A stretch of 52,438 nucleotides of DNA from Planctomycetota bacterium (GTDB lineage: Bacteria > Planctomycetota > Phycisphaerae > Sedimentisphaerales > Anaerobacaceae), in assembly GCA_022563885.1 (NCBI GenBank), contig JADFMM010000009.1:1-52438 (forward strand), written 5' to 3'. The notes under the pieces were generated by a model that was given only the letters and a program-made list of their open reading frames with translations, had not been told where the DNA came from and made no database searches. Numbering within the stretch: the first letter of the stretch is position 1; the number at the start of each line of letters is the position of its first letter. Below, piece after piece: positions 1-52,438 of the stretch. The position numbers and the translations under genes are program-made.

Positions 1-455
1 GCTTTTTGAGTAATCGCATTGACACATGGAATACAAAGACCAATGCGACGATTTTCATACACCTCTCGAAGTGTCAAATCTCCAATAGCCGAGACCAGTC
101 CCTCTCTTAAAATCTCAGAATCAGCCGAAGGTTTCAGCAGGTGATTCATAACCCAAACGATCGATTGCAACTTCGAAATAGGCTTGGGACGTGAAAACAC
201 TCTTGGTCCAACATCGGTATAAAAGCTTGTGATTGTTTTTAAGGGAATACCAGCAGCAAGTGCACATGCTAAGATCGCTCCCGTGCTGGTCCCACAAATC
301 AGGTCAAAACTCTTTCCAAAATCCACATTGACGATATTAGACTGTGAATTAAATAGCTGAAACAATTTACTTAAGAGCTTAGTTGTGTACAAACCTCTCA
401 TCCCACCACCATCAATCGACAGCACGCGAAAAACGCCGTTACCAGCTTTCCCCAT
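1..455 (-). CDS. patatin-like phospholipase, N-terminal part (runs off window)
   Basis: This is an N-terminal fragment of about 151 codons, open to the left window edge. It starts at an ATG 41 bases after the integrase stop on the same strand. Near the N-terminus it has LSIDGGGMRG, the glycine-rich oxyanion-hole motif of patatins. About 40 residues later comes GTSTG, the G-x-S-x-G nucleophile elbow. The catalytic Asp would lie beyond the window. Patatins are serine/aspartate lipid acyl hydrolases, and some (CapV) are effectors of CBASS anti-phage systems. I cannot tell which kind this is without the C-terminus and the genes beyond it. G+C is about 45% over the first 300 bases, lower than the ribosomal genes nearby, which fits recent transfer. 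The ribosome binding site is weak. Confidence 0.8.
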   Translation of the reverse strand, partial: MGKAGNGVFRVLSIDGGGMRGLYTTKLLSKLFQLFNSQSNIVNVDFGKSFDLICGTSTGAILACALAAGIPLKTITSFYTDVGPRVFSRPKPISKLQSIVWVMNHLLKPSADSEILREGLVSAIGDLTLREVYENRRIGLCIPCVNAITQK

Positions 456-496
456 AAGATCACTCTATCCACATAGATTGCTTTATTGCGCTATGC

Positions 497-1669
497 TCAC
501 GCAGTCTTGATTCGTGAGTATTCGCCAAACTCCACGCTATCTGCCATCGTCTCAGGAATCAAAGCAGCATAATGTCTCCGGCAAATCTCTGGCGAATTCC
601 CCATCAATGCACTGATTTTATACAGAGACTCTCCCTTCATGGCAAGCTGAGAGCCAAAGGTGTGGCGATAGTCCAGACAGCTCCATTTGAGCCCTGATTC
701 ACGGTTCGCGTTCCGCAAGTCGCGGCTAAAGTTGTCCGGGTCATAGTGGCACCCTTGGGGCGAAGGGAAAAACCATCGTCCCGGCGTAATCTTGGGCCGG
801 TATTGCTCCAGGTAAGCTCGCAAGGCAGAACTAATAGGCACGGCTCGGTTGACCTTGGTCTTGGGCTCCCAGTGAACCCCTTGGATGGTCTTGGCCTGGA
901 CCCGGATCATTCCGAAGGCCCCGCCCTTTAGATCGATGTCGGGCAGAGTCAACCAAAGAGCCTCTTCCCTTCGAAGCCCGGCATAGATGTAGGTGGCCAC
1001 CAGTGTTTTCAGCAACGGGTTGTCCTCCAAGGCGGCCAACTGCTCATCGATCTGACTGAGTGTCAGAAACCGAATCTCGGAGGCATGCTCCTTGTACTTG
1101 CTGACCTTGGCCACTGGATTGGTCCCGCCCGGCATGCGGACCCCCTGCTCCTCGATGGCCCAGTTGAACAGCCGGTGGATAATCTCGCGGCAACGGTTGG
1201 CCGTCTTGGGGGCCAGTCCCCTGCTGCGGACATGGGAAGATATGAAGTTTGAGACGTCCGCCGTCGTGATCTGCTCCAGGTGGGCCACCTCGATGACACT
1301 GAGCTTGCAGCGTCGGTCCTGCCCTTCCTTCGGGGGCCGCTTCATGGCCCGGACACTTCGCTTGCGGCTATTGACCTTCAGGGCCGGGCAGATCTCCCCA
1401 AACATAGTCCGTAGGTAGTAGACATCGGTCTGGGCACTCTTCTCAGTTTTGATGGTCCGGATGTGTTCGGCGTAGCGTTGCAGGATGTCCGGGAGCTGGG
1501 TCTTGCTGGGCAAGGGGTTAGTTTCACCCATGAACTGGCTCGATTCAAACTGCCGCAGCTTTTCCTTGGCGATCTGGTAGACCCCAGTCGCCAGGCTTCG
1601 ACGTTTGAGTTTTCTTCCGGCCCGCCATTGCAGGTAATAGACTTTGTTGCGTTTGACAAGACTTGCCAT
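497..1669 (-). CDS. tyrosine recombinase / phage-type integrase
   Basis: A 390-residue site-specific recombinase. The ATG at 1669 is preceded by AGGAG nine bases upstream; the frame is open further upstream but runs through the tRNA terminator. The N-terminal part resembles an SAM-like core-binding domain and the C-terminal half the catalytic domain. Visible catalytic residues are Arg233 (AGLRREE), a Lys near 270-272, Arg335 (DYRHTF) and the nucleophile Tyr367 (RRHYAAL). The two usual histidines appear replaced: Leu332 where HxxR has His, and Asn358 where a His or Trp is common. The gene lies just past the 3' end of tRNA-fMet and points away from it, a typical position for the integrase of an element inserted at a tRNA gene. 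Its G+C is higher than that of the patatin gene that follows. Confidence 0.9.
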   Translation of the reverse strand: MASLVKRNKVYYLQWRAGRKLKRRSLATGVYQIAKEKLRQFESSQFMGETNPLPSKTQLPDILQRYAEHIRTIKTEKSAQTDVYYLRTMFGEICPALKVNSRKRSVRAMKRPPKEGQDRRCKLSVIEVAHLEQITTADVSNFISSHVRSRGLAPKTANRCREIIHRLFNWAIEEQGVRMPGGTNPVAKVSKYKEHASEIRFLTLSQIDEQLAALEDNPLLKTLVATYIYAGLRREEALWLTLPDIDLKGGAFGMIRVQAKTIQGVHWEPKTKVNRAVPISSALRAYLEQYRPKITPGRWFFPSPQGCHYDPDNFSRDLRNANRESGLKWSCLDYRHTFGSQLAMKGESLYKISALMGNSPEICRRHYAALIPETMADSVEFGEYSRIKTA

Positions 1670-1770
1670 GGTACAGAACTCCTGACAAAAACACGGTTGG
1701 TTTCTGTGCGAGTCCTGGCATGGGGTAAAAGGTGATGTACAATCTGATGTACAAAACGCCTGAAAAGCCC

Positions 1771-1801
1771 AAAAAAAAAGACTCGCAGATTTCTGCAAGT
1801 C
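1771..1801 (-). terminator. rho-independent terminator after tRNA-fMet
   Basis: On the minus strand a 10-bp stem (GACTTGCAGA / TCTGCGAGTC, one G-T pair) with a two-base loop is followed by nine T residues. It starts 17 bases past the 3' end of tRNA-fMet and should end that transcript before the integrase gene. Confidence 0.85.
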
Positions 1802-1817
1802 CTTTATTTGTAAGCAA

Positions 1818-1891
1818 TAGCGGGGACAGGATTCGAACCTGCGACCTCCGGGTTATGGGCCCGACGAGCTACCAGACTGCTCTACCCCGCA
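1818..1891 (-). tRNA. initiator tRNA-fMet (CAT)
   Basis: A 74-nt cloverleaf with anticodon CAT. Two initiator hallmarks are visible: three consecutive G-C pairs at the base of the anticodon stem (GGG...CCC) and an unpaired 1:72 position (T1 opposite T72). CCA is not encoded. The T-arm GGTTCGAATCC is intact. It is the last gene of the long minus-strand ribosomal run and is followed by its own terminator. Its 3' half is the likely attachment site for the neighbouring integrase, but the second copy expected at the far end of such an element is outside the window. Confidence 0.95.
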
Positions 1892-1938
1892 ATCAAGTAA
1901 GCGGAAACTATATCAAGCGATATTGTGTAGGTCAAAGA

Positions 1939-2358
1939 TTATTCCAGTTTTTTCTTTATTTCCGCCGCCATCCTGCCCATCTGGCCCTCTGCATACGACT
2001 GCGCGGGCCAATTTTGCATGAAACCGTCGCCGGCAAAGCGCGGGATGATGTGAAAATGCACATGATCGACCGACTGTCCCGCCACTCTACCATTGTTGCA
2101 CAGGCAGTTGTACCCATCGCACTGGGTCGCTTTGACGACGGCGTGGGCGATGCGGCCCAGTACTTGACTCACGGCCTGCAACGACTCCGGAGGGCATGTA
2201 TGTAAGGTGTCGGCATGTGTTTTCGGTATCACCAGCGTGTGACCAGGCTGTATGGGACCGGTGTCTAGGAACGCCACCACCTGAGGATCGTCGTAGACGA
2301 CAGCGGCCGGTAGGTCACCGGCCACGATTCTACAGAATATGCAATCACTGCTCTTCAT
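1939..2358 (-). CDS. HIT-family hydrolase
   Basis: A 139-residue histidine-triad protein. The N-terminus has CIFCRI, the common start of bacterial HIT proteins with one half of a zinc knuckle. The active-site motif HVHFHIIPR (H-x-H-x-H) lies in the C-terminal third. Family members hydrolyse nucleotide phosphoramidates or dinucleoside polyphosphates in the cytoplasm; the physiological substrate here is unknown. It sits 45 bases downstream of rplQ on the same strand and may be the last protein gene of the alpha-type block. Confidence 0.9.
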   Translation of the reverse strand: MKSSDCIFCRIVAGDLPAAVVYDDPQVVAFLDTGPIQPGHTLVIPKTHADTLHTCPPESLQAVSQVLGRIAHAVVKATQCDGYNCLCNNGRVAGQSVDHVHFHIIPRFAGDGFMQNWPAQSYAEGQMGRMAAEIKKKLE

Positions 2359-2403
2359 CTGTTTTGCGATGCTAGGCTGACGACCAAAGTGAGAACCTAT
2401 TCT

Positions 2404-2943
2404 CTATTCCTGACTGCTCTCCTCGCCGGCGGTCTCTGCCGCCGGGGACTCCTCTTTGGGCTCAGGAGGACCAGCATCGGTCTTGGCGGCGGGCGCCGCA
2501 TGCACAGTCCTCCGTGACTTGGACTTCTTCCCCCGCTGATCATCCTGCCCGACCAGCTGCAGCAATACGACCTCTCCGTTGTCGCCCAGTCGCCGTTTCG
2601 CTAGACGGATGATTCGGGTATACCCCCCCGAGCGGTCGAGGTAACGGGGCCCGATCTCGCTGAAAAGTTTTCCAACGACGGTCCCTTTTTTTACCATACT
2701 GCCATCTTCTTCAACGAGAAGCGCCCGATTGCCAAGCAGAGAGATCGCGCGACGTCGATGATGAAGAGACCCCTTCTTGGCCAAAGTGATGAGCTTTTCA
2801 GCGAAGGACTTTACCTCTTTCGCCTTTTGTATGGTTGTCGAGATGGTTTCGTGCTCAAAGAGCGAAGCCACGATGTTTCGGCGCAACGCCAATCGATGCT
2901 CACTGGTTCGACTCAGTCTTCGCCCTGCTACTCTATGACGCAT
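2404..2943 (-). CDS. rplQ: 50S ribosomal protein L17
   Basis: A 179-residue L17, a large-subunit protein near the exit-tunnel region. The N-terminus MRHRVAGRRLSRTSEHR is the family signature. The core covers about the first 125 residues. The last 45 or so are an Ala/Pro/Glu-rich low-complexity tail absent from the roughly 127-residue E. coli protein, so likely disordered. It follows rpoA at the end of the alpha-type block, the usual order. Confidence 0.97.
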   Translation of the reverse strand: MRHRVAGRRLSRTSEHRLALRRNIVASLFEHETISTTIQKAKEVKSFAEKLITLAKKGSLHHRRRAISLLGNRALLVEEDGSMVKKGTVVGKLFSEIGPRYLDRSGGYTRIIRLAKRRLGDNGEVVLLQLVGQDDQRGKKSKSRRTVHAAPAAKTDAGPPEPKEESPAAETAGEESSQE

Positions 2944-3001
2944 GTGTCTATAAACCTCAATTATTCGGCTTTAGGGACCTGGCTATCACACGGCCCATGC
3001 T

Positions 3002-4006
3002 TTACACGTGGAGATCAGACATTCCCAACGTTAAACCGATGTCTCCGAGCTTCCTTTTGATTTCGCGTAGCGACGTCTTACCGAAGCTTCTTATCTTCAG
3101 CAGTTCCGGCTCACTCAACTTAACCAGTTCACCAACCGTCTCCATTTCTTCAGATTCGAGACAGTTGCTGGCACGCACTGAGAGTTCTAATTCCTGAATG
3201 GGTATTGCAAGTTTCCTGGCCAACTCTTCGTCGATGGGTTTATCTTCGCTTAGGTCTTCGATCACCGGCCCGTCCACGGTGGCCTGTCCCAAATCGTTGT
3301 ACTGTACAAAGGGATTCACATGCTTCCGGAGTATCTTGGCGGCTTCAACCAAGGCCATGTCGGGCGTCACCGTGCCATCGGTCCAGATTTCCAGCGTCAA
3401 GAAGTCGTAGTTGGTTTTCTGACCCACCCGAGTGTCCTCGGTAGAGTAGCGCACACGGAGGACAGGCGAGTAAACGGCATCCAGCTCGATTCGCCCCACT
3501 TCCTGATCAAATCGGTCGGCAACGGCAACACGTTCGGACGCGGGCACATAACCCCGGCCATTACTCACGAGCATTTCCATTTCAAAATCGATGTCTTCTG
3601 TCAGGGTCGCCAAGACTGTATCCGGGTTGATCACTTCAATCGCTGGATCCGGCACGATATCGAGTGCCCTCACCACACCCACCTTGTTCGCGGCCACTTT
3701 CATCGTCTTGGGCTCATCGCCGCGGAGACGCACGACCAGTCCTTTGACATTCAAGACCAGGTCCGTGGCATCTTCCATCACACCCTTTATTGAGGTAAAC
3801 TCATGGTCCACACCTCGGATCTTGACACTCGTGACGGCGCTGCCTTCCAAAGAGGAAAGCAAGACGCGTCTTAGACTGTTTCCAATCGTGGTACCAAAAC
3901 CTCTTTCAAACGGCTCAACAAAAAAGCGGCCATACTTGTCACTTGATACCTTCGTATCACGCTCAACACGCGTTGGCAACTCCAAACCACGCCAGGTAAC
4001 TCGCAT
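3002..4006 (-). CDS. rpoA: RNA polymerase subunit alpha
   Basis: A 334-residue alpha subunit. I place the start at the ATG at 4006 (MRVTWRGLELP) because GGAGG lies five bases before it; the frame extends a few codons further to a TTG without such a site. The N-terminal dimerisation domain contains RRVLLSSLEGSAVTSVKI and the C-terminal domain NCLESEEMETVGELV with the helix-hairpin-helix LLKIRSFGKTSLREIKRKL, which binds UP-element DNA and activators. It forms the platform on which beta and beta-prime (rpoB and rpoC, same run) assemble. The gene lies between rpsD and rplQ as usual. Confidence 0.98.
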   Translation of the reverse strand: MRVTWRGLELPTRVERDTKVSSDKYGRFFVEPFERGFGTTIGNSLRRVLLSSLEGSAVTSVKIRGVDHEFTSIKGVMEDATDLVLNVKGLVVRLRGDEPKTMKVAANKVGVVRALDIVPDPAIEVINPDTVLATLTEDIDFEMEMLVSNGRGYVPASERVAVADRFDQEVGRIELDAVYSPVLRVRYSTEDTRVGQKTNYDFLTLEIWTDGTVTPDMALVEAAKILRKHVNPFVQYNDLGQATVDGPVIEDLSEDKPIDEELARKLAIPIQELELSVRASNCLESEEMETVGELVKLSEPELLKIRSFGKTSLREIKRKLGDIGLTLGMSDLHV

Positions 4007-4113
4007 ATAGGCCTCCGAATTCAAATCCTACTCTATTTCAACCGCACAGCATCCATCGTATCTACCCGCTGCGCGGCTTTGTTTAAGTGACTAGCTAGCG
4101 TCCCGCAGCTACA

Positions 4114-4746
4114 CTACCGGGAACAAAACTCGACGACCAACTGCTCCTCGACGGGGATTTGGATGTCATCCCGGGTAGGCAATGCTACTACAGTCGCTTC
4201 GAAATTGGCACGATCCAACTGCAGCCATTCCTGAGTCGTAAAGTTAGGATTAGCATCCAGTTGCAGCTTGATATAATTCTTGCTCTTATCCGATTGCTTG
4301 AGGGTGATCTTGTCGCCAGTTCGCACGCTGAAACTGCTCACATTGACTTTTCGACCATTGACCTTGATATGGCCATGCGTGATCATCATGCGCGCCGCCT
4401 TTCGAGACGGTGCGAAACTCAACTTGTAGATGATGTTGTCGAGCCGTCTCTCCAGCAACTGGAGTAACACCTCACCGGTGTTTCCCTTGGTGCTCTCGGC
4501 TTTACGAAAGCATCGCATGAAGGCGCCTTCAAGAATGCCGTAGTAACGCTTCACTTTTTGCTTTTCACGAAGCCGGATCCCGTACTCACTGGGCCTCGGT
4601 CGGCGCCATCCATGCATTCCAGGCGCAAGATTGCGTTGCCGCTTCTCGATTTGACATTTAGCCGTGTCGCATTTCACACCTTTGAGGAACAACTTCATTC
4701 CCTCGCGGCGACATATTCGACAGGCCGGACCAAGATAACGTCCCAT
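4114..4746 (-). CDS. rpsD: 30S ribosomal protein S4
   Basis: A 210-residue S4, a primary 16S rRNA binder that nucleates 30S assembly. The N-terminus keeps the zinc-binding form (CRICRREG and, about 15 residues later, CDTAKC). The S4 RNA-binding fold is seen at RRLDNIIYKLSFAPSRKAAR with ITHGHIKVNGRKV after it. It is separated from the upstream rpsK by a 217-base gap almost entirely filled by a short inverted-repeat element. In many bacteria S4 represses this block by binding the leader RNA; no such site is evident here. Confidence 0.97.
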   Translation of the reverse strand: MGRYLGPACRICRREGMKLFLKGVKCDTAKCQIEKRQRNLAPGMHGWRRPRPSEYGIRLREKQKVKRYYGILEGAFMRCFRKAESTKGNTGEVLLQLLERRLDNIIYKLSFAPSRKAARMMITHGHIKVNGRKVNVSSFSVRTGDKITLKQSDKSKNYIKLQLDANPNFTTQEWLQLDRANFEATVVALPTRDDIQIPVEEQLVVEFCSR

Positions 4747-4783
4747 TTAATCACTATCTCCAAAAAAGGATCCTACGCGGTTT

Positions 4784-4964
4784 GAGAATCGGCAAAAAAT
4801 AATCGGGCAATTTGAGGTCCAAGTGTGCCCCATGTTGGGTCGCGCCAATTTGAGCGAAACCACAGGCATAGCTGTTCTACGTTGCGGATGTCGGGATTGA
4901 GAAGCGATCCAAGATGGGGTGCAATTGGGCATTCAAAAGTCCAAGTTTTTTTTTGCCGGTCCCT
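4784..4964 (+). repeat. MITE-like inverted-repeat element, copy 1 (rpsK-rpsD gap)
   Basis: About 180 bases with imperfect terminal inverted repeats: left GAGAATCGGCAAAAAATAA, right end complementing GAGGGACCGGCAAAAAA. It matches the element at 49450-49635 (which is inverted) along its whole length at roughly 85% by eye, including the shared core CAATTGGGCATTCAAAAGTC. There is no transposase inside. The right end abuts the rpsK stop codon (TGA directly followed by GGGACCGGC). It fills almost all of the rpsK-rpsD spacer, so it is transcribed as part of the operon RNA and could fold into a long hairpin. Confidence 0.8.
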
Positions 4965-5344
4965 CATACTCTTCTTCGCTTTGGCGGGCGACAACCGTTG
5001 TGGGGCAAAGGGGTCACATCTTCAATAGAGGAGATTCGTAAGCCGGCTGCCTGCAGGGCTGATATAGCCGGTTCTCGACCGGCTCCGGGCCCCTTGACCC
5101 TGATCTCGACTTCTCGAACACCATTTCTCTTGGCAGCACTCGCACAACGCTGTGCTGACTGTTGAGCCGCAAACGGTGAGCTCTTGCGAGATCCCTTGAA
5201 TCCAACGCAGCCAGACGATCCGCAACAAATCGTGTCACCCTCCATGTCCGTAATGGTGATCAAGGTGTTGTTGAAGCTAGCCTTAATGTGAACGATGGCG
5301 CGGGCGACGTTCTTTCTCGGTTTTTTCTTTTGACTCTTTGCCAT
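4964..5344 (-). CDS. rpsK: 30S ribosomal protein S11
   Basis: A 126-residue S11, which binds 16S rRNA at the platform and contacts mRNA in the E site. Family marks are [15 protein letters not shown] near the N-terminus and the C-terminal [15 protein letters not shown]. Several cysteines ([13 protein letters not shown]) replace the usual small residues. It is 26 bases after rpsM. The stop codon TGA coincides with the outer edge of a short inverted-repeat element, so the coding sequence ends exactly where the element starts. Confidence 0.97.
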
Positions 5345-5370
5345 GTTTTTCCTTCAGCACCTGTTAATGA

Positions 5371-5751
5371 TCAATGCCCCTTGACACTCTTCTTGCCCGC
5401 GACGGTCTTGCGAGGCCCTTTGCGCGTTCGGGCATTGCTCTGAGTGCACTGACCTCGGACGGGCAGGCCCCGTCGATGCCGGATCCCTCGGTAGCAACCA
5501 ATGTCTTTGAGACGGGTGATATTCTGAGCAACCTGTCTGCGCAGCTGCCCCCCCACGATATAGCTGCGGTCAATGATCTGGGTGATGCGACTCAGTTCAT
5601 CCTCAGTGAGCTGCTCCGCCTTGACCGTGCCGTCAATCTTGGCCTCTTTGAGGATTTCGCCCGCGGAAAATCGACCAATTCCCGGGATATAGGTCAACGA
5701 AATCCAGATCTGTTTTTTTTCAGGGATGTCATTACCGACGATACGTGGCAT
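5371..5751 (-). CDS. rpsM: 30S ribosomal protein S13
   Basis: A 126-residue S13, a head protein that bridges to the 50S subunit and contacts the P-site tRNA. It begins with [10 protein letters not shown], has the helix-hairpin-helix ITYIPG-like segment ([12 protein letters not shown]), then [16 protein letters not shown] and the basic tail [16 protein letters not shown]. The position after VRGQ, usually Arg-Thr, reads Cys-Thr here. It precedes rpsK and follows rpmJ, the standard order. Confidence 0.97.
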
Positions 5752-5820
5752 ATGGGCTCCTTAAACGCTTTGCTTTGGGGTCTAACGACCCGACACGTAG
5801 GGCATCGACCTTATCCTTAG

Positions 5821-5934
5821 TTATCCTTGCCGCTGTTTGTGGCGGGGATTGGTACAGATGACCCGAACAACGCCCCTGCGGCGTATCACCTTGCACTGTT
5901 CACAGATTCGTTTTACCGAGCTTCTTACTTTCAT
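5821..5934 (-). CDS. rpmJ: 50S ribosomal protein L36
   Basis: A 37-residue reading frame from ATG at 5934: [15 protein letters not shown], then [19 protein letters not shown]. It is the zinc-binding form (CxxC, then C and H in ICTNPRHKQ). It lies between infA and rpsM, its normal position in the spc/alpha junction, with 50 bases to infA. Confidence 0.95.
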
Positions 5935-5984
5935 GATCACAATCCTGACATCAAAATAAAACTCCTGTTTGTCACGGTGAACCC

Positions 5985-6200
5985 TCAATGACGAAGGACG
6001 ATGCGGCCCCGGGTCAAATCATAGGGCGACATTTCGACAGTGACGGTATCACCTGCCAAGATGCGAATGAAGTGCATACGCATCTTGCCGGAGACATGCG
6101 CAACGATCTTGTGTCCGTTTTCTAGTTCAACCTTGAATACCGCATTCGGCAAGGCATCGGTCACTTTGGCCTGCAGTCGTATTGCCTCTTTTTTCGCCAT
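5985..6200 (-). CDS. infA: translation initiation factor IF-1
   Basis: A 71-residue IF-1, normal length. It has the S1/OB-fold segment [23 protein letters not shown] and ends with [17 protein letters not shown]-1 occupies the ribosomal A site during initiation and works with IF-2 and IF-3. It lies between map and rpmJ, as in many bacterial spc-type clusters. Confidence 0.97.
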
Positions 6201-6281
6201 GTCGTCGTCACTCTAGCCTGCCCTCGTTCTCTACTGCCAGGCAGCCTTATTCAATAATGGTCATCCACATGTTCGATCGCG

Positions 6282-7064
6282 CTAGTCAGGCAACGTCAAA
6301 ACCTCACAACCGGACCCGGTCATCGCGACCGTATGTTCAAAATGAGCCGAGGAACGCTTGTCGGCCGTCACCACAGTCCAACCGTTGGACAGGGTTTTGA
6401 CCGACGCGGTGCCCGCATTCAGCATCGGTTCGATGGCCAGAACCAAACCTTCGGCAAGCATAATGTCATTGTTCAACAATTCACGACTCACATAATTCGG
6501 CACGCGTGGGTCCTCGTGCAGTTGAGTCCCAATTCCGTGGCCCACAAAGTCTCTGACAACACCCAAACCAGCCTCCTTGGCACGCTGCTCCATTTTTGCG
6601 GCAACCTGACTCCATAAAATACCAGGCCTGCATTCGGCAATCGCGATTTCGAGAACCTCTTCCGTCACATCCATCAGATGACGATCCCCGTCAGACACCT
6701 TGCCAATTGCAAGGGTGCGGGCCGAATCGCCGCAATAGCCGTTCAGCTCAATGCCGTAGTCGACGCTCAGCACATCACCCTCTTCAAGGATCGTTTTGTC
6801 TGAGGGTATTCCGTGAACGACTTCATCGTTCACGGAGGCACAGATCGCCCCGGGAAAAGGAACACTGGCGTGCGGACTGCGGACGCCCTTAAACAGCGCC
6901 ACGCTGCCGGCTTCCTTTGCCATTCTCGCGGCAACCCGATCCAACTCACCCGTGCTGATTCCCGGCTGTGCCATCTCTTTCAGTTTTCGATGAACGTTGC
7001 CAACAACACTTCCAGCCTTACGCATGAGTTCGATTTCACGTCGACTGCGAAGCGTTATTGCCAT
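6282..7064 (-). CDS. map: methionine aminopeptidase, type I
   Basis: A 260-residue enzyme that removes the N-terminal methionine from nascent proteins. The start at 7064 (MAITLRSRREIELMRKAG) has AAGGAG five bases upstream; the frame is open 16 codons further but lacks such a site. The metal-ligand motifs are in order: SVDYGIELNGYCGDSART (two Asp), VGHGIGTQLHEDP (His), LAIEPML (Glu) and SSAHFEHTVAMT (Glu). It follows adk by about 50 bases. Confidence 0.96.
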   Translation of the reverse strand: MAITLRSRREIELMRKAGSVVGNVHRKLKEMAQPGISTGELDRVAARMAKEAGSVALFKGVRSPHASVPFPGAICASVNDEVVHGIPSDKTILEEGDVLSVDYGIELNGYCGDSARTLAIGKVSDGDRHLMDVTEEVLEIAIAECRPGILWSQVAAKMEQRAKEAGLGVVRDFVGHGIGTQLHEDPRVPNYVSRELLNNDIMLAEGLVLAIEPMLNAGTASVKTLSNGWTVVTADKRSSAHFEHTVAMTGSGCEVLTLPD

Positions 7065-7115
7065 CTTTCTCCTTAAACACGATCCTATCAATGTGAATGT
7101 CCTTCGAAACACATG

Positions 7116-7781
7116 TCAGACGGTCTGAGAGTCGCTCATTCGTGCCAAAATCTCTCGTATTTCCGCATGCACCGTCTCAGCGTCTCCATTGGCCTGAACG
7201 TCAAAAACGCGTACTGCACTGTTCTGGTAATACTCAACCACCGGCTTCGTTTGCTGGTGATACGTTTCCATACGTTTCTCGACGACTTCCAACTGGTCGT
7301 CCCTGCGCTGAATCAACCCCTCCCCATCATGGTCACAGATGCCCTCAACCTGAGGTTTTAAACTGATCAGGTGATAGACGGCCCCGCATTTGGGGCAACT
7401 GCGGCGTCCGCTCATGCGGTCATAGATGACATCGTCACGCACCTCTAAATTGAGGACAACGTCCAACGCTTTGCCACTCGCAGCTAGGGCCGCGTCGAGC
7501 TCTGCCCCTTGGTTGACTGTTCTCGGGAACCCATCCAGGACAAACCCGTCCGTGGCCAGATCCTCAATGGCCTTCACCATCATCTCGACGATAAGCTCGT
7601 CCGGTACCAAACCACCAGAATCCATATACCCTTGCGCTTTCTTGCCTAGGTCACTGCCCTCTGACCTCTCCTGTCGCAAGATGTCACCGCTGGACAGATG
7701 CACCAGAGTATACGCGGCTAAGAGTCGCTTGCATTGAGTCCCCTTGCCGGCCCCAGGCGCTCCCAGTAGCACGATTCTCAT
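7116..7781 (-). CDS. adk: adenylate kinase
   Basis: A 221-residue enzyme interconverting ATP + AMP and 2 ADP. The P-loop GAPGAGKGTQ begins at residue 7, the AMP-binding region has LSSGDILR, and DGFPRT is present. The LID carries a metal site, CPKCGAVYH then CDHDG (Cys, Cys, Cys, Asp). Its ATG overlaps the secY stop by four bases (ATGA), implying translational coupling, as in many secY-adk pairs. Confidence 0.97.
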   Translation of the reverse strand: MRIVLLGAPGAGKGTQCKRLLAAYTLVHLSSGDILRQERSEGSDLGKKAQGYMDSGGLVPDELIVEMMVKAIEDLATDGFVLDGFPRTVNQGAELDAALAASGKALDVVLNLEVRDDVIYDRMSGRRSCPKCGAVYHLISLKPQVEGICDHDGEGLIQRRDDQLEVVEKRMETYHQQTKPVVEYYQNSAVRVFDVQANGDAETVHAEIREILARMSDSQTV

Positions 7782-9112
7782 CCGCCGGTTCCTCCTTTAA
7801 TGCGCCCGGAACCGCTAAAGCCTTCGTAGCTTCGCATGAGCAGGCCGGCTTCAACCTTTTGTACCAGGTCCAGTGAGACGCTGACGACAATCAGCAGGCC
7901 CGTTCCCCCCAGAAACGTCGAGACGCGCCAGTCAATATTCATAGACACCCCGATGACTGTCGGCACGACAGCGATGAGTGCCAGGAAACTGGCGCCGAAG
8001 TAGGTGATGCGCATCATCACCATTTCCAGGTAGTCTGCCGTACGCTTTCCAGGACGAAGCCCAGGAATGAAACTCCCCGAATCTCGCAGATTCTTGGCCA
8101 TCTCCCGTGGTTGGAACTGCACAGTGACCCAGAAATAGGCGAACAGAAAAATCAAGACCATGTAAAGCAGGTTGTAGGTAAATGCATCGTGACGCATGGC
8201 CGCATTGATGGCCATGAGGATAGTGGAGTCCGGGAAGATTTTCGCTATTTGGTCGATGACGATCGGAGGAAACATCATGAAACTGGAGGCGAAAATAATC
8301 GGCATGACACCGCCATGATTCACTCGCAACGGCAAGTAATGTCTCTGTCCCCCATACATGCGACGGCCTCGCATCACCTTGCCCTGCTGGATGGGAATCC
8401 GTCTTTGTCCCTGGGTGATTAAGATGGCTCCCGCAACCACCGAGACGAAGGCAAGCAGCAAGAAGATGACGACGGCTGCGGCCTGGGGATTTGATTTGAG
8501 ATCGCTCGCCAACTGCATGACCGCCCAAGGCATGCTGGAGACGATGCCCGCCATGATGATCAGGCTGATCCCATTGCCAATCCCATACTCGTCAATCTGC
8601 TCGCCCAACCACATCAGGAACACGGTGCCGGCCGTCATGGCCAACACGCCCATGAACCTTCCCTGCACCTCCATGCCCGGATAGATATAGTCCCCCAACA
8701 GTTTCATGTACATCATCGCCTGAAAGACGCAGATGACCACCGTCAGATACCGGGTGTACTCCTGGATCTTCTTATGGCCCGCCTGCCCTTCTTGGCGCAG
8801 TTTCTTCAGCGCCGGCAGGACTTCCCCCAGCAGCATGAGGATGATGGACCCGGTGATGTAGGGCATGATGCCCAGGCCGAATAGACTGCTCTTGTCGAGG
8901 CTGCCACCGGTGAAGATCTGCATATACGCTGCAGCACGTCCGAGGGGGCTATCTGTGTCTTGGGACTTAGTGGCTTCTGCGATCGCGCTCTGGTCAAAAC
9001 AAGGATTGGGAATGTGAAAACCAATGCGGTAGATAATCAAGAGGCCAACGGTAAAGAGTATCTTGTTCCGCAAGTCCTTGATCTTAAATACGTTTATTGC
9101 AGCACTGAGCAT
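7778..9112 (-). CDS. secY: protein translocase channel subunit SecY
   Basis: A 444-residue inner-membrane protein with about ten hydrophobic segments, forming the Sec channel with SecE (encoded in the same run) and SecG. Signatures are the plug region FGLGIMPYITGSIILML, GIGNGISLII in the middle, and the cytoplasmic loop QRRIPIQQGK that contacts the ribosome and SecA. The C-terminus is short. It lies between rplO and adk in the usual spc order, with a four-base overlap with adk. Confidence 0.97.
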   Translation of the reverse strand: MLSAAINVFKIKDLRNKILFTVGLLIIYRIGFHIPNPCFDQSAIAEATKSQDTDSPLGRAAAYMQIFTGGSLDKSSLFGLGIMPYITGSIILMLLGEVLPALKKLRQEGQAGHKKIQEYTRYLTVVICVFQAMMYMKLLGDYIYPGMEVQGRFMGVLAMTAGTVFLMWLGEQIDEYGIGNGISLIIMAGIVSSMPWAVMQLASDLKSNPQAAAVVIFLLLAFVSVVAGAILITQGQRRIPIQQGKVMRGRRMYGGQRHYLPLRVNHGGVMPIIFASSFMMFPPIVIDQIAKIFPDSTILMAINAAMRHDAFTYNLLYMVLIFLFAYFWVTVQFQPREMAKNLRDSGSFIPGLRPGKRTADYLEMVMMRITYFGASFLALIAVVPTVIGVSMNIDWRVSTFLGGTGLLIVVSVSLDLVQKVEAGLLMRSYEGFSGSGRIKGGTGG

Positions 9113-9184
9113 CTCTCTGTTTCCTGTCCCGCTAGTTTTCCGATCCTATCGCCGATGGGCACTCTGGAATTCCTAGACGTTCCA

Positions 9185-9637
9185 CTAGTTTGCTCCCACG
9201 ATGCTCACGGAGCCACCACAACTGGAAATTTTTTCCTGAGCCGACCGGCTGAACTTATGAGCGCTCACCTTAAGCTTTTTGGTCAGTGCCCCGTTGCCGA
9301 GCACTTTCACCTTACTCTTGGCCCTGTCCACCAAACCGGCGGCGACGAGCTGATCCACGCCAACTTCCGCCCCTTCCTCGAATCGCTCCAATTGGCAGAC
9401 ATTAACGATTTCGTAACGGTTGGCGAAGTTGAAGTTGCTGAAGCCCCTTTTGGGAAGGCGTCGAAACAGAGGCATCTGGCCGCCCTCAGACAGGGACAAC
9501 CGCGTTGCACCGGCCCGACTATTGGCGCCCTTGTGCCCGCGGCCACAGGTCTTTCCCTGGCCGGCGCCGCGTCCTCTTCCCACGCGTTTGCGCGCCTTAT
9601 GTTTTCCGGCAATTGCTGTTATTTCATGGTTTAGCAT
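9185..9637 (-). CDS. rplO: 50S ribosomal protein L15
   Basis: A 150-residue L15. The glycine/arginine-rich N-terminal arm (KRVGRGRGAGQGKTCGRGHKG) and GGQMPLFRRLPKRGF are family marks. The C-terminal half shows VDQLVAAGLVD and the end SIVGAN. It is 31 bases after rpsE; no rpmD (L30) gene fits in that gap, although rpmD is usually found there. Confidence 0.96.
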   Translation of the reverse strand: MLNHEITAIAGKHKARKRVGRGRGAGQGKTCGRGHKGANSRAGATRLSLSEGGQMPLFRRLPKRGFSNFNFANRYEIVNVCQLERFEEGAEVGVDQLVAAGLVDRAKSKVKVLGNGALTKKLKVSAHKFSRSAQEKISSCGGSVSIVGAN

Positions 9638-9668
9638 GGAGATTACCTACAATGGGGACAACTCACGA

Positions 9669-10172
9669 CTAGCCGATTGTGACACCGCGGAGTTCTTCAA
9701 TCATTTCCTTGCTGCGTAGCTTCTGGAGCCCGTCCATGGTGGCCTTGACCACATTCTTGGCGGTTGTGCTGCCGTAAATCTTGGTGAGGACATCATGCAC
9801 ACCCGCATACTCAAGCACCGCACGCGCGCTCGAGCCGGCAATGACGCCCGTTCCGGGGCTGGCTGGCACCATGACAATCTTCGTGGCGCGGTACCGGCCA
9901 ACGACTTGATGCGGAAGAGTGTTTTTTCTCAGGGCAATTCGCCGCTGCGACTTCTTGGCGTCCTTGACCCCCTTCTCGACTGCCATCGGGACTTCCTTTG
10001 CCTTGCCGTAGCCAAGTCCAACAGAACCCGAGCGATCACCCACAACGACAAGTGCCGCGAAGCTAAATCGACGACCCCCTTTGACCACCTTGGAGCAGCG
10101 GTAGATCTTCACCACGGTGTCTTCAAAAGGCTTCTCTTCCTGGTCTACGCGTTTGACTGGTTCAGGTGCCAA
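9669..10172 (-). CDS. rpsE: 30S ribosomal protein S5
   Basis: About 167 residues. No ATG starts this frame. Two TTG codons are in frame, at 10184 and 10172; I prefer 10172 because GGAG lies six bases before it. The S5 dsRBD-like half has GGRRFSFAALVVVGD and GYGKAKEVPMAVEKG. The second half has PASPGTGVIAGSSARAVLE and the end LRSKEMIEELRG. S5 acts in decoding accuracy and mRNA helicase activity. It lies between rplR and rplO. Confidence 0.94.
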   Translation of the reverse strand: MAPEPVKRVDQEEKPFEDTVVKIYRCSKVVKGGRRFSFAALVVVGDRSGSVGLGYGKAKEVPMAVEKGVKDAKKSQRRIALRKNTLPHQVVGRYRATKIVMVPASPGTGVIAGSSARAVLEYAGVHDVLTKIYGSTTAKNVVKATMDGLQKLRSKEMIEELRGVTIG

Positions 10173-10235
10173 TTTCTTCTCCAAAACTCTGAATAGCTTG
10201 TCCTGCAGCGTTCTTGAAACGGTCTTGGGACAATT

Positions 10236-10601
10236 CTAGAACTTCAATCCAGCCTCTCGAGCTGCTTCTGCGAGCGTCTTCACTCGCCCATGATACTTGT
10301 ATCGATTCCGGTCAAAACTTACACACCGTATACCTGCATTCAATGCCTGTTTGGCGATCGCCTCGCCTACCGCTTTGGCCGCCTTCTGATTGCTGCCAAC
10401 CGAGATCTCCGACTGCAGGCTCTGACTCTTGCTCCCACAGGCGGCCAGCGTCACCCCTGCCGTATCGTCAATGATTTGGGCGTAAATATGCCGGTTCGAC
10501 CGAAACACACTCAGTCTCGGTCGCTCTGCCGTACCGAACACTTTCTTACGCACGTGGTACTTGCGCCGTGTAACCGCCTGCTTCTGCTGCGTCGTTTTCA
10601 T
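10236..10601 (-). CDS. rplR: 50S ribosomal protein L18
   Basis: A 121-residue L18, which binds 5S rRNA. It contains [20 protein letters not shown], and ends with [26 protein letters not shown], the conserved C-terminus. It follows rplF and precedes rpsE. The spacing is short and the orientation common. Confidence 0.96.
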
Positions 10602-10638
10602 GAGAGACTTTTCAACAACAAACTCTTAACAAACTCGC

Positions 10639-11217
10639 TTAAGCGCCCGAGGCGAAAGCCTTACCCGCTTTACGGCGTACATGTTCATCCGCGTACCGAA
10701 TCCCCTTGCCCTTGTAGGGCTCAGGGGGCCTAATGCTACGCACATTTGCAGCAAATTGCCCGAGAACACACTTGTCGGATCCTTGAATCGAAAACCGAGC
10801 TGGAACGTCGTTACCCCGCGTAGCGGGCACGTCGATATTGACCTTCAACCCCGCGGGAATTTTCAGCTCGACGGTATGGCAGAACCCTATCTGAAAGACG
10901 AGCTTGCCGCCCTGCTCTTTGACGTTGTAACCCGTGCCAAAAATCTCCAGTTTCCGCTCGAACCCCTTGCTCACGCCCTCGACCATATTGGCAATCAAAG
11001 CACGCATGGTGCCATGAAGTTGCTTGGCCTTGCGGTCATCCGGCTGGGCGTTCTCGACGGAGACCACCTTGTTGTCGTCACGCATCCCCACCGTGATGAG
11101 AGGATGACATTCCATCTCCATTTTGCCCTGGGGACCGGACACCTTGACCTTGCGGCCCATCAACTCAACGCTCGTTCCGCTCGGAACTTCTATGACTTTC
11201 TTTCCAATTCGACTCAT
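10639..11217 (-). CDS. rplF: 50S ribosomal protein L6
   Basis: A 192-residue L6, slightly longer than the usual 177-180. It begins MSRIGKKVIEVPSG. The C-terminal domain has IRPPEPYKGKGIRYADEHV, the most conserved part of L6 and close to the sarcin-ricin loop in the ribosome. The start codon directly follows the rpsH stop with no spacer. Confidence 0.97.
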   Translation of the reverse strand: MSRIGKKVIEVPSGTSVELMGRKVKVSGPQGKMEMECHPLITVGMRDDNKVVSVENAQPDDRKAKQLHGTMRALIANMVEGVSKGFERKLEIFGTGYNVKEQGGKLVFQIGFCHTVELKIPAGLKVNIDVPATRGNDVPARFSIQGSDKCVLGQFAANVRSIRPPEPYKGKGIRYADEHVRRKAGKAFASGA

Positions 11218-11616
11218 CTAGCTGACCATGCAAAGTAATTCCCCACCGACATTCGATGCGCGGCAGGTTCTATCACTCAAAACACCTTTACTTGTCGACA
11301 CAATGGAAATGCCGAGTCCTCCGAGGACACTGGGAAGATCGGCAACGGAACTGTAAACGCGACAACCCGGCTTGCTGGTCCGTGCAATCTCCGTGATCGC
11401 GGAACGCCCCTCTTGATCATACTTAAGCTCGACCCGAATAAGGCCCTGTTTATCATCCTCAATCGTATCGAAACCGACGATATAGCCTTCATCCTTCAAA
11501 ACGGATGCGATGCCTTTGCAGATGTTCGAGGCCCTAATATTCACCTGTTTCTTGCCGACCTTGGCTGCATTCCGTACTCGGGTTAGCATGTCGGCAATCG
11601 GATCGCTTAAACTCAT
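11218..11616 (-). CDS. rpsH: 30S ribosomal protein S8
   Basis: A 132-residue S8, a primary 16S rRNA binder and in E. coli the translational repressor of the spc genes. It begins MSLSDPIADMLTRVRNA. The C-terminus has LGGLGISIVSTSKGVLSDRTCR; the usual tail is VLTDREARKxxxGGE-like, and here GGELLCMVS ends the protein. It lies between rpsZ and rplF. Confidence 0.96.
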   Translation of the reverse strand: MSLSDPIADMLTRVRNAAKVGKKQVNIRASNICKGIASVLKDEGYIVGFDTIEDDKQGLIRVELKYDQEGRSAITEIARTSKPGCRVYSSVADLPSVLGGLGISIVSTSKGVLSDRTCRASNVGGELLCMVS

Positions 11617-11653
11617 ACTCTGCGCCTCGTCAATGGCTTCATCGTTAACGTTC

Positions 11654-11839
11654 TCACCAACTCGCCTTCCGAACGCCGGGAATCTTGCCCTCGTTGGCCA
11701 GTGTTCTGAAGCAAATACGGCAAATCTTGAACTTTTGATACACCGCCTTGGACCGACCGCATAGTTGACATCGCTTATACCCGCGGACCCTGAATTTCGG
11801 CTTCAATTCTGCCTTAATCTCTAATGCTTTCGTGGACAT
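11654..11839 (-). CDS. rpsZ: 30S ribosomal protein S14, short zinc-binding type Z
   Basis: A 61-residue S14 of the short C+ type. The zinc ribbon is CQLCGR and, 13 residues later, CRICFR. It ends [11 protein letters not shown], typical of type Z. GGAG lies seven bases before the ATG. It sits between rplE and rpsH, the usual place. Confidence 0.96.
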
Positions 11840-11891
11840 TCACTTGCTCCGAACAATCGTGCTCGCGTCTCTTGCGGCTTTTTGCCAAACA

Positions 11892-12446
11892 CTAGTCATC
11901 ACCCGCCGTACTCTTGAAAGGCATGCCAAAGAGCTTCAACATGGTCCGAGCTTCTTCATCTGTTTTGGCTGTCGATACGAGCGTGATGTTCATACCCTGT
12001 TGAAACTCAACTCTACCTACGTTTATTTCCGGAAATATGCTTTGTTCCGTCACCCCAAAGGAGTAGTTCCCGCGTCCATCAAAGCTCTTCGGACTCAGCC
12101 CCCTGAAGTCTCTCACCCTGGGGATGGCCAGATTGATGAGCCTGTCCATGAACTCGTACATTCTCACCCCTCGGAGGGTCACCTTCAATCCGATCTCATT
12201 GCCTTCGCGGACCTTAAAATTAGACACGCTCGTCTTCGCCTTGCAGACCACGGGCTTTTGACCCGAGATGATCGACAAATCCTCTTTGGCCGATTCCAAA
12301 AATTTCTTGTCCTGGAGGGCCCTGCCGACACCCATGGATATGACAACCTTATCCATCTTCGGAACGGCCATCACATTCTTATAGCCGTACTTTTTCTTCA
12401 ACCCATCGACCACGGTTGACTTATAAATATCTCGTAAGCGTGCCAT
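11892..12446 (-). CDS. rplE: 50S ribosomal protein L5
   Basis: A 184-residue L5, which binds 5S rRNA and contacts the P-site tRNA. I choose the ATG at 12446 (MARLRDIYK), with GAGG a few bases upstream. Family marks are NVMAVPKMDKVVISMGVG, GQKPVVCKAKTSVSNFKVREG and the C-terminal RVEFQQGMNITLVSTAKTD. Confidence 0.96.
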   Translation of the reverse strand: MARLRDIYKSTVVDGLKKKYGYKNVMAVPKMDKVVISMGVGRALQDKKFLESAKEDLSIISGQKPVVCKAKTSVSNFKVREGNEIGLKVTLRGVRMYEFMDRLINLAIPRVRDFRGLSPKSFDGRGNYSFGVTEQSIFPEINVGRVEFQQGMNITLVSTAKTDEEARTMLKLFGMPFKSTAGDD

Positions 12447-12502
12447 CTGCACCTCTGTTCGCCCCAACTATTCAGTCACTCTTCTTGAGCATCTTCCACA
12501 AA

Positions 12503-12835
12503 TCACTTTGCCTTGGTAACAACACCTATTTCGGATCCGTCCACCGCACACCTGAGCTTCTTGCCCTTGCCGTCCACACGAAAGTGGACTCGAGTGCCCT
12601 TGGAGGTAGAGGTGCTGACGGGCAACACATTGCTAATATGGATGGGTTGTTCCACATTCACTCGCCCCCCCTGAGGATTCTTCCGGGAAGGTCGGACATG
12701 CTTATGAGCCATATTCTGGCCCTGGATCAGCACCCTCTGCTTGCCAGGATCGACGCTCAAAACCTTACCGTGGGCGCCCCGATGGTCACCGGCAATAATC
12801 TCCACCGTATCGCCCTTCTTGATATGTAACGCCAT
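12503..12835 (-). CDS. rplX: 50S ribosomal protein L24
   Basis: A 110-residue L24, an assembly-initiator protein. It has the KOW motif near the N-terminus (KKGDTVEIIAGDHRGAHGKV) followed by HVRPSRKNPQGGR and PIHISNVLPV. GGAG lies seven bases before the ATG. It precedes rplE and follows rplN. Confidence 0.96.
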   Translation of the reverse strand: MALHIKKGDTVEIIAGDHRGAHGKVLSVDPGKQRVLIQGQNMAHKHVRPSRKNPQGGRVNVEQPIHISNVLPVSTSTSKGTRVHFRVDGKGKKLRCAVDGSEIGVVTKAK

Positions 12836-12901
12836 GGTTCTGCTCCACTAATATCAATAGGAACACTGTTCAATTTAGACAACCTCTGCCAAGAGACACG
12901 G

Positions 12902-13291
12902 TCACACAACCTCGCTGGCAAGCGAGACTATTTTCAGCTGATTCTTTTCCCGCAATTCCCGAGCCACAGCCCCAAAGATACGAGTTCCAATCGGGTTTCC
13001 ATCGGCGTCGATCATGACCGCGGCATTGCTGTCAAATCGAACGTAACTCCCGTCGGCCCGCCTTACGGGATACTTAGTTCGAACGATAATACATTTATGT
13101 ACTTTTTTATCGTCGAGCTGGCAATTGGGGAGCGATTTCTTGATAGCAACACAGACGACATCACCTACGGTCGCCGTAGGCCGTCTGGCCTTTCCTTGGC
13201 GGGACCCACTCCTGCCCAGCACCTTAATACAGAGGGCCAACTTCACACCAGAATTGTCAGCGATGCTGAGCATCGTCTCTTGCTGAACCAT
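12902..13291 (-). CDS. rplN: 50S ribosomal protein L14
   Basis: A 129-residue L14, which takes part in an intersubunit bridge. It begins MVQQETMLSIADNSGVK and contains GDVVCVAIKKSLPN, then FDSNAAVMIDADGNPIGTRIFGAVARELR. The C-terminus (KIVSLASEVV) is a few residues longer than the usual KIVSLAPEVL-type end. It lies between rpsQ and rplX. Confidence 0.97.
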   Translation of the reverse strand: MVQQETMLSIADNSGVKLALCIKVLGRSGSRQGKARRPTATVGDVVCVAIKKSLPNCQLDDKKVHKCIIVRTKYPVRRADGSYVRFDSNAAVMIDADGNPIGTRIFGAVARELREKNQLKIVSLASEVV

Positions 13292-13324
13292 TATCTACTC
13301 TCTCGCAACATTGTCGTTTCAATC

Positions 13325-13579
13325 CTAGAGGGCCTTTTTAACGACCCTCACGACTCGCCAGCTCTTGGTCTTGCTCAATGGCCTGCACTCAGAAATCTCA
13401 ACCAGATCACCGACGCAACTGACGTTGTTTTGGTCATGGGCCGGCACCTTCATCCACCGCTTGACATATTTCCCGTACTTCGGGTGTTTGACCTTGTATT
13501 CTCTAGCCACCTGAATACTCTTGTCACCGCTTATACTCACCACGGCACCCGTCATCGTTCTCACCTTCTTATCCTTCAC
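13325..13579 (-). CDS. rpsQ: 30S ribosomal protein S17
   Basis: An 84-residue S17, a primary 16S rRNA binder. The start codon is GTG, with AAGGGA six bases upstream. It has the OB-fold segment [23 protein letters not shown] (read in pieces), [16 protein letters not shown] and [20 protein letters not shown]. It lies between rpmC and rplN. Confidence 0.95.
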
Positions 13580-13612
13580 TACGGTTCCCTTGGAGTCTAA
13601 ACCAACCTGATC

Positions 13613-13795
13613 CTATTTTTCGTTTAGTACGGTCAATACGCGGGCAATTTCACGTCTTGTGTTCTTGACGGAATGACAGTTTTCCAGCTTTTCCGTCACG
13701 GCCTGCGATCTCATATCGAACAGTTTCCGCTGCAATTCAAGCAGCTTGTCTTCCAACTCGCCCGCAGCCATTTCTCTCAGTTGTTTTGCTTTCAT
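13613..13795 (-). CDS. rpmC: 50S ribosomal protein L29
   Basis: A 60-residue two-helix L29, located at the exit of the peptide tunnel where it helps dock the signal recognition particle and trigger factor. It has LREMAAGELEDKLLELQRKLF and, after a turn, NTRREIARVLTVLNE. GGAG lies six bases before the ATG. It sits between rplP and rpsQ. Confidence 0.95.
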   Translation of the reverse strand: MKAKQLREMAAGELEDKLLELQRKLFDMRSQAVTEKLENCHSVKNTRREIARVLTVLNEK

Positions 13796-13862
13796 CGTGT
13801 TCTCCGCGGCATGACGAATCGCATGACTGCGACAGCCTGAACCCTCAAGGAATCCCCCGCCA

Positions 13863-14282
13863 TCAAATCGTGTGGCGTCTCTTTACAAAACGGCATCGTA
13901 TGGGCATCTTGTGTGACACCCTCAAGAGGGCTGTCTTGGCAACATCTTCCGGCACACCGCCGATTTCAAAGCATATCTGGCCAGGCTTGACGCACGCCGC
14001 CCAATAGTCTGTTTCTCCCTTGCCTTTACCCATTCGGGTTTCCAGAGGTTTCGAACTGATGGGCTTGTGGGGGAAGATACGAATGTACACCTTGCCTTCA
14101 CGTTTGAGGAAATGGGTCGCCGCAATACGGCCTGCCTCAATGTGCCGACCGCTGACCCAAGCCGTCTCCAAGACCTGCAAACCGTACTCACCGAAGGCGA
14201 CGTAGTTGTTTCGTCCAGCGTGCCCTTTCATCTTGCCACGGTGGCTTTTTCTGTATTTGACTCTCTTTGGCATCATTGCCAT
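13863..14282 (-). CDS. rplP: 50S ribosomal protein L16
   Basis: A 139-residue L16, which helps position the A-site tRNA. The core begins [16 protein letters not shown] and contains [40 protein letters not shown] and the C-terminal [18 protein letters not shown]. Three in-frame ATGs lie within the first four codons; I keep the first, which has AAGGG nine bases upstream. It lies between rpsC and rpmC. Confidence 0.97.
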
Positions 14283-14313
14283 GATGTCGGACCCTTAATT
14301 CAATTCTTTTCGT

Positions 14314-15117
14314 CTAGCTTCCTTCACCTGCTACGTTTTCACTCGGAGCACCGTCCACTGCCGGCGGCGCAGCGGCCTCAACTGGAGCGGGTGTTTTCTC
14401 AGCGGGCCGCGGTCGGCCCGGCCCACCGAACCCTTCTCTCCGGGGCCGTCTTCTACGCCGCTGTACAGGCTGAATCTCTTCGCCAAACTTGCCCTTGTAG
14501 ATCCAGACTTTGATGCCGATCGCCCCGTAGGTTGTTCGAGCCGTTGTCGTTGCGTAATCGACATTCGCGTCAAGTGTGTGCAGCGGAATGGAGCCTAATT
14601 TTTGAGTCTCCTTTCGCGACATTTCCGCCCCGCCCAAACGGCCGGATGCGATGATCTTGACGCCTTTGGCGCCCACACTCATGGCATTCTCACAGTGCTG
14701 CTTCATCGTCCTTCTATAGGAAGCCCGTCTTCCGAGTTGCTCGGCGATCACGAGTGCGACCAACCTTGCGTTGAGATCGGGTTCCTTTATCTCAATCACG
14801 TTGACTGCGACCTCGCGGGAGGTCAACACTTGCAACTCTTCGCGAATCTTCTCAACCTCGGCACCACGCGGACCAATCACCACCCCGGGACGGGCACTAT
14901 GCAACGTCACGTTCACTTCGTTTCGTGTCCTGACAATTTCAATCCTGGCGACTGCCCCCTTGGGCATCCGCTCATTGTAACGCTTTTCGCAGTAGGCACG
15001 AATCTTCTGGTCCTCTACCAAGTAGATGCCGTAGTTTTCCTTGTGGGCAAACCACGTGCTTACCCAACCCAGTGTAATACCCGTTCTGAAACCAATAGGC
15101 GATGTTTTCTGACCCAT
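14314..15117 (-). CDS. rpsC: 30S ribosomal protein S3
   Basis: A 267-residue S3, part of the mRNA entry channel. The ATG at 15117 (MGQKTSPIGFRTGITLGW) is the conserved start. The KH domain shows HSARPGVVIGPRGAEVEKI, and the C-terminal S3 domain GAKGVKIIASGRLGGAEMSR and TYGAIGIKVWIYKG. From about residue 215 there is a basic then Ala/Pro-rich tail of about 50 residues, longer than the E. coli end and likely disordered. Confidence 0.97.
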   Translation of the reverse strand: MGQKTSPIGFRTGITLGWVSTWFAHKENYGIYLVEDQKIRAYCEKRYNERMPKGAVARIEIVRTRNEVNVTLHSARPGVVIGPRGAEVEKIREELQVLTSREVAVNVIEIKEPDLNARLVALVIAEQLGRRASYRRTMKQHCENAMSVGAKGVKIIASGRLGGAEMSRKETQKLGSIPLHTLDANVDYATTTARTTYGAIGIKVWIYKGKFGEEIQPVQRRRRRPRREGFGGPGRPRPAEKTPAPVEAAAPPAVDGAPSENVAGEGS

Positions 15118-15158
15118 GTGCAGTCTTCTCAAAAATGATCTAAACCCATGTTACCAGT

Positions 15159-15707
15159 CTATTCCTCTGTCAGTACGACATGTATATGACAGGCACACTT
15201 TCGAATGGGGTGGGAACGTCCCCGGTCTTTGGCGATCCAGGTCTTGGTGCCAAGCCGCCTTCCCGCATCATCCACCCTTGCCTCTGTGACGTACAGACTG
15301 TCGACCGAGGCCTGTTGCTCATCCGCATCCGCCAGTGCACACTTCAATAACTTTCCCACCATGGGTGCGGCCCTTTTTCGCGTAAATTTCAGCAAGTCCA
15401 TCGCGTCTTGCACGGTGCGCCCCACGATAAGCTGAGTCACAAGTCGAGCCTTGCTGGCAGACAATGGGGCGTATCTATAACTGGCCCGCCAGTCTTTCAA
15501 GCTGTTCTCTTCCACGCCCAGGGCTTTCGCCAGCTTGATGACATCATCGTGACTCGGTCGCGGCTTAAACAGGCCCTTTTGCCAATTCCGAATGGCTTTG
15601 GCCGCTTCCCTGTCGTCACGTCCACCCGTGGTCAAGTGACTGGCCAAGGCCTGGACATTGGTACTTCGCTGCCGGCAAATCCTATTTAACTTCTGCGTAC
15701 TTAACAT
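15159..15707 (-). CDS. rplV: 50S ribosomal protein L22 with N-terminal HTH (XRE-like) domain
   Basis: A 182-residue protein; ordinary L22 is about 110-120. The C-terminal part from about residue 72 is L22 (YAPLSASKARLVTQLIVGRT, then the end with TWIAKDRGRSHPIRKCACHI and HVVLTEE), including the tunnel-lining loop region. Residues about 12-68 read like an XRE/Cro helix-turn-helix: AIRNWQKGLFKPRPSHDD followed by VIKLAKALGVEENSLKDW, close to the pattern W-x-x-G-x-x-x-P...LA-x-x-LGV...L. The ATG at 15707 is 49 bases after the rpsS stop. No ATG lies between the HTH-like part and the L22 part, though a TTG with GGAAGAG upstream could be an internal start. The HTH assignment is from pattern alone. 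Confidence 0.93.
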   Translation of the reverse strand: MLSTQKLNRICRQRSTNVQALASHLTTGGRDDREAAKAIRNWQKGLFKPRPSHDDVIKLAKALGVEENSLKDWRASYRYAPLSASKARLVTQLIVGRTVQDAMDLLKFTRKRAAPMVGKLLKCALADADEQQASVDSLYVTEARVDDAGRRLGTKTWIAKDRGRSHPIRKCACHIHVVLTEE

Positions 15708-15756
15708 GACTCTTCTTTCACACTTCGAAGGCAACGCTCAGAGGATGTCAGCCGGC

Positions 15757-16026
15757 TCATTTGATCTTCTTACTCGAATGACCTTTAAACGTTCTGGTCG
15801 GGGAGAACTCACCCAACTTGTGTCCAACCATGTCCTCCGAGACCAGCACCTTGTGAAACATCTTGCCATTGTGTACCAAGAAAGTCAGCCCGACAAATTC
15901 AGGCACAATAGTGCATCGTCTGGCCCACGTTTTTATGGGTTCGTAACTGCCTTCATCAACGTGTTTGCTCACTTTCAAGATAAGCTTTTCATCGACGAAA
16001 GGCCCTTTTTTTAGAGATCGTCCCAT
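15757..16026 (-). CDS. rpsS: 30S ribosomal protein S19
   Basis: An 89-residue S19 in the head of the small subunit. It begins [15 protein letters not shown] and has [22 protein letters not shown] and [16 protein letters not shown]. The start at 16026 is the conserved family start; the open frame extends six codons further. It lies between rplB and rplV. Confidence 0.97.
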
Positions 16027-16084
16027 ACGTTGTTGGTCTCTCAAAGAACAGAGATGCGGTCACAACTGTCCGTGTGTACCACGA

Positions 16085-16936
16085 CTACAATACCAATTGC
16101 CCGTTCCGTTTATTTTTACGCCGCCTAATGATGCGGGAATTATTCTTATTCCTCGGGTTACGTGTTTTACCGCCCTTTGCCAAAACACCCGTCGGTGAAC
16201 AGGGGTGCCGGCCACCATTCGCGCGCCCCTCGCCCCCGCCCATAGGATGGGCAACCGGGTTCATGGCTTTACCCCGTACGTGGGGCTTCTTGCCCATGTG
16301 GCGCTTGCGCCCGGCCTTGCCGATACGCACGCGCTGATGATCGGGGTTACTGACTCGGCCTATGGTAGCACGGCACTCTTTGCGAACCATTCGCATTTCA
16401 CCACTCGGGAGGATGATCGACACCCAGTTCCCATCCTTAGCGGCGATCCTGGCCGCATTGCCCGCTCCTCGACAGAGCTTGCCGCCCTGCCCGGCAGTCA
16501 TCTCAATGTTGTGAATCTCCATACCCGAAGGAATCGCGGCCAAAGGCATGGCATTGCCCGCCTTGGGCTCGCAGATCTCACCGCTCTCTACGGCCTCTCC
16601 CACACGGATACCCATCGGCGCTAGAATGTATCGCTTTTCTCCGTCTTCGTACTGCACCAGCGAGATGAAGCAGGTTCTGTTGGGGTCGTATTCGACCGTA
16701 GCCACTGTCCCGGAGACGCCGTCTTTGTTCCTTTTGAAGTCAATCAGGCGGTAGATACGTCTGGCCCCGCCGCCCCGGAAACGAACGGTTATTTTCCCGT
16801 GGTGATTTCGTCCCCCGTGCTTTTTTATTCTCTTACAGAGTGTCTTTTCCGGCCTCGACACCGTCAGCTCCGCGTAGTCGTTTACGGAGCTGTTTCTGCG
16901 TCCGGCGCTGGTTGGTTTGTAAATGCGAATACCCAT
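16085..16936 (-). CDS. rplB: 50S ribosomal protein L2
   Basis: A 283-residue L2, near the peptidyl-transferase centre and needed for subunit joining. It begins MGIRIYKPTSAGRRNSSVND. The conserved C-terminal stretch RGKAMNPVAHPMGGGEGR contains the His implicated in the catalytic centre region. It ends with a basic tail (NNSRIIRRRKNKR). It lies between rplW and rpsS. Confidence 0.98.
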   Translation of the reverse strand: MGIRIYKPTSAGRRNSSVNDYAELTVSRPEKTLCKRIKKHGGRNHHGKITVRFRGGGARRIYRLIDFKRNKDGVSGTVATVEYDPNRTCFISLVQYEDGEKRYILAPMGIRVGEAVESGEICEPKAGNAMPLAAIPSGMEIHNIEMTAGQGGKLCRGAGNAARIAAKDGNWVSIILPSGEMRMVRKECRATIGRVSNPDHQRVRIGKAGRKRHMGKKPHVRGKAMNPVAHPMGGGEGRANGGRHPCSPTGVLAKGGKTRNPRNKNNSRIIRRRKNKRNGQLVL

Positions 16937-16967
16937 GGCTGTTTATCGTCTCAACGGAGTGCTAGAA

Positions 16968-17246
16968 CTAGAACAAATCAATGTGACCGTCACCCTTCAA
17001 ATACACAACCGCCTTCTTCCAGGACTTGGTCATGCCCGCCGTGCGTCCCCGTCGCCTGGGCTTACCTTTGTGCATCGCGGTCCGTACCTTGTCGACTTTC
17101 ACGCCGTAGACCTTTTCAACAGCGCCTTTGATTTGAATCTTATTTGCCTTCTTGTTCACCTCGAAGCTGTACGCCCCCTTGGTATTGGCAAAGTGCATTC
17201 CCTGTTCCGTCACCAAGGGCCGTACAATTACATTGTAGTCATTCAT
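16968..17246 (-). CDS. rplW: 50S ribosomal protein L23
   Basis: A 92-residue L23 at the tunnel exit, a docking site for trigger factor and the signal recognition particle. It has VIVRPLVTEQGMHFANTKGAY, SFEVNKKANKIQIKGAVEKV and TAMHKGKPRRRGRTAGMTKSWKKAVVYL (in pieces). Normal length. It lies between rplD and rplB. Confidence 0.96.
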   Translation of the reverse strand: MNDYNVIVRPLVTEQGMHFANTKGAYSFEVNKKANKIQIKGAVEKVYGVKVDKVRTAMHKGKPRRRGRTAGMTKSWKKAVVYLKGDGHIDLF

Positions 17247-17306
17247 AGCTGCGTTCTATCCGTGCCTGATCTTCTGTCTCTTCGGGGTCCACCGCTCACT
17301 CACCAG

Positions 17307-17942
17307 TCAAGCGGAATCCGGGACTTTCCTATCGAGAAACGCCTCAAATGCTTCCTTGGTAAAGAGCATTTTTTCGTGTCCGCAGATACTACCGGCGCTC
17401 AAATCCGAGACACGGGTGACGTCAATCCTGCGAAGATTTCGGGCCGATTTATAAATGCTGTCGTCCTGTTCCTTGAGGGCCACCAGGCAGCTCCTCTCAA
17501 TGCCAAGCTTGCCCAGCATGGTGGCAAAAGCCTTTGTTTTCGGCGTTTCGAACGACAATCCGTCGACCACCACCACCCGCTGGCCTTGAAGCTTGGCGAG
17601 CACGGCAGAATCCCGAGCAAGGCGCCTTTGCTTTTTGGGCATGTCCTTTCCGAAGTCTCGACGCACTTTGGCGAACGTAACGCCACCGCCTACCCGCTTG
17701 CCCGTTCGGCTGTTGCCCACACGCGCATTACCGGTGCCTTTTTGCCGAAAGAGCTTCCTGCCGGATCCAGACACCATCCCGCGACTCTTGGTGGCCGCTG
17801 TACCGACGCGCCTATTGGCGTGGTACATGACGATGGCCTGCTTCAAGAGGGAAAACCTCACTTTTTCACCCAACAGGGCCTCGTCGACACTGATGCTTTC
17901 GAGTTCTTGCCCCTCAGGGTTGTGTACAGTCAGCTCAATCAT
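17307..17942 (-). CDS. rplD: 50S ribosomal protein L4
   Basis: A 211-residue L4, whose loop lines the peptide tunnel. The loop region shows RGMVSGSGRKLFRQKGTGNAR followed by VGNSRTGKRVGGGVTF. The C-terminal part has VVVDGLSFETPKTKAFATML and ends in an LFTKEAFEAFLDR-type tail. In E. coli L4 represses the S10 operon; no leader binding site is identified here. It lies between rplC and rplW. Confidence 0.96.
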   Translation of the reverse strand: MIELTVHNPEGQELESISVDEALLGEKVRFSLLKQAIVMYHANRRVGTAATKSRGMVSGSGRKLFRQKGTGNARVGNSRTGKRVGGGVTFAKVRRDFGKDMPKKQRRLARDSAVLAKLQGQRVVVVDGLSFETPKTKAFATMLGKLGIERSCLVALKEQDDSIYKSARNLRRIDVTRVSDLSAGSICGHEKMLFTKEAFEAFLDRKVPDSA

Positions 17943-17975
17943 GGCTAGGTTCGATGCTCCAGAAATTCGCCCGAC

Positions 17976-18617
17976 CTACTTGGCGGATTTAACAACGCAG
18001 TAACTGCCGGCGGCGCCCGGAACGACACCCTTGACAACCAATAGATTCCGCTCCGGGTCGACAGACAGGAGGGCCAAGTTTTTGCTGGTCACACGAACAG
18101 CGCCCATATGCCCCGCCATCCTCTTGCCTTTCTTGGGACCAGGCCCTGTCCCGGCATTGGAGCAGTGACTGGCGATGGAACCTGGGGCTCTGTGTTTGCG
18201 TTCGCAACCGTGTGACGCGGGAAAACCACCAAAACCATGCCTCTTCATGACGCCGGCAAAGCCCTTGCCCTTGCTCGTCCCCACGACATCCACCCTCTGA
18301 ATATCTGAGAAGTCTGCCACGGTCATGGAGTCACCCAGGTTCGCCTCGGGCACCGATTTGTCGGGGAATCGAATCTCTCTCACAAATCGCTTGGGGACAG
18401 TGGACGCCTTGTGACTATGCCCTATCATGGGTTTCTTACGCCTGGAGGGCTTCATGTCATCAAAACCGATCTGCACAGCATTGTACCCATCCGATTCGAT
18501 GCTCTTGATCTGTGTCACGACACAAGGACCCGCCTGAACGACCGTTGCGGGCACAAGCTTCCCCGCCTCGTCGTACACACGCGTCATTCCCACTTTCTTT
18601 CCTAACAACATGGCCAT
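17976..18617 (-). CDS. rplC: 50S ribosomal protein L3
   Basis: A 213-residue L3, an early 23S rRNA binder. It begins MAMLLGKKVGMTRVYDEAGK; an alternative ATG two codons in gives MLLGKK. The family signature is GKGFAGVMKRHGFGGFPASHG, followed by APGSIASHCSNAGTGPGPKKGKRMAGHMG, read in two pieces. The usual Gln after GS-I is Ala-Ser-His here. It follows rpsJ. Confidence 0.96.
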   Translation of the reverse strand: MAMLLGKKVGMTRVYDEAGKLVPATVVQAGPCVVTQIKSIESDGYNAVQIGFDDMKPSRRKKPMIGHSHKASTVPKRFVREIRFPDKSVPEANLGDSMTVADFSDIQRVDVVGTSKGKGFAGVMKRHGFGGFPASHGCERKHRAPGSIASHCSNAGTGPGPKKGKRMAGHMGAVRVTSKNLALLSVDPERNLLVVKGVVPGAAGSYCVVKSAK

Positions 18618-18659
18618 GGTTTCGTTACGTCCTTAACATGTAGAGCGCCGGTCCAGGTT

Positions 18660-18678
18660 AGTTCTTGCCGGTCCCTAA
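18660..18678 (-). repeat. solo end of the MITE-like element at the rpsJ stop codon
   Basis: TTAGGGACCGGCAAGAACTA on the minus strand matches one terminal repeat of the elements at 4784, 19284 and 49450. Its TAG is the rpsJ stop codon. Nothing recognisable of the rest of the element follows, so this is a remnant or a chance-retained end. Confidence 0.6.
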
Positions 18679-18995
18679 GCCTTTATTTTGACAAAAACGC
18701 CCGCCGGCACGACTAGCCGATTCAAGACTTCGGCCGTTCGGGCGTTCGCATCGTGAATGTCGATCAGTCGCTTATGCGTCCTCAACTCAAACTGTTCACG
18801 CGATTTTTTATTGACATGCGGACTCTTTAATACCGTATACCGCTCGATACGGGTGGGCAAGGGAATGGGGCCACTGACCCGGGCATTGGTTTTCCGCGCG
18901 TGTTCCACGATCTCTTTGGCAGACGCGTCGAGGGTGCGGTGATCATACGCCTCCATCCTGATCCGTATTCTTTCGCTTGCAGACGACATAGGCAC
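18675..18995 (-). CDS. rpsJ: 30S ribosomal protein S10
   Basis: A 106-residue S10, also known as transcription factor NusE in antitermination complexes. It contains [40 protein letters not shown] and [17 protein letters not shown], all typical. AAGGAG lies upstream of the ATG. It is the first gene of the S10 block. The stop codon TAG is directly followed by GGGACCGGCAAG, the terminal repeat of a short mobile-type element. Confidence 0.97.
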
Positions 18996-19283
18996 TCCTT
19001 AAGCAGTGAATTTCTTGACTCATTACCGATTGTTCGTAGCAGCAACCTCTGTCATGAACACGGGGTTGTAACTTCGACCCCTAACACGTCGCCATGACGG
19101 AGCCAAAAGCTCCTTACGCTACTCGAAGGCTTAGACAGAATCAACCACAGTAAATAAAAGCTAGTGCCTGATTCTGATTTCGGCGTGGTGCCGCGTGCCC
19201 CCACTGTCGGTCGCATACGTCGTCAACTTCAGCGTGTGCGTGGCTCGCGTTCACTCTCGCCAGACCTAAAACCTTGACCTGAC
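18996..19283 (-). other. S10 leader, distal half
   Basis: No gene is seen in this part of the 588-base fusA-rpsJ gap. A small hairpin GGAGC-TTTTG-GCTCC lies at 19099-19113 on the minus strand. If the promoter at 19488 is real, this is untranslated leader of the S10 message, a place where L4-type or other feedback could act; no known leader structure is recognised. Confidence 0.4.
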
Positions 19284-19347
19284 TAAGGGACCGGCAAGAA
19301 ATAATTTGGACCCCAAATTGTCCAACTTACTTCTTGCCGATCCCTAA
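19284..19347 (-). repeat. MITE-like element, internal-deletion copy (S10 leader)
   Basis: A 64-base version consisting almost only of the two terminal repeats: TAAGGGACCGGCAAGAA on the left and a right end complementing GTTAGGGATCGGCAAGAA. Compared with the copy at 49450-49635, about 120 central bases are missing; the join falls just after GGGGTCCAA. The result is a near-perfect hairpin lying in the presumed 5' leader of the S10 operon. Confidence 0.75.
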
Positions 19348-19487
19348 CGCCACTATCTGGTTGTACACTTAACGGGGCTTCGTGACCGTCTGTCGTGTCA
19401 GCAAGCCCTTGGTTTTCTTGCACAGACCATGCTCTGTCCCGCCCCGCGCAGACACCATGGGTGTTCCATTTCGGGCGAAAGACGCCG

Positions 19488-19529
19488 AATTTACCAGACG
19501 GGCAATACACTGTCAACAAAATGTTGACA
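19488..19529 (-). promoter_or_regulatory. sigma-70-type promoter of the S10 block with overlapping inverted repeat
   Basis: On the minus strand a consensus TTGACA (19516-19511) is 17 bases from TAAATT (19493-19488, 4 of 6). It points at rpsJ and lies 59 bases past the fusA stop. The -35 box is half of a perfect inverted repeat TGTCAAC-AAAAT-GTTGACA (19511-19529) that could bind a dimeric regulator or be coincidental. The leader to rpsJ would be nearly 490 bases. Confidence 0.55.
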
Positions 19530-19583
19530 AAAATGTACGAGGCCTCAAAAAGTTTGTGGCGGCGGAGAAACGTGTCGAAATCT

Positions 19584-21656
19584 TCAAAGAATGATCTGCC
19601 GGGCAACCTGTTCAGGCACCTTCTCGTAGGTCGAAGGTTCCATGGTAAAGGTGCCTCGGCCCGCCGTTTGACTGCGCAAGTGGCTGGAATAACCGAACAT
19701 CTCCACCAGGGGCACATCCGCATCGATAACGCGCATCTCGCCGTGGAGATGACAGTCGGTAATGAGCCCGCGCCGTCCCAGTAGGCTGGCCTGCACTGCC
19801 CCGAAATTGGCCTCGGGGGTGGCGACCTGAACCCGCATAACGGGCTCTAGCAAGATCGGCCCGGCCTCTTTGATGGCTTTCTCTATGGAAATGGCCGCAG
19901 CCTGCTCAAAAGCCAGATCCGAGGAATCCGCGGAGTGGAAGGATCCGTCGACCAGGGTCACTTTCAAGCCCACAACCGGATAGCCGGCCAGGGTCCCGCA
20001 GCCCAACCCTTCCCTCGCCCCTCGTTCGACCGAGCCAAAGTACTCCTTGGGAACGGCACCGGCCGCCAAATCGGTCTCAAACTGCATTCGGTCCCCCAGG
20101 CTTCCTTCCACTGGGAGGCAGGGTTCGACCTCGAGAACGACGTGCCCGTACTGACCGTGACCACCCGTCTGACGCACAAACTTCCCTTCGGCCCGGGCGA
20201 GTCGTGTAATCGCCTCCTTGTAGGCAACTCTGGGTTTGCCCACACGTACATTGACCCCCATGTTTTTAACCAGTTTGTTCTGCAGCACTTCCAGATGCAA
20301 CTCGCCCATGCCGCTAATAACGGTCTGTCCAGTCTCGGGATCTGTCTTGTGTTTAAAGGTGGGGTCTTCACGCTGTAATGCGACCAGTGCGTCCGCCAAC
20401 TTGGCCTTGTCCGCCGCAGATCGAGGTTCAATGGACATGGAAATCACTGTGGCCGGAAAGGAAATGCTGGGCAGCGCCACAGGTTTTTTGGTGTCGCATA
20501 TCGTATCGCCCGTCAGAGTCTGCTTAAGCCCCACGACGGCGACGATATCCCCCGCCTCTGCGACGTCCACGTTCATTTTCGACGCGGCATGCATCTCGTA
20601 GATGCGCGTAATGTTCTCTTTCTTGTCGCGATTGACATTCAACACCCGTGTTCCCGACTTGAGGGTCCCCCGGTAGATCCTCAAGAAACTTAGATCTCCA
20701 TGCGCGTCGCTGGCAATCTTGAACGCCAAGGCGACTAGGCTTTGCTTGGGATCACACTTGACAATCACCTCTTTGGTCTGGTCATGACCCGCATGTCCTA
20801 TGGTCTCCGGCCGGTCTAAAGGGGAGGGGAGATAGGATACGACACCATCTAGGAGTTTTTGCACCCCAATATATCTCAGTGCCGACCCCACCAAGACGGG
20901 GTGTACCTTGTTACTCAGGGTTCCGGCCCGTATCGCCCGATACAGCAATTCCTCCTCTACCGGTTCATCTTCCAGAAAGCAATCCATCAAGGCATCATCA
21001 AAGTCTGCGACGGACTCAATCATCCTGTTCCGCCAAAGGTGGGCCTCGTCCACAAGGTGATCGGGGAGGCTCTCTTCGCGGATTTTCGCGCCCATGTGAG
21101 CCGCCTCGAAGAAAAAGGCCTTCATCTTGATAAGATCAATGATCCCCAAGAAAGAATCCGCGGCGCCGATGGGAATTTGGAGCGGGACCGGATTGGCGAG
21201 GAGTTTGTTGCGAATGCTCTCCAGGCACATCTCAAAGTCGGCCCCTACTTTGTCCATTTTGTTGATAAAACAGAGACTGGGCAAATCATACCGTTGGCCT
21301 TGTCGCCACACGGTTTCACTCTGTGCCTGGACCCCCTCGCTCGCATCGAAGATCGCAACGGCCCCATCAAGCACGCGCAACGACCGCTCCACCTCTGCGG
21401 TAAAGTCAATGTGTCCGGGCGTATCGATAAGGTTAATCTCATGATCACGCCAAGGACACTTGGTGGCCGCCGAAGTGATGGTGATGCCCCGTCTCTGTTC
21501 TTCTTCCAGGTAATCCATGACGGCCGTTCCGTCGTGGACCTCCCCCATCTTGTACGTCTTGCCCGTGTAGTAGAGGACCCGCTCCGACACCGTTGTCTTA
21601 CCGGCATCGATGTGGGCCATGATTCCAATATTTCGCGTTTTTTTCAGGTCTTTCAT
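19584..21656 (-). CDS. fusA: elongation factor G
   Basis: A 690-residue translocase GTPase that moves tRNA and mRNA after peptide-bond formation. G motifs are GIMAHIDAGKTT (P-loop), RGITITSAAT (switch I), DTPGHIDF and NKMD. Domain IV and V segments (GSFHSADSSDLAF, ATPEANFGAVQASLLGRRG) are present. Full length. It follows rpsG by 84 bases in the str-type order. Unlike the E. coli str operon, no tuf gene follows it; the next gene is rpsJ after a 588-base gap. Confidence 0.98.
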   Translation of the reverse strand: MKDLKKTRNIGIMAHIDAGKTTVSERVLYYTGKTYKMGEVHDGTAVMDYLEEEQRRGITITSAATKCPWRDHEINLIDTPGHIDFTAEVERSLRVLDGAVAIFDASEGVQAQSETVWRQGQRYDLPSLCFINKMDKVGADFEMCLESIRNKLLANPVPLQIPIGAADSFLGIIDLIKMKAFFFEAAHMGAKIREESLPDHLVDEAHLWRNRMIESVADFDDALMDCFLEDEPVEEELLYRAIRAGTLSNKVHPVLVGSALRYIGVQKLLDGVVSYLPSPLDRPETIGHAGHDQTKEVIVKCDPKQSLVALAFKIASDAHGDLSFLRIYRGTLKSGTRVLNVNRDKKENITRIYEMHAASKMNVDVAEAGDIVAVVGLKQTLTGDTICDTKKPVALPSISFPATVISMSIEPRSAADKAKLADALVALQREDPTFKHKTDPETGQTVISGMGELHLEVLQNKLVKNMGVNVRVGKPRVAYKEAITRLARAEGKFVRQTGGHGQYGHVVLEVEPCLPVEGSLGDRMQFETDLAAGAVPKEYFGSVERGAREGLGCGTLAGYPVVGLKVTLVDGSFHSADSSDLAFEQAAAISIEKAIKEAGPILLEPVMRVQVATPEANFGAVQASLLGRRGLITDCHLHGEMRVIDADVPLVEMFGYSSHLRSQTAGRGTFTMEPSTYEKVPEQVARQIIL

Positions 21657-21740
21657 CTTAGGGTAAAAAAAGCAGCCAAAAAAATACCACGGCTATTTCC
21701 TTCGACGGCAAAACAGACGTGGCGGGGTGTGCTGCGGTTG

Positions 21741-22214
21741 CTACCAGGCAAAGTGGGCAAAGGCCTTGTTCGCGTCCGCCATTCGATGCACATTTTCACG
21801 GGTGGTCACGGCGCCGCCTTGTTTGTTGTAGGCATCGAGTAACTCGGTGGCGAGCCTTGCCGACATGGGCTTTCCCTTCTTGCCTCTGGCCGCAGCCAGA
21901 ATCCAACGGAAGGCCAGAGATTGCTGTCGCTTAGAACGGACTTGGATCGGGACCTGATAGCTGGCGCCGCCGACCCGCTTACTCCGCACTTCCAACATGG
22001 GTTTGACGTTCTCAATCGCAGTCTCAAAAAGTTCAAGAGGGGAGACATCTTTGGCCTTGGAACTGGCAATCTCCAACGCGGCGTACACGACGGATTCCGC
22101 CGTACTCTTCTTACCGTTCAACATCAGACAGTTAATGAATTTTGAGATTAACTTACTGTTGTACTTGGCGTCGGGCTTTAACTGTTTACTCGATGCCGTA
22201 AACTTCTTTGCCAT
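21741..22214 (-). CDS. rpsG: 30S ribosomal protein S7
   Basis: A 157-residue S7, the head assembly protein and, in E. coli, repressor of the str operon. The ATG at 22214 ([12 protein letters not shown]) has GAGGA upstream; the frame extends 16 codons further without support. Family marks are [22 protein letters not shown] in two parts, [13 protein letters not shown] and [17 protein letters not shown] at the C-terminus. Confidence 0.96.
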
Positions 22215-22301
22215 AGCGTCCTCGTCGGTAGCCTTTTCTAGTCCTCTTAAAACTTCGGCCACAATTCGATGTATCTGATTCGACCTAATACTTCCCTAAG
22301 T

Positions 22302-22667
22302 TCAACTTTTTGTCCCATACTTGCTGCGGCCCTGCTTCCGCCCGGACACGCCGGCACAGTCCAGCACGCCACGGATGATGTGGTAGCGGACCCCGGGAAG
22401 ATCGCGCACACGGCCGCCTCGAATCATCACCGTGCTATGCTCCTGAAGATTATGATCCACACCCGGGATGTAGGCGGTCACTTCTTTGCCGTTGGTCAAG
22501 CGGACCCGTGCGATCTTTCTGAGCGCCGAGTTGGGTTTCTTAGGTGTCTGCGTCCTCACGATCAGGCACACACCCCGTTTTTGTGGGCAACCGCTGATGT
22601 CTGACACCCTCTTGCGTCCCTTTGACTTCCCCCGGGGCCGCCTGACTAGCTGATTGATTGTTGGCAT
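22302..22667 (-). CDS. rpsL: 30S ribosomal protein S12 (Arg at position 88)
   Basis: A 121-residue S12, the decoding-centre accuracy protein. It begins [14 protein letters not shown] at the ATG at 22667; the longer open frame overlaps the end of rpoC and is not used. The decoding loop [11 protein letters not shown] has the conserved Lys43. The second loop reads [13 protein letters not shown], with Arg at residue 88 (codon CGC at 22404-22406) where most bacteria have Lys. The neighbouring Asp89, often methylthiolated, is kept. It lies 49 bases after rpoC. Confidence 0.97.
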
Positions 22668-22716
22668 AATCTTCTGCGTTTCTGGATGGCGACTACTGGC
22701 CTGCCGGGATTCACTC

Positions 22717-25700
22717 TTAACCCAACCCCAGCGCCTGTTTGACAGCGGCGTCGGCCTTTTCCTCGTCGTCTTTGATTTCTCTGACTTCACCGAAGCCCTT
22801 GGGCAAGGGTGCTTCCACTAAATGCTTCACCTTCATGTCCAAATAGGGCTTAAAAGCGGTTCCGGCCGGAATAAGGTGACCTAAAATCACATTCTCTTTC
22901 AGACCGTGCAGTTGATCCACCTTACCGGCGAGTGAAGCCTCTGTCAATACCTTTGTAGTCTCCTGGAAACTAGCGGCCGAAATGAAACTCTCGGACCAGA
23001 GTGAAGCCTTGGTGATCCCTAGCAGCATGGTGTTTGCAATCGCCGGTCTTGGCTTCTTGCCCTTTGCAGGTTCCCCACCAATCGATTCCACTTTCTCGTT
23101 GATAGTCGCAAGTTCTCCCTTATCCACAATCATGTCGACCGCCAACCCCTTGCCTTCGTTAAACTCCCGTCCCGTTGCAAACTCGGCGGCGTCACCGACG
23201 GATACGATCTTGACGCTCTGCGCCAGCGTCTCATTCTGCTTGCGGAATACGAAACGATCGACCACTTCGCCGGGCAGGTAAGAACTGTCGCCCACGTTCT
23301 CTATTTCAACCTTACGCATCATCTGAGAAACGATGATTTCGACGTGCTTGTCGTCGATGTTCACGTTCTGGGAGCGATACACGTTCTGGATTTCACCGAC
23401 AATGTACCGCTGCAGGACCTCTTCACCCTTGATCCTCAAGATGTCATGCGGGACCAAAGGCCCACCCGTGAGCGGATCACCGGCCTCAACCGTGTCGCCC
23501 GCATGGACGTTTAGGTGACGGTCACGCGGTACATGGTGCTCTTTTTCCATCCCGCCCTCGCTTCGCACAAGGATGGTCATTTTGCCCTTCCGTTTGTCAC
23601 TGAGCAGCTCTACCCGACCGCTGATTTCGGCCATGGCGGACGGATCCTTCGGTTTCCTGGCCTCAAAGACCTCGGTCACCCGGGGAAGACCGCCTGTGAT
23701 GTCCTGCGTCCTTCCGGTGGCACGAGGTTGATGCGCCAAGAGTTGACCCGCATGGACACCCTGGCCTTCCTTGACTTCAATACGAGCCCCAGCCGGCAGA
23801 TAGTGGACGTCCAATATCTTTCCGGCGTCGTCCTCAATAATGATTTGCGGATGTTTGTCCCCCTTGTGCTCGATGATGATGGGTTTTTCCAGAACCTTCC
23901 CGTCGACGTTTCCGCCGCCTCGAATCTTCTGTTCCTCGATTTGGTAGGTCTCCCCCTCGACAATGTCCACGTACCGGATCTGCCCGGTCACTTCTGCCAG
24001 AATGGGGACTCTATGTGGATCCCAGCTAAAGAGAAGATCCCCCTCTTCGACTTTGGCACCGTCACCAATTTCCAGGATGCCGCCGTAGGGAACCTTGTAT
24101 TTTGCCACTTCCCTTGCCTTGGCATCCAGGATATGCAATTCCCCATTGCGTTTGAGGGCGATATCAATTGTCCCGCCGTCTTCGTTCTGATAGGAAACCA
24201 CATTCATGTCGTGGTACTGTACGCGACCCGCGCGGGTGGCGACCTGTTCACGCTCCAAAATAGAGTGACTCGCCACACCTCCCGTATGGAATGTTCGCAA
24301 GGTGAGTTGCGTCCCTGGTTCGCCAATGGATTGAGCCGCCACAATGCCAACCGCCGACCCTTCTTCCACCAATTTTCCCCGACTAAGGTCCCAACCGTAG
24401 CATTTAGCACAGATACCGAAGGCACTATCACAGGTTAAAGCACTTCGTACACGAATGGTGTCCAGACCGAACGCTTCAATCTTGGCCACCGCCGCCAGCG
24501 TGATAACCTCGTTCTCACGAACGATCATTTCGTCCGTAATCGGATTGCGAATATTGTCACGGGCAGTGCGGCCTACAATCAACATGGACAGGGGTACATT
24601 GACTTCCTCACCGTGACTCACAATGGTCTTGGTGATGCCCTGGAGCGTGCCGCAATCGTGCTCAAGAATGATCACGTTCTGAGCAACATCAATAAGCTTC
24701 CGGGTCAGGTATCCGGAGTTCGCGGTCTTCAACGCAGTGTCCGCCAGTCCTTTGCGGGCGCCATGGGTCGAACTAAAGTATTCAAGAACCGTAAGCCCCT
24801 CTCGAAAATTGGACTTGATCGGTGTTTCGATAATATCACCGCTCGGCTTGGCCATCAAGGCACGCATCCCTGCCAACTGCTGGATCTGATCGACACTACC
24901 ACGAGCGCCGGAATCGCTCATCAAATAGATGGGGTTCAAATAGGGCGTGCCATCTTCGAGCTTGTCCTCTTTGAGCCCCCGAACCATTTCCGTGGTAACG
25001 GCAACCCGCGCATGGGTCCAGGCATCAATCACCTGGTTGTATCGTTCCCGCTCCGTGAGAACGCCCTCATTGTAGCTCCTCCAGATATCGCCGACTTTCT
25101 TTTCGGTCTCAGTGATTATCTCCGCCTTCTTTTCGGGAATCTTCAGATCCGTCAACCCAAAGCTCAGCCCGGCGAGTGCCGCATGCTTGAAGCCGATATC
25201 CTTAATCCGATCGAGGAGATCGATCGTCTCTGCCGCACCGGCATATTTAAAACAGTCGCTGATCACTTGACTCAACTCTCTCTTGGACAAACCCAAATTG
25301 TAGAAGGGCATCTTGGAGGATATGATGTCATCGAAAATACAGCGCCCGACGGTCGTCTTTACGATTTGGGTCTGCGAGTTGCCTCGGGCCAAGTGCTCAA
25401 CCAGCCCTTTCTTGGTGAAGACGGGCCGGCGGGGCATTCGGACATAGATGGACTCGTGCAAATCAATGACCCCTGTATCATAGGCCATCATCGCCTCAAA
25501 CGCGTTACAGTAGGTCGGCAAAGGCAAGTCGGGGTCAAGCTGCTGCTCGGGAGAGAATCTAAAGTCATCGAGTGCGATGGTCAGGTAATAGCACCCCATC
25601 ACCATGTCTTGAGACGGTCCCACCATGGGCGACCCATCGGAGGGACTAAACACGTTTCCGGTGGTCATCATCAGAACATGAGTTTCGGCCTGTGCTTCCA

Positions 25701-27105
25701 CACTCAAGGGTAGATGCACCGCCATCTGGTCACCATCAAAGTCCGCGTTGAATCCTTTGCACGCGAGGGGGTGCAACATGATTGCATTGCCTTCGACGAG
25801 TACCGGCTCGAATGCTTGGATGCCCATGCGATGCAGCGTCGGCGCCCTGTTGAGTAACACCGGATGCTGGTGGATCACCTCTTCAAGGATATCCCACACC
25901 TGTTCATCACGACGCTCAATCATGCGCTTGGCACTCTTGATGGTGTCTGCATAGCCATGCAGCTTGAGCTGTCGAATGATAAAGGGCTGGTAGAGTTCCA
26001 AGGCGATTTTTTTCGGCAAGCCACATTGGTACAGCTTTAGCTTGGGCCCCACGACGATGACCGAACGCGCCGAGTAATCCACCCGCTTGCCCAGCAGGTT
26101 TTCACGGAAGCGCCCTTGCTTGCCTTTGATCATGTCTGTGAGAGATTTGAGGGGTCTGTTGTTGCTCCCCAGCACCGGACGACGACAACGACTGTTGTCC
26201 AGTAGTGAATCGACCGCCTGCTGGAGCATGCGCTTTTCGTTACGGATGATTACTTCCGGCGCATTGAGGTCAATCAGCTTTTTCAGCCGGTTGTTTCGGT
26301 TGATGATGCGTCGGTACAAGTCATTGAGGTCACTGGTGGCGAAATTGTCCCGTTCCAACAAGACCAGAGGACGCAGATCCGGGGGGATCACGGGAATGAC
26401 TTCCTGGACGATCCAGGCGGGCTTGTTCTGACTGTTCTTGATCTCATTGATCGTCTTGAGACGCTTGGTCAGATCTTTGATCTTCTGCTGACTTCTTGTC
26501 TGCGTAATGGCCTCCCGCAACTCGATGCTCAGCTGATCTAGATCGAGGTTTTCCAGAAGAATTTTTATCGCCTCCGCACCCATGTGCGCCTTGAACGCGC
26601 CTCCATACTTAGTGCTCGCATCACGAAACTCCTCCTCCGTCAATAGCTGCCCGAGCTCCAACGGGCTCTCTCCGGGGTCGGTCACTGCGTAGTCCTGGAA
26701 GTAGACGATCTTCTCCAAGTCCGAAGCCTTCATCCCCAGGACATTGCCAAGTCTGTTGGGGATGGCCTTGAAGAACCAGATATGGACCACCGGGGCGGCA
26801 AGATTGATGTGGCCCATTCTCTTTCGTCGCACACGACTGTGGGTCACTTTCACGCCGCACCGATCGCAGATAATGCCCTTGAACTTGGTGCCCTTGTATT
26901 TACCGCAAGAGCACTCCCAATCCCGTTCAGGCCCAAAAATGCGCTCGCAAAACAACCCGTCCTTTTCAGGCCGGTAGGTACGGTAATTGATGGTCTCCGG
27001 CTTGCGGACCTCGCCGAAAGACCAACTGCGAACATCGTTGGGACTGGCCAACATGATTTTGACCGAACCATAATCGTTAATGCGATCGTAAATATTCCCT
27101 GCCAT
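22717..27105 (-). CDS. rpoC: RNA polymerase subunit beta-prime
   Basis: A 1462-residue catalytic subunit. The N-terminal zinc site is CSCGKYKG...CDRCG. The catalytic Mg-binding loop [12 protein letters not shown] is intact. Rudder/lid and bridge-helix regions are recognisable, including [21 protein letters not shown]. The second zinc site is at [21 protein letters not shown], followed by trigger-loop-type [18 protein letters not shown]. It follows rpoB by 44 bases. Confidence 0.98.
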
Positions 27106-27149
27106 ATCAGGCCCCTTACAAGCGAATCAGTCAAAAAAATGGGTCGGAC

Positions 27150-30100
27150 CTAAAGACCGGTCCTGCCAAGCCTTTTCTTTTCCATCACGATATTGAGTCC
27201 CAAGCCCCTGATTTCATTGCACAGCACGTCAAAGGAGAGGGGAGTGCCGGCCTCCAGGGAGTTCTTGCCCTTCACCATCGATTCGTAGATCTTCGTACGC
27301 CCCTCCACATCATCACTCTTCACGGTCAACATCTCCTGAAGTGTGAAGGCGGCGCCATATCCCTCCAACGCCCAGACTTCCATCTCGCCGAACCTCTGCC
27401 CCCCCGTTCTGGCCTTGCCCCCCAAGGGTTGCTGGGTGATGAGGCTATAAGGTCCGGTCGCTCGGGCGTGAATCTTGTCATCCACCAAATGGTGTAGTTT
27501 CATCATATACATGTAGCCGATGGTGGTCGTCTGATCCAGCGGCTCGCCGGTACGACCATCGTAGAGCTGCGTCTTCAAGGTATCCGGCACCTGTACCGCG
27601 AAGTCGTCGACCGCGGGCGGTTCGCCTCGGGCCTCCAGATCTTCCTTGCGTTTCGCCATGAAGACATTGGCCTCTTCGTTAAGCCTGAAGATATCCTCTT
27701 CTGCAGCGCCATCAAACACAGGTGTCACGGCCGTGAATCCCAACACCTTGCCAACCCAACCCAGGTGTGTTTCCAATATCTGCCCAACATTCATTCGACT
27801 CGGCACGCCCAGAGGATTCAACAGAATATCGAGCGGCGTGCCGTCTTCAAGGAAGGGCATATCCTCTTCGGGCATGATTTTGGCGATCACGCCCTTGTTG
27901 CCGTGACGCCCGGCCATCTTGTCACCGATAGACAACATGCGCTTGATGGCCACATAGATCTTGACCATCTGCAGGACACCGCTCGCGAGTTCGTTGCCAT
28001 GCTTGATTCGTTCGGCTCGACGATCTGTCTCCTCTTGAATATCGACGATCCTGGCCCAAAACCCCTTGACAATGCCTTCGACCTCACGTCGAGCGGCGGC
28101 CGGCTTGACCCATTTCAGGTCAAAGTTCTCGATTTGTTCATAGACCACCTCATCATCGCTGCTGGCACCCACCTTTTGGCGCGTTGACGGGTCTATCACT
28201 TCGACGTCTACCGTTTCGTGGATCGTGGCAATCATCTGGCGAAAAATAGCGCACTCTTTCCCATGCATCTCGGTCTGAAAGGCCTTGATCTCCTCCTGCA
28301 GCACCGCCTTCTGCTCGGGAGTCCCTGCCCCTCGTCTCGTGAAGAGTTCGGTCTTGATGACGACACCCTCGTACCCACTGGGGAGGTCAAGGGAGTCGTT
28401 TTTCACATCTTCGCCCGCCCGACCAAAGATGGCATGTAGCAGCTTCTCCTCAGGAGTGAGTTCTACCTTGCTCTTGGGGACAACCTTTCCGACCAGAATA
28501 TCGCCATGGCAGACGCGCGTTCCCTCCCGCACAATACCATTTTCGTCCAGGTTCCCCAGGGCCTTCTCACTGACGTTGGGAATATCTCGGGTGAACTCTT
28601 CTTTGCCCAAACGGGTTTCACGAACCTCACAGGTAAATTCATCGATATGGATGCTGGTGAAACTGTCATTCTTGCAGAGGCGCTCACTGATAATCATCGC
28701 GTCCTCAAAGTTGTAGCCATCGAAGGAGACAAACCCAACCAGAATGTTGCGGCCCAGTGCCAAGACCCCGTTGTCCATACCACCGCCGTCGGCAATCACC
28801 TGCCTCGCCTCCACCTCTTCACCGAGAGATACGATGGGCTTTTGGTTCAGGCAGGTGCGTTCGTTCAGCCCCACGAACTTTTCGAGCAGGTAGACGTCAG
28901 TGTGATTGATCTCGATGCTCAAAGCGTCCACACTGGTCACCACGCCGTCGTTCTTGGCGCGAACGACCATACTGGAGTGTTTACCGATCACCTCTTCCAT
29001 ACCTGTGCCCACCAGCGGGGCCTCGGTCCGCAGCAACGGCACCGCCTGACGCTGCATGTTGGATCCCATGAGCGCCCTGTTGGCATCGTCATGCTCCAGA
29101 AAAGGAATCAGCGAGGCTGAGACGCCCACAATCTGCTTAGCAGACACATCCAGATAGCCCACCTCCTCACGTGGCACGTGGGACAACTCTCCTTCTTTGC
29201 GGGCGAGGACCATACCTTGCTTAAGTTCCATTTTCTCCGGATCCATGGCGCTGGGCGGTGCAAAGATCTCTCGCATTTCCTCGTCGGCCCGTAGGTAAAC
29301 CACCTGGTCCGTGACCTTGCCCTTCGTCACCTTCCGATAGGGTGTCAGCAGGAATCCATATTCGTCGATCTCACTAAAAATCGCCAAGGAGGAAATGAGA
29401 CCAATATTCGTTCCTTCCGGTGTCTCAATGGGGCAGATCCTGCCATAGTGACTGATGTGCACGTCCCGCACCTCGAAACCGGCTCGCCGCCGGTTCAACC
29501 CGCCCGGGCCCAATGCGGACAGACGCCGTTCGTGCGTTAGTTGGCTAAGGGCATTGGTTTGGTCGACGACCTGGCTTAGCTCCCCACGGCCGAAGAAATA
29601 GTTGATGCTGCTCGCGACACTCTTCGAATTGATCAAGTCTGCGATACGTATCTTGTACTCGGCATCCCGTTTCATGCTCATGCGCTCTTGGACCGTCTTG
29701 CGCAGTTTCAGGAGCCCCTTGCGTATCTCATCGCCGGCCAACTCGTCAATCGTCCTCACCCGTCTGTTGCCCAGATGGTCGATATCATCCACCTCGCCTC
29801 GGTTGTTGCGGAGATCCAGGATGTATTTGACCGAGTTCAGAAAGTCCTCCGGTCTGAGCGTCATTTCACCTTCGTCGACCTTTTGACCAAACTTCCGATT
29901 TAGCCGAAATCGGCCTACCTTTCCCAAGCGATACCGGTTGGAGTCAAAAAACTTTTCCGCAAAGAAGGCCTTGGCCTTCTCAGCATTGGGGGGATTGCCG
30001 GGCCGCAACCGCATATAAAACTTCAGCGCGGCCTTTTCGTGGCTATCGCAGTCGTCCACCGCCAAGGTGTTGAGAATGATGGCGTCCTTCACTTCCGTGA

Positions 30101-30908
30101 TGACCTCGAGAGACTTAATCCCGCTCTGCCGGACGACGTCAACCTTGTCGGCCAACTGGGCCCCGGCCTGCACGATGATTTCACCTGTTTCGGTATCGAC
30201 GACAGGGCCCACCGTCCACATGGCGGGTGTCAGCTTACTCACGTTGACCTTTTTCGTGGGATAGAACAGCCTGATAAGCGCCTCGGTCGTGCCAAACTCA
30301 GGCTCAATGGCCCGCAGAAAAACGGTGGCTGGGATCTTACTCGACTGGTCAATCTTGACGACCATGATGTCCTTCTGAGTCACGCCGATTTCAATCCAGC
30401 TACCGCGTTCCGGGATGATCCTGCCGCCGTGCAGAACACGGTCACCTTCTTTACTCTCGATGAGGAAATCGACACCCGGGCTCCGGTGCAACTGACTGAC
30501 AATGACCCGAACGGCACCATTGATGATAAACTCACCACCGCCGATCATCACAGGGATTTCACCCAGATAAATCGCTTGTTCCGCCATATCCTCACCCTCA
30601 CCGCTCTTAAGGCGACAGGCAAGCTTCAATGGATAGGCGTAGGTGAGCCGAAGCTGCCGACATTCCTTGGGGGTATAGTGAGGTTTCTCCAATTCATAGT
30701 AGAGATACTCGAGCTTCAACTTCTTGTCATAGCTCTCTATCGGGAAGATTTCCCGAAACAGCATCTCCAACCCCTTGTCCTCCCTTGCCTCAGGCGGGTC
30801 ATTCAACTGTATGAACTTGTCAAAACTAGCTCTCTGAACTGCGACGAGGTTTGGCACTTCAACTGCGTCCGGCACTTTTCCGAAATGCCTCACATTCTTA
30901 GAAACCAT
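27150..30908 (-). CDS. rpoB: RNA polymerase subunit beta
   Basis: A 1252-residue beta subunit. The rifampicin-binding cluster reads LSQVVDQTNALSQLTHERRL followed by SALGPGGL, with the key Asp, His and Ser in place, so no resistance change is evident. HYGRICPIETPEGTNIGLI follows. The C-terminal part has GGKARTGGQRFGEMEVWALE and ends LGLNIVMEKKRLG. It lies 93 bases after rplL and before rpoC. Confidence 0.98.
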   Translation of the reverse strand: MVSKNVRHFGKVPDAVEVPNLVAVQRASFDKFIQLNDPPEAREDKGLEMLFREIFPIESYDKKLKLEYLYYELEKPHYTPKECRQLRLTYAYPLKLACRLKSGEGEDMAEQAIYLGEIPVMIGGGEFIINGAVRVIVSQLHRSPGVDFLIESKEGDRVLHGGRIIPERGSWIEIGVTQKDIMVVKIDQSSKIPATVFLRAIEPEFGTTEALIRLFYPTKKVNVSKLTPAMWTVGPVVDTETGEIIVQAGAQLADKVDVVRQSGIKSLEVITEVKDAIILNTLAVDDCDSHEKAALKFYMRLRPGNPPNAEKAKAFFAEKFFDSNRYRLGKVGRFRLNRKFGQKVDEGEMTLRPEDFLNSVKYILDLRNNRGEVDDIDHLGNRRVRTIDELAGDEIRKGLLKLRKTVQERMSMKRDAEYKIRIADLINSKSVASSINYFFGRGELSQVVDQTNALSQLTHERRLSALGPGGLNRRRAGFEVRDVHISHYGRICPIETPEGTNIGLISSLAIFSEIDEYGFLLTPYRKVTKGKVTDQVVYLRADEEMREIFAPPSAMDPEKMELKQGMVLARKEGELSHVPREEVGYLDVSAKQIVGVSASLIPFLEHDDANRALMGSNMQRQAVPLLRTEAPLVGTGMEEVIGKHSSMVVRAKNDGVVTSVDALSIEINHTDVYLLEKFVGLNERTCLNQKPIVSLGEEVEARQVIADGGGMDNGVLALGRNILVGFVSFDGYNFEDAMIISERLCKNDSFTSIHIDEFTCEVRETRLGKEEFTRDIPNVSEKALGNLDENGIVREGTRVCHGDILVGKVVPKSKVELTPEEKLLHAIFGRAGEDVKNDSLDLPSGYEGVVIKTELFTRRGAGTPEQKAVLQEEIKAFQTEMHGKECAIFRQMIATIHETVDVEVIDPSTRQKVGASSDDEVVYEQIENFDLKWVKPAAARREVEGIVKGFWARIVDIQEETDRRAERIKHGNELASGVLQMVKIYVAIKRMLSIGDKMAGRHGNKGVIAKIMPEEDMPFLEDGTPLDILLNPLGVPSRMNVGQILETHLGWVGKVLGFTAVTPVFDGAAEEDIFRLNEEANVFMAKRKEDLEARGEPPAVDDFAVQVPDTLKTQLYDGRTGEPLDQTTTIGYMYMMKLHHLVDDKIHARATGPYSLITQQPLGGKARTGGQRFGEMEVWALEGYGAAFTLQEMLTVKSDDVEGRTKIYESMVKGKNSLEAGTPLSFDVLCNEIRGLGLNIVMEKKRLGRTGL

Positions 30909-31001
30909 CTGATACTCCCAGCATCAACTCACTTCATGTTTGACACATTCCCGTAGTCAAAACATCAGTCCCAGCAACAATGCCTGGCGCAACACCGCTG
31001 C

Positions 31002-31409
31002 TTAAGCCAATTCTACCGTCGCACCCACCGCCTCAAGCTGTTTCTGGACAGTCTCCGCATCCTCTTTGCTTAGACCTTCCTTAACGGGTTTCGGCAAAGT
31101 ATCCACGAGGTCTTTGGCCTCTTTAAGACCGAGCCCGGTGAGCGCCCTGACTTCTTTAATGACCTGAATCTTCTTATCCCCAAACTCTTTCATGACGACA
31201 TCAAAACTGGTCTGCTCTTCGACCTCTTCAGCATCCCCTCCCGCTGCGCCCGGAGCGGCCATGACCACAGCGCCCCCGGAAGCCGCCTCGATCCCATGCT
31301 CGTCTTTGAGATACCCCACTAGCTCGTTGGCCTGCATCAGCGTCAGTCCCACGATCTTGTCGCCTAGTTGCTTGATTTCGTCACTGACCGTTTTTTCTTC
31401 ATCCGACAT
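31002..31409 (-). CDS. rplL: 50S ribosomal protein L7/L12
   Basis: A 135-residue stalk protein that recruits translation GTPases. The N-terminal dimerisation segment is followed by an Ala/Gly hinge ([20 protein letters not shown]) and the conserved C-terminal domain ([20 protein letters not shown] and [16 protein letters not shown]). It lies 134 bases after rplJ and 93 before rpoB. Confidence 0.97.
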
Positions 31410-31543
31410 GCTATGGTACTCCTCTTACTAGTCGCCTGTGGGTAGCCGGGACTCCACCGTCCTGTTTAACCCGATGACCGGGACAGCCGCACAAGCCATG
31501 AGTAAAATTGATTGTCTCGATATGAAACGAGTCTATGGGTGAA

Positions 31544-32077
31544 CTAGGCAGCGTTCTTCTCTGCTTTTTCAATAATCGCCTTCACACAACCCGAAATTTG
31601 CGATCCTTGACTGGAGATGGTCGCGGCCAGACGCGATGCCGGTGAGGTAATCACCCCGGCCATCTGCGACTGTAACTCTTTCAGTGTGGGCATCTTGGAC
31701 AGGTCGACAGCCGCTGCAGCATCCAAGACAGTGCCATCCACAAAAGCACCCTTAAGCTCGAGCGTTTTGACTTTCTTGGTCCAGCCCACCAGTTCCTTTG
31801 CGGCATCGACGATGCTGTCCCCGCCAATGGCCACGGCGCACGGCCCGGCAAACAGGCTCCCCGCGCTGTCCAGGTTTTGGTTGCGCAAAGCCCGCTTGAA
31901 CAACGAATTCTTCACGACGAACATCTGAACGCCCTTCTGCTTCAGATCCCCCCGCATGGCATTGTTGTCAACCCCTCCCACGCCCATCAAACTCACGACC
32001 AGAAATTCCTTGACCTTCCCGTCTGAAACCTTCTGCTCCAACTCACCCTGAATCAACTCTTTTATATACGTGCTCAT
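31544..32077 (-). CDS. rplJ: 50S ribosomal protein L10
   Basis: A 177-residue L10, the base of the L7/L12 stalk. It begins MSTYIKELIQGELEQKVSDG. The rRNA-binding part has FVVKNSLFKRALRNQNLD. The last helix that binds L12 dimers is present. A 97-base spacer separates it from rplA; in many bacteria such a spacer holds the L10 autoregulatory leader, but I could not match a known structure. Confidence 0.95.
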   Translation of the reverse strand: MSTYIKELIQGELEQKVSDGKVKEFLVVSLMGVGGVDNNAMRGDLKQKGVQMFVVKNSLFKRALRNQNLDSAGSLFAGPCAVAIGGDSIVDAAKELVGWTKKVKTLELKGAFVDGTVLDAAAAVDLSKMPTLKELQSQMAGVITSPASRLAATISSQGSQISGCVKAIIEKAEKNAA

Positions 32078-32174
32078 ATTCTATCACCTGCAGATTTCAC
32101 GACTAATGGATTTCTCGGACATTGAAGCCCTTTTTCCTTACGGCCGAGGTAATGACGGAGGTCCGGCGTTCGCC

Positions 32175-32852
32175 CTAGACGTCGACTTGAACACTCGGGC
32201 TCATCGTAGCGGAGAGGGATACTTTCTTTACGTAGGTCCCCTTCGCCCCGGAGGGTTTCGACTTAATTATGTGAGCCACGAACGCCTCGATGTTTTCTAT
32301 TAGTTTAGCGCTTTCAAAACTCTGCTTTCCGACCAGCACATGGACATTCCCGCCGGCATCGTTTCGGAATTCCACCTTACCGGCGGTGAATTCGCCGACC
32401 GCCTTGGTCACATCCTGTGTCACTGTACCGTTCTTCGGTGAGGGCATCTTTCCTTGGGGCCCCAACACCCGACCCAACTTCCCAACCTTTCCCATCACCC
32501 TAGGCGATGCGATGGCCACATCAAAATCCAGCCAGCCATCGCTGACTTTTTTAACCAAGTCATCCAACCCAGCTTCGACCGCCCCCGCTTTCTTGGCCTC
32601 TTCCGCGTCCCCATCCTCACAGAACGCAATCACTGTCCTCTTTTTGCCCGTGCCATGTGGAAGCGAGATGGCGCCCCGCACCAACTGCTCGGCTTGCTTC
32701 GAATCGATCCCCAAATGTAAGACCAAATCAACCGTTTGGTCAAATTTAGTGCTCGTAAAGGATTTTATTTTGTCCACGGCGTCCTTGACACTCAGATCGC
32801 CCGGGCTCACCGTCGCAGCCTCTTTCCGGTATCGCTTACTTTGCATGCCCAT
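32175..32852 (-). CDS. rplA: 50S ribosomal protein L1
   Basis: A 225-residue L1, the mobile stalk protein that escorts deacyl-tRNA from the E site and represses its own operon in E. coli. The start at 32852 (MGMQSKRYRKEAATV) is likely; the next ATG two codons later is also possible. Family marks are DQTVDLVLHLGIDSKQAEQ, RGAISLPHGTGKK, LGRVLGPQGKMPSPKNGTVT and KVEFRNDAGGNVHVLVGKQS. It lies between rplK and rplJ. Confidence 0.96.
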   Translation of the reverse strand: MGMQSKRYRKEAATVSPGDLSVKDAVDKIKSFTSTKFDQTVDLVLHLGIDSKQAEQLVRGAISLPHGTGKKRTVIAFCEDGDAEEAKKAGAVEAGLDDLVKKVSDGWLDFDVAIASPRVMGKVGKLGRVLGPQGKMPSPKNGTVTQDVTKAVGEFTAGKVEFRNDAGGNVHVLVGKQSFESAKLIENIEAFVAHIIKSKPSGAKGTYVKKVSLSATMSPSVQVDV

Positions 32853-32906
32853 AGTCCATCTCGATCTTTTGATTTCGACTCGTTCAGTCAACTATTCTAC
32901 GTCCAC

Positions 32907-33329
32907 CTACTCTATGTCGATCCCCATGCTGCGAGCCGTACCCCGGATGATCATTTCTGCCTTGTCAAGATCATGGGCATTTAGGTCTTCAAACTTGGTC
33001 TCGGCTATTTTTCGTACCTGGGCGCCTGTCACTTTTCCAACCTTTTCTTTGTTGGGAACGCCGCTACCCTTCGCCACATCTGCGGCCTGCTTGAGGAGCA
33101 CTGAGGCAGGCGGACTCTTCACCACAAAGGTGAAGCTTTTATCACGATAGACGCTAATGACCACCGGTACTGTCGTCCCATTCATTTCTTTGGTCTTCTC
33201 GTTGAATTGGGACACGAACTGACCGATGTTGACGCCATGCTGGCCTAAGGCCGGGCCAATGGGGGGCGCCGGCGTTGCCTTTCCGCCTGATGCCTGTAAT
33301 TTGATAATTTTGATAATCTCTTTGGCCAT
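32907..33329 (-). CDS. rplK: 50S ribosomal protein L11
   Basis: A 140-residue L11 of the GTPase-associated centre. It contains [20 protein letters not shown] and [20 protein letters not shown] in the N-terminal domain (thiostrepton-binding surface), and ends with [17 protein letters not shown]. It lies between nusG and rplA. Confidence 0.97.
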
Positions 33330-33383
33330 TGTCTACTTTCGTATTCGTCCGAACTGTCTCGGGTCACTTCTAATAAACAAGCG

Positions 33384-33926
33384 CTAGGTCTTTTCAATTT
33401 GCCAGTACTCGATGTCGAGCGGTGTACTCCGCCCGAAGACGGTGACTATCACCTTGACGATGCCGCGATTCGGGTCAATCGAGTCCACGACCCCCTCGAA
33501 GTTTTCAAAGGCCCCTTCGCGGATTTTGATCTGATCGCCCTTCTCAAACTCTACCTTGATGCTCGGTGCTTCCTCAGGCTTATCGGAATCGAGCATCATC
33601 TTGGCAACATCGGTGTCACGCATCGCCGTGGGCATGCCTTCGGTCCCGATGAAGTCACCGACCCCCGTGGTCTCCTTAATCAGGAACCAGGCATCATCGG
33701 GCACTTTCCCCTCATCCGTCGCCTCCATCTCCATGAAAACATAGCCCGGATAGAGTTTTCGCTTATGCACACTCTGCTTGCCCGCCCGTATCCTTTTTAC
33801 CCGCTCCGTCGGGACCTCAATTCGACCAATGACCTCCTGAAGGCAGTCTCTGTCAACCTTCAGGGCCAATGCATCCCTGACTTGCATTTCTCTGTTCGAA
33901 GCGACTCGCAGAACATACCATTGCAT
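33384..33926 (-). CDS. nusG: transcription termination/antitermination factor NusG
   Basis: A 180-residue NusG. The N-terminal NGN domain starts MQWYVLRVASNREMQV and has RKLYPGYVFMEM. The C-terminal KOW domain has KGDQIKIREGAFENFEGVVD and TVFGRSTPLDIEYWQIEK. It binds RNA polymerase beta-prime and couples it to Rho or to S10. It lies between secE and rplK, as usual. Confidence 0.96.
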   Translation of the reverse strand: MQWYVLRVASNREMQVRDALALKVDRDCLQEVIGRIEVPTERVKRIRAGKQSVHKRKLYPGYVFMEMEATDEGKVPDDAWFLIKETTGVGDFIGTEGMPTAMRDTDVAKMMLDSDKPEEAPSIKVEFEKGDQIKIREGAFENFEGVVDSIDPNRGIVKVIVTVFGRSTPLDIEYWQIEKT

Positions 33927-33991
33927 GGCCAGACCCGCTAAACCCTAGTAACCTGCCCTGTTCACGTTAACACCCATGTTGACGCACGCCA

Positions 33992-34378
33992 TCACGACTC
34001 TAACAACCAGGAGAACAGTGTACGGAATAACAGATCTGTCGTTCCCAATAGAGCCGCCATAAAGACAAGGACTACGATGACAACGATCGTAGAAGCCACT
34101 ATCTCCTCCCGGGTCGACCAGTTGACCTTCTTCATTTCGCTCTCGGCCGAGATCATGAAATCGGCCAGCGAAGGTTTATTGGCCAGCCAAAACAAGAGCG
34201 CCGCGATGGCACCGAAGACGAACACCGGCACGAGCATCTGTACCACTAGGTTCTCGACCGTAGAACTGAGCTTCAGGAAGAGGCGGTAGCATCCAAACGC
34301 CGAAATCGTTCCCAGCGCAAATCCACTCCATAGCCGAGTGTTTTTCCCCTGTCCGCGTTTGTAAATCTCAATGGCCAT
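33992..34378 (-). CDS. secE: preprotein translocase subunit SecE
   Basis: A 128-residue membrane protein. The start at 34378 (MAIEIYKRGQGKNTR) is chosen because the longer open frame runs into tRNA-Trp. Two N-terminal hydrophobic segments precede the conserved amphipathic stretch EMKKVNWSTREEIVASTIVV and the final membrane segment. Longer than the minimal 60-residue SecE, with an extra N-terminal transmembrane pair as in E. coli. It lies between tRNA-Trp and nusG. Confidence 0.93.
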   Translation of the reverse strand: MAIEIYKRGQGKNTRLWSGFALGTISAFGCYRLFLKLSSTVENLVVQMLVPVFVFGAIAALLFWLANKPSLADFMISAESEMKKVNWSTREEIVASTIVVIVVLVFMAALLGTTDLLFRTLFSWLLES

Positions 34379-34447
34379 AGTCCTAAAGCGTCCTACAAAC
34401 TGGTGCCGTGACGACCGTGCTAACGTTCCGGATGTCTTGGTTCTAAT

Positions 34448-34520
34448 CAGGCCAGGGAGGAATTGAACCCCCAACCTTCGGTTTTGGAGACCGACGCTCT
34501 GCCAATTGAGCTACTGGCCT
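34448..34520 (-). tRNA. tRNA-Trp (CCA)
   Basis: A 73-nt cloverleaf with acceptor AGGCCAG/CTGGCCT, D-arm AGCTCAATTGGCAGAGC, anticodon loop CTCCAAA (anticodon CCA), T-arm GGGGGTTCAATTCCTCC and discriminator G. CCA is not encoded. It lies between rpmG and secE, the classical tufB-tRNA-secE arrangement. Confidence 0.96.
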
Positions 34521-34557
34521 AATCCGCCCACCTACTGTGAAGATTAGATTCTGCGGC

Positions 34558-34728
34558 TCACTTACGCCTAATCTTGTGTGACGTATGCTTCCGTTCGGTC
34601 TTGCAGAACTTCATCAGTGTGATCTTGGGCGTTCCCTCGCGAACGCTGACGCTGGTGCGATAGTTACGGTTCTTACACTCGCTGCACTCGAGCCACACAT
34701 ACTCGCGTTTGCTCTTCTTCTTAGCCAT
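34558..34728 (-). CDS. rpmG: 50S ribosomal protein L33
   Basis: A 56-residue L33. The start at 34728 (MAKKKSKREYVWLEC) fits the family; the open frame runs further upstream. The first zinc pair CSEC is present, but the second position reads KFCKTERKHT, with one Cys instead of the usual C-x-x-C, so it is intermediate between the C+ and C- forms. It lies between tuf and tRNA-Trp. Confidence 0.93.
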   Translation of the reverse strand: MAKKKSKREYVWLECSECKNRNYRTSVSVREGTPKITLMKFCKTERKHTSHKIRRK

Positions 34729-34837
34729 GCCGTTTCCACTCGCTGAGATGGAGCACCACAGGTGGCCCCGCCACACCGGACACCCTGGCATCTCAATTGA
34801 TTAAGTCGTACCTGTGCCTCGTTACTGTGCGGATTGC

Positions 34838-36049
34838 CTATTCAATCACTTTGGTGACAACGCCGGAGCCCACCGTTCGTCCGCCTTCACGGATGGCGAA
34901 TCGAAGCCCCTCTTCCATGGCAATAGGCGCAATAATCTCAACGTCCATGGTCACATTATCACCTGGCATACACATCTCTGCCTTACCCCCGTCGATCCCC
35001 ATCAGGGCATGTACATCGCCCGTAATGTCCGTTGTTCGGAAGTAGAATTGCGGCTTGTAACCGGCAAAAAACGGCGTATGACGCCCCCCCTCTTCCTTGG
35101 TCAAGACATAGACTTCGGCGTGAAACTTGGTGTGAGGGGTAATACTGCCGGGCTTGGCGATCACCTGGCCTCTTTCCAGATCCTTCTTCTCGACGCCTCG
35201 CAGCAGCAACCCCACATTGTCACCTGCCTGCCCCTCATCGAGCGTCTTGTTGAACATCTCGACGCCGGTACAGGTGGTCTTACGCACCTCATGGGACAAC
35301 CCAACGATTTCAACCTCATCCCCCGTGTGGACAATCCCACGCTCACAACGACCGGTACCGACGGTCCCACGCCCTTTGATGCTAAAGACATCTTCGACGG
35401 GCATCAAGAAGGGCAGATCCACCGCGCGCTCCGGCATGGGGAAGTAGTCATCGACCACCTTCATCAATTCGTCGATGCAGGCACACTTGGCATCATCCTT
35501 GCCCTCACACTCCATCGCGGCCAATGCGGAACCTTGAATGACGGGAACGTCGTCGCCGGGGAAGTCATACTTGCTCAGCAACTCTCTAATTTCAAGGTCG
35601 ACCAACTCGATCAACTCCGGGTCGTCCACTTGGTCCACCTTGTTCATGAAGACGCAGATATGAGGTACGTTGACCTGGCGTGCGAGCAAGATGTGCTCGC
35701 GGGTCTGCGGCATGGGGCCGTCGCTCGCCGCCACGACCAGGATCGCCCCATCCATCTGAGCCGCCCCCGTAATCATGTTCTTGATGTAGTCGGCATGGCC
35801 GGGGCAGTCCACGTGCGCGTAATGCCGCTTCTCAGTTTCGTACTCCACATGGGCCGTATTGATCGTGATCCCACGCTCCTTCTCTTCGGGGGCATTGTCA
35901 ATCTCCTCAAACGTCTTCGCCTTACCCCCCAATTTATGGGCAAGACGCATGGTAATGGCGGCCGTCAAAGTCGTTTTTCCATGGTCGATATGACCGATAG
36001 TTCCAACATTGATATGTGGTTTTGTTCTCTCAAATACTGCCTTAGCCAT
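34838..36049 (-). CDS. tuf: elongation factor Tu
   Basis: A 403-residue GTPase that delivers aminoacyl-tRNA. G motifs: [10 protein letters not shown] (residues 19-28), [14 protein letters not shown] (switch I), [13 protein letters not shown] and NKVDQVDD. Domains 2 and 3 are complete and end [15 protein letters not shown]. The segment [15 protein letters not shown] in the G domain carries a small variation. It is the only tuf in the window and precedes rpmG, following tRNA-Thr by 184 bases. Confidence 0.98.
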
Positions 36050-36233
36050 CTCTAACTAAACCTCCAATGCTTTAGTTCGGCGATGATTAACCGGATTAAC
36101 GGCACTCACCTCACTAATTCTATTGGTTTCCAAGATTAAGGTTTCCCAAAATTGGGGTCTGTATTCACTTACTCGATACCGTTCAAACTCGTGAAGCGGA
36201 TCCACTGAGCCAATTTTCAATACATCACAACCA

Positions 36234-36306
<73 letters not shown>

Positions 36307-36450
36307 ACTCAATGGGCTTCGCCCAAAATTGTAGATCGGAGCAGACATCAAAAAACAGACTCTATCTGCTTATTATGTGTGCCCCTCAGCGTGCCTTTAG
36401 CACACTTCGTAGCTGCCTAAGCCCTGTCTAGGCTGCAGTGTAGTCGAGGC

Positions 36451-36479
36451 AGGATACAGGAACGGTTATCAGAATTCAA
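36451..36479 (-). promoter_or_regulatory. possible promoter for tRNA-Thr/tuf
   Basis: On the minus strand TTGAAT (4 of 6) is 17 bases before TATCCT (4 of 6), about 140 bases before tRNA-Thr. The 235-base gap 36307-36541 otherwise shows only potential stems (for example GTGTGC...GCACAC around 36375-36405) and no gene. The score is modest. Confidence 0.3.
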
Positions 36480-36541
36480 ACAGAAAAAAAAGAAATAGAT
36501 GCAAAAAAACAGTCGCGGAATCAAGTCCCCCCGGGCGGTCG

Positions 36542-38764
36542 TCAGAGGCCTGGTCCTTCAGTGGATCCATCGGCTTCCTTCTCCACGGCACCATTAGCGG
36601 GGGGCAGCCAGCGTTTCTTTTGCGCGTCCCAGACGGGTCGTTCCTCGGAAACGGTCACCCTTGCGACCACGACGCCGACCGTTTCTGCGAATCGTCCATC
36701 CGGGCCGGATTGTGAGGAAAAGCCGCTCAAGACCCCGGCAATCGAGCCGTTCGGGGGCAGGTCGCCCTTGATCAGGAGGTTCTGGAGAATGCCCACCGAT
36801 GCGTCCACTCGCCCCAAACGAATGTAAATACCGAAGAGGGTTGCGCTGTCCTCATCACCCCATTCCGCTGGTGTCAAGTCGACCAGTTTCTCCCAATAGG
36901 CTACTTGGTCTGTAAGGGACCCACCCCTACTCAACAGTATCGTCCACTCTCGATAGATTCTCTGGAGGAACTCGCGACGGCCTTCGGCCATACGCTCGGC
37001 CTGTTCCAACAGACTCCTCCATTGTGAATCAGAGAGTTTTTTCTGGTTTCGGGTAGCGAGCAACTCTGCGAACCACTGATCTTCCAACAAGGCCGCGTCG
37101 GACCTCGAAATGATGGTCAAGAGCGTCCTGAACGCGGCTTCCGCCTCCCCGTTCGTGCCTAACTTAGGAATCAACCAGGCGACATCCTCCGGACCACCCA
37201 ACTCTTCCGCCAGCGCGATGAGACGGCCTCTGATCTTGGCACTGCTGTCGTTCGCGAAGTCGCTGCGCAGACGCCGGAGTGTGTTCTCCCTATCGATGTT
37301 CACGAGCCCCTCAATCGCCTCTTCTCTTACGCGGTCACTTTTATCCTGGAGAGCGTCCACAAACATCTGACGAAACTGCAAACGGGCCCCCTGCCTGCAA
37401 GCACTGCGGTTCACACACAGGCCGGCCATGGTCCTTAACAGATCCCCGCGCAGGGTACTGTCACCGGCGGCCTCTCGCTCGCACCTGGCCCTGAGCAATT
37501 TCAGGTATTCGTCTGTTTCTTGAGGGGCCAAGCCATTCTGCTCCATGAGCTTGCCGATGAGGTCCGCACCTCTGATCGCCCGGGCAGCGTCAGGCGCATC
37601 CAGATATTTCGCGGCCCACTCGAGGGTTTCCTTCTTGATCCCAGGCGGGATGCCATCGCGAAGCAGCGCCGACTTGCACGCCGCACCCAGCGCCACGAAT
37701 ATCTCCGTTTTCACCTCGGCATCCGACTCTACCTGCAACTGATCCAGCAGACTACGCGCAGATTCGATATGCCCACTATAGGAGAGCTGTTTCGCCGCAG
37801 CCAAACGTACAGACCGGTCGCCATCCGCGACCAGGCCCACTAGTACGGGCACGATCGTGTCCGGCGGCGTCGTACCCGGCCCGAGGCGCCATTGGTAGAC
37901 CTTGTCCAGGGCCCACAACTTACGTTCCGAGTGGGGCGACTGCATGTGCCCCGTAAGGAAGGTGCTGCGAACACCGTCGTCTGATATGGTGGCGTAGAGA
38001 GCGTCCAGGGTCTGCAGGTATAGGCCCCGCCACAGGGCCGTCTGCGCGGCCTCTTGTTTCAGATTGCCTTGCAATCGCACCAGCCAGTCGCGGTGGAACT
38101 CATCGCTGCTCTTGTTCTGGAGGTCCTCGGCCACGGGAATGCCGATGGACTGCAATATGGACTGAGCGGCGGCGGAGATCTGCGGACTCGGGTCATCTAG
38201 CATCGCGACCAGCATAATGGCTGCCCCTTTGTCGGGTCGCATTCCTAGGGCTTCCAGCACGTTCAGTCGTATGCCCTGATCCAGTGATTCATCCCGAACA
38301 GCGGTCTCCAACGCGCCCCCGACCTGCTGGTACTCGTAGATGAGCAACGCATCCGCAGCCAGAAGCGACACATCAGAGTTGGCGTCCTTGACCGCTTCGA
38401 TCAGGGACATCAGAAAATCTCCCTTTTCCGGAAGAGACTCCACATGGGCTCTGGTCTGACTTATTGCCTTGCACACGGCTCCATAGGCAGCGACATGCTC
38501 ACGTTTTTCCAATGCTTCCAGCAAGATCCGCCTTGCCAGGGGATCGGGGCTGAATAGCAAGAGGTTGGCCGTCTTGACGCGAATGTCTTCTTTCGGGTCG
38601 TTGTACAGCGAGTTCTTGTTGAGTTCCAATTGCTTTGAGAGCTGCGTTTCCGCCGGTGTAACAGGGACGGCAGCGACCGCTGTCTCACCCTGGCCAAGAC
38701 CGGCAGGCACGGGGAGAGCAAGGAGAAAGAATGCTAATATGAAGATAGGTAAAAACGCGCGCAT
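36542..38764 (-). CDS. secreted HEAT-repeat protein
   Basis: A 740-residue protein with an N-terminal signal peptide of about 24 residues (MRAFLPIFILAFFLLALPV, then a small-residue cleavage region). The rest is built of alternating amphipathic helices with recurring HEAT/armadillo motifs, such as DPLARRILLEALEKREHV, LLAADALLIYEYQQVGGAL, DPSPQISAAAQSILQSIG, DRSVRLAAAKQL and DRVREEAIEGLVNIDREN. Such solenoids bind protein partners; none is identifiable. The C-terminus ends in a Gly/Pro-rich stretch. Probable periplasmic or cell-surface location. The gene is transcribed on its own from a promoter at about 38809. Confidence 0.85.
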   Translation of the reverse strand: MRAFLPIFILAFFLLALPVPAGLGQGETAVAAVPVTPAETQLSKQLELNKNSLYNDPKEDIRVKTANLLLFSPDPLARRILLEALEKREHVAAYGAVCKAISQTRAHVESLPEKGDFLMSLIEAVKDANSDVSLLAADALLIYEYQQVGGALETAVRDESLDQGIRLNVLEALGMRPDKGAAIMLVAMLDDPSPQISAAAQSILQSIGIPVAEDLQNKSSDEFHRDWLVRLQGNLKQEAAQTALWRGLYLQTLDALYATISDDGVRSTFLTGHMQSPHSERKLWALDKVYQWRLGPGTTPPDTIVPVLVGLVADGDRSVRLAAAKQLSYSGHIESARSLLDQLQVESDAEVKTEIFVALGAACKSALLRDGIPPGIKKETLEWAAKYLDAPDAARAIRGADLIGKLMEQNGLAPQETDEYLKLLRARCEREAAGDSTLRGDLLRTMAGLCVNRSACRQGARLQFRQMFVDALQDKSDRVREEAIEGLVNIDRENTLRRLRSDFANDSSAKIRGRLIALAEELGGPEDVAWLIPKLGTNGEAEAAFRTLLTIISRSDAALLEDQWFAELLATRNQKKLSDSQWRSLLEQAERMAEGRREFLQRIYREWTILLSRGGSLTDQVAYWEKLVDLTPAEWGDEDSATLFGIYIRLGRVDASVGILQNLLIKGDLPPNGSIAGVLSGFSSQSGPDGRFAETVGVVVARVTVSEERPVWDAQKKRWLPPANGAVEKEADGSTEGPGL

Positions 38765-38808
38765 TCGACATGGCCCAGGACAACACGTCCAAACAGTTGC
38801 TTCCCTTG

Positions 38809-38838
38809 ATATTAATCCTATTACCGGGGTTAAGTCAA
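38809..38838 (-). promoter_or_regulatory. promoter candidate for the HEAT-repeat gene
   Basis: On the minus strand TTGACT (5 of 6) is 18 bases before TAATAT (4 of 6), about 45 bases before the HEAT-repeat start codon. Confidence 0.45.
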
Positions 38839-38920
38839 TCGACTACCTCCCATTTACCCCCGCTAGCAGGACATAAAAATCACATTTTTTGTTATCAGAA
38901 ACACTAATAGTCAAGTGACC

Positions 38921-39859
38921 TCACTGACGCGGATGGAACTGCCTGTGGATCTTCCGCAATCTCTCCCCGTCAACATGTGTGTAGATTTGGGTTGAGGCAA
39001 TGTCAACATGGCCCAGCAACTCCTGGACGCTTCGCAGGTCAGCGCCCCCGCTCAGAAGATGAGTCGCAAAACAGTGCCTCAAGGTGTGCGCCGTCACGTT
39101 GCGAGGCATGCCCGCCCTGGCCGCATATTTCTTGACGATTCGCCATATCTCTATACGGCCCAAGGCCCTGCCAGTTCGGCTGAGCAGCAGCTCTGTGCCA
39201 CTTCGATCGTTCGCCAATTCCGGACGCAGACCTTCCAGATAGGCCTCAGTGCAGGCGATCGCCATTCTCCCCAAAGGAATAACCCTCTCTCTGTTTCCTT
39301 TACCGCAACACCTCAGATAGCCAACCCTGAGGTTAACGTCGGAGACACGCAGACCAGAGACCTCTCCGGCCCGCATGCCAGTGGCGTAGAGCAACTCCAG
39401 CAGGGCTTTGTCCCGTAGATATAGAGGTTCCTCCTCGCTGGGGGCGTCGAGGAGGCGCAGAACCTGCTGAGGACTACACACTATGGGCAATCGACTCCAA
39501 ATCTTGGGGCTTTCCAAGAGCTGGCCGTAGTCGTCCTCGATCATGCCTCTGAGTTTCGCATGGCGCAACAGCAGACGGACGACGATCAGGAACCGCTTGA
39601 TGGTGTTTTCACTCTTCTCACGCTCAGACAGGTCTTTCATGTACGCCTGAATCAGCGTGGGATCAATCTGGGTGATCTCCCGGACTTGACGCTCCGCGCA
39701 GAACTCCAGGAATGCCTTCAGATCCCGACCGTAGGCCAAGACCGTATTGACAGACAGGCCCGCCTCCACCGTCAGAAGATTCAAGAACCCTCTTACGATC
39801 GTGCCCATCGGCAGGGAGCACAGGCGCCGCATCATGGATTGAACTTGCATGGAAGACAT
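38921..39859 (-). CDS. xerD: XerD-type tyrosine recombinase
   Basis: A 312-residue recombinase; the usual XerC/D length is about 298-310. The start is uncertain because several ATG codons occur in the first 18 residues. The N-terminal core-binding domain has LTVEAGLSVNTVLAYGRDL. Catalytic residues: Arg163 (ATGMRAGEV), Lys187 (CGKGNRERV), His258 and Arg261 (HTLRHCFATHLL), His284 (LLGHVDI) and Tyr293 (QIYTHVD). All are intact, unlike the integrase at 497. These enzymes resolve chromosome dimers at dif. No dif-like site is seen nearby. XerD rather than XerC is inferred from GLSVNT and the C-terminal pattern. Confidence 0.9.
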   Translation of the reverse strand: MSSMQVQSMMRRLCSLPMGTIVRGFLNLLTVEAGLSVNTVLAYGRDLKAFLEFCAERQVREITQIDPTLIQAYMKDLSEREKSENTIKRFLIVVRLLLRHAKLRGMIEDDYGQLLESPKIWSRLPIVCSPQQVLRLLDAPSEEEPLYLRDKALLELLYATGMRAGEVSGLRVSDVNLRVGYLRCCGKGNRERVIPLGRMAIACTEAYLEGLRPELANDRSGTELLLSRTGRALGRIEIWRIVKKYAARAGMPRNVTAHTLRHCFATHLLSGGADLRSVQELLGHVDIASTQIYTHVDGERLRKIHRQFHPRQ

Positions 39860-40178
39860 TGAAACTGAAGGCTACTCTCGTACATTGCTCAGACAGGGCC
39901 ACGTTCGTACTGGGCCTATCGGCAGCTATTCTCGCTGGGCTTTAGGCAGGGAAGGCGGACAAAGGGACACAACCTGGGAAAAACACACGTTACCGCTGCC
40001 GAGACGCCTGCCTCGGGACCGAGTCCGGCCTCATGAAACGGCGTGTTCCACCGAAAGATCTCGCTGTCCTGGAGGCTGCCGCGGACCCAAGGTCCGAAAA
40101 AAACCGCATGACAGAGCCCCCGACCTCACAGGCTGGGCGATCGTCGGGCGACTGGTTCATGCCTGCGACAATTGGTCC
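39860..40178 (+). other. gap without recognised gene
   Basis: No supported gene. Contains a GGACC-CAA-GGTCC stem at about 40084 followed by A residues, which is not a terminator for either strand. The promoter at 40179 lies at its right end. Confidence 0.4.
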
Positions 40179-40207
40179 TTGAGACGCTAGGGCGACGCCG
40201 ATATAAT
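40179..40207 (+). promoter_or_regulatory. sigma-70-type promoter of the lipoprotein gene
   Basis: TTGAGA (5 of 6) is 17 bases before a consensus TATAAT. The downstream gene starts 53 bases later, with GGAG four bases before its ATG. Confidence 0.75.
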
Positions 40208-40260
40208 CTCGCACAATCTGAATGAGCGTTATAAAGACTCTGGAACGGACTTGGAGATCT

Positions 40261-40890
40261 ATGAACCATTCGACAGCGTCAAACCTCGGGAGCCGTCTAG
40301 CCGTATTGGGCCTCTTCGTGCTTGTTTGCGGCTGTTCCTGCCCGACCACGACCCCTCAACCGACGGAAACACCGAGCTATCAGGTCAAGTTGAGTAAGAC
40401 GCAAACCTTGCACCTGGCTCGCAACGTCTTGCTGGGTTACCATTTTCGGATCATGAAGGAAGACGCCTCTGCCGGCATCCTGCGCACGTACCCTCTGTCG
40501 GGGGCTCAGTTCTTTGAGTTTTGGCGCAGAGACGGACGGGGCAGCTTCAGCGCCCTTGAGTCAAGCCTCCACACTATTCAACGAACCGTGGAAATCACGC
40601 TCCGGGAACAGGCAGCGGGCACCGCTTTCAGTTGCGTGGTTCGGGCCGAGCGATTGAGTGTCCCGGGTCATGGCATTGAGAGCGACAGCCAGGCCTATCG
40701 GATGCTCTCAGACAGCAGCCGCAGCCTGCAAACACTAAAGCTCACTCCCTACCAGCAGCGGAACATGGAATGGATCGATCTGGGCCTCGACTGGGGCCTT
40801 TCTGAACACATCGCGGCGGAGATCGTCAGAAAGGCCGGACGACAGACCGCTCGAGAAGAGGGATCGCTCCACCAGGAAACTCAAGGTTGA
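40261..40890 (+). CDS. predicted lipoprotein, unknown function
   Basis: A 209-residue protein. The ATG at 40261 has GGAG four bases upstream; the frame opens earlier, but the next ATG is not supported. The N-terminal signal (LAVLGLFVLVCGC) ends in a plausible lipobox V-C-G-C, so it may be lipid-anchored. The rest is soluble, mostly beta/alpha, with a short charged C-terminus. I recognise no family. It lies alone between the XerD gene and galE. Confidence 0.75.
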   Translation: MNHSTASNLGSRLAVLGLFVLVCGCSCPTTTPQPTETPSYQVKLSKTQTLHLARNVLLGYHFRIMKEDASAGILRTYPLSGAQFFEFWRRDGRGSFSALESSLHTIQRTVEITLREQAAGTAFSCVVRAERLSVPGHGIESDSQAYRMLSDSSRSLQTLKLTPYQQRNMEWIDLGLDWGLSEHIAAEIVRKAGRQTAREEGSLHQETQG

Positions 40891-41021
40891 ATCTGCAGCA
40901 GCGCAAGCCGCTGCCGGCAGGAGCACCCCTCATCGATTCCGCCCATTGCGCTAGGGTTCCGAGACTATTTTCACACTCCCCGGCGGACCCAGTGAAGGCA
41001 TTCTGAAACGATGAGGTGGCA

Positions 41022-42026
41022 ATGAACGTAATGGTATGTGGCGGTGCCGGATACATCGGCAGCAACATGGTGGCATTACTGGCCCGGGAGGGCCACTCGC
41101 CCGTGGTGTACGACAATCTCTCCAAGGGTCATCGAGCCGCCATCGGCGCTGCCCGGCTGGTGGAGGGAGACTTGGCGGACTGTGACCGCGTGGTGGAGAC
41201 CATCACCGCCAACGGCGTTGAAGCCGTCATGCACTTTGCTGCGTTCATCGAAGTGGGAGAGTCCGTGCAGGAGCCATTGCGTTACTACCACAACAACGTG
41301 TGCAATACGCATAGCCTGCTGCGAGCCCTGGAAAGGACCGACGTCCGCAAGCTGGTCTTCAGCAGCACGGCCGCTACCTATGGCATGCCGGAAAGTGTCC
41401 CCATCCACGAGGATCTTCCCAAGCACCCCGTGAATCCCTATGGCGAGACCAAGTGGGCCTCCGAGAGGATGCTGCACTGGCAATCCCAAACAGGCAAGCT
41501 GTCCTATGCGGCGCTACGCTACTTCAACGCCTGCGGAGCCGGCAACGGCGGTCGGCGTGGCGAAGACCATCGGCCTGAAACCCATCTCATTCCATTGATC
41601 ATCCAGGCGGCCCTGGGTCAACGACCCGACATCAAGATCTTTGGCACCGACTACGAGACACCGGATGGCACCTGCATTCGGGACTACATCCATGTGGAGG
41701 ACCTCTGCCGAGCCCACCTGTTGGCGCTGGATCATCTCGATTCCGAGCAAGAACTGATCTACAACCTGGGCAACGGCTCCGGCTACTCGGTGAGACAGGT
41801 GATCGATACGGTCAAGCGGGTCTCAGGCAAGACCATCCGGGTCACGGAGACCGAACGCCGACCGGGCGACCCCGCCGTCCTCACTGCGGACGCCACGAAG
41901 GCCAGGACCGAATTGGGATGGAAGACGGAGTACGCGGCACTCGAACCCATCGTGGCCAGCGCCTGGGAATTCCACTCCCGCCATCCCCGTGGCTACGGCG
42001 ATGGCGCGGAGGTCCCACTCGCGTGA
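41022..42026 (+). CDS. galE: UDP-glucose 4-epimerase
   Basis: A 334-residue extended SDR. The ATG at 41022 follows GAGGTGG; the frame also reads from a GTG six bases earlier. NAD-binding GGAGYIG occupies residues 7-13, the catalytic triad Ser114/Thr116 (FSSTAATYG) and Tyr140-x-x-x-Lys144 (YGETK) are present, and DGTCIRDYIHVEDL is the GalE family signature. It interconverts UDP-glucose and UDP-galactose (or the N-acetyl forms). It precedes a ROK kinase and L-arabinose isomerase on the same strand. Confidence 0.93.
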   Translation: MNVMVCGGAGYIGSNMVALLAREGHSPVVYDNLSKGHRAAIGAARLVEGDLADCDRVVETITANGVEAVMHFAAFIEVGESVQEPLRYYHNNVCNTHSLLRALERTDVRKLVFSSTAATYGMPESVPIHEDLPKHPVNPYGETKWASERMLHWQSQTGKLSYAALRYFNACGAGNGGRRGEDHRPETHLIPLIIQAALGQRPDIKIFGTDYETPDGTCIRDYIHVEDLCRAHLLALDHLDSEQELIYNLGNGSGYSVRQVIDTVKRVSGKTIRVTETERRPGDPAVLTADATKARTELGWKTEYAALEPIVASAWEFHSRHPRGYGDGAEVPLA

Positions 42027-42056
42027 TCGCGTCCATCCCCCTCAGGGGAGCACAGC

Positions 42057-43019
42057 ATGGCTGATCTGCTGATTGGCATCGATTTTGGTGGCACCCACAT
42101 CAAGGTGGGCTGCTTCGATGAGGCACTCCGTCTGCACAAGCGCGGCTCTGTCGCAACAGAGGTTGACATGGGTCCAACGCTCGTCGTTGACCACATCGTG
42201 GGGGCCATCACCGCTCTACTGGATTGCACTGGGCACAAGCTGGGCGACATTCGGGCCGCCGGCATCGGGATTCCCGGCCCTGCGGACTACCAGGCCGGCA
42301 TCCTCATCAACTCCACCCACATGCCCGGCTTCCGAAACACCCCCCTACGGCAGATGCTCATCGACCGGCTGCACTGCCCCGTCGCATTCAACAGCGACAC
42401 CAACGTGGCGTGCTTCGGTGAGTTTACGGCGGGGGCCGGAGAAGATGTAGACGACATGGTCTTTTTCACGCTGGGCACCGGGATAGGATGTGGCATCATC
42501 TCTCACGGAAAACTGATTCAGGGCGCTACCGGAAGCGCCGCGGGGGTAGGCCACGTCATTGTCTATCCCGAGGGTGAACCCTGCAACTGCGGACAACGGG
42601 GGTGTGCAGAGGCCTACGCCTCGGCCGCAAACACGGCCCGACGCGCCAGGGCGGCCATCGAGGCCGGCGCGACCTCCAGCCTGGCCTCACTCGAAGAGAT
42701 CAGCTGCAAGGACGTGTACCAACATCTGGCCCGAGGCGATGCCTTGGCCCGACGCATCACCGACGACACGGCCGGCGCCCTCGCCCTGCTGTGTGTCAAT
42801 ATGCTCCACGTGACGGACCCGGCTCGCATTGTCTTCGCCGGGGGCATGATCGGTGCCGGCCCCGCCCTGCTCACTCCGATTCGAGAGCGCTTCGACCAAC
42901 TCATATGGCGTATACGCAGAGAGACGGTAGAGATCGTGTTTGCCTCCCTCGGCCCAGATGCCGGCATCACAGGGGCTGCGGCCATGGCGCGGGAGGCAAC
43001 GCAGGAGGGACCGAGCTGA
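42057..43019 (+). CDS. ROK-family sugar kinase
   Basis: A 320-residue kinase of the ROK family. ATP-binding IDFGGTHIKVG starts at residue 8. The ROK zinc knuckle is CNCGQRGCAEAYAS; the catalytic Asp lies in NSDTNVA. Members phosphorylate glucose, N-acetylglucosamine, N-acetylmannosamine or related sugars; the exact substrate is not predictable. GGGGAG lies upstream of the ATG. It is placed between galE and araA, 30 bases after galE, consistent with a sugar-metabolism group. Confidence 0.9.
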   Translation: MADLLIGIDFGGTHIKVGCFDEALRLHKRGSVATEVDMGPTLVVDHIVGAITALLDCTGHKLGDIRAAGIGIPGPADYQAGILINSTHMPGFRNTPLRQMLIDRLHCPVAFNSDTNVACFGEFTAGAGEDVDDMVFFTLGTGIGCGIISHGKLIQGATGSAAGVGHVIVYPEGEPCNCGQRGCAEAYASAANTARRARAAIEAGATSSLASLEEISCKDVYQHLARGDALARRITDDTAGALALLCVNMLHVTDPARIVFAGGMIGAGPALLTPIRERFDQLIWRIRRETVEIVFASLGPDAGITGAAAMAREATQEGPS

Positions 43020-43157
43020 ACGCCGGTTCTGCCTACATATCGAATGGACAGGCCCCGGGCGATCGCATAGGATATCCGCTGCTATTGACCCCAATCGATG
43101 CACGGCCTTTGCCTATCAGTGGTTCGTCCGCCCCCAGACGCCAGGAGCAAGCAGAAC

Positions 43158-44663
43158 ATGAAAAGTGGCAGGCAACTGGAGGCATGGTTCGTCACCGGCA
43201 GTCAGCATCTCTATGGAGAGGCGACCCTCAAGCAGGCAGCGGAGGATTCGCGAAAGATTGCTCAGGCCCTCTCCCGATCCAAGCACCTGCCGGTCAAGGT
43301 CGTGTTCAAGCCGACCTTGACCACCCCTTCCGCCGTCACCGAACTCTGTCGCAAGGCGAACACCTCGGCCCATTGTATCGGTCTGATCTGCTGGATGCAC
43401 ACCTTCAGCCCGGCCAAGATGTGGATCGCCGGCTTGACCGCCCTGAGGAAACCCTTCCTGCACCTGCACACTCAGTTTAATCGTGACATCCCCTGGGATA
43501 GGATAGACATGGACTTCATGAATCTGAATCAGTCCGCACACGGCGGACGCGAATTCGGCTTCATCTGTGCACGACTGCGGCGGAACCGCAAGGTCGTGGT
43601 AGGGCATTGGCAGGACCCCACCGTCCAGATCGAAATCGGTGTTTGGATCCGTGCCGCCTGCGCCTGGCACGATGCGCAGACCCTCAAGATCGCCCGCTTC
43701 GGAGACAACATGCGGGAAGTCGCCGTCACCGAAGGGGACAAGGTCGCGGCACAGACCTGCTTCGGCTACTCGGTGCACGGCTACGGTGTCGGCGACCTGG
43801 TCGCCACCGTGAAGCAGGTCACGGACCGTGCCGTCGAAGAACTGGTCAAGACCTATGACACCCGATATCGAGTCGCCCCGGCCGGCCGTAACAGGGACAA
43901 GCAGCGGTCCTCCCTGCGCGAGGCTGCCAGGATTGAACTCGGCATGCGGGCCTTCCTGGAAGCCGGTGACTTTGGCGGCTTCACCACCACCTTCGAAGAT
44001 CTGCACGGCCTCAAACAACTTCCCGGCATTGCCGTCCAGCGTCTGATGGCCGAGGGCTATGGTTTCGGTGCCGAAGGGGACTGGAAGACCGCCGCCCTAT
44101 TGCGGGCCATGAAAGTCATGGCACAGGGCCTGGACGGCGGGACCAGCTTCATGGAAGACTACACCTACCACCTCGATCCCATCGCACCCAAGGTCTTGGG
44201 CGCCCACATGCTAGAGATCTGTCCCTCCATCGCCCAAGGTCAGCCTTCGCTGGAGATCCATCCGCTGGGCATCGGCGGGAAGGCCGATCCGGTCCGACTG
44301 GTCTTCAACGCGCCGGATGGCCCGGGCTTAAATGCCTCGATCATCGACATGGGGAACCGATTCCGCATGATCGTCAACACCGTGGATGTCGTCGCGCCCG
44401 ACGCCGATCTCCCCAAGCTACCCGTGGCCCGGGCGCTGTGGGTCCCTCAACCCAATCTTGCCATTGGAGCGGGGGCATGGATTTACGCCGGAGGCGCCCA
44501 TCACACCGGCTTTAGCATGGCACTGGGTCCCGAACATCTAGAGGACTTCGCCGAAATGGCCGACATCGAGTTCCTCTTGATCGACGAGGAGACCACGATA
44601 CGCGGGTTCAAGAAGGAACTCCGTATGAATGAGGCCTATTATCTATCATCCAAGCGGTATTAA
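43158..44663 (+). CDS. araA: L-arabinose isomerase
   Basis: A 501-residue enzyme converting L-arabinose to L-ribulose. The ATG at 43158 ([20 protein letters not shown]) fits the family start. The metal ligands are visible as Glu in TTFEDLHG and [10 protein letters not shown] and His in [11 protein letters not shown] and GGAHHTGFS. No araB or araD is nearby, so the rest of the arabinose route must lie elsewhere. It follows the ROK kinase by 138 bases. Confidence 0.97.
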
Positions 44664-44698
44664 AGGCACCACGGTTCGATCAGGTTGAGGGAATCCTC

Positions 44699-45112
44699 AT
44701 GCACAGAGCAGAGGTGACAACGAACGTAGGTTTGCTGGTCCTATACGACGGCCAGTGCATGCTCTGTTCCGGATGGGTCACCTTCTTACGAAAGCGTGAT
44801 CCCAAGGGCATCTTTCGCTTCGCATCGATCCAGTCTGATCAGGGCCAAGCCATCGTTAGCCTGCACGGCCTGGCGGCGGAAACCCTCGATAGCATGGTGA
44901 CCGTTGCCCACGGCCGGGCCTTCACCAAGTCCTCTGCCGGCCTGCTCTGTCTGCGTCACCTGCCCTTTCCCTGGCCGCTGCTGGGGGTAGCGAGTGTCGT
45001 CCCTCGGCCCCTGCGAGACTGCCTCTATGACCTAGTGGCCAAACGTCGACACCGGTGGTTCAAGCGCCGAAGAGACCTTCCTGATGCCGTCAAGACGACT
45101 GAGTCTACTTGA
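44699..45112 (+). CDS. DCC-family thiol-disulfide oxidoreductase-like protein
   Basis: A 137-residue protein of the DUF393 (YuxK/DCC) family. It starts with VGLLVLYDGQCMLCSGWV, which includes the family signature D-G-x-C-x-x-C. The rest has the typical RFASIQSDQG and SSAGLLCLRHL. The CxxC suggests thioredoxin-like redox activity, but the true function is unknown. The last 15 residues are basic. GAGGGA precedes the ATG. It lies immediately before a small unknown gene. Confidence 0.85.
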   Translation: MHRAEVTTNVGLLVLYDGQCMLCSGWVTFLRKRDPKGIFRFASIQSDQGQAIVSLHGLAAETLDSMVTVAHGRAFTKSSAGLLCLRHLPFPWPLLGVASVVPRPLRDCLYDLVAKRRHRWFKRRRDLPDAVKTTEST

Positions 45113-45123
45113 GGAACAAGACC

Positions 45124-45372
45124 ATGAGTGACAGTGACAGCAAATCCAAACTTCTGCAGGCCCTGGAGGCAGACAAAAAGGGGCAGTGGGACGAAGCCCA
45201 CCAAATCGTCCAGTCGATGGAAGAGAAGGACGCCTACTGGATCCATGCCTATCTCCATCGGAAGGAACCCGACATTAGCAACGCATCCTACTGGTACCGG
45301 CGCGCAGAAAAGTCCCTGCCCGACACCCCCCTGGATCAGGAATGGCAAGCAATTTACGATGCCATTGCCTGA
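45124..45372 (+). CDS. small conserved protein of unknown function
   Basis: An 82-residue protein (MSDSDSKSKLLQALEADKKG...). It has WDEAHQIVQSMEEKDAYWIH followed by AYLHRKEPDISNASYWYRRA, a pattern I have met in small hypothetical proteins of several phyla (helical repeat-like, W-D-x-A-H and WIHAxLHR). Function unknown. It is eleven bases after the DCC gene and eight before the first ATG of the SDR gene, so probably co-transcribed. Confidence 0.65.
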   Translation: MSDSDSKSKLLQALEADKKGQWDEAHQIVQSMEEKDAYWIHAYLHRKEPDISNASYWYRRAEKSLPDTPLDQEWQAIYDAIA

Positions 45373-45410
45373 TCCGACTAATGAAAACGTCCGAACGCAA
45401 ATTGAGATTG

Positions 45411-46139
45411 ATGGAAAAGACCGCGCTGGTCACTGGCGCCGCCAAACGCCTAGGGTCTCAAATTGCCTTGACCTTGGCGGAGGAAGGTGTCCGAGTCATC
45501 GTGCACTATCGCAATTCGCGAGACCAGGCCGAAGCGCTCGTGGACCGTCTGAAGCAACGGGCCGGCAGGGCCTGGGCCCTCCAGGCCGACCTGGCGGACG
45601 AGGAACAGACCATGGCCCTCATCGACTCGGCACGGGCTCAGGCAGGGCCGATCGACTTCCTGATCAACAACGCCTCGGTATTCGAGGCCGAGACCCTGTG
45701 GCAAACGAGCGCTCAGTCTCTCCAGAAAAACATGCAGATCCACGCCTATGCGCCGCTGGAACTGGCCCGACAGTTCGCCAGGCAAAAGCGACCCGGTCAG
45801 ATCGTCAACATCCTGGACAGTCGCGTTCACGACTACGACAGGGACCACGTGGCCTATCACCTCAGCAAGCGGACGCTACAGTCGCTGACCCGCATGCTGG
45901 CGGTCGAACTTGCGCCGACCGTTGTGGTCAATGCCGTCGCCCCGGGCCTGATCTTGCCGCCGGAAGGCGAGGATGCCGACCATCTCGAACGCTTGGCTCA
46001 CACCAACCCGATGAACTGCTGGGGCCATCCCCGAGATGTGGCCGACGCCGTCTGCTTCCTCTTACAGACGCGCTTCACCACGGGACAGACCCTCTACGTG
46101 GACGGCGGGCGCAACCTGCGGGGCAAGATGTATGAATAG
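45411..46139 (+). CDS. short-chain dehydrogenase, pteridine-reductase-like
   Basis: A 242-residue classical-fold SDR. I use the ATG at 45411 (MEKTALVTG), but the ATG at 45381 is also possible. NADP-binding TGAAKRLG (residues 8-15), NNAS (86-89) and Tyr149-x-x-x-Lys153 are present. The first motif has Arg in the TGxxxRLG position and VHYRNS follows the Rossmann strand, as in pteridine reductases (FolM/PTR1). It may reduce pterins; other ketoreductase roles are not excluded. It ends with a GKMYE tail. Confidence 0.85.
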   Translation: MEKTALVTGAAKRLGSQIALTLAEEGVRVIVHYRNSRDQAEALVDRLKQRAGRAWALQADLADEEQTMALIDSARAQAGPIDFLINNASVFEAETLWQTSAQSLQKNMQIHAYAPLELARQFARQKRPGQIVNILDSRVHDYDRDHVAYHLSKRTLQSLTRMLAVELAPTVVVNAVAPGLILPPEGEDADHLERLAHTNPMNCWGHPRDVADAVCFLLQTRFTTGQTLYVDGGRNLRGKMYE

Positions 46140-46147
46140 CCAAGTCT

Positions 46148-46311
46148 GGGAGCCTGTCGAAGAATTCGATCTGGCTTCGAGCGGCCCTTTTTCCGCCTGG
46201 CTGCATCCGGCTGCATCGACGATAGAACCAACATCGCCTGCTTCGCCGTCTTTGCCAGGCGAAAAAATGGCTCGCTCTCGGGCCGACGACGGAATTCTCC
46301 GACAGGCTCCT
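46148..46311. repeat. second inverted-repeat element (about 160 bases)
   Basis: Terminal inverted repeats of about 19-22 bases: left GGAGCCTGTCGAAGAATTC, right complementing GGAGCCTGTCGGAGAATTC (one mismatch, then diverging). An internal stem CGCCTG...CAGGCG is also present. It lies between the convergent SDR and phosphomannomutase genes. It has no coding sequence and no likeness to the first element family. It could be a non-autonomous mobile element or a bidirectional terminator. Confidence 0.6.
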
Positions 46312-46383
46312 GGGAGAGGTGGAATGTGTCCCGCTCGGGCTTTGGGACGGCGAATACTCCGTCGGAAAGAGGGGGGGCGGGAG

Positions 46384-47781
46384 TCAGAATTCCGACGCGT
46401 GCTTGCCGGTCCCCATGGGTTTTCCCAGCAGATCGACCAGGTCTCGGACCTTTTCCTTCAAGAGGTCGGAATCCTTGGCTTCCACGTTGACGCGCAGGAC
46501 GGGCTCGCTGTTGCTGGATCGACAGTTGAACCACCAGTTCTTGTAATCAATTGTTATCCCATCCAGATGGTTGATTTTTCCGTCCCCGTAGTGTTTCGCG
46601 AGCGTTTCCATGGTCTTCGGTTTGTCATCGACGGTGAAGCTAAGCTCGCCGCTGGCGTGGAACCGCCGCAGCGGCCTGAGGAGTTCGCTGAGGGGTCTGT
46701 TGGACTCGCTCACAATGTTGAGCAGGTGCACCAAAGTGATGAATCCAGAGTCTGCCGCGAAGTTCTCCTGGTAGTAAAAATGCCCCGAAAGCTCGCCGCC
46801 AAAAATGGCATGCGTGTCGCGCATGGCCTTCTTCATGAAGGCCTGGCCCACCCCCACCTTGCGAGGCGTGCCATCACGCTTGATGATTTCTTCGGAAACC
46901 ACCCGACTGCACCGGAGATCGTACACGACAACCGCTCTCGGCTTGCGCCTTAGGAAGTAGGGTACCATGATCGCGATCAAATGGTCGTTGGCCACCTGGT
47001 GACCCTTTTCGTCGAGGACGGTCAATCGGTCTGCGTCTCCGTCAAAGCATAGGCCGAAATCGCACTTTTGTTCCTTGACAACAGATCTCAGTTCCTTCAG
47101 ATTCTTCCTTGCCAGAGGGTCCGGATCATGGGAAAAGGTGCCGCTGTGCTCAAAGTTGATTTCGACGACATCGATGGGGAGCCTGCCAAACAAGGGCGGT
47201 ATGAGTTTGCCGGCCATGCCGTTGGAGGCGTCGATGGCGACCTTCAACGGCCGTAGATTTCCCGCGAGGAAGCGCAGCACATGCCGACAGTAGTCCTCCG
47301 TCATATCCAGTTCGGTGACCGTCCCGGTGGGATTGCCCTTCGTGTGCAGCAGGGAACTGGCCAGATGTTGGATGTCCCCTAGGCCTGTGTCGGCCCCTAC
47401 GGGCACGGCCCGGTGACCGGAGATGCTAAACCCGTTGTACTGGGCCGGCTTGTGTGATGCCGTGACCTGGATTCCGCCGCAGGTCTTGAGGTGATTGATA
47501 GCGAAATAAATCTGAGGCGTGTCGATCTGACCCAGATCAATGACACCGACGCCGGTACATCGAATCCCCTTAATCAACCTCTCGGCGAGTTCAGAACTGT
47601 GGGTCCTCATGTCACGCCCGACGCAGATACATTGGGTGTTGCGGAGGCCCCGATCATAACCCCGGATGAGCGAGGGCAAGAAGCGGCCTGCGGCGACCCC
47701 GATCTTCCAGGCGTCGTCGGCACTCAACTGCCCGGGGTAGACGCCCTGAATGTCACAGGACTTGAAGATAGTGGGATCCAT
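46384..47781 (-). CDS. manB: phosphomannomutase/phosphoglucomutase
   Basis: A 465-residue alpha-D-phosphohexomutase. The ATG at 47781 (MDPTIFKSCDIQGVYPGQL) fits the family start; the longer frame has an atypical Cys-rich start. The active-site serine is Ser109 in TASHKP (usually TASHNP), the metal loop is DGDADR, and the C-terminal phosphate-binding RSSNSEPVLRVNVEA is intact. It may supply mannose-1-phosphate or glucose-1-phosphate for sugar nucleotides. It lies 124 bases downstream of the FliA-type sigma gene on the same strand. Confidence 0.93.
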   Translation of the reverse strand: MDPTIFKSCDIQGVYPGQLSADDAWKIGVAAGRFLPSLIRGYDRGLRNTQCICVGRDMRTHSSELAERLIKGIRCTGVGVIDLGQIDTPQIYFAINHLKTCGGIQVTASHKPAQYNGFSISGHRAVPVGADTGLGDIQHLASSLLHTKGNPTGTVTELDMTEDYCRHVLRFLAGNLRPLKVAIDASNGMAGKLIPPLFGRLPIDVVEINFEHSGTFSHDPDPLARKNLKELRSVVKEQKCDFGLCFDGDADRLTVLDEKGHQVANDHLIAIMVPYFLRRKPRAVVVYDLRCSRVVSEEIIKRDGTPRKVGVGQAFMKKAMRDTHAIFGGELSGHFYYQENFAADSGFITLVHLLNIVSESNRPLSELLRPLRRFHASGELSFTVDDKPKTMETLAKHYGDGKINHLDGITIDYKNWWFNCRSSNSEPVLRVNVEAKDSDLLKEKVRDLVDLLGKPMGTGKHASEF

Positions 47782-47905
47782 CGCATCGTCTCCAGAGCGG
47801 CCGCAGCGCGAACACCCGAACCAGCCCGATTCGAGTGCGGCCTGCACCTGCTCTTTCTAAGAGATGCGGAGAAGACTGTCAACTCTGTGCACAGAGAGTG
47901 GTGAC

Positions 47906-48685
47906 TCAGTGAACGGAGAATTCTTTTTTGCGAGTGTTCATTTGGGCCTTGAGTCTCGCGACGATGGAAGAGTGCATCTGGCTAACTCTGGACTCAGAGA
48001 GATCGAGCGTCGCTCCGATTTCCTTCATGGTCATCTCTTCGTAGTAATAGAGGACGATGATCAGCCGTTCTGCGCGGGAGAGGCCTTTGGTGAGCAGATT
48101 CTTGAGGTCGCGTTTCTGAGCCTCAATGAGGGGGTCTTTGCTCTTTTGATCTTTGATAACGTCGATTTCGCACACGTCCCTGTCACCTTCACCTTCACTA
48201 CATGTGGTGTTCAGAGACACAAGGCCGACGGCCTTCGCGTCTTTCTGTAGGCGGTTGAAATCGTTCATCTCCATGTCGAGTTCATGGGCCAACTCCTCCG
48301 CGAAGGGTTTGCGACCCAAACTCAACTCCAATGTGTGTGTGGCCCGTGTGAGTTGATGCGCTCGTGCCCGCACCAGACGAGGCACCCAGTCCATGCTTCT
48401 AAGTTCATCCAGGATAGATCCCTTGATCCGGGGCGCACAGTAAGTTTCGAATTTGACCCCCCTCGCCGGGTCGTAGGCATCGATGGCGTCCATCAGGCCG
48501 AATATGCCGGCGCTGATGAGGTCGTCCAATTCGACCTTGTCGGGCAGCTTGCTGTGAAGCCGTTCTGCCGCGAATCGCACCAGGTCCTGATAATGCTCCA
48601 TCAGGAGGTTTCGGTAACAGTCGTCATGATTCTTGTGAAACTGTTCCCAGGTGTCTTTGATGTCGGGCCGTTGATCTGTTTTCAT
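47906..48685 (-). CDS. fliA: FliA/WhiG-type RNA polymerase sigma factor
   Basis: A 259-residue sigma factor with region 2 (LEDLISAG-type: ELDDLISAGIFGLMDAIDAYDPARG and FETYCAPRIKGSILDELRSM in parts), region 3 (PFAEELAHELDM) and region 4 (MTMKEIGATLDLSESRVSQMHSS), the FliA pattern RVSQMHS. FliA directs transcription of late flagellar and chemotaxis genes. GGAGGA lies before the ATG. A sigma-70-type promoter is upstream, and two CheX-like genes with a sigma-28-like promoter are 2 kb away. Confidence 0.93.
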   Translation of the reverse strand: MKTDQRPDIKDTWEQFHKNHDDCYRNLLMEHYQDLVRFAAERLHSKLPDKVELDDLISAGIFGLMDAIDAYDPARGVKFETYCAPRIKGSILDELRSMDWVPRLVRARAHQLTRATHTLELSLGRKPFAEELAHELDMEMNDFNRLQKDAKAVGLVSLNTTCSEGEGDRDVCEIDVIKDQKSKDPLIEAQKRDLKNLLTKGLSRAERLIIVLYYYEEMTMKEIGATLDLSESRVSQMHSSIVARLKAQMNTRKKEFSVH

Positions 48686-48727
48686 AGGCTTCCTCCATGA
48701 GACCCTATGAGCTGTTTCTCTGCTTTG

Positions 48728-48756
48728 TTTATAGGACGTATAGAATGTTTCTTCAA
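48728..48756 (-). promoter_or_regulatory. sigma-70-type promoter of the fliA-like gene
   Basis: On the minus strand TTGAAG (4 of 6) is 17 bases before TATAAA (5 of 6), about 40 bases before the start codon of the FliA-type gene. Confidence 0.55.
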
Positions 48757-48911
48757 TGTGCTGCCATCCCGCCGACCGTGCCGGCGAAACATTCAGGTGA
48801 TAGCCTTATTCAATCTTCACGATTAACAGTCCTTATCGATCCATGCACCGATAACTTTAGGAACCGAAGGATAAGTTTGATAAAAGTGGATGGTTAGGAA
48901 TCGAACGAATA

Positions 48912-49352
48912 CTAGGCGACGTTTCTCGGGACTCGCTGCGCGGCGGCCCAGGGTCGGTCGGATGCGCCCATTTCAATCAATCGCTGTGCGACTCGTGCGT
49001 TTGTCGCGTTCTGCGCGAGTTTCTGAGCTTGGTATTGGTAGTATCTCTCCGTGTGTGGTCGCAACCTGGCCGCGTCCTCGTCTTCGGCGGGCGTCACGTT
49101 GAAAGCCCCCTCTGGCAGAAACTGAATGTCCTCGGTGTCACGCAACACCAGGCGATTGTGGGTCATGTACTCGGTCAAGGCCGCGTCCACGATCTGTGAG
49201 AACGCCTCGGCATCCAGGTCCTTGGGTATGAATCCGGGCTTTTCAAGGAAGCGAATGTTGTCGATCAACACCTGCTCTCGTGACTGCGTGAAATGTAGTA
49301 TCATGTTCAGGAGTTCTAAGATGGTCTCAGTATCGGAAGAAACAGGCTGCAT
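48912..49352 (-). CDS. conserved-looking protein of unknown function
   Basis: A 146-residue protein, soluble and helical by look, beginning MQPVSSDTETILELLNMILH. AGAGGT lies upstream of the ATG. It has DLDAEAFSQIVDAALTEYMT and a C-terminal Ala/Arg-rich part. I recognise no family. It lies upstream of the FliA-type gene on the same strand, separated by 226 bases, so the link to motility is weak. Confidence 0.6.
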   Translation of the reverse strand: MQPVSSDTETILELLNMILHFTQSREQVLIDNIRFLEKPGFIPKDLDAEAFSQIVDAALTEYMTHNRLVLRDTEDIQFLPEGAFNVTPAEDEDAARLRPHTERYYQYQAQKLAQNATNARVAQRLIEMGASDRPWAAAQRVPRNVA

Positions 49353-49449
49353 AGTGGACCTCTGCTCAACAAAAAAAGGGATCTCTGCTTCGAATTGATT
49401 TGGACCTTACCCTGCCCTCATAGGTGAGGGGCGCAGGGATCTCCACTGC

Positions 49450-49635
49450 TTAGGGAACGGCAAGAAATAACTTGGACTTTTGAATGCCCAATTGCACCCC
49501 ATCTTTGATCGCTTCTTAATCGCGAAATCCGCGCAGTAGGACAGCTACGCCTGTGGTTTCGCTCAATCGGGCGCGACCCAATATGGGGCACACTTGGACC
49601 CCAAATTGCCCAACTTATTTCTTGCCGATCCCTAA
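49450..49635 (-). repeat. MITE-like inverted-repeat element, copy 2 (full length)
   Basis: 186 bases with terminal repeats TTAGGGAACGGCAAGAAATAA and its counterpart (TTAGGGATCGGCAAGAAATAA on the other strand). Oriented opposite to the copy at 4784, with which it aligns end to end. A TA is found next to GGGA at both ends, which may be a TA target duplication as in IS630/Tc1-type elements (inference). No transposase inside. Confidence 0.85.
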
Positions 49636-49640
49636 GACGC

Positions 49641-49793
49641 GAGGCGGCCCTGGCTGTCCTGCGAATTGCGGAAACCACCAGGCGATCCGACAGATCGGCG
49701 GCGCGGGCTTTGGCGGCGCAAGTCATCGAGTTGGATGTGTCTGCCGACATCAACCGGCGGGCACGGAGGATCGTAGAGAGGAGACGGCGATAG
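49641..49793 (+). pseudogene. possible gene remnant beside the element
   Basis: A 50-codon frame (EAALAVLRIAETTRRSDRSA...RRARRIVERRRR, stop TAG at 49791) with helix-like Ala/Arg composition. It begins right at the edge of the mobile-type element and has no start codon of its own. It could be the tail of a gene cut by the element, or a chance open frame in G+C-rich DNA. Confidence 0.25.
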
Positions 49794-49981
49794 GGTCTAT
49801 CCATAGCATCAGTGCCCACAAGTCAGATGATATAGGCCCTTCCTGGGTTTCCGGGATTCACGAAGTTCGACGGAATAGGAGATACTGTTGCGCAGCGCCG
49901 CCGGCGCTGGGATTTGGGGATGAAAAGAGTTTTGCCTACCAGAAGTGGGGGCGGTAAAAAACAGCTCGCCGGAGATATCAG
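49794..49981. other. gap without recognised gene
   Basis: No supported gene or RNA is seen here. It precedes the candidate sigma-28 promoter. Confidence 0.35.
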
Positions 49982-49982
49982 T

Positions 49983-50009
49983 TAAGGCCCTTCAACTGCC
50001 TGTCGATAA
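49983..50009 (+). promoter_or_regulatory. candidate sigma-28 (FliA) promoter of the CheX-like genes
   Basis: TAAG (sigma-28 consensus TAAA) is followed, after exactly 15 bases, by GTCGATAA (consensus GCCGATAA, 7 of 8). It points at the CheX-like gene 207 bases further. A FliA-type sigma factor is encoded at 47906. Confidence 0.45.
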
Positions 50010-50215
50010 AATCAGTTAGCCGGATGACGTATGGCCTCGCCACGGCAGTCCGGTGAGGCGGTGTAGCGGCATAGGGCACGGGAAGTCACCCACACGCCAC
50101 GATGGAACGAAACGCTCGTACATCGAGATTTTGAAGGCCCCGTAAACACCTTGGAGGTCATGCATCCAGAACTAGAACAGGTGACGACTTTCGACGCATT
50201 AAGAGGACTGGCAGG

Positions 50216-50689
50216 ATGATTGATCAGATCAGTATGAGTGAAACACTGCTTGATGCGGCCAAAGAGGTCTTTGAAACCATGATCTTCATGAGCATCACGG
50301 AAAAAGAAGACCAGGAAGCGGCGATCGTCGGTAACGCCTATTTGGGGACGATCTCATTCAAAGGGGACATTGCGGGGTGTCTAGGCGTCACGTTCGAGGA
50401 GGCAGCGGCCAAGGCGGTTGCCGCCAACATGCTCTGCCTGGAGCCGGATGAAGCGGTGTCGGAAGCGGATCTTGCCGATGCCGTGGGTGAAGTGGCCAAC
50501 ATGGTCATGGGCGGTGTGAAGAGTCGCTTGCTAGGCGAAATAGGATCGATTGAACTCTCCATTCCCACCGTCATCTCGGGACGGACCCTCAAGAGCAATG
50601 TGGGAGACTGCACGAGCCGGATCGTCAAACGCGTGCACGTCGATGCCTTTGAGGGAGAACTGTCCTTCCTGGCGCGATCCAATGGCTAA
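50216..50689 (+). CDS. CheX-like chemotaxis phosphatase
   Basis: A 157-residue CheC/CheX/FliY-type protein. The phosphatase signature is GEVANMVMGGVK with Glu92-x-x-Asn95, the residues that in CheX act on phospho-CheY. Two symmetrical beta-sheet halves are suggested by GTISFKGDIAGCLGVTF and RVHVDAFEGELSFLARSN. AAGAGGA lies nine bases before the ATG. It is followed after 38 bases by a longer CheX-like protein. Likely cytoplasmic, acting in the chemotaxis signal. Confidence 0.85.
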   Translation: MIDQISMSETLLDAAKEVFETMIFMSITEKEDQEAAIVGNAYLGTISFKGDIAGCLGVTFEEAAAKAVAANMLCLEPDEAVSEADLADAVGEVANMVMGGVKSRLLGEIGSIELSIPTVISGRTLKSNVGDCTSRIVKRVHVDAFEGELSFLARSNG

Positions 50690-50727
50690 TTCCCGTGTGG
50701 TAACCGACATCTAGTTTGGTGTTGTCC

Positions 50728-52167
50728 ATGTCAACAGCCCAAGGCAGTATTGAGTCAACGGTCGTCGAACTCTCTGAAGAGGCATTGAACGCCTTTGCTG
50801 ATGACATCTCCACTATGTTTGACGTGGAGATTAAATGCGAACAGACCGACGTTGGCCTGCGAACGCTTGCCGATATCCAAAAGCGCTATAGGAAAGTATC
50901 GACCTTTCACTCCGTTCACTGCGAGGGCGTCTTGAGTGGGACTTTCGTGGTCGGATTTGACTGTGGTGGTCTGTTTACGCTCGGCGGTGTGATTGTCATG
51001 CTGCCGACCGACCGCGTCAAGGAGAGCGCCAAGCAACCCACGCTGAGTGAAGCCGAAGCCATGAGAGATGCCGTGAGCGAAGTCGGCAATCTGCTGGTTG
51101 GGGCTTGGGACCGCGTGTTTCGCCAAGAGTTGGAAGGCCACAAGCATTTTCGTAAGGGAAACACCTTCGTTGGGAACCCGTGGGACACGACTGAGTCGGT
51201 ATTCGGTCTGTCCCTGGCGGAGGAGTTTCACTACATCGAATACAAGATGACGGTCGATGACTTCACCCCCTTCACCTGTGGCGTGATCTTTCCCCTGGCG
51301 ACTCTACTGGAAAAAGAGAGTGAATCCCAGCCGGCCGCGTCTGCGCCCGAGCCGGACGAGGCTTCGGCGCCGGAAGCGACCGCCGAGCCGAAACCTGAAC
51401 CCGACCCTGAGCCAAGCCCGCCTGCCGCGGAGGAACCGGTCCAAAGGCGCGAGCCGATCACAGAGCCCGCCGCCGCAGAGTTGCCGGATGAACAAGCGAC
51501 TCCGGAGACAGATCCAAAACCGACCGATGCCTCGGAAGTGCCGGATGTAGCACCTGCTCCGCAGATTCAGCCCCAAGCGAACATTCAACCGGAGGAGGTT
51601 GATGAAAAGACGGTGGCTCCAAGGGATGTCCCCCGGCCTCCAAGCGCAAGCACACCCGCCCGTGTGATTGCAAGCAACGAAGGCTTGGCGGATATCCTGA
51701 GCTTGCCGGTCAGGGAGGTCATGGACACCCGCGTGGTGTGGGGACGTCCGAGCGAGAGTGTCCAGGACCTCCTCTCCAAGATGCAACAGCACGACGTGGG
51801 CTACGCCATGATCGGAGAAGAGGGTGTGCTGGACGGCATCGTGTCGAAATCGAATATCCTGGGCGCGATCAGTCCTTATCTGCGTCCCGTCTTCGCCAAG
51901 TGGCACACGCCGGCCGATGATGCGACGTTGAACATCAAGATCCAGTGGGTCATGACTCGCCCCGTACGCACCGTCGGCCCGCACGCCACCCTGGGTATCG
52001 CCATTGAATCCATGCAGCATTTTGGAGGCCGCTGTCTACCTGTGATGGGCGACCGGGGAGAGGTGCAGGGGATACTGACTGTATTTGACATCTTCAGGAT
52101 CTTCTCCCGGAACGACCAGTTTGGTACCAGCGGCAGAACCCCTCAGGCGCCCTGTCTGATGATCTAG
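50728..52167 (+). CDS. CheX-like domain fused to a CBS-domain pair
   Basis: A 479-residue protein. The ATG at 50728 (MSTAQGSIESTV) is used; earlier TTG/GTG codons are in frame but have no better ribosome site. Residues 1 to about 205 resemble CheX, with SEVGNLLVGAWDRVF carrying Glu118-x-x-Asn121. Residues about 215-320 are a Pro/Glu/Ala-rich linker. Residues about 330-470 are two CBS motifs (VREVMDTRVV...DGIVSKSNILGAI and WVMTRPVRTV...VQGILTVFDIFRIF), which in other proteins bind adenosine nucleotides. The fusion suggests a phosphatase tuned by a nucleotide. Confidence 0.88.
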   Translation: MSTAQGSIESTVVELSEEALNAFADDISTMFDVEIKCEQTDVGLRTLADIQKRYRKVSTFHSVHCEGVLSGTFVVGFDCGGLFTLGGVIVMLPTDRVKESAKQPTLSEAEAMRDAVSEVGNLLVGAWDRVFRQELEGHKHFRKGNTFVGNPWDTTESVFGLSLAEEFHYIEYKMTVDDFTPFTCGVIFPLATLLEKESESQPAASAPEPDEASAPEATAEPKPEPDPEPSPPAAEEPVQRREPITEPAAAELPDEQATPETDPKPTDASEVPDVAPAPQIQPQANIQPEEVDEKTVAPRDVPRPPSASTPARVIASNEGLADILSLPVREVMDTRVVWGRPSESVQDLLSKMQQHDVGYAMIGEEGVLDGIVSKSNILGAISPYLRPVFAKWHTPADDATLNIKIQWVMTRPVRTVGPHATLGIAIESMQHFGGRCLPVMGDRGEVQGILTVFDIFRIFSRNDQFGTSGRTPQAPCLMI

Positions 52168-52438
52168 TCTTGCCGTGCGCATCTGCCTCGGGCAATTGAT
52201 TGGCAATCGCACTTCGGCTCGACCCGACTCTCATCACTGGGTTCCTCATGTTGATGCGATTCTGCGGAGTCACTCGTCTTGAGCGCACGCTTGATCGAAC
52301 CCGCCATCTTCTTGGGGTCGAACCAGCCCTGCTTCGCCAGGACCAACCCCTTGGGGTCCACCAGCAGGGCGACATTGGGTCCGGCGCCCAAAGCACGCCA
52401 CCCGTCGTGGTTCATACAGTCCACCAGCATCTTGGATT
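52164..52438 (-). CDS. thioredoxin-like protein, C-terminal part (runs off window)
   Basis: A C-terminal fragment of about 90 codons, open to the right edge. The part NVALLVDPKGLVLAKQGWFD resembles the end of a thioredoxin/redoxin fold (VDPxG). The tail is hydrophilic with several Cys (CDCQS). The CxxC active site, if any, lies outside the window. It converges with the CheX-CBS gene and the two stop codons overlap by four bases. Confidence 0.5.
   Translation of the reverse strand, partial: SKMLVDCMNHDGWRALGAGPNVALLVDPKGLVLAKQGWFDPKKMAGSIKRALKTSDSAESHQHEEPSDESRVEPKCDCQSIARGRCARQD

Follow-up and report, generated by a model that had tools for sequence, protein, structure and literature searches.

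The rplV Locus and its Neighbors

The window analyzed here (the whole stretch of 52,438 nucleotides, from contig JADFMM010000009.1 of the planctomycete assembly GCA_022563885.1, order Sedimentisphaerales) contains an S10 operon of standard order: rpsJ, rplC, rplD, rplW, rplB, rpsS, rplV, rpsC, rplP, rpmC, rpsQ, rplN, rplX, and rplE. The gene that concerns us, rplV, occupies the position between rpsS and rpsC that is customary for uL22 (RplV), and its product is the one L22 match in the window's genome. The original prediction had placed the gene correctly between 15159 and 15707; it is read from the minus strand, with its ATG at 15707, its last sense codon at 15162 and its stop codon at 15159–15161, and it encodes a protein of 182 amino acids. 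The gap to rpsS, which had been proposed to be normal for an operon, is 49 nt (table 1).

Table 1. Coordinates of rplV, its flanking genes and the parts of its product within the window
Feature	Positions	Strand	Basis
rplV, the genome's sole L22 gene, encoding a 182-aa HTH-uL22 fusion	15159..15707	-	ORF and genome search
rpsS (uS19), upstream neighbor, 49-nt gap before rplV	15757..16044	-	
rpsC (uS3), downstream neighbor of rplV	14314..15132	-	
N-terminal XRE/Cro-type HTH domain (predicted), residues 1-73	15489..15707	-	Profiles of relatives and AlphaFold
Predicted helix 1, residues 4-14	15666..15698	-	AlphaFold model
Predicted helix 2, residues 18-28 (18-25 in the domain-only model)	15624..15656	-	AlphaFold model
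Predicted helix 3 (recognition-helix position), residues 32-43, with the invariant N41-W42	15579..15614	-	AlphaFold and alignment
Predicted helix 4, residues 53-63	15519..15551	-	AlphaFold model
Fusion joint W73, aligned with the aromatic residue after the start Met of extension-free L22s	15489..15491	-	Alignment
uL22 core, residues 75-180	15168..15485	-	PF00237, E=4.6e-24; Foldseek to solved L22s
Tunnel-hairpin strand, residues 146-156, with the 3-residue insertion (DDAGRRLGTKT)	15240..15272	-	Alignment, all sampled members of the order

The uL22 Core

uL22 is a universal ribosomal protein that lines the exit tunnel of nascent proteins and extends into it, and the product of the window's rplV is a member of this family. 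Its core passes the Pfam model PF00237 (Ribosomal_L22) with 85 bits against a cut-off of 28. With the NCBI equivalog model TIGR01044 it reaches 72.0 bits, just short of the cut-off of 73.65, over nearly the whole length of the model. The modeled core has the L22 fold with its extended beta-hairpin (strands 138–150 and 171–181), and Foldseek aligns it with solved L22 structures at E-values of about 1e-9. The NCBIfam model NF008917, which describes a fusion of L22 with a domain of unknown nature, was considered and rejected: the score was 39.7 bits against a cut-off of 526, and the match was to the L22 part alone. That model too combines L22 with an added domain, but its extra part follows L22, whereas that of the window's protein precedes it.

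The tunnel hairpin has a peculiarity of its own. All the sampled L22s of the order have a three-residue insertion in one of its strands, reading DDAGxRxGTKxW where the sequence elsewhere is DEGPxxKRF; the insertion is absent from the families here labeled f5 and f110 and from other planctomycetes. It lies near the counterpart of residues 82–84 of Escherichia coli L22, the site of known macrolide-resistance changes in that protein.

Fold of the N-Terminal Extension

The sequence that precedes the core had been predicted to be an XRE-like helix-turn-helix (HTH) of about 60 residues. The extension is indeed present, with a length of 73 residues. A profile search of the window's own copy remains below the Pfam cut-offs (HTH_19, E=0.015, 15.6 bits against 30.2; HTH_3, E=0.05, 14.1 bits against 23). 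The corresponding domain of L058, which belongs to the same family as the window's genome, exceeds them (HTH_19, 35.4 against 30.2; HTH_3, 33.9 against 23; HTH_31, 31.5 against 27 bits), and HTH_31, HTH_26, HTH_19, and HTH_3 are each matched by 24 to 36 of 48 members at E<=1. After the recognition helix there is a WxxGxxxP signature, in which W42 is invariant, G45 occurs in 71 and P49 in 76 of 78 sequences. A PHROGs search with the domain returned mainly generic phage repressors.

AlphaFold predicts four helices (table 1) with a pLDDT of about 88, both for the full protein and for the domain alone. In a Foldseek search with the domain model, XRE repressors and XRE-like domains ranked highest, with modest E-values (the best being 0.08). 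VIA-align superimposed the model (pLDDT 88.5) on C.Csp231I (Z 10.1, with an rmsd of 2.0 across 68 residues) and, with Z of about 9–10, on CylR2, SinR, DdrO, and P22 c2, with 60–68 residues aligned across the best solved structures; the remaining top matches were XRE proteins or XRE-like domains, including those of the enzymes HppE, HEPD, and MPnS. Since matches between helical bundles may lack specificity when Z is less than about 13, the HTH assignment is based on the profile hits, the motif and the fold taken jointly. Relative to CapH and C.Csp231I, the turn between helices 2 and 3 and the loop between helices 3 and 4 are enlarged by additional residues. One relative, G335 (L142:1499-2089, minus strand), has an HTH domain that is longer by about 15 residues, the additional ones lying in the region of the recognition helix and the next loop.

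By the sequences of its relatives and its predicted structure, then, the N-terminal domain is a member of the XRE-type HTH fold group, an assignment that makes no claim of DNA binding. The structure prediction and the XRE structural matches thus bear out the fusion that was originally suggested.

Translation and Selection

The whole protein can be aligned start to start, and is conserved from the same first codon, throughout the window's order. In a set of 78 same-length, nonredundant sequences the median dN/dS was 0.24 for the N-terminal domain and 0.08 for the core, values that are rough because the synonymous sites are partly saturated; mean identities were 51% and 73%, respectively. For the closest pair, the window and L032, the dN/dS of the domain was about 0.23. 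As judged from these comparisons, the N-terminal domain is under purifying selection; at the same time, its 51% identity amounts to a relaxed conservation that would be compatible with a weak or redundant role.

It could be argued that the extension is an artifact of gene-start assignment, and that L22 is initiated internally near its core. An in-frame ATG, GTG, or TTG is found at codons 61–82 in 76 of 92 sequences, and two of the window's internal TTGs (codons 21, 25, 70, and 82) fall in this interval, at codons 70 and 82. These potential starts, however, occupy no conserved position, and the relatives L056 and L119 have no further in-frame ATG, GTG, or TTG anywhere in codons 2–82. Moreover, extension-free L22s usually have a Met 3–4 residues before the core, whereas the fused L22s have no conserved Met there. 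Because conservation begins at codon 1 across the order, dN/dS is well below 1 and two relatives are devoid of internal starts, the extension is probably translated from the upstream ATG, as had been anticipated. We therefore reject the start-site artifact, which we regard as scarcely credible.

Distribution and Evolutionary History

In our sample of the class, as counted from two result tables taken jointly, the extension is present in all 44 genomes of the order with an L22 match; two more genomes of the order had no L22 match at all and are outside this count. It is also found in all 15 genomes of family f5 and in both of those of family f110, and in none of the 173 others of the class. Most of the other L22s of the class start 3–4 residues before the core or bear short unrelated tails. 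In nearly all the genomes examined there is one L22 per genome. The phylum sample yielded no further L22 with the extension beyond the order, f5, and f110, and a scan of contig records gave matches that all came from Planctomycetota, its subgroups or uncultured bacteria.

A profile built from the order's domains alone recovered those of f110 (E 2e-17 to 6e-17) and f5 (E 7e-16 to 1e-11) and matched no other L22 in the set; the extensions of the three groups are thus homologous. A tree built from 11 further proteins of the S10 operon requires at least three changes to account for the carriers of the extension; in it a single carrier clade is rejected (p about 2e-7), and the extension-free families f6, f7, f8, f99, and f101 are nearer to f5 and f110 than the order is. 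The L22-core tree also places f5 and f110 apart from the order, with a single clade not rejected (p 0.196). A transfer of the whole L22 gene between the order and f5/f110 was considered and discarded, given that the operon tree rejects a carrier clade and that the L22-core tree, at the p-value just cited, separates the groups. To judge from these trees, possible histories are a deep gain followed by repeated loss or a transfer limited to the domain. No free-standing close donor of the domain was found at E<=0.01 in the rest of the window's genome; in other genomes the domain profile gave weak matches, located at other genes.

Among the S10-operon neighbors of loci L199-L238 and the window, uL29 tends to be shorter in carriers (60–74 aa vs. 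66–88), and three carriers have a long uL24 (162–177 aa).

Proposed Position on the Ribosome

The extension-free L22s typically have M-A-[W/Y/F]-x ahead of the core. In the fused proteins this aromatic residue is kept (W73 in the window's protein; in f5 and f110 it is F), and the start Met has given way to the domain, with no linker. A domain joined in this manner would be expected to hold a fixed place on the ribosome and, as nearly all the genomes have a single L22, it should be present on each ribosome, barring its removal by processing. In the ribosome of Cutibacterium acnes, uL22 anchors four helices of the 23S rRNA with its N-terminal part, namely H2, H24, H46, and H19, the last at its tip (PMC10085706). 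The domain, directly ahead of the native uL22 N-terminus, would consequently sit among these helices near the tunnel exit, a position that we infer from the ribosomes of other bacteria and that agrees with the tunnel-exit side named in the original prediction. A precedent for additions here comes from the mitoribosomes of Neurospora crassa, where N-terminal helical extensions of uL22m are located at the tunnel (PMC7560712). A ribosome structure from the present lineage was not found in the searchable sources.

The domain is basic, with a median pI of 9.6 and a mean net charge of +3.7. Its conserved charged and polar residues are K/R40, the invariant N41, K/R44, and K/R48, along with R27 in 61 of the 78 sequences. 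The conserved charges are located at the end of helix 3 and in the following loop rather than in the N-terminal half of that helix; residues 31–34, 36, and 37, with which the recognition helix begins, are variable.

In the carriers, H2, H19, H24, and H46 of the 23S rRNA are neither shortened nor otherwise distinct, and no rRNA change matching the extension was seen there. Additional segments were seen in other parts of this rRNA, at loci L245 and L262. The 23S rRNA of G127, a member of the order, has about 290 extra nucleotides near E. coli position 1861–1876, and that of G404 about 450 near position 1171–1186; these segments are possibly intervening sequences or introns. In the window's own assembly (contigs C233 and C336), one contig has a complete 23S gene and the other has separate 23S fragments, so that there are two rRNA loci or else the bin contains mixed material.

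Possible Functions of the HTH Domain

We propose that the HTH domain, as a permanent extension of the large subunit near the tunnel exit, binds rRNA or acts as a scaffold and is not a DNA regulator, a reading to which we give about an even chance. An old nucleic-acid-binding fold would here clamp rRNA by means of the basic strip formed by K/R40, N41, K/R44, K/R48, and often R27. It is the basicity of the domain and the conservation of these residues that suggest rRNA binding. The variable start of helix 3, combined with the conserved basic residues, can be read as binding of the backbone type to rRNA rather than specific reading of DNA, a distinction in which our confidence is likewise middling. 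Against this proposal, a basic patch would be suited to DNA as well.

Several other roles merit consideration. The domain could be a docking platform, a protein–protein surface at the tunnel exit that recruits or gates a chaperone, a processing enzyme, or a membrane or nucleoid component. Exit-site ribosomal proteins are known docking sites (PMC5071890), and the N-terminal part of uL22 is near the exit (PMC10085706). In addition, the model has variable surfaces, and the match to the XRE-like domains of HppE, HEPD, and MPnS indicates that the fold occurs outside regulators. The analysis revealed no partner, however, and the conserved surface residues are mostly basic and a better fit to nucleic acid; we consider such docking unlikely, though a role to be kept in view. 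Alternatively, L22, either free or bound to the ribosome, might bind DNA through its HTH, for example in an autoregulation of the S10 operon or a coupling of ribosome supply to transcription. Sequence-specific repressors have this fold, the nearest matches are the DNA-binding controllers C.Csp231I, CylR2, SinR, and P22 c2, and the domain is basic. But the N-terminal half of the recognition helix is variable, and the domain directly adjoins a core ribosomal protein, with no linker between them. Furthermore, a scan for inverted repeats upstream of rpsJ (exact arms >= 7, a limited test) found no operator-like repeat common to carriers. Such a regulator appears to us quite improbable. The broader idea that a repressor fold near each ribosome's tunnel exit actively binds DNA or a regulatory partner, and in this way links translation to transcription, the nucleoid or nascent-chain handling, is doubtful; if true, a regulatory module would have been built into a universal ribosomal protein.

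The extension could also make up for lost or altered rRNA at the uL22 N-terminus, as has been argued for organelle ribosomes. The N. crassa mitoribosomes, with their shortened H24, offer a precedent (PMC7560712), and in f5 and parts of the order certain variable segments of the 23S rRNA are short. Short segments are found in extension-free genomes too, however, and because carriers show no change of length in H2, H19, H24, and H46, the domain does not replace lost rRNA there; we view compensation as very improbable. As between the stabilizing and regulatory roles initially envisaged, the comparative evidence leans toward stabilization or scaffolding, because there is no linker, L22 is single-copy, the start of the recognition helix is variable, and no operator-like palindrome is shared.

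If the HTH is fixed on the order's only L22, the large subunit would differ from that of model bacteria at the very place where nascent chains and factors meet. The fusion would be a case, open to test, in which the ribosome has taken up a transcription-factor fold, and its presence and absence within one class allows a natural comparison.

Comparison with Known Systems

The protein of the window shares with other bacterial uL22s (RplV; PF00237, TIGR01044) the core fold, the place between rpsS and rpsC and the single copy; it differs by the addition of its 73-residue N-terminal HTH domain and, like the rest of its order, of the three-residue insertion in the tunnel hairpin. With the XRE/Cro repressors and controllers (HTH_3, HTH_19; C.Csp231I, CylR2, SinR, P22 c2) it has in common the arrangement of helices, the WxxGxxxP signature and, in its relatives, the profile scores. 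In contrast to these, its domain is fused to a ribosomal protein, has a longer 2–3 turn and 3–4 loop, and is variable in the N-terminal half of its recognition helix.

A literature search that extended to few of the subscription journals found no description of an HTH-uL22 fusion, which is consistent with the initial view that this is not a described feature of L22. Lineage-specific additions at the termini of uL22 are known from the ribosomes of C. acnes, chloroplasts and fungal mitochondria; in the accessible parts of those reports they are described as tails or helical elements, not as a folded XRE HTH domain. HTH proteins that work on ribosomes include Mbf1/EDF1 of eukaryotes and archaea (PMC6301793); these ribosome-associated factors are separate proteins, outside uL22, and are linked to uS3 in the vicinity of the site where mRNA enters.
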